From: a virus | Virus record (IMG/VR): IMGVR_UViG_3300008448_000838 | Location: 1 to 20,558 of that record | Direction: 5' to 3' (one strand) | DNA: 20,558 bases | Part shown: one piece after another, positions 1 to 20,558 of the stretch | Position numbering within the stretch: position 1 is the stretch's first letter | Layout: every line of letters starts with the position of its first letter | Translations under genes and position numbers: made by a program | Notes under the pieces: model-generated | What the model was told of the DNA's origin: nothing | What the model saw: only the letters and a program-made list of their open reading frames with translations | Databases searched by the model: none

Positions 1-1073
1 AAACCTGCTAATTTAGGTAAACGATTTGCCATATCATCACCTTCATTCAAGATTGGTTTTGATGGGCGTGTGCTTGCTGTTGGTTTAGACGCAAAAGATT
101 CCTTGATAGGTTTAACTTTTGTTGTTCTAAGCGATTCGCTAAGTGTAGCATAAACCAATTTGACTTCACGAAGACTTGATGCACGATCAAAGTTTTCGAT
201 AACAGTCATTTTTTGTTTTTCATTGAGTGAATGCTTGCGGAATAACTTGTTAGAGAAGAGCAATTTTGAGTTCAAAAGATTGACTTCATTGATTTTAGAA
301 CGCAAGAAAGAAATTACAGCATAAGCTTCACGAAGTTTTGCTTCTGCCATTTCTTTTTCTTTTTCATCTTCCGCTTCTTCAACCTTTTCTTCTTCTTCTT
401 CCTCACGGAGAGCACGAAGAACTTCTTTGATGTCTACTTCTTCTTCATCTTCACCTTCTTCAACCTTTTCTTCCTTTTCGCCTTCTTCTTCCTCACGGAG
501 AGCACGAAGAATTTCTTTGATTTCAGCAACTTCTCCGGAATCTTCTTCTTCATCTTCTACGAGTTGAACAAGTTTTTCACTCTTCATTTCGGTAGAATCA
601 TCGGATGCAACTGCAGAAGGTTTTTTGTTATCGCCAGTACCGATTTCAGATGAATCAATGTCTTCTTCTAATTGACGAATAATTTCCATCAATTCTTCAT
701 CCATTGGTTCTTCTTCATCTTCAGCTTCTTCTACCGGTGCTTCTTCTTCACCCTCAGCTTCTTCAACGGGTGCTTCTTCTTCACCTTCACCTTCTTCGAC
801 TGGCGCTTCTTCTTCTTCGCCTTCGCCTTCTTCCATAGCAGGTTCTTCATCATCACCTTCGCTATAGAATCCGTATTCTTCTACGGGTGCTTCTTCTTCA
901 CCCTCAGCTTCCTCGACTGGCTCCTCGGCTTCTGCCTCCTCTGCCAACTTTTGAGAAAGCATAGACTGCAAACGCGGAGTGAATGCCTCTTCCAGTGCAA
1001 GTTTAGCGTTTGCTAATGCTACTTCCTTAACGGCTTTTGCATCTGCAATCGCTTCTTTCAATAAATCATTCAT
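1..1073 (-). CDS. Prohead core / capsid assembly scaffold protein (T4 gp22-like), C-terminus outside window
   Basis: This is the likely internal scaffold around which the T4-type prohead shell assembles and which the prohead protease later destroys. The reading frame is open from ATG 1073 (GGAG at 1083-1080, 6 nt spacing) to the left edge, so about 357 codons are visible. It begins MNDLLKEAIADAKAVKEVAL. Residues about 45-225 are extremely Glu-rich with two internal repeat systems. Residues about 250-320 form a helical block (AYAVISFLRSKINEVNLLNS, NEKQKMTVIENFD, REVKLVYATLSESL) that I recognise from gp22-like scaffolds of cyanophages and other environmental T4-like phages. T4 gp22 is likewise acidic and helical. 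Position after the gp21-like protease and last in the visible operon matches the T4 order 20-21-22-23. LxE motifs (LRE, LME) match the T4 protease consensus. The family call rests on pattern memory, not on an alignment. Confidence 0.85.
   Translation of the reverse strand, partial: MNDLLKEAIADAKAVKEVALANAKLALEEAFTPRLQSMLSQKLAEEAEAEEPVEEAEGEEEAPVEEYGFYSEGDDEEPAMEEGEGEEEEAPVEEGEGEEEAPVEEAEGEEEAPVEEAEDEEEPMDEELMEIIRQLEEDIDSSEIGTGDNKKPSAVASDDSTEMKSEKLVQLVEDEEEDSGEVAEIKEILRALREEEEGEKEEKVEEGEDEEEVDIKEVLRALREEEEEEKVEEAEDEKEKEMAEAKLREAYAVISFLRSKINEVNLLNSKLLFSNKLFRKHSLNEKQKMTVIENFDRASSLREVKLVYATLSESLRTTKVKPIKESFASKPTASTRPSKPILNEGDDMANRLPKLAG
371..521 (-). repeat. Tandem duplication of a 90-bp segment in the scaffold gene
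   Basis: The 20-base segment at 401-420 recurs exactly at 491-510, an offset of 90 bp (30 codons), with similar flanks. It encodes two copies of IKE(I/V)LRALREEEE followed by a Glu/Lys-rich spacer. Each copy carries LRE followed by E, a match to the L/I-x-E consensus cut by the T4 gp21 protease. Confidence 0.85.
733..834 (-). repeat. 33-bp tandem repeats encoding Glu-rich EEAPVEE units
   Basis: Units of about 33 bp start at 733, 766 and 799, and a related unit lies near 882-915. They encode 11-residue steps of the form EEEAPVEE(A/G)EG in the acidic half of the scaffold protein. The spacing is slightly irregular (the third unit has one extra Glu codon), as expected from slippage. The Phe-rich frame on the plus strand here is only the antisense of these Glu codons. 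Confidence 0.8.
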
Positions 1074-1091
1074 AAAATTCTCCAACTATTT

Positions 1092-1113
1092 TTAGTGTTA
1101 TTTGAAACACTAA
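1092..1113 (-). promoter_or_regulatory. Perfect 8-bp hairpin in the leader of the scaffold gene
   Basis: On the coding strand TTAGTGTT, a 6-nt loop (TCAAAT) and AACACTAA form a perfect 8-bp stem. It ends 8 nt before the GGAG of the scaffold gene. It is followed by A residues rather than a T-run, so it does not look like a terminator for leftward transcription. It could affect translation initiation or protect a processed 5' end; that role is inferred. Confidence 0.5.
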
Positions 1114-1120
1114 TTGCAAT

Positions 1121-1153
1121 AAAAATAATATCGGACTCTATAACGGATAGAGT
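1121..1153 (-). terminator. Weak terminator-like hairpin after the 42-residue gene
   Basis: On the coding strand ACTCTAT, loop CCGTT and ATAGAGT (1153-1135) form a perfect 7-bp stem. CCGATATTATTTTTATTG follows. The stem is AT-rich and the T-tract is interrupted and several bases away, so any termination would be partial. It is the first of two hairpins in the 107-base gap 1074-1180, the longest gap in the window. Confidence 0.3.
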
Positions 1154-1180
1154 ATTGTGTAAGTATAAGTATGGGGTAAG

Positions 1181-1309
1181 TTATTTTTTTTCTGTTTTTT
1201 CTGCATATTTTTCTGGAGGACCATATCCAAATATGGATTTTACATCATCTTCTGTGTAGATATATCTTTTGTCCCTATCTTTCGTATCTATTTTCTTTTC
1301 CTCAGGCAT
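1181..1309 (-). CDS. 42-residue acidic/basic microprotein, unknown function
   Basis: ATG 1309 opens a 42-codon frame ending in TAA at 1181. It starts MPEEKKIDTKDRDKRYIYTE, continues with DDVKSIFGYGPPEKYAE and ends in a Lys-rich tail. The start overlaps the last 8 nt of the ADP-ribosyltransferase gene. It is preceded by GGAG with 7 nt spacing, so translation coupling is likely. Charged residues dominate; there is no membrane segment and no Cys. I do not recognise the family. Evidence that it is real is the good ribosome-binding site, the tight junction and the filling of an otherwise empty gap between two head-operon genes. A small virion or core-associated protein is possible, but nothing in the sequence shows a function. 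Confidence 0.6.
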   Translation of the reverse strand: MPEEKKIDTKDRDKRYIYTEDDVKSIFGYGPPEKYAEKTEKK

Positions 1310-2552
1310 ATCTTTGCTCCACTAATACCTTATAGATATTTCTTGTATTATTAAAACCCTGAATTGTGTATCTACAATTTCTCGGTAATGTAACTTCTGT
1401 TTCGTGACAGTAATCATTGGAATGACAGGGTAATGTCAGTATAGATGTTCCCGCTGGAATAAAAAATTCAAATAGTGGCATTCTTTTCTTTTCAGTTCCC
1501 TCACATATAAATGGATTCAACGATGTTGTTACAAATGATTTGTCTATCCATTGTCCCTCGTCAATAAATAATTGCAATACATCTTCATTTTTTATAGAAC
1601 GATAAGCGATTATACTACTTTCCAATCTCTGTGGTTCTTCTGAAAAGGCGTAATCCAGTTCATTTATAGTAAAGGCGTTCATTGCACTATTGTATGCCTT
1701 TTCTCTTTTATCGCCTTCTTTTGGTTTTCCCAATTTAATTTGTTTTTGAATATCTTGTTTTGTTGCACTTGGTTGAGAAAACCGTATTATGTTGTTTATT
1801 CGTATAGAGTTTATGTAGTAATGATGTAATGCTAGTATGGTTTGTTTATCCAATTCATTTTTACTTATCAAATAGTGTTTTGATAAAGCAATCATTTCTG
1901 CTCGTTTGAATAATTTAGTAAAATTTGTTTTTTTATCACCAACGCTCAAATCATACATATCAATTATATCCTCATAATCATATTGTAGTAAATGTTCACG
2001 AGTTTGTGGATATAAATTATTTGTTTTAGCATCCAACTTTTCAACATCAACTTTCGTAAATGCACCAACCGTTTTTAGTCCTGTCTTACTTTCAGTTCCA
2101 CTTGCATCTGTTGTAGCCGTATCTGTTGTAGTTGCAGGGGTTTCTGCCGGTGTTTCGGTTGATGTAGTATCTGTTGTAGTTGTGTCCGTTGTGGTTGTAT
2201 CTGTTGCTGGGGTTTCCGGTGTTGTGGTATCTGCAGCAGGTTCTTCAGCAGCAGGTGTTTCCGTTGGTGCCGGTTCTTCAGCAGGAGTTTCTGTTGGTGT
2301 GGTATCTGCAGCCGGTTCTTCTTCTTCTTTTTTTGGTTCTTTTGCAGTAGATACATCATGTTTTGCTGGATCAAAACTGTCTTTGTTTATGTAATACGTT
2401 TTCCCACTCTCTTTATTGACCACACGCATTTTTTGAGGATCTTCGCTTGCTGGTTTTTCATCTTCTTCGTATAATGAAAAAGACCTTTCCAGGTTTTCAA
2501 TAACTCTCCGTGCTTCTTCACGGATTAGTTTTTCAAGACTAGCAAAGGTCAT
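1302..2552 (-). CDS. ADP-ribosyltransferase (R-S-E / ExE type) with acidic, P/T-rich N-terminal region; candidate capsid-packaged effector
   Basis: Likely a mono-ADP-ribosyltransferase that moves ADP-ribose from NAD+ to a host protein. The C-terminal domain (about residues 165-416) carries the three signature elements: Arg318 in AYRSI; the S-T-S-like strand FVTTSLNP (342-344); and Glu384-x-Glu386 in ETEVTLPRN, the ExE of arginine-specific enzymes. Residues 1-35 are a charged helix with IRE-E and LYE-E, matching the L/I-x-E sites of T4 prohead protease. Residues 75-155 are a Pro/Thr/Asp/Glu linker. T4 encodes three such enzymes (Alt, ModA, ModB), and Alt is packaged and clipped by gp21. Placement between protease and scaffold suggests similar packaging, which is inferred. 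ATG 2552 is chosen over ATG 2609 because GGAG lies 5 nt upstream and the bS21 stop is at 2563; the longer start would overlap bS21 by 47 nt. Confidence 0.85.
   Translation of the reverse strand: MTFASLEKLIREEARRVIENLERSFSLYEEDEKPASEDPQKMRVVNKESGKTYYINKDSFDPAKHDVSTAKEPKKEEEEPAADTTPTETPAEEPAPTETPAAEEPAADTTTPETPATDTTTTDTTTTDTTSTETPAETPATTTDTATTDASGTESKTGLKTVGAFTKVDVEKLDAKTNNLYPQTREHLLQYDYEDIIDMYDLSVGDKKTNFTKLFKRAEMIALSKHYLISKNELDKQTILALHHYYINSIRINNIIRFSQPSATKQDIQKQIKLGKPKEGDKREKAYNSAMNAFTINELDYAFSEEPQRLESSIIAYRSIKNEDVLQLFIDEGQWIDKSFVTTSLNPFICEGTEKKRMPLFEFFIPAGTSILTLPCHSNDYCHETEVTLPRNCRYTIQGFNNTRNIYKVLVEQRYA
2088..2330 (-). repeat. Low-complexity Pro/Thr/Asp linker repeats in the ADP-ribosyltransferase gene
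   Basis: About 80 codons of degenerate short repeats (TETPAEEPA and TTTDT units) encode a disordered-looking linker between the N-terminal helix and the catalytic domain. The antisense and shifted frames across this stretch are long but compositionally absurd (Val/Gly/Ser or Gln/Leu only). They are shadows. Confidence 0.8.
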
Positions 2553-2562
2553 TTTATCTCCA

Positions 2563-2790
2563 TTAAATGTTTTCAGAATCCAATTTTCTTTGTCTTCTGA
2601 TAGCAGCATTTCTTTTTTCTGCCTTTCTTTTTGATGGTTTGATATATTCCATACGATTTTTATATTCTTCGAGAATACCGGCTTCTTTTACTTTACGCTT
2701 AAAAACCTTAATCATTGTATCTACATTCATGCCACCCGCTTTCACTTTAACATGGGCATAATTTGAAGTTGTATACACTCTGTCTGACAT
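2563..2790 (-). CDS. rpsU: Phage-encoded 30S ribosomal protein bS21
   Basis: A 75-residue basic protein that aligns across its length with bacterial bS21 (E. coli 71 residues): KVKAGGMNVDTMIKVFKRKV, then KEAGILEEYKNRMEYIKPSK, then a Lys/Arg/Ala-rich helix. The conserved FKR, AG(I/V)L and Y-x-KP-(S/T) positions are all present. bS21 sits near the 3' end of 16S rRNA on the 30S platform and takes part in translation initiation. Viral bS21 genes are known from other phages. ATG 2790 is chosen over the upstream in-frame TTG 2796 because AAGGA precedes it at normal spacing. It lies 14 nt after the DUF3008-like gene and its stop is 10 nt before the ADP-ribosyltransferase ATG, so it is expressed with head genes. 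A late-made protein that retunes or marks ribosomes is the simplest inference. Confidence 0.9.
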   Translation of the reverse strand: MSDRVYTTSNYAHVKVKAGGMNVDTMIKVFKRKVKEAGILEEYKNRMEYIKPSKRKAEKRNAAIRRQRKLDSENI

Positions 2791-2804
2791 AACCAATTTC
2801 CTTA

Positions 2805-3401
2805 TTATTTCTTAATTTCATAAAATGTTCCAAGTTGTTTACCTATATTCTCATAGATAGACTCCAAGGTTCTTTGTAACTTAACTATTTTTTCTGATAT
2901 TTTTTGAAACTCATTGACAGATTCTTTTAATTGTTTTGATTTTCTTCTATGTGATACGCCTTCAAACCAATCACCAGATTCTTCTACCATATTTTTTGAT
3001 GCAAATTCTACCATTCTTTTTATTTCAGATACAATTTCAGGAAGTGTTCCGGAACGATGAATCACAGAACGATATTCATTGTATTTTGAAATGGCCTCAA
3101 TATATTGTTGTTTTTGTTCTGATGTTAGAACCTTTACACTAAACCTTTCTTTCATCACTTCTTGAACAGCATCTGCAACAAGTTTATTTATTTCTTCTTT
3201 CGTCATTGATGTTTTTGTTTCACCAACTTTCTTTGGAAGACCTTTATGTGAAGTTGATGCATATTTTTCCAATTCTTTTTCAGACATTGAATTTGCTAAT
3301 TGTTTTACGGTCTTACTAACATCAGACGTGGACACTTTTCCTCTTTTATATGCAAGAGCCAATCCCATAAGTTTTTGTTGTTGTTGTGATAATGCTGGCA
3401 T
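2805..3401 (-). CDS. DUF3008-like protein with helical C-terminal extension
   Basis: The N terminus (MPALSQQQQKLMGLALAYKR, then SKTVKQLANSMSEKELEKYA and STSHKGLP, residues 1-55) matches the small bacterial and phage family I know as DUF3008, typically MPA-SKAQQ-MG-A---KRG followed by KHKGLP. DUF3008 proteins are usually about 60-70 residues. This one has 198, the extra being charged helix with coiled-coil character (about 75-195). Function is unknown. GGGG precedes ATG 3401, and the gene follows the prohead protease by 2 nt. The domain is common next to head genes in T4-like environmental phages, so a core or internal virion protein is plausible but not shown. Confidence 0.7.
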   Translation of the reverse strand: MPALSQQQQKLMGLALAYKRGKVSTSDVSKTVKQLANSMSEKELEKYASTSHKGLPKKVGETKTSMTKEEINKLVADAVQEVMKERFSVKVLTSEQKQQYIEAISKYNEYRSVIHRSGTLPEIVSEIKRMVEFASKNMVEESGDWFEGVSHRRKSKQLKESVNEFQKISEKIVKLQRTLESIYENIGKQLGTFYEIKK

Positions 3402-3403
3402 TT

Positions 3404-4075
3404 TTATTTCCCCTCAAATATACATTCACAAACATTTCCAATCTCACAAATAATGTTTGTTATATTGTTGTGAATACGTTGTATTTTGGGATCAATTTTA
3501 GAAATTGTTGATGTGCTAATCCCCTCAACTATCAATCCTTCGTTTATTCCCTCACTCATTCCATCTGGATACATAAATGCACCATGAGTTGATGGATTAG
3601 AAACAAAGTCCCAACCTATCAATTCAAAATCATCTTGAACTTCAACCACACCTTCACTTATTTCTTCAACTGAACCCAATCCTCTTGATGATATTCCAAG
3701 ACGAATACCTGCACCAAGAAGTTGTTTTAGGATATTACCGGATGGTGTTGGTAGTATTTCAACTGTCCCAACAACATCATTTCCTTTCCAATCAACACCA
3801 AGAACATTATGAGAAACATTACGAAGATTTATTACAGATGAATCTGGATGGTCAAGTTCACCGAGAGCACGGCATTCTTTTATCTGATTTTCTGCATATT
3901 TTTTTACTTCACGAGTTAAAATCTTTTTTGGATATACTCTACCATTTTGATTTTTTGCTTCTGCTCGTTGTAACACTCCTGAAACTATAACTTTACCACC
4001 GTTCTTCTTTTCAGATTCGGTAATCACTTTTGGATTTACATTGAATAGTATAGTATCTACGAGTAGTTCTTTCAT
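3404..4075 (-). CDS. Prohead core protease (T4 gp21-like serine protease)
   Basis: This maturation protease sits inside the prohead, cleaves scaffold and shell proteins after L/I-x-E, then digests itself. The 223-residue protein is close to T4 gp21 in length (212). Diagnostic segments are VIVSGVLQRAEAKNQNGRVY (about 29-48), GELDHP with probable catalytic His76, the strand NVSHNVLGVDWKGNDVVGTV, and GIRLGISSRGLG with probable catalytic Ser129 or Ser130, followed by DFELIGWDFVSNPSTHGAFM. This is the herpesvirus-assemblin-like protease pattern of the T4 family. ATG 4075 is preferred: AGGTG lies 6 nt upstream and it starts 1 nt after the previous stop. An in-frame GTG at 4084 would add three residues. 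The C-terminal 50 residues after MSEGINEG are more variable. Confidence 0.93.
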   Translation of the reverse strand: MKELLVDTILFNVNPKVITESEKKNGGKVIVSGVLQRAEAKNQNGRVYPKKILTREVKKYAENQIKECRALGELDHPDSSVINLRNVSHNVLGVDWKGNDVVGTVEILPTPSGNILKQLLGAGIRLGISSRGLGSVEEISEGVVEVQDDFELIGWDFVSNPSTHGAFMYPDGMSEGINEGLIVEGISTSTISKIDPKIQRIHNNITNIICEIGNVCECIFEGK

Positions 4076-4076
4076 C

Positions 4077-4580
4077 TTAAGCACCTAATTCGTTTATTTT
4101 TTTAGTAATTCTGTTTATTCTTTCGGATATTTTTCTCAATCTACTCATAGATTCACCCCAAAGAGTTCTTTGATCAACATTCATTTCAGTTTTTAATTTG
4201 AGTGCATGTTCAACAACTCTTTCAACTTCATAGATTGTTCTGTTTATATTCTTAATTGAATCGTTTATTTTTCTATTACTACTACGGGTTTCGTCTCTAC
4301 GAAATTCTTTGTATGTTCCTTCGTTTATTACACCCATTGCCTGTTTGTATACGGATTCGGAATTAACTTTCTTTTTCTTTGGAACAATAGTATATCCCAT
4401 AGTTTCCGCACTTTCTTTGCTATGTTTTTCAAATTCTTCTTCACTTGGAGCAAAAGCATTTGGAGTTTGGTATCCAGGAACAGAAGCGGTTGTGCTCATT
4501 TCATCTAATGCAAGTTCTTCAGCAAACTCACGATATTCTTCCGACTCTTTAAGTTTTTTTATGAATGCTTCAACTGACAT
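4077..4580 (-). CDS. Conserved T4-like head-operon protein with TTASVPGYQTPNAF motif
   Basis: A 167-residue protein directly upstream of the protease. Residues 1-28 are a charged helix ending in LALDE. Then comes the motif MSTTASVPGYQTPNAF (28-43), which I recognise as a recurrent element of prohead and structural proteins in T4-like cyanophages and related marine phages. L-x-E immediately before the motif would be a cut site for the gp21-like protease. The C-terminal half (about 95-167) is helical with coiled-coil spacing. Its position matches that of the small core proteins gp67/gp68 of T4 (between portal and protease), but I see no specific similarity to them. AGG precedes ATG 4580 at 7-8 nt. 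A prohead or core protein is the best guess. Confidence 0.6.
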   Translation of the reverse strand: MSVEAFIKKLKESEEYREFAEELALDEMSTTASVPGYQTPNAFAPSEEEFEKHSKESAETMGYTIVPKKKKVNSESVYKQAMGVINEGTYKEFRRDETRSSNRKINDSIKNINRTIYEVERVVEHALKLKTEMNVDQRTLWGESMSRLRKISERINRITKKINELGA

Positions 4581-4583
4581 ATA

Positions 4584-4892
4584 TTACCTAATCATTTGAT
4601 TACGAATTAGAACATAAGCATCTGCACCACCTTCTATGTGTTCGATAGACAATTCAGTTAAAGTTGTTTTTGGTAAGTTACCAATGTTAATACTTCCACC
4701 ACCGGTAAGATATGCGGTTCCAGCTGCACTACTGTAAGGTATTATAGCACCTGCACCATAATTTGAACCGGTGAACCAAACTGTTCCGGAAACGGCGATG
4801 GATTTCAACCATTTGCCAGGATGGCCTTTTCTTTCAAAATCATTTGCCTGTGATGCAGGAAAATTATATGGGTGAACTTCATTGACTGCCAT
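4584..4892 (-). CDS. Small beta-rich phage protein, unknown
   Basis: A 102-residue protein with ATG 4892 sharing one base with the preceding stop (TAATG), so it is translationally coupled. It has alternating small and hydrophobic residues (KSIAVSGTVWFTGSNYGAGA, then IPYSSAAGTAYLTGGGSINI), then LTELSIEHIEGG. This suggests a compact beta fold with Gly-rich turns. There is no signal peptide or membrane helix. Proteins of this look are seen beside portal genes in environmental T4-like phages, where a small virion or decoration role is usual. No function can be assigned from the sequence. Confidence 0.55.
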   Translation of the reverse strand: MAVNEVHPYNFPASQANDFERKGHPGKWLKSIAVSGTVWFTGSNYGAGAIIPYSSAAGTAYLTGGGSINIGNLPKTTLTELSIEHIEGGADAYVLIRNQMIR

Positions 4893-5734
4893 TATTTACT
4901 CCAAGATAAATCATCTATTAAACTGTAATAACGAAGTAGAGCGGATATATGATTTTCTTCCACTTTCTTTATTGTATCATATTCATCTAAAAGACCAACA
5001 ACTTCTTGTAACTTTATCTTCAAAGATTTATCCTTTACCCTATGCATATTTTTTGTAAATAATCTTTTTATAGTTACCGCCTCTGTTTGAACAAGAGACT
5101 TTAAGTTATTAGTATTGCTTACATTTTCGATATATTCCCTCAACAATACCTTTTGTGATTCAGATAGATTACTATATTTTGCATTAAATTTCTCAACAAG
5201 ATATTTGTATGCCATAAGACGAACTTCTTTTGGTTCACTTGCAATAGCAACATCCTCTGTTATCACAGAATTATTTATTTTTGATGTTATATTTTCAAGA
5301 ATAGTTATTCTTGATTTTGTAATCTCAACAGGATTTTCTAATTCATTATATTCAAATACCTTGTATACCGATGCCAATAATTTATAGTTTTGAACTTTTG
5401 TTTGAAAAAATGAATCCAAATCAAAGTTTTCTTTCAAACTTTTTATCAATTCATACTTCTCATTATTCAATTTATTCTTATTTAGTCCACGTCTTGCCTT
5501 CAACACGGCTTCAATAAGCATATTTGCCTTTGTATCAGACTTCAAACGCTCATCACAAAGAGTTTTGTATAGTTTATACTCTTTGATAAGTTCGGTATTT
5601 TTATTAAAATGTTTTTTGAGAATCTGTATGGCAACAGACTCATTGGAAGAAATAATGTCCGAAGTTATTTGTCTTGTTAATAGCTCGAACAACATTCCAG
5701 TATTTTTGAATTTTGAATGTTTGATTTTCTTCAT
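4892..5734 (-). CDS. Conserved helical phage protein after the portal gene, unknown
   Basis: A 280-residue, Lys/Leu/Asn-rich, almost entirely helical protein. It begins MKKIKHSKFKNTGMLFELLT, then RQITSDIISSNESVAIQILK. That N-terminal motif (K-KNTG-LFELL-RQ-T-D) is one I recall from uncharacterised proteins encoded next to portal genes in marine T4-like phages. It is the first gene after a promoter-like box at 5778-5770, with AAGGA 3-4 nt before ATG 5734. The following gene overlaps its stop by 1 nt. Helical content, position between portal and protease, and operon membership would fit a prohead core or connector-associated protein. This is inferred from context only. Confidence 0.6.
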   Translation of the reverse strand: MKKIKHSKFKNTGMLFELLTRQITSDIISSNESVAIQILKKHFNKNTELIKEYKLYKTLCDERLKSDTKANMLIEAVLKARRGLNKNKLNNEKYELIKSLKENFDLDSFFQTKVQNYKLLASVYKVFEYNELENPVEITKSRITILENITSKINNSVITEDVAIASEPKEVRLMAYKYLVEKFNAKYSNLSESQKVLLREYIENVSNTNNLKSLVQTEAVTIKRLFTKNMHRVKDKSLKIKLQEVVGLLDEYDTIKKVEENHISALLRYYSLIDDLSWSK

Positions 5735-5769
5735 TTTTCCTTATACCTGTTTGTGTGCACTTTCATAGA

Positions 5770-5778
5770 ATAAATATA
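5770..5778 (-). promoter_or_regulatory. TATATTTAT box upstream of the 280-residue gene
   Basis: Coding strand 5778-5770 reads TATATTTAT and ends 36 nt before ATG 5734, in the 51-base gap after the portal stop. It is one of five copies of (C/T)ATATTT(A/G)T found in the intergenic gaps of this window, all in the same orientation. A promoter role is inferred from position. Confidence 0.45.
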
Positions 5779-5785
5779 GAGAAAA

Positions 5786-7654
5786 TTACAATTCATCTAA
5801 TAAATTGTTTTCATCTAGTAAATTTGGTTCAATTTCTTGATTATCTAATGGTTTTAGACTTTCAGATATTATATGTTTAGTCTTTACTTTCATACCAGAC
5901 ATACTACCAATCAACTTTTCAACATCTTTGTTTTCAAGAGAAAGGGGTGAATTTCCCTTATGATTTGCCTTTGGTGAATTATTGACTTTAAGAGTATTAC
6001 CAACATCTTTCATTCCAATAGGATCTCTACCAAATGGACTCTTATCTGTTCCGTAATTTAAGTTTTTAGCAGGTCTACCTGCACCAGGCCAACCACCTTC
6101 TGGAACTTCATTGTCATTTATCACCTTATATCCACTACCACGAATCTGCATACTTGCAATATCGTGAGGAGTTCCGAATGATTCCTTTGTAATTGCAGGA
6201 TCGTTTCCTTCATTTTCAATCTGTTTTTGACGGAATGCATGTTTGATGTCTTCAAGAACTTCATTCTTTTCAAATTCCGCCTGGTCTTCTGAAAGATTGA
6301 ATATATTGGAATAAATATATTTCATTGATAATAGTTTCTTTTCAATAAGCGTTCCAGCCAAATCTACTTTTTCTTTCATAAGAGCAACTTTCTCTTGTTC
6401 GTAGATGATAGATGGACCGGTCAAACCAAGTTCAAAGTTTACAAGGTCAGCATTTTCATAACCTTGTGAGTAAAGATGAACGATAGCAATTTTAGTTAAT
6501 TCAGAAACAACTATTCTTTGAACTCTTTCGATTGTTCTAGCAAAACGAATATCAAGGGCAGCAAGTGTTGCCTTACCTTCAATACTTTCGTCATAGCCCA
6601 AATATGGTTTTGGAACTTTAAGAGCAGCAAAAATCTTTGATTTTAGATATTCAATATCTTGTATAGAATCATATTGTAATCCAGCAAGAGTTTCGATTGA
6701 CGTACCAGATTGACCACCACGAACTGGAAGATAAAAGTCTTCCAAAAGATTTTGCATATTGAAACGAAGATTGTAGTCACCAGTTTGTTCATTGATAACC
6801 GGTGTCTTCTTCATTCTATTCATAAGGTTGTTCATGTATTGGTCTACTTCTGCTGGGGGAATGTTACCAATATCAACTTTGAATATCCTTTTTTCTGGTG
6901 CTCTCATAATACGATGTATCAACATCGCATCTTCCATGAGAACTAATTGTTTGTAAAGTTTTCTAGCACCTTCCAACATAGATTTACCGTAAGGAAGATA
7001 GTTTGTATCACCGAGAAGACGGAAGTGAGCAATTTCATAATTCTGAAATTCACCTTTACCGAGAGGTCCTTCGTAAACAAACTTTGTCATATAGATATGT
7101 TCTGGATCAGTCCCTTCATCTCTTTGCATTTCGTATGGTGAAAATGGAACAACATTTGTTACACCCAATTCATCCTTTACATCAAGATACAAATAAAAGT
7201 CTCCATACTTACAAAGATTACGGATCCATGGCCATAGATTGTATTCAACATTCAGAACATCATAAAAAAGATTATGAAGAATTTTACGAATGTTATCATT
7301 ATCAGTTTTAATCGTTAAAACATCTCCAGTATCATTTTTCAATGTGCTTTCGTCCGCATAAATGTCAAGAGCCGATGAAATAATTGCATCGGTGTCCATT
7401 GCCTCATAATCAGTATAAAGATCTATTTTTGTAGCAGAGAAAGAATTGTATTGATTGTAAACAGATATTGGCGTTCCACGTGTTCCGTGTAATCTACCAT
7501 ATCTATCAATAACTTTTGATGTATGTGGGTTCCCATCGGCTTGATAACGAGCAGTATCAACAACTTTTAACTTTTTTCCACCAACATTACGAACAACAAC
7601 ATTAGTAGAAAAAAGTGTTTTTAATCTGTCAAATAATGATTTTTTTTGAGCCAT
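5786..7654 (-). CDS. Portal vertex protein (T4 gp20-like)
   Basis: The portal forms the dodecameric ring at one capsid vertex. It nucleates head assembly, docks the terminase and is the channel for DNA. Diagnostic stretches are SFSATKIDLYTDYEAMDTDA followed by IISSALDIYADEST, the block LYKQLVLMEDAMLIHRIMRA followed by PEKRIFKVDIGNIPP, RGGQSGTSIETLAGLQYDSI, and KVPKPYLGYDESIEGKATLA. All are typical of the gp20 family. T4 gp20 has 524 residues; this has 622. The excess is mainly a polar C-terminal tail (about 500-622, Asn/Gly/Pro-rich, ending in a doubled LLDE(N/L) motif), which looks disordered. ATG 7654 starts MAQKKSLFDRLKTLF. It is transcribed alone between two promoter-like boxes and follows the terminase directly. 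Confidence 0.95.
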   Translation of the reverse strand: MAQKKSLFDRLKTLFSTNVVVRNVGGKKLKVVDTARYQADGNPHTSKVIDRYGRLHGTRGTPISVYNQYNSFSATKIDLYTDYEAMDTDAIISSALDIYADESTLKNDTGDVLTIKTDNDNIRKILHNLFYDVLNVEYNLWPWIRNLCKYGDFYLYLDVKDELGVTNVVPFSPYEMQRDEGTDPEHIYMTKFVYEGPLGKGEFQNYEIAHFRLLGDTNYLPYGKSMLEGARKLYKQLVLMEDAMLIHRIMRAPEKRIFKVDIGNIPPAEVDQYMNNLMNRMKKTPVINEQTGDYNLRFNMQNLLEDFYLPVRGGQSGTSIETLAGLQYDSIQDIEYLKSKIFAALKVPKPYLGYDESIEGKATLAALDIRFARTIERVQRIVVSELTKIAIVHLYSQGYENADLVNFELGLTGPSIIYEQEKVALMKEKVDLAGTLIEKKLLSMKYIYSNIFNLSEDQAEFEKNEVLEDIKHAFRQKQIENEGNDPAITKESFGTPHDIASMQIRGSGYKVINDNEVPEGGWPGAGRPAKNLNYGTDKSPFGRDPIGMKDVGNTLKVNNSPKANHKGNSPLSLENKDVEKLIGSMSGMKVKTKHIISESLKPLDNQEIEPNLLDENNLLDEL

Positions 7655-7686
7655 TTGTCACCTATTTTATGTAATATAAACTTAAT

Positions 7687-7695
7687 ATAAATATG
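7687..7695 (-). promoter_or_regulatory. CATATTTAT box upstream of the portal gene
   Basis: Coding strand 7695-7687 reads CATATTTAT and ends 33 nt before ATG 7654, in the 59-base gap after the terminase stop. The plus strand here (7686-7693) reads TATAAATA, identical to the T4 late -10 box but pointing away from the portal gene. A promoter role is inferred from recurrence and position. Confidence 0.45.
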
Positions 7696-7713
7696 TAGGA
7701 AAAATTAGAAACG

Positions 7714-9306
7714 TTATTTTATCAACCAGGTTAAGTCTTCGTTTTGACCATTCACATTCATGCTCCACCCATTATTATCATCGCCAAAACTGTATGATGG
7801 TTTGTGTGGAATGGATGCCTTTCCCATGTAATCCAAACTCATTCTTGTTTTCATCAATCCCTCTTGACGAAGTTTTATTGCAGTATCTCTTACCCACAAA
7901 CCGATTGAAAATGACATAACCAAGTCATCGTTATATCCATTTTGTGCCTCTGCCTTTGAACCATTCCAAACAAACACAAGAAGTTCTTCGGTCAATCTTG
8001 CAGATTTTACAATAGGGGTTCTTTCACGAAAATATGTTTCTAATTTTGAAATGAGAAGTGGTCTTGTTTTTGCACTTGTTGTAAATCCAGGAACCATTTG
8101 TGATTTGTCTTTTAAGTCATAACCTTTTGGTATTTGAATAGATGGATCAACATATCCATCTTCTTTGTAGGTATAATATAGATTTGGATAACCTCTGTCT
8201 ATAACTTGTTGAATTACCGCCCAACCAACATTAGCATTTTCAATAACAAGCATCGCATCATTGTATTCAGTAGCAACAGATACTAACATATTACCGTATG
8301 ATTTTGTATCAAGTTTTCCACGATATTCTGCAACTTGTTCTAAATTATCAATGTCAATAACATGGAATGCTGAGTTATCATTTCCATCACCACGAGCAAC
8401 GTCTGCTACAACAATATAAGTTTTTGAAGGTTCCGGGTAATCCCAAATCCAATAAGCATCTTCTGCACCACGTTTTTCTTTTGGTTCACATACATAAGTT
8501 TCTCTATACCATTGAACCAATTCACCATCAATAACAGATCGACCAGATGCAAGAAAGTTTCCATCACATTCTTGTTTTGCCATATCAGGACCAAGAAGAA
8601 CATCTTGTTCGTCTCTCCATGTTTGGTCACGGTCTGGATGGACTTGCCATAATAATTCTATTGGATTAAATGCACTTTCACCTAATGTTGCCTTTACCCA
8701 TTGTTTGTGATAAAAGTTACCAACACCATTTGGTGTAGAATTGATAATTGCAGTTCCACCGGTTGCAAGTGTTTGTTGTGCAGATGCCCATATCTTATCT
8801 ATGTCATCAATAAAGGCGGCCTCGTCTATAATCAGAAGCGAAAGTGCCTCAGAACGAGCAGAATCAGCGGCAGCAGAAACGGCTTTAATTTGTGAACCGT
8901 TTTTGAAACGAAGTGATAGTTTATTATCTTCTTGAACGCCAGTTTTTAACCAACTCGGAAGATTATCATACATGACACGAACTTTTGTAACCAAGTTCTT
9001 TGCAGTTTCTTGTTTTGTTGCAATAACAAGAATGTTTTTATCTTGATTAAACAACATCATCCAAAGTGAATATCCAGCGATTAAAGTAGAAATACCCAAC
9101 TGACGAGATTTCAAAACGATGTTATATCGGTTACTGTTAAATTCTTTTAGAACATCTTCCTGAAAGGGATATAGTTCAAAAAGGATTTTGCCACGAGTTG
9201 GGTGTTGAATCTTTGCATACCTTTTCATAAAGTATATTGGATTACTTGCACACTTAGCAAATTCCTCTTTGATAATATCTTTAAGATTTTTATTGGATTG
9301 ACTCAT
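7714..9306 (-). CDS. Large terminase subunit (T4 gp17-like ATPase/nuclease)
   Basis: The DNA-packaging motor docks on the portal, pumps DNA with its ATPase and cuts concatemers with its nuclease. In 530 residues: adenine-contact region YPFQEDVLKEF (46-56), Walker A SRQLGIST (67-74), Walker B LLIIDEAAFI, coupling motif INSTPNG, and a RNase H-like nuclease with acidic residues in VVADVARGDGNDNSAFHVID, MLVIENANVGW and NDDLVMSFSIGLW. T4 gp17 has 610 residues, and its Walker A is SRQLGKTT, so the P-loop Lys is replaced by Ile here. SRQ-GxST forms are common in phage terminases, with the Arg thought to act instead. ATG 9306 is chosen because it overlaps the preceding stop as ATGA; the upstream in-frame start at 9357 lies inside the membrane-helix codons of the preceding gene. 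Confidence 0.95.
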   Translation of the reverse strand: MSQSNKNLKDIIKEEFAKCASNPIYFMKRYAKIQHPTRGKILFELYPFQEDVLKEFNSNRYNIVLKSRQLGISTLIAGYSLWMMLFNQDKNILVIATKQETAKNLVTKVRVMYDNLPSWLKTGVQEDNKLSLRFKNGSQIKAVSAAADSARSEALSLLIIDEAAFIDDIDKIWASAQQTLATGGTAIINSTPNGVGNFYHKQWVKATLGESAFNPIELLWQVHPDRDQTWRDEQDVLLGPDMAKQECDGNFLASGRSVIDGELVQWYRETYVCEPKEKRGAEDAYWIWDYPEPSKTYIVVADVARGDGNDNSAFHVIDIDNLEQVAEYRGKLDTKSYGNMLVSVATEYNDAMLVIENANVGWAVIQQVIDRGYPNLYYTYKEDGYVDPSIQIPKGYDLKDKSQMVPGFTTSAKTRPLLISKLETYFRERTPIVKSARLTEELLVFVWNGSKAEAQNGYNDDLVMSFSIGLWVRDTAIKLRQEGLMKTRMSLDYMGKASIPHKPSYSFGDDNNGWSMNVNGQNEDLTWLIK

Positions 9307-9674
9307 TGGACTACTAAAATTACTCCAACAACAGAAGCGGCTCCTGTTAGAAACCACAAAAATTTATTATCATACCAACGAGGTTGAAGTTCTTCTATTA
9401 TTTTTTCCAATTCTACACTTCTTTTTTTGCAGGCAGAAAGTGCCTCATCACGGTTTTTTAATTGTTCTATAAACAAGTCTGACCTTGAAACATATAAATC
9501 TATTACTGTATCTTGAACATTAACAACGGAAGTTAGGTATTCAACCGAATCTCGTATGAGTTGGATTTTATTCCATAATTTAGTTACTTCGGGTTTTGTA
9601 AAACAAACAAGGGAATCTTTTTCGGAAGCAAACGTTACTGAAACAGAAAACAATAGTGCGATAAGATATTTCAT
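9303..9674 (-). CDS. Exported coiled-coil protein with C-terminal membrane helix (possible spanin-like lysis component)
   Basis: 123 residues: a classic signal sequence MKYLIALLFSVSVTFASE (cleavage probably around TFA/SE), a helical heptad-like region (about 30-97) rich in charged residues, and a C-terminal hydrophobic segment WFLTGAASVVGVILVVQ (about 105-123). Secretion plus a C-terminal anchor would place the coiled coil in the periplasm. This recalls the one-piece spanin layout, except that there is no lipobox (Cys24 is preceded by SLV, not L-A/S-G). The gene starts 4 nt after another membrane-anchored coiled-coil gene, which supports a two-component membrane function such as host lysis. 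No endolysin is visible in the window. Family not recognised. Confidence 0.55.
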   Translation of the reverse strand: MKYLIALLFSVSVTFASEKDSLVCFTKPEVTKLWNKIQLIRDSVEYLTSVVNVQDTVIDLYVSRSDLFIEQLKNRDEALSACKKRSVELEKIIEELQPRWYDNKFLWFLTGAASVVGVILVVQ

Positions 9675-9677
9675 ATA

Positions 9678-10016
9678 TTACTCATTCAGAAAGTTTTTAA
9701 TAAGTTTTGTTGCTTCATCTGGATTTTTTATTTCTCTGTTCTTGTAAACATAAAATCTTTCTTTTATTATCAGAATACTGTCTCTACGAACTTTAATAAG
9801 TGAATCCAATTTATCAGCTCGTTTTTTTAATTCAACATAATCGAGTTCGTATTTGTTTATCAATGCCTCCAAACTATCCTTTGTTTTTGTTGAAGACTTT
9901 ATTTGTTCTTTTGATACATGATTATCGTAAACAATGTATAAGAACAGTATTGCAAACAATCCAATGGCGAACATTTTTATGTAATCGCCAATCTTTTTTA
10001 CCGAAACATCTTCCAT
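9678..10016 (-). CDS. N-terminally anchored coiled-coil protein (possible inner-membrane spanin, Rz-like)
   Basis: 112 residues: a short cytoplasmic head, one membrane helix (MFAIGLFAILFLYIVYD, about 15-31), then a charged helix with coiled-coil character (about 35-90). There is no cleavage site, so the topology is N-in/C-out, as in Rz-type inner-membrane spanins. AAAGGA lies 7 nt before ATG 10016, and the next gene encodes a second exported coiled-coil protein 4 nt downstream. Size, topology and pairing fit a spanin pair, which fuses inner and outer membranes at lysis. Similar topology also occurs in unrelated phage membrane proteins, so the call is tentative. Confidence 0.5.
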   Translation of the reverse strand: MEDVSVKKIGDYIKMFAIGLFAILFLYIVYDNHVSKEQIKSSTKTKDSLEALINKYELDYVELKKRADKLDSLIKVRRDSILIIKERFYVYKNREIKNPDEATKLIKNFLNE

Positions 10017-10018
10017 CT

Positions 10019-10363
10019 TTAATCCTTTGTATATGTTGAAACCATTTTTGCTTTACCACGACGCGTTGAACCCTTTTTTCTCTTTCGTGTTACAGCACTT
10101 TTCTTTTGTTTTGATGACATCGAAGCTGCCTTTGCTGCAGGAACACATTTGGGATATGCCCTCTTTCCACCTTTTCTGGCTTTACTACCAGCAGAGGCGC
10201 CGCATGGGGGGTGTCCGCCACCCTTTTTCTTACGAGAAATATCAACCCATTTTTCTCTAAACCAACCGGTCAATCCACCACTGGGTTTTTTTCCTTCACG
10301 AATATACTTTGCAATATACTCTCTTATTATTTCTCTAACTATATGTTGTTTTGTCTTGTTCAT
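10019..10363 (-). CDS. Small very basic DUF5872-like protein
   Basis: A 114-residue, Lys/Arg-rich protein. After an N-terminal amphipathic helix (1-25) comes a segment GGLTGWFREKWVDISRKKKG (29-48), then PPCGAS, RAYPKC and an Ala/Lys/Arg-rich tail. G-GWF-EKWVDI followed by CG and YPKC with two Cys is what I know as DUF5872, common in marine phages and some bacteria and of unknown function. The Cys pair with a nearby His could bind metal, and the basic tail suggests nucleic-acid binding. ATG 10363 has no Shine-Dalgarno and lies only 4 nt after a promoter-like box, so either the transcript is nearly leaderless or the start is mis-set; no other ATG exists downstream. Confidence 0.65.
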   Translation of the reverse strand: MNKTKQHIVREIIREYIAKYIREGKKPSGGLTGWFREKWVDISRKKKGGGHPPCGASAGSKARKGGKRAYPKCVPAAKAASMSSKQKKSAVTRKRKKGSTRRGKAKMVSTYTKD

Positions 10364-10367
10364 ACTG

Positions 10368-10376
10368 ATAAATATG
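10368..10376 (-). promoter_or_regulatory. CATATTTAT box abutting the DUF5872-like gene
   Basis: Coding strand 10376-10368 reads CATATTTAT, identical to the copies before the portal and tail-chaperone genes. It lies in a 21-base gap. Here it ends only 4 nt before the annotated ATG 10363, unlike the 33-36 nt seen at the other sites. Confidence 0.35.
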
Positions 10377-10384
10377 AATTGTCC

Positions 10385-10918
10385 TCAAATTATACTAACC
10401 CAAGGCAAATTAACAACAGCTCCATTTGAACTGGTTCCTTCTATACCACCTTGAATCGTTCTTTGAAATGCCTTCAATGAAGTAGTCAATGCATTCAAAT
10501 GTTTTTCCGGATCACCTAAAACAAATGAATAAAATATATTTGAAGCAAGAGGTTCGATAGTTCCTGGAATCTTAACAACCGCACCTTTTATAGTAGCGGC
10601 CATAGCCGGTGCATACGGTGTTGGTGTAAATTTTGCAGATGCCCAATATCCCATAAATCCTGCTGCCATCAATGTATATGCTGCTCTATTTGATCCTCTT
10701 GTTGAATCTGCAAAATTTGCATCTAATGCATCATTTATACATTTTTCTAAAAATGCAGAATCACCCTTAATCAATTTTGCTCCAAATATAGTTCCTGCAA
10801 ACCCAACCGTTGAAGCTTGATATGCCTTTGCCATTATACCTGCAAAAACGGATCTGTTTTGAACATTGTTTGCATCCAAAATTGGACGCATTACATTTTT
10901 GAATATATCAACATTCAT
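10385..10918 (-). CDS. Conserved-looking Ala-rich phage protein, unknown
   Basis: A 177-residue protein rich in Ala, Gly and Phe, beginning MNVDIFKNVMRPILDANNVQ. Several moderately hydrophobic stretches occur (TVGFAGTIFGAKLI, AAYTLMAAGFMGYWASAKF), but they are interrupted by polar residues and do not read as clear membrane helices. The C terminus (GGIEGTSSNGAVVNLPW) is Gly/Ser-rich. I do not recognise a family. It starts 5 nt after the preceding gene, with no obvious Shine-Dalgarno, and is the last gene before a promoter-like box. Context among virion genes suggests a structural role, without direct evidence. Confidence 0.5.
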   Translation of the reverse strand: MNVDIFKNVMRPILDANNVQNRSVFAGIMAKAYQASTVGFAGTIFGAKLIKGDSAFLEKCINDALDANFADSTRGSNRAAYTLMAAGFMGYWASAKFTPTPYAPAMAATIKGAVVKIPGTIEPLASNIFYSFVLGDPEKHLNALTTSLKAFQRTIQGGIEGTSSNGAVVNLPWVSII

Positions 10919-10923
10919 ATTAT

Positions 10924-11499
10924 TTACGTTTTATCTATTGCACCTTTACCACTTGCCGGCCATCCGAAACGGCACGACCAGTATCTTGCTTTATGTCTTG
11001 GACCAGGAGATTGACAGTTATGACGAGCACGGAATGATTTTCTACGAGCAGCATTACTCTTTTTAATCTTCATAGTTTTTTTTCCACCCTCGCCCTTGTG
11101 ACCAAAATTAACTTTAACAACATTTCCATTTGGCTTTTTAACATAAACAGAAAACTTCTTTGGTCCACCAGGCGTTCTGAATGGTCTACCTAATGAAACT
11201 TTTCTACCACGATATTCAGCTTCATTCATCATATTCGGTTCATTTTCTTGTAAACGAAAATGTAATTCTGTTATTTTACCACAAGGATTCGTGGCATACC
11301 CTTCAAGTTGATATGACGGATTGTTAATTACTTCTTTTACATTGCGGAATCCTCCACCAGCAGCTTTATATGCCTTTACTAATGCACCCGAAGCATAAGC
11401 ACTTGGCCATACTTTATATTTCTTTTTAATTCTTGCCTTTACACTTGCATAAAGTTTTTTGTTTGTTGGAACTGCCCTCTCAACTATTATCTGTTTCAT
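10924..11499 (-). CDS. Basic phage protein with YxSAYASGALVKAYK-type N-terminus and RARHNC C-terminal domain
   Basis: A 191-residue, strongly basic protein in two parts. Residues about 15-55 (KLYASVKARIKKKYKVWPSA, then YASGALVKAYKAAGGGFRN) match a short motif repeated in many marine phage proteins. Residues about 115-190 (KFSVYVKKPNGNVVKVNFGH, then RRKSFRARHNC and KARYWSCRFGWP) form a Cys/His-containing block that I recall from uncharacterised T4-like phage proteins, where it follows protease or structural genes. Cys in HNC and WSC with the neighbouring His could bind metal. The start ATG 11499 overlaps the preceding stop (ATGA) and has GGAGAG upstream. Function unknown; a nucleic-acid-binding virion protein is plausible. 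Confidence 0.6.
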   Translation of the reverse strand: MKQIIVERAVPTNKKLYASVKARIKKKYKVWPSAYASGALVKAYKAAGGGFRNVKEVINNPSYQLEGYATNPCGKITELHFRLQENEPNMMNEAEYRGRKVSLGRPFRTPGGPKKFSVYVKKPNGNVVKVNFGHKGEGGKKTMKIKKSNAARRKSFRARHNCQSPGPRHKARYWSCRFGWPASGKGAIDKT

Positions 11500-11807
11500 T
11501 CATCTCTCCGTTTTCTTTTTGGTTCTTCGTGAACTATATCAATATCGTTTATTTCTTCATAGTATTCATTATCATCAAGTTTCCTAAATTTTGTTGCAAA
11601 CTGTTCTGATGCAACTGAAAAAAGACTACCGACCACTATGTAAAGGAATCCATCAAATATAAACTGTTCTATTTTCTTATCATAAAAAGTAGATAGTATT
11701 GCCATAAATATCATAACAATGAAAGAAAAGAACATCATCATTCTTTTTGATGATAACCTACCTCGTATTCCACTAAAAGTTTCTGATATTGGATTAGGTC
11801 TTTTCAA
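11496..11807 (-). CDS. Small two-helix membrane protein (possible holin-like)
   Basis: With a TTG start at 11807 the product is 103 residues. It has a basic N terminus (KRPNPISETFSGIRGRLSSK), a first hydrophobic helix (MMMFFSFIVMIFMAILSTFY, about 23-42), a short polar turn, a second helix (FIFDGFLYIVVGSLFSVASE, about 49-68) and a highly charged C-terminal tail. This is the layout of two-helix holins and of several unrelated phage membrane proteins. TTG 11807 is preferred because GGGAGAAGGGA sits directly upstream and it overlaps the preceding stop by only 14 nt. A TTG at 11864 would extend it within the preceding gene without a ribosome-binding site, and the first ATG (11741) lies right at the membrane helix. 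No endolysin neighbour supports a lysis role. Confidence 0.55.
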   Translation of the reverse strand: MKRPNPISETFSGIRGRLSSKRMMMFFSFIVMIFMAILSTFYDKKIEQFIFDGFLYIVVGSLFSVASEQFATKFRKLDDNEYYEEINDIDIVHEEPKRKRRDE

Positions 11808-12417
11808 TCCCTTCTCCCAAATCTTCTTCCAACTTCTTGATAAAATTATTTCTAAATTCTTCAAATTCTTTTTCTATCTTTTCAAGCATTTCTTCTTTGT
11901 TAAATGGAGTTTTCCATTTTTCATTATCACCAAAATCATTTGTAAATTCTACTCTAGAAAGTTCACTAGCAATAGCATTTTTATCCTTTTCAGCTTCACT
12001 TAACCAAGCCAATGCATTTTCTTTTACTTTTCTCTTTTCATATTCATCCCATTTACCTTCAAGACGAATTTTGTGTTCCATATCAATTACACAGTCAAAA
12101 CACATACCGTGAATCGCTTTCATCTTTTGGTCAAGTCTTTTTGGCATAGTGCAAGTGCATGTTTCTTTTGGACATTTCTGAAACGTGTTTAGGTATTCGT
12201 GCAATTCTTGTTGCCACACTTTTCCAAGTTTTACCTTATATCCATTTTTTTGTTCCCATTCATTTCCATCCCCATCAAACCATTTATCACCAATTTTTCT
12301 ATCAACAGTATCTTCCGTATTTTCAGGAACATATCCTACTTGGACTTTTTGCTGACTTTCATGTTTTCCATCAACAAGTTTTTTTACATCTTCTATACTA
12401 TCAATCTTAATTTCCAT
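11794..12417 (-). CDS. Cys-cluster phage protein, unknown
   Basis: A 207-residue protein in three parts. Residues about 25-70 (IGDKWFDGDGNEWEQKNGYK) look like a small phage beta motif. Residues 82-109 carry a metal-site-like cluster, CPKETCTC and HGMCFDC (Cys82, 87, 89, 106, 109, His103). Residues about 115-207 are a charged helix with strong coiled-coil character. A zinc site is inferred from the CxxC pair and the clustered Cys. AAAAGG lies upstream of ATG 12417. Family not recognised. It precedes the two-helix membrane protein, which it overlaps by 14 nt. Confidence 0.55.
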   Translation of the reverse strand: MEIKIDSIEDVKKLVDGKHESQQKVQVGYVPENTEDTVDRKIGDKWFDGDGNEWEQKNGYKVKLGKVWQQELHEYLNTFQKCPKETCTCTMPKRLDQKMKAIHGMCFDCVIDMEHKIRLEGKWDEYEKRKVKENALAWLSEAEKDKNAIASELSRVEFTNDFGDNEKWKTPFNKEEMLEKIEKEFEEFRNNFIKKLEEDLGEGIEKT

Positions 12418-12428
12418 AACATAACCTT

Positions 12429-13172
12429 TTACTTTATTATTTCATTGTAAACTTTATTCCAAAATTTTCTTGTTATCATGTGCAATGGTCTTAAACCATT
12501 TTTTTCCTTTTTACTCTCTTTCATTTTACCACGCTTACTATTGAATTTAGCAATAACTGCATTGAATATGTCCGCATCAAACCAACCAAATATGGAAATG
12601 AAACGAGATTTTAATTCAGATAATTTTGCTTCTCTATCACTTAATGCCGTTTGAATTGATTTTGGTGTCATTTCGCCAAATGATGGAATGTCATATCGAA
12701 CATGATTGGTTATCATATAATAAACATAGGGATTTTGGATGTCTTTGTAAGGTAAATGACTACTACCATTCCATTTCATCAATCTTTTGTAATTTTTCAA
12801 TTTAGACACATCATCTTTGTCTACCGCATAGATAACAACAGTAGCGTCACTATCAAATTGTTCGATAACATTTGTTGCATAAAATGGTGTATTTGATTTC
12901 TGAATATGTTTTACATTATGACGACGCATTATTGAAAACTTATCGTCATAAGTTAATGGTTTCTCTATCGGATCTGTAACATCATCTGTGACAATTATCA
13001 CATTGTCTTTATCAAATTTACGGCAAATTCTTTCATATTCTTCACGATGATAAATTGCCATCGGTTGAAATTTACCAGGATATAAAACAACAATATCCTT
13101 ATCTACTAATTCATTTTCATTGAATATCGCAAGATTCATTTCCTTTATCAGATTAAGAACTTTATTGTTCAT
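12429..13172 (-). CDS. Nucleotidylyltransferase-like (cytidylyl/NMN-adenylyl fold) protein with degenerate active site
   Basis: A 247-residue protein. VVLYPGKFQPMAIYHREEYE (28-47) matches the first strand and HxGH loop of the class-I nucleotidylyltransferase fold (GRFQP-H-GH), followed by a Rossmann-like pattern (VIIVTDDV, ATVVIYAVDKDD). The first catalytic His is Ala39 and the Gly is Tyr41; only His42 remains. The usual ISxT-R signature is replaced by EMTPKSIQTALSD (about 166-178). Environmental T4-like phages carry relatives with a C-terminal helical extension like the one here (about 180-225). Either the enzyme uses an altered site or it has become a binding or structural protein. The start overlaps the chaperone-like gene by 11 nt and has GGA upstream. 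Confidence 0.6.
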   Translation of the reverse strand: MNNKVLNLIKEMNLAIFNENELVDKDIVVLYPGKFQPMAIYHREEYERICRKFDKDNVIIVTDDVTDPIEKPLTYDDKFSIMRRHNVKHIQKSNTPFYATNVIEQFDSDATVVIYAVDKDDVSKLKNYKRLMKWNGSSHLPYKDIQNPYVYYMITNHVRYDIPSFGEMTPKSIQTALSDREAKLSELKSRFISIFGWFDADIFNAVIAKFNSKRGKMKESKKEKNGLRPLHMITRKFWNKVYNEIIK

Positions 13173-13626
13173 TTTGTGTTCCAGGTTTAATAGGCCAAAC
13201 TATATTGAAAGGATCCGGTTGCAATGTTATATCTCTCAATGCCTGACGATAAATTTTCCATTCTTCTTTTTCTTCCGGTGTAAACGGACTATCAAGAACT
13301 TGTGTCCAATCACTTTCCAACAATTCAATGTTTCTACGAGAACGAATGTTTCCCCAAACATTTATTATTTCATCATTCCAATCTTCTTCTGATTTTTTTC
13401 TTATAGTTTGATATTCAACAACTTCATTTTCTTCAATAGAAAAATAAGAACCATCTACAACATCATATACATCTTTTTGTGCTTCAACAAATCTATATGG
13501 AAACCAACCATATTGTTTTAATGTTTCTGAATCAAATAGGTTGAAATTTGAAACATTCGCCCAAGAAACAGGTAATGGTCTATTGCTTTCTTTGACTATA
13601 CCGTTTTCAACATAAGCATATCTCAT
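13162..13626 (-). CDS. Phage tail (fibre) assembly chaperone-like protein
   Basis: A 154-residue protein. The N terminus MRYAYVENGIVKESNRPLPV and the C-terminal block RRNIELLESDWTQVLDSPFT-PEEKEEW-YRQALRDI (about 98-133), followed by DPFNIVWP, match the tail-assembly chaperone family common next to tail-fibre genes (typical core R-LL--TDW-Q--D-PLT-E-K--W--YRQALRD). Such proteins help fold or attach fibres, or are fibre tips. ATG 13626 is preferred over ATG 13638: GGAA lies 7-8 nt upstream, homologues begin MRYAYV, and the promoter-like box is then 35 nt upstream, as at other units. The nearby RCC1-repeat protein is a natural client, which is inferred. Confidence 0.75.
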   Translation of the reverse strand: MRYAYVENGIVKESNRPLPVSWANVSNFNLFDSETLKQYGWFPYRFVEAQKDVYDVVDGSYFSIEENEVVEYQTIRKKSEEDWNDEIINVWGNIRSRRNIELLESDWTQVLDSPFTPEEKEEWKIYRQALRDITLQPDPFNIVWPIKPGTQNEQ

Positions 13627-13660
13627 TAGAAATTCCATTGTTAATTAAAATACTATACCA

Positions 13661-13669
13661 ATAAATATG
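13661..13669 (-). promoter_or_regulatory. CATATTTAT box upstream of the tail-chaperone-like gene
   Basis: Coding strand 13669-13661 reads CATATTTAT and ends 35 nt before ATG 13626. It starts 2 nt before the stop of the preceding glycosyltransferase gene. It is the same box and orientation as the copies at 5770, 7687 and 10368. Confidence 0.45.
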
Positions 13670-13670
13670 T

Positions 13671-14459
13671 TTACACTATCGAATCCCACAATTTTTTCCA
13701 ATCAATATATGGATCAAGTTGTCTTTCATATCCCATGTGTAATGCAAGGGATGGTATCGGTGTAAACAATTTTACTTCCCATCGCCAAATGTGATTTATA
13801 GTAGTTCCCTCTTGTATCTGATTTTCTTCACCCCATTCGGTCATGTATTCCGTTGCACAAGTATAAAATCTACTCCAGAATTTACGGACAATTTCGGGAT
13901 TACACATGAAACTGAAAGTAGAATACTTGTTAGTTCTCCAATGACGATTCATTCCTAATACAATCCGAGTATCATCTATAAAAAGTGGCAAGTAATTGTC
14001 TGGATCATCGTATGGATGGATTGCAACTTCTATTCCAAGATTTTTTTTGAACGTTTGATATGCCTCAACCATTTCAACTATTGCAGTTGGATAATGTAAA
14101 TAATCATCTTCTATAAAATAAACCAAATCTGCAGTTGATTCTCGTCCTCTATTAAATTGAGCATGGCCAGATGCATTCCAACCACGCAATTCAAGTGCAT
14201 TAAATTCGTATGTATGTTTAGATGTTTTGAAAATTTCATGTAAAGCATCTATCATCTTTTGTGAAGAATGGTCATCATACCAAACGAAATGTATTTTACC
14301 GTCATAATGTTCTGCCGATTGAACTAATGACTTTACACATTTAATAACTAATGTGATTTTATCAACACCGCAATATCTCGGAGTTGGATTTGGATGAATG
14401 TCTATCAAACTATGTGTTCGTAGAACTATATCTATACTTAATTTTTCTTTACCAACCAT
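13671..14459 (-). CDS. GT-A fold glycosyltransferase-like protein
   Basis: A 262-residue protein. The N terminus IDIVLRTHSLIDIH and the strand IHFVWYDDHSS (57-65) resemble the nucleotide-sugar-binding start of family-2-like glycosyltransferases. ADLVYFIEDDYLHYP (110-124) supplies the acidic DxD-like metal site (Glu117, Asp118, Asp119). The rest (HPYDDPDNYLPLFIDDTRIV, NRHWRTNKYSTFSFMCNPEI) resembles phage and bacterial glycosyltransferase-like proteins of unknown acceptor. It overlaps the upstream methyltransferase by 22 nt, with GGAG 10-11 nt before ATG 14459. The cassette context suggests modification of a glycan on the virion or the host surface. The donor sugar cannot be told from sequence. 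Confidence 0.7.
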   Translation of the reverse strand: MVGKEKLSIDIVLRTHSLIDIHPNPTPRYCGVDKITLVIKCVKSLVQSAEHYDGKIHFVWYDDHSSQKMIDALHEIFKTSKHTYEFNALELRGWNASGHAQFNRGRESTADLVYFIEDDYLHYPTAIVEMVEAYQTFKKNLGIEVAIHPYDDPDNYLPLFIDDTRIVLGMNRHWRTNKYSTFSFMCNPEIVRKFWSRFYTCATEYMTEWGEENQIQEGTTINHIWRWEVKLFTPIPSLALHMGYERQLDPYIDWKKLWDSIV

Positions 14460-15040
14460 GTTTGTTCTGCTCCTTGATATGCTTCAGCACGAATTGAAAT
14501 TATTTCATCTTCTTTTTTGAAAAACTCTTTTACTGCCATATTGATTGGTGGCCATACATAATCATCACCACAAATATAACCACCCTTTTTAACTTTCGGA
14601 AACCAATGTCTTATATCATCACGAACATTTATGTAATCGTGTGCACCATCTATGAAAACAAAATCCAAACTTTCATCTTCATATAATTTAGATGCCTCAA
14701 CTGATGGCATTCTGATTGGGTTTATTACAGACTTTACAGGTTCAATGTTATAGATAAATTCATTGTAAAGACCGTCTTTTGTTTGCAGTAAAGGTTCGTA
14801 TGATGGATTGTCTTTATCAAGATGTTCTTCGGAACCTTCCCATGTATCTACACAATCAAAACGAATTTTTTTGCCACTATTCAGTATTTCTACACCCATG
14901 TAAGTTGAACTTTTTCCTTTCCAACTACCAATTTCAACAAAATGATATTGGTCAGTATTATTACAAGACAAAACCATTTGTGTAAACAATTTCTCTTGAA
15001 CAAACCAACCATGAATGTTATAGTAATAATGTGGTATCAT
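14438..15040 (-). CDS. SAM-dependent methyltransferase (Methyltransf_24-like)
   Basis: 200 residues with the class-I methyltransferase core: motif I FVEIGSWKGKSS (34-45), motif II IRFDCVDTWEGS with an acidic SAM-ribose contact, and LDFVFIDGAHDYINVRDDIR, then GGYICGDDY. EIG-(W/F)-G-S and FIDG-HxY are the hallmarks of the family often found in sugar-biosynthesis clusters and phages. ATG 15040 is chosen because it overlaps the upstream stop as ATGA and follows AAAAGA. ATG 15055 would add MAKEN without a ribosome-binding site. It sits between a second methyltransferase and a glycosyltransferase. The substrate is probably a sugar or glycan. Confidence 0.85.
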   Translation of the reverse strand: MIPHYYYNIHGWFVQEKLFTQMVLSCNNTDQYHFVEIGSWKGKSSTYMGVEILNSGKKIRFDCVDTWEGSEEHLDKDNPSYEPLLQTKDGLYNEFIYNIEPVKSVINPIRMPSVEASKLYEDESLDFVFIDGAHDYINVRDDIRHWFPKVKKGGYICGDDYVWPPINMAVKEFFKKEDEIISIRAEAYQGAEQTWLVKKN

Positions 15041-15666
15041 ATTTTCTTTTGCCATATTGTTAATTTATTATCAAATCTATTTGGGTATTGGTGTGAAGAT
15101 ACCAAAGAAAACCTCTTTGATATTTCATCGTGAACATTTATACCATCATTATCCCATATAACCATTTGTTTTTGGTCTAAACCAACTGGTATAAACCTCT
15201 CATGTTCATTCATAAACATAAGTTTACCGTCTGGTTTAAGAATGTTATGTATAAAATCTATATCTTCTATCGGATGTTCACTGTGTTGTAGAACAAAAAG
15301 ACAAACAACAAGGTCAAACTTATTGCAATAGTCTTCTTTGTTTTCTAAATTCTTGTTGTAAACCGTTGGATTAAACTTTTTACTATCAACATATTCGGTT
15401 GCAAAGTGTAACATGGGTTCACTAATATCAAATCCTGTCATCTTACAACCAAATCTTTCTATTAGTGCATGGCTAACTCTCCCAACACCACATCCAAAGT
15501 CAGCAACTTCACAATCATACCAACAAATTTCTTCTTTTTCAGCAATTTGAATTGTTGCTCCAGTTTCTTTTTGATATTTTCTTGGATTATTAGTGTTTGG
15601 CGTCAAACAAATGTCTTTTGCATGAGAAATATCTTTTGGATAGAATGCTTCTTTAAGATAACCCAT
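15037..15666 (-). CDS. SAM-dependent class-I methyltransferase (Methyltransf_11/25-like)
   Basis: 209 residues. Motif I VADFGCGVGR (54-63) and Asp80 in GFDIS bind SAM; FDLVVCLFVLQHSEHPIEDI (motif IV/post-motif region) and LKPDGKLMFMNEH (motif V/VI) complete the standard fold. The N-terminal 50 residues (DISHAKDICLTPNTNNPRKY) are specific to this protein and may bind the substrate. AAGGGA lies 9 nt before ATG 15666, and the gene follows the GT9-like gene by 5 nt. The fold alone does not tell the acceptor; cassette context favours a sugar or a small molecule. DNA methylation is less likely, since no target-recognition domain or DPPY/NPPY motif is seen. Confidence 0.85.
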   Translation of the reverse strand: MGYLKEAFYPKDISHAKDICLTPNTNNPRKYQKETGATIQIAEKEEICWYDCEVADFGCGVGRVSHALIERFGCKMTGFDISEPMLHFATEYVDSKKFNPTVYNKNLENKEDYCNKFDLVVCLFVLQHSEHPIEDIDFIHNILKPDGKLMFMNEHERFIPVGLDQKQMVIWDNDGINVHDEISKRFSLVSSHQYPNRFDNKLTIWQKKI

Positions 15667-15671
15667 ATAAA

Positions 15672-16682
15672 TTATCCCTTATTATTGTTTTCCACAAGTT
15701 TTGTTAATTCTTCACGGATATTTTGGAATGTATCACCCCACTCACCATATTTTGTCTGTCTAAATAGACGAACCGAGTCATACCATTTTGATTTATCACC
15801 AGGAACAGCCCATGTGTAGTATGGCATGATAGGTGTAACTATCCATGTTGGAATACCCATAGCACCTGCAAGGTGAGCAACCGATGTACATGATGTGATG
15901 ATGAGGTCACAACCTGCAATAATGTTTGCAGTATCATCCCAAGTCTTCATTTGTTCACGCAAATCACCAAATGGAAGACCATCAACACAGTTTTCGTCTC
16001 TTTGTAATGAATAGAATGATGTATTTGGAATATCGGATAGACCAATCATCAATTCTGGTGGAAATCTTCGGTGTTGTTCGTCTTCAAAGTCTGGTGAACC
16101 ACTCCAACGAATACCAACCTTGAATGCACCCGGTTTTGAAAACAATTTTCTTGGATTTGTTGGGAAAAGAAACGGTGAACCATCTAATTCATCATATTCC
16201 ATATCCAAAAGGAATGGAGCAGACATAGCAGGGACCCAATAATCATAGTGTGCAGCCATCACAATTTCATTATCAACACAAATGAAACCATGACGAGAGA
16301 ACATTTCTTTCAATTCAGGAGCACATGATACCAAAACTCTTGCACCCATTTCTTCAAATCTCTTAGCAAAACGAAAGTTAAGTATTTGATCACCATACCC
16401 ACCCTCACATCTGAAAAGAAGTGTTTTGCCTTCGAGTGGTTCATCTTTCCAAATACGACCTTGTAGTGCCGGAAGTCCAAACACATCAATAAATCTTCCA
16501 TAATTGAAATGTTCAAATGCTTTTTTCATGTTACCATGACGCATTTCGTGCCATCCCAAATTAAAAAGAACACGATAATCATTCTGTGGTTGTCCACGAA
16601 GAATTTCTTCACTAACTTCCGGCTTACCATTGATGGCATTTTGTAATGCCACATCTAACGGATGCATTTTTTTAATGTCCAT
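15672..16682 (-). CDS. GT9-like (heptosyltransferase-fold) glycosyltransferase with N-terminal helical repeat
   Basis: 336 residues. Residues about 8-70 are TPR-like helices (VLFNLGWHEMRHGNMKKAFE). The GT-B fold follows: CEGGYGDQILNFRFAKRF (92-109) is the usual G-GD-I acceptor-domain helix; VGIRWSGSPDF (189-199), FYSLQRDE, TWDDTANIIAGCDLIITSCT and TSVAHLAGAMGIPTW (266-280) match the nucleotide-sugar-binding domain of heptosyltransferase relatives. The residue normally Asp in D-T/S-xxAHL is Cys265 here. WYDSVRLFRQTKYGEW is typical of TPR-GT9 proteins in phages and proteobacteria. ATG 16682 is preferred over the in-frame TTG 16709: AAAAGG lies upstream, and TTG has none. First gene of the modification cassette. 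Confidence 0.8.
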   Translation of the reverse strand: MDIKKMHPLDVALQNAINGKPEVSEEILRGQPQNDYRVLFNLGWHEMRHGNMKKAFEHFNYGRFIDVFGLPALQGRIWKDEPLEGKTLLFRCEGGYGDQILNFRFAKRFEEMGARVLVSCAPELKEMFSRHGFICVDNEIVMAAHYDYWVPAMSAPFLLDMEYDELDGSPFLFPTNPRKLFSKPGAFKVGIRWSGSPDFEDEQHRRFPPELMIGLSDIPNTSFYSLQRDENCVDGLPFGDLREQMKTWDDTANIIAGCDLIITSCTSVAHLAGAMGIPTWIVTPIMPYYTWAVPGDKSKWYDSVRLFRQTKYGEWGDTFQNIREELTKLVENNNKG

Positions 16683-16716
16683 AATACATAACCTTTTAAT
16701 TTCTTTCAAAAATATA

Positions 16717-16725
16717 ACAAATATA
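16717..16725 (-). promoter_or_regulatory. TATATTTGT box upstream of the modification cassette
   Basis: Coding strand 16725-16717 reads TATATTTGT, one base different from the 5770 copy (G for A). It ends 35 nt before ATG 16682, in the 78-base gap after the RCC1-repeat gene. The gap otherwise holds only AT-rich sequence with no convincing terminator. Confidence 0.4.
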
Positions 16726-16760
16726 CGAATAATTTACATAATAAGCAAATTTTATTTTAA

Positions 16761-19700
16761 TTAGTATTGTTTAGTACCAATAAAATGAGATTGTAAAACA
16801 TAATCAACCCATATTGTTTCGTTTCCGATTTGAACAGGTGATGATTTATTTATCAGAGTTCCATCTGCTAGAATACCAGCAGTATTAAATCCCCAACCCC
16901 ATAGAGTTCCATCTGATTTCTGTGCGAAAACTGTATCTTGTGAATGACCAGTTCTAACACTAATCCAATCTGTATCTGCTCCTATTTGAACCGGACTTGA
17001 ACGATTTGCAGTCTGAGAAGTTGTGTCAAAACCATGTGCATGTAATCCGGTAGTTAATGCATACCCATTATTTAATAATAATACAGAGTTTGCATCACCT
17101 AGACTAGCAGATACCCAATTTGAAAGAGTACCCACTTGAACTGGACTTGAACGGTTAATCACATCACCAAGACCAAGTTCTGCACTAGAATTTAATCCCC
17201 AAGCCCAAAGTGTTCCATCGGAACGAATTGCCATCGAAGTATTATCACCAACAGCAGCAGATACCCAATCATTTCTAGTACCAACTTGAACTGGACTTGA
17301 ACGATGTGCAGTTGAACCTAAATTCAAACCTAATTGTCCATCTGCGTTGTTACCCCAAGCCCAAAGAGTTCCATCAGAAAGAATTGCCATGTTATGTGTT
17401 TGAACAAAACCACCTTTATCGGCAATACTTCTCCAAGTTCTTGTTCCAATTTGAATAGGTGAAGACAAACTTGTTGTTTGGTTATTACCCAACATACCAT
17501 CTGCATTCGATCCCCAACCCCAAAGGGTTCCATCAGTTTTGAGTGCATGACTACTAATATACCCAGCTGCAACACTTGACCAATTAGTTAATGTTCCAAC
17601 TTGAACTGGACTGGAACGATTTATCGATGATCCGTCACCCAAGGCACCAGAATTATTGAATCCCCATGCCCATAGTGTACCATCGGTTTTAACAGCAAGT
17701 GAATATAGATACCCACCATCTACTTGTGCCCAATTTGAAAGAGTTCCAAGTTGAACTGGACTACTTCTATTTGTACTAGCATATGCAAAATCTGTTGAGT
17801 TCATTCCAGTTGTATAAGCATCGCCGTTATTTTGTAAAAGAACAGAAAAGGCCGCTCCTAAACTTGCAGATGCCCATGTTGAAAGTGTTCCAACTTGAAC
17901 TGGTGATGATCTATCTATAGCATCACCCAATCCTAATTGACTGTTTGGAGTATTTGAACCCCATGACCAAACTGTACCATCTGATCTAACGGCCATTGAA
18001 CTGAAAAAATTTACAGTAGCAGATACCCAATCATTTCTGGTTCCAACTTGAACTGGACTTGAACGATGTGCCGAAAAACCTAAATTCAAACCTAATTGTC
18101 CTTCGGAATTTCTTCCCCATGCCCATAGAGTTCCATCAGTTCTTATTGCCAGTGTGTGATACGATTCACCAGCACTTGTGTCAGCAACACTTGACCAGGT
18201 TAATGTACCAACTTGTACTGGACTACTACGATGTGTAGTAGCCCCAGCATTTCCTAATCCCAATTCACCTAAAAGGTTGTTACCCCATGCCCATAGAGTT
18301 CCATCAGAACGAATGGCATAACTATGGGGTGTTGCTGCATATACTTTTGACCAAGTGCTTAATGTACCAACTTGTACTGGTGAAGATCGAGTAACCACAT
18401 CACCAAGTCCTAATTGTCCTTGTGATTGTGTACCCCATGCCCATAAAGTTCCATCTGTCCTTATTGCAAGTGAGTGTCCGGCCGCTGATACATAAGACCA
18501 TGTTCTAGTTCCAATTTGAACTGGACTACTACGATTTACCATAAAACCTGTGTCATATCCTGGTAATGTTCTGATACCACCAACACTTAATGCATATCCA
18601 GTGTTTTCCAATAGACTATATTCATTACCACCTGCACTACCAGATACAATGTTTGTTTGAGTTCCAATTTGAACTGGACTACTTTTAGTAACAATGGTTC
18701 CGTCACCCAATCCTGCACCGGTATTAAGTCCCCATGCCCAAATTGTTCCGTCTGTTTTTATTGCAATAGATAAACCAGAATTAGCAGCAGGAATAGACCA
18801 GTTAGTTAAAGTTCCAACTTGAACAGGACTTGATCGATATGAAGATACACCTGATAAATTTATTCCTAATTGACCGGTAGCGTTAGTACCCCATGACCAT
18901 AGTGTTCCATTTGATCTAACTGCCATTGTATGGTCCCAAACAGTTACTTTTGTCCAATCGTTTAATGTTCCAACTTGAACTGGACTTAATCTGGTAACCG
19001 TATCACCCAATCCAAGTGTACCCACTCCATTTTCACCCCATGCCCAAAGCGTTCCATCGGAACTAATTGCCATGGTTGAAGTAACACCTCCAACTGCAAA
19101 CAACCATGTTCTTGTTCCAACTTGAACTGCACTTGAACGTGTAATGGTATCACCTAATCCCCCTTGACCACTACCATTACTTCCCCATGTCCATAGAGTT
19201 CCATCGGTTTTAATTCCACCACTATAATTATTTCCGGCAAATACATCAGCCCAATTAGTTTCTGTTCCAACTTGGACTGGACTACTTCTTGCGTTTCTTG
19301 TTCCGTCTCCCAATTCTCCGTTTGTTCCTACACCCCAAGACCAAAGAGTTCCATCAGTTTTAACTCCTAATCCAGTGCTGTTTCTAAATGAAATTTTTGC
19401 CCAATTTGTTTCCGTTCCAATTTGAACTGCACTTGAACGATTTATATTCGTTCCGTCTCCTAACTGACCACTTGAATTAGCACCCCAACCCCAAAGAGAT
19501 CCATCTGTTGAAATTGCCATTACCGAGTTTGCTCCGTTTTCAATAGAACGCCAGGTTTTTGTATTATCAACATATTGTGGATTACTACGACTTCTTGCCA
19601 AACCAAGTTCTGCACTAGTATTTGATCCCCAACCCCATAGTGTGTTATCATCAAGAATTGCAAGTCTGTGAGTATTACCGGTCGAATAATTATTCCAAGT

Positions 19701-20558
19701 TCTTGTTCCAATTCTAACTGGACTAGTTCGTGGAAGTACATCATTAAGACCAAGATTACCACTTGAATTTGAACCAACTGCCCATAAAGTACCGTCTGTA
19801 CTTCTCAAAATTACATCAGCGCCTCCCGCTTCTACATTTGTCCATACGTTTGATCCGGATATGTATTGTGGATTATATTGCAGTAAACCTAATTGAGTAC
19901 CTGAATTGTCACCCCAAGTCCACAATCTACCACTACGAACAGCCATAGTATGAAATCCACCATTGGAGAAATCACTCCATGTTTCCGTACCAATTTGAAC
20001 TGGACTGGAACGATTAACCACATCATTCAAACCAAGATTTCCATATGTTGTATTTCCACCCCATGCCCAAAGTGTATTATCTGTACTTCTAGCAATTACA
20101 GATTGATAACCGGCTTTTACCGAATTAAAAAGTGGAGGTCTTACTACATAATTTGGAACACTACGATTTCGTAACAAACCTAATTGACCATTAGTATTGG
20201 TTCCCCACGACCAAAGTGTTCCATCATTGCTTACAGCAACACTCATATTTTCACTAGCAGAAATATCCACCCATGTATTTAATGTTCCAATTTGAGTTGG
20301 TGCAAATCTTTGACTGGTATTCCCAAGACCAAGTTGACCTGAGGAATTAAGTCCCCATGACCAAATAGTTCCGTTTGTTTTGAGTGCAACTGTATGGTTT
20401 ACTGCTGCAGAAACTTTTGACCAATTAGTTTCAGTACCTATTTGCACTGGACTGGATCTAAGTGTAGACGTACCATCGCCAAGTTGAGATTGTGAGTTTA
20501 TACCCCAACCCCACATAGTACCATTGTTTTGAATTGCCATTGTATAACTTCTACCGGC
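16761..20558 (-). CDS. Giant RCC1-repeat protein, probable tail fibre or adhesin; N-terminus outside window
   Basis: The frame is open across the right edge: codons for GRSYT precede ATG 20540, which is an internal repeat Met, not a start. 1265 residues are visible before TAA at 16761. They comprise 25 units of about 50 residues with the RCC1 signature: (M/L)A(V/I)(K/R)(T/S)DGTLWAWG, then G-LG-GD and RSSPVQ(V/I)GT. RCC1 units form blades of seven-bladed propellers, so three or more propellers could be built. Units 14, 19 and 24 lack WAWG and mark a five-unit super-repeat. Lack of a membrane segment, size, and the nearby tail-chaperone and glycan genes favour a virion surface protein for receptor binding. 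Eukaryotic RCC1 (a Ran exchange factor) is related by fold only. Confidence 0.85.
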   Translation of the reverse strand, partial: AGRSYTMAIQNNGTMWGWGINSQSQLGDGTSTLRSSPVQIGTETNWSKVSAAVNHTVALKTNGTIWSWGLNSSGQLGLGNTSQRFAPTQIGTLNTWVDISASENMSVAVSNDGTLWSWGTNTNGQLGLLRNRSVPNYVVRPPLFNSVKAGYQSVIARSTDNTLWAWGGNTTYGNLGLNDVVNRSSPVQIGTETWSDFSNGGFHTMAVRSGRLWTWGDNSGTQLGLLQYNPQYISGSNVWTNVEAGGADVILRSTDGTLWAVGSNSSGNLGLNDVLPRTSPVRIGTRTWNNYSTGNTHRLAILDDNTLWGWGSNTSAELGLARSRSNPQYVDNTKTWRSIENGANSVMAISTDGSLWGWGANSSGQLGDGTNINRSSAVQIGTETNWAKISFRNSTGLGVKTDGTLWSWGVGTNGELGDGTRNARSSPVQVGTETNWADVFAGNNYSGGIKTDGTLWTWGSNGSGQGGLGDTITRSSAVQVGTRTWLFAVGGVTSTMAISSDGTLWAWGENGVGTLGLGDTVTRLSPVQVGTLNDWTKVTVWDHTMAVRSNGTLWSWGTNATGQLGINLSGVSSYRSSPVQVGTLTNWSIPAANSGLSIAIKTDGTIWAWGLNTGAGLGDGTIVTKSSPVQIGTQTNIVSGSAGGNEYSLLENTGYALSVGGIRTLPGYDTGFMVNRSSPVQIGTRTWSYVSAAGHSLAIRTDGTLWAWGTQSQGQLGLGDVVTRSSPVQVGTLSTWSKVYAATPHSYAIRSDGTLWAWGNNLLGELGLGNAGATTHRSSPVQVGTLTWSSVADTSAGESYHTLAIRTDGTLWAWGRNSEGQLGLNLGFSAHRSSPVQVGTRNDWVSATVNFFSSMAVRSDGTVWSWGSNTPNSQLGLGDAIDRSSPVQVGTLSTWASASLGAAFSVLLQNNGDAYTTGMNSTDFAYASTNRSSPVQLGTLSNWAQVDGGYLYSLAVKTDGTLWAWGFNNSGALGDGSSINRSSPVQVGTLTNWSSVAAGYISSHALKTDGTLWGWGSNADGMLGNNQTTSLSSPIQIGTRTWRSIADKGGFVQTHNMAILSDGTLWAWGNNADGQLGLNLGSTAHRSSPVQVGTRNDWVSAAVGDNTSMAIRSDGTLWAWGLNSSAELGLGDVINRSSPVQVGTLSNWVSASLGDANSVLLLNNGYALTTGLHAHGFDTTSQTANRSSPVQIGADTDWISVRTGHSQDTVFAQKSDGTLWGWGFNTAGILADGTLINKSSPVQIGNETIWVDYVLQSHFIGTKQY
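16930..18617 (-). repeat. Higher-order repeat of five RCC1 units (about 762 bp period)
   Basis: RCC1 units 14-24 are arranged with a five-unit period. For example, the segment at 17261 recurs at 18023 (offset 762 bp, 254 codons), both encoding GTRNDWVSA after GLNLG and AHRSSPVQ. Each period contains one degenerate unit (N-NNGYALTTG type) without the WAWG blade motif, at units 14, 19 and 24. Confidence 0.8.

Follow-up and report, generated by a model that had tools for sequence, protein, structure and literature searches.

Why should a phage keep a gene for the ribosomal protein bS21 among the genes that build its head? The question is raised by the window analysed here, namely the whole stretch of 20,558 nucleotides (positions 1 to 20,558) of the IMG/VR virus record IMGVR_UViG_3300008448_000838. 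In this window an initial annotation, made from the sequence without database searches, had recognised a complete bS21 signature and a good ribosome-binding site:

2563..2790, minus strand: bS21 (rpsU-like) gene, 75 aa, with its ATG at 2790 and its stop ending at 2563 (PF01165, TIGR00030, PHROG 21469)
2799..2803, minus strand: AAGGA Shine-Dalgarno-like site of bS21, 8 nt 5' of the ATG

Both elements were borne out. The 75-aa product matches Pfam PF01165 with 49.3 bits (cut-off 27; model positions 6-55 of 55), the NCBI equivalog TIGR00030 with 47.4 bits (cut-off 28.95) and PHROG 21469, ‘ribosomal protein S21’, and by these sequence matches it is confirmed as a true, full-length bS21. The AAGGA site recurs 6-10 nt ahead of the bS21 start in 66 of 66 relatives. 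The annotation had also taken degraded rRNA-contact residues as a sign against its proposal; most of the well-conserved family positions are intact. Where at least 85% of 102 bacterial sequences agree, the residue class is the same at about three quarters of the positions, and the differing ones number six, four of them in the N-terminal part. Across 42 distinct bS21 genes of the clade, the median omega is 0.084 at a median dS of 0.94, indicative of purifying selection, and a pN/pS of ~0.10 has been published for viral ribosomal-protein genes (PMC6375957). A phage bS21 that is functional and maintained by selection is supported by these comparisons.

The genes around bS21 in the window all lie on the minus strand, co-oriented with it, and include the following:

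7714..9309, minus strand: large terminase subunit, TerL (phrog_2, E 2e-50)
5786..7654, minus strand: T4-like portal protein (PF07230, E 4e-71)
3404..4084, minus strand: prohead core protease, Peptidase_S77, T4 gp21-like (PF03420, E 1.6e-30; phrog_207, E 5e-54)
2805..3401, minus strand: DUF3008-containing gene immediately upstream of bS21 (PF11450, E 1.4e-15), adjacent to it in 66/66 relatives
1302..2552, minus strand: Alt-like ADP-ribosyltransferase gene immediately downstream of bS21 (phrog_802, E 3e-5, a weak match)
3..1085, minus strand: acidic scaffold-like gene, truncated at the end of the window, which precedes the capsid gene in relatives

Read downstream, the order is TerL, portal, three small genes, protease, the DUF3008 gene, bS21, the Alt-like gene, a 42-aa ORF and the scaffold-like gene. 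The placement first proposed, between prohead protease and scaffold genes, therefore holds in outline, but bS21 is adjacent to neither, with the DUF3008 gene on the protease side and the Alt-like gene plus the 42-aa ORF on the scaffold side. Lying within a few genes of the prohead protease, portal, TerL and MCP genes, it shows the proximity scored in an earlier survey, where 388 of 900 published bS21 phages had a core structural gene no more than ten genes away (PMC9723584). The nearest named phages by TerL are Mel-JY01 (64%) and the Flavobacterium phage immuto (55%), and in both a homologue of the scaffold-like gene stands directly before the major capsid gene. As for the Alt-like gene, no match was obtained in a Pfam search, and R, STS and ExE-like motifs were read by eye; an alternative upstream ATG at 2609 would make it overlap bS21. 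T4 Alt is packaged in the phage head, and by analogy the ADP-ribosyltransferase next to bS21 may be head-packaged too. Adjoining the head module, a cluster at 13671-16709 (minus strand) comprises a glycosyltransferase-like gene, two methyltransferases and a 345-aa gene.

Is this arrangement peculiar to the window? The initial annotation had called for a survey of the neighbourhoods of other viral bS21 genes, and a single fixed slot emerged. With the window bS21 as query, 66 IMG/VR loci were found as close relatives (72-99% bS21 identity), and in 66/66 of them bS21 is co-oriented and directly follows the DUF3008 gene. The next gene is the ADP-ribosyltransferase in 50 and the scaffold gene in 13, while 3 loci end there, so that the Alt-like gene follows in 50 of the 63 relatives in which the locus extends to a further gene. 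Gene order around bS21 is identical in the Microcystis phage Mel-JY01. Through a TerL-profile search, 80 further loci were gathered (TerL identity 58-96%), 21 of which have bS21 at this slot, oriented alike; where such wider-family loci cover the slot, from protease to scaffold/capsid, bS21 is present in 19 of 22 and absent in 3. It is also absent from the stretches read of immuto and of phage LR756508, and together with the three empty slots this indicates that bS21 is dispensable. Judging from gene order, the placement is old and fixed in this T4-like TerL family, which shows that phage bS21 has long belonged to the head operon across a wide family and was not simply picked up by chance.

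Two observations on other phages were made along the way. The portal ORF of LR756508 (L070:17808-21968) is 1386 aa long and apparently broken by several intein-like insertions. In Salicola phage SCTP-2 a bS21 labelled hypothetical (L072:7956-8216) sits between ClpX-like and ClpS-like genes.

A phylogeny of the protein points in the same direction as the gene order, with the caveat that the tree holds 132 short sequences, with few columns and long branches, and is usable for the broad picture only. The window clade and Mel-JY01 form one well-supported group (100/94), which groups, on long branches, with further viral bS21s of the TerL family (94/88, not decisive) and falls outside all sampled bacterial groups; the recent random acquisition considered at the outset is not what the tree depicts. 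The Chen-like phage L330 and L268 are found among bacterial Tyr54 sequences. Our reading is that bS21 was inherited from old within this phage family and acquired separately by other phages. The single best pairwise score of the window bS21 belongs to an alphaproteobacterium, and an alphaproteobacterial origin was considered on account of a C-terminus like ‘..EAIRRQRKLDRK’; it was dropped as host evidence, given that many non-Bacteroidia Bacteroidota have the same A-x-R-R end and that viral and alphaproteobacterial rows stay apart in the tree.

When would a gene in this slot be expressed? The relevant signal lies before the portal gene:

7686..7693, minus strand: copy of TATTTATA, the family late-promoter motif, ahead of the portal gene; in relatives the motif is enriched in front of genes, on their sense strand

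Upstream of genes, sense/antisense counts of this motif are 19/5 in the relative G005, 13/0 in G004 and 14/2 in Mel-JY01, and it appears to be the late-promoter motif of this phage family. Genes from the portal gene down to bS21 are tightly packed with short gaps, and motif and packing together suggest that bS21 is co-transcribed late with the head genes; in other bS21 phages, late expression has been inferred from transcripts (PMC9723584). The motif TATTTATA also occurs in immuto and in G305-G309, and on the sense strand it is the reverse complement of T4's TATAAATA.

A second promoter type bears on the host:

16718..16748, minus strand: Bacteroidota-type two-box promoter TTG-N18-20-TAnnTTTG, with the same signature strongly enriched in relatives

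This signature, the Bacteroidota sigma-factor consensus, stands ahead of the 345-aa gene of the cluster adjoining the head module. Its sense/antisense counts upstream of genes are 14/2 in G005 (177 kb), 7/1 in G004 (137 kb), 17/2 in Mel-JY01 and 4/0 in 40 kb of G008, with fewer than 0.6 expected, and in Tyr54 Bacteroidota genomes it reaches 8/4 (expected 0.6). No instance was found in the examined regions of Syn9, HTVC008M and T4. Head-module loci taken alone have none either, which would follow if late genes are read from a phage late promoter. Immuto, meant as a positive control, showed no enrichment; a Bacteroidota phage can therefore do without the signature, and little can be read from its absence. 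Mel-JY01 (PP395634), alone among isolates in having this operon, is labelled a Microcystis phage. A cyanobacterial host was rejected, since neither the promoter signature nor the gene content is in keeping with it. Mel-JY01 has no annotated photosynthesis genes and its promoters are of the Bacteroidota type; its host label may be wrong.

A Bacteroidota host brings in a particular property of bS21. In F. johnsoniae, Tyr54 of bS21 stacks on A1534 and helps to hide the anti-Shine-Dalgarno (anti-SD) sequence, and a Y54A substitution yields about threefold more product from strong-SD mRNAs (PMC9976891). An aromatic residue at this position is also found in all phages described by Chen et al. (PMC9723584). 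In the window clade the corresponding residue is Arg (ungapped; all clade bS21s) and in Mel-JY01 it is Lys; a gapped phmmer alignment places Ile there in the window bS21, which is non-aromatic either way, so that the aromatic hallmark of the Bacteroidia-type, anti-SD-sequestering bS21 is lacking. One could thus imagine that, in a Bacteroidia host whose Tyr54 bS21 hides the anti-SD tail, the non-aromatic phage protein replaces it and frees the anti-SD, letting SD-bearing phage mRNAs win. The F. johnsoniae mutant and the Arg and Lys residues are consistent with such a switch. So is the observation that, where phages have Bacteroidota-type promoters, SDs are confined to those with a non-aromatic bS21, the Tyr54 phages G313 and G314 being without them; immuto, with no bS21 (and no promoter enrichment of its own), also lacks SDs.

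The use of SDs was measured with a uniform ORF caller throughout, whose starts are sometimes wrong. In the window, a 4-nt match precedes 48% of 21 genes versus 18% in shuffled sequences, and a 5-nt match 14%; the true share is somewhat higher, as some first-ATG starts are probably wrong. The strong GGAG/AAGGA sites initially ascribed to nearly every gene were thus an overstatement. Expressed as the energy of the duplex formed with the 16S tail, with shuffled upstream sequences as the baseline, SD use amounts to -1.75 kcal/mol in the window, -1.50 in G005, -1.97 in G004, -1.36 in Mel-JY01, -2.53 in T4 and -0.22 in immuto. Over 62 loci of the clade, 48% of 782 genes carry a 4-nt match against 12% after shuffling, compared with 5% of 811 genes against 6% in 58 aromatic-54 loci gathered with a Tyr54-type query.

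What weighs against the switch, in our view, is the distribution of SDs among genes and among bacteria. In five clade genomes, the frequency of SDs is 0.68 (ddG -2.15) for the 56 genes that immediately follow a host-type early promoter, compared with 0.60 for 50 genes behind the late motif, 0.46 for the remaining 574 and 0.12 after shuffling. Early-promoter genes thus carry SDs as often as late genes, and therefore SDs should work before bS21 is made. Furthermore, wider TerL-family phages with Tyr54 (G305, G307, G309) use SDs, though they lack Bacteroidota promoters, and residue 54 and SD use are therefore not strictly tied in the TerL family. The idea that a viral bS21 biases initiation towards SD sites, put forward in the initial annotation, is accordingly left without support by both the early genes and the aromatic-54 phages.

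Bacteroidota bS21 is of two kinds, Tyr54 and A-x-R-R. Ten Tyr54 Bacteroidota regions show no SD use (ddG -0.12), and several A-x-R-R Bacteroidota do use SDs; G303 (GC 0.35) pairs an SD ddG of -1.66 with this promoter type (7/4 against 0.8 expected), and in 13 more regions from its class the ddG is -1.31. Such bacteria would explain everything without a switch. Promoter, SDs and bS21 type being explained together by an SD-using A-x-R-R host, the sequence evidence makes it most likely that the host belongs to the Bacteroidota outside the Tyr54, SD-blind Bacteroidia, its own bS21 ending in A-x-R-R and its genes using SDs. Against such a host stand the bS21 tree, in which the viral clade does not group with A-x-R-R Bacteroidota, the best pairwise score noted above and the Microcystis label of Mel-JY01. 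A CRISPR-type DNA match and a TerL match were sought in 391 genomes of the candidate class with nothing useful found, the stronger DNA matches being RCC1 repeats and low-complexity stretches. Near the window end, a gene at 16761-20540 (minus strand) encodes a 1259-aa protein with ~22 RCC1 repeats, with ~70% DNA matches to RCC1-like stretches in genomes of that class. A 147-kb, AT-rich phage-like contig binned with G403 (G403:C7, L458) was set aside as another phage, its bS21 being of the Tyr type and its genes without SDs; this bS21 lies beside an apparent SmpB, a second translation-related gene.

In light of the early-gene SDs and the SD-using A-x-R-R Bacteroidota, the switch, at first sight a strong candidate, is regarded as improbable. 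Its evolutionary form, namely a natural Y54A-like switch in an SD-ignoring Bacteroidia host, with a phage genome that evolved SDs to profit from it, is likewise deemed improbable; if true, the SDs of early genes would need a virion-carried bS21 or residual SD use by the host. The comparison of promoter type, SD use and residue 54 has a value of its own, separating host-derived traits from possible effects of the phage protein, and phage pairs that are Tyr54 without SDs and Arg54 with SDs, both with Bacteroidota-type promoters, offer a direct test of the effect of bS21 on mRNA selection.

The reading we favour, and consider moderately probable, is that of a true bS21 inherited at a fixed slot in a T4-like family, made late and replacing the host bS21 in the 30S subunit of an SD-using, non-Tyr54 Bacteroidota host. 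Phage late promoters would drive the gene along with the head genes, and its product would be made in quantity late in infection. By homology and by the published pelagiphage case, the protein would enter host 30S subunits, displacing the exchangeable host bS21, and there it may keep initiation running or retune it during the synthesis of structural proteins. The SDs of phage genes would then suit the host's own ribosomes, and no contribution of the phage bS21 would be required for their use.

Entry into ribosomes has a precedent in the HTVC008M bS21, which enters E. coli 70S ribosomes (Mizuno et al. 2019, PMC6375957). The resulting ribosomes are ~5% active in vitro, and one might propose that the phage bS21 serves host shut-off, mainly lowering translation of host mRNAs or inactivating part of the ribosomes, all the more as the adjoining Alt-like ADP-ribosyltransferase suggests a host-takeover neighbourhood. 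According to its authors, however, the low activity may reflect a mismatch with E. coli ribosomes (PMC6375957), and expression late, alongside virion genes, would then harm the phage; we give this proposal a low probability. Alternatively, host bS21 could be limiting or lost in infection and the phage could supply an equivalent copy with unchanged specificity. The exchangeability of bS21 (PMC6375957), the retention of most conserved positions and the strong purifying selection fit such replenishment, but the distance of the viral clade from all bacterial bS21s sampled is large, seemingly beyond what plain replacement would need, although long separate evolution could have the same effect; on balance this appears unlikely. 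The favoured reading, replacement of host bS21 by a late-made phage protein, can be set against three known systems.

The first comprises the freshwater Bacteroidetes huge phages of Chen et al. 2022 (PMC9723584), in which bS21 is likewise near TerL, portal, prohead protease and capsid genes, and for which late expression was inferred from metatranscriptomes and Bacteroidetes hosts were inferred, as here. In their five clades, however, bS21 is on the strand opposite the structural genes, in contrast with the co-orientation seen in all 66 relatives, and their bS21 is aromatic at position 54 and close to bacterial Tyr54 bS21, unlike the non-aromatic protein of the window. The 321-kb L330/G313, Chen-like by size and bS21 type only, has no SDs, while phages of the window clade use them. 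Pelagibacter phage HTVC008M (PMC6375957) is likewise a T4-like phage with a bS21, and the purifying selection matches that published for viral ribosomal-protein genes, but it belongs to another phage family with another host, and the activity figure above was obtained with its protein. Mel-JY01 (bS21 WWT39311) is alike in gene order, with a bS21 53% identical in addition to the similar TerL, and differs in its Lys in place of Arg at the Tyr54 position and in its label as a cyanobacterium-infecting phage, a label that finds no support in its promoters. Published work thus already covers bS21 next to phage head genes, its late expression and its incorporation into ribosomes (PMC9723584, PMC6375957); as far as the searched literature shows, what is new is the fixed, co-oriented slot across the TerL family and the way in which promoter type, SD use and residue 54 go together.
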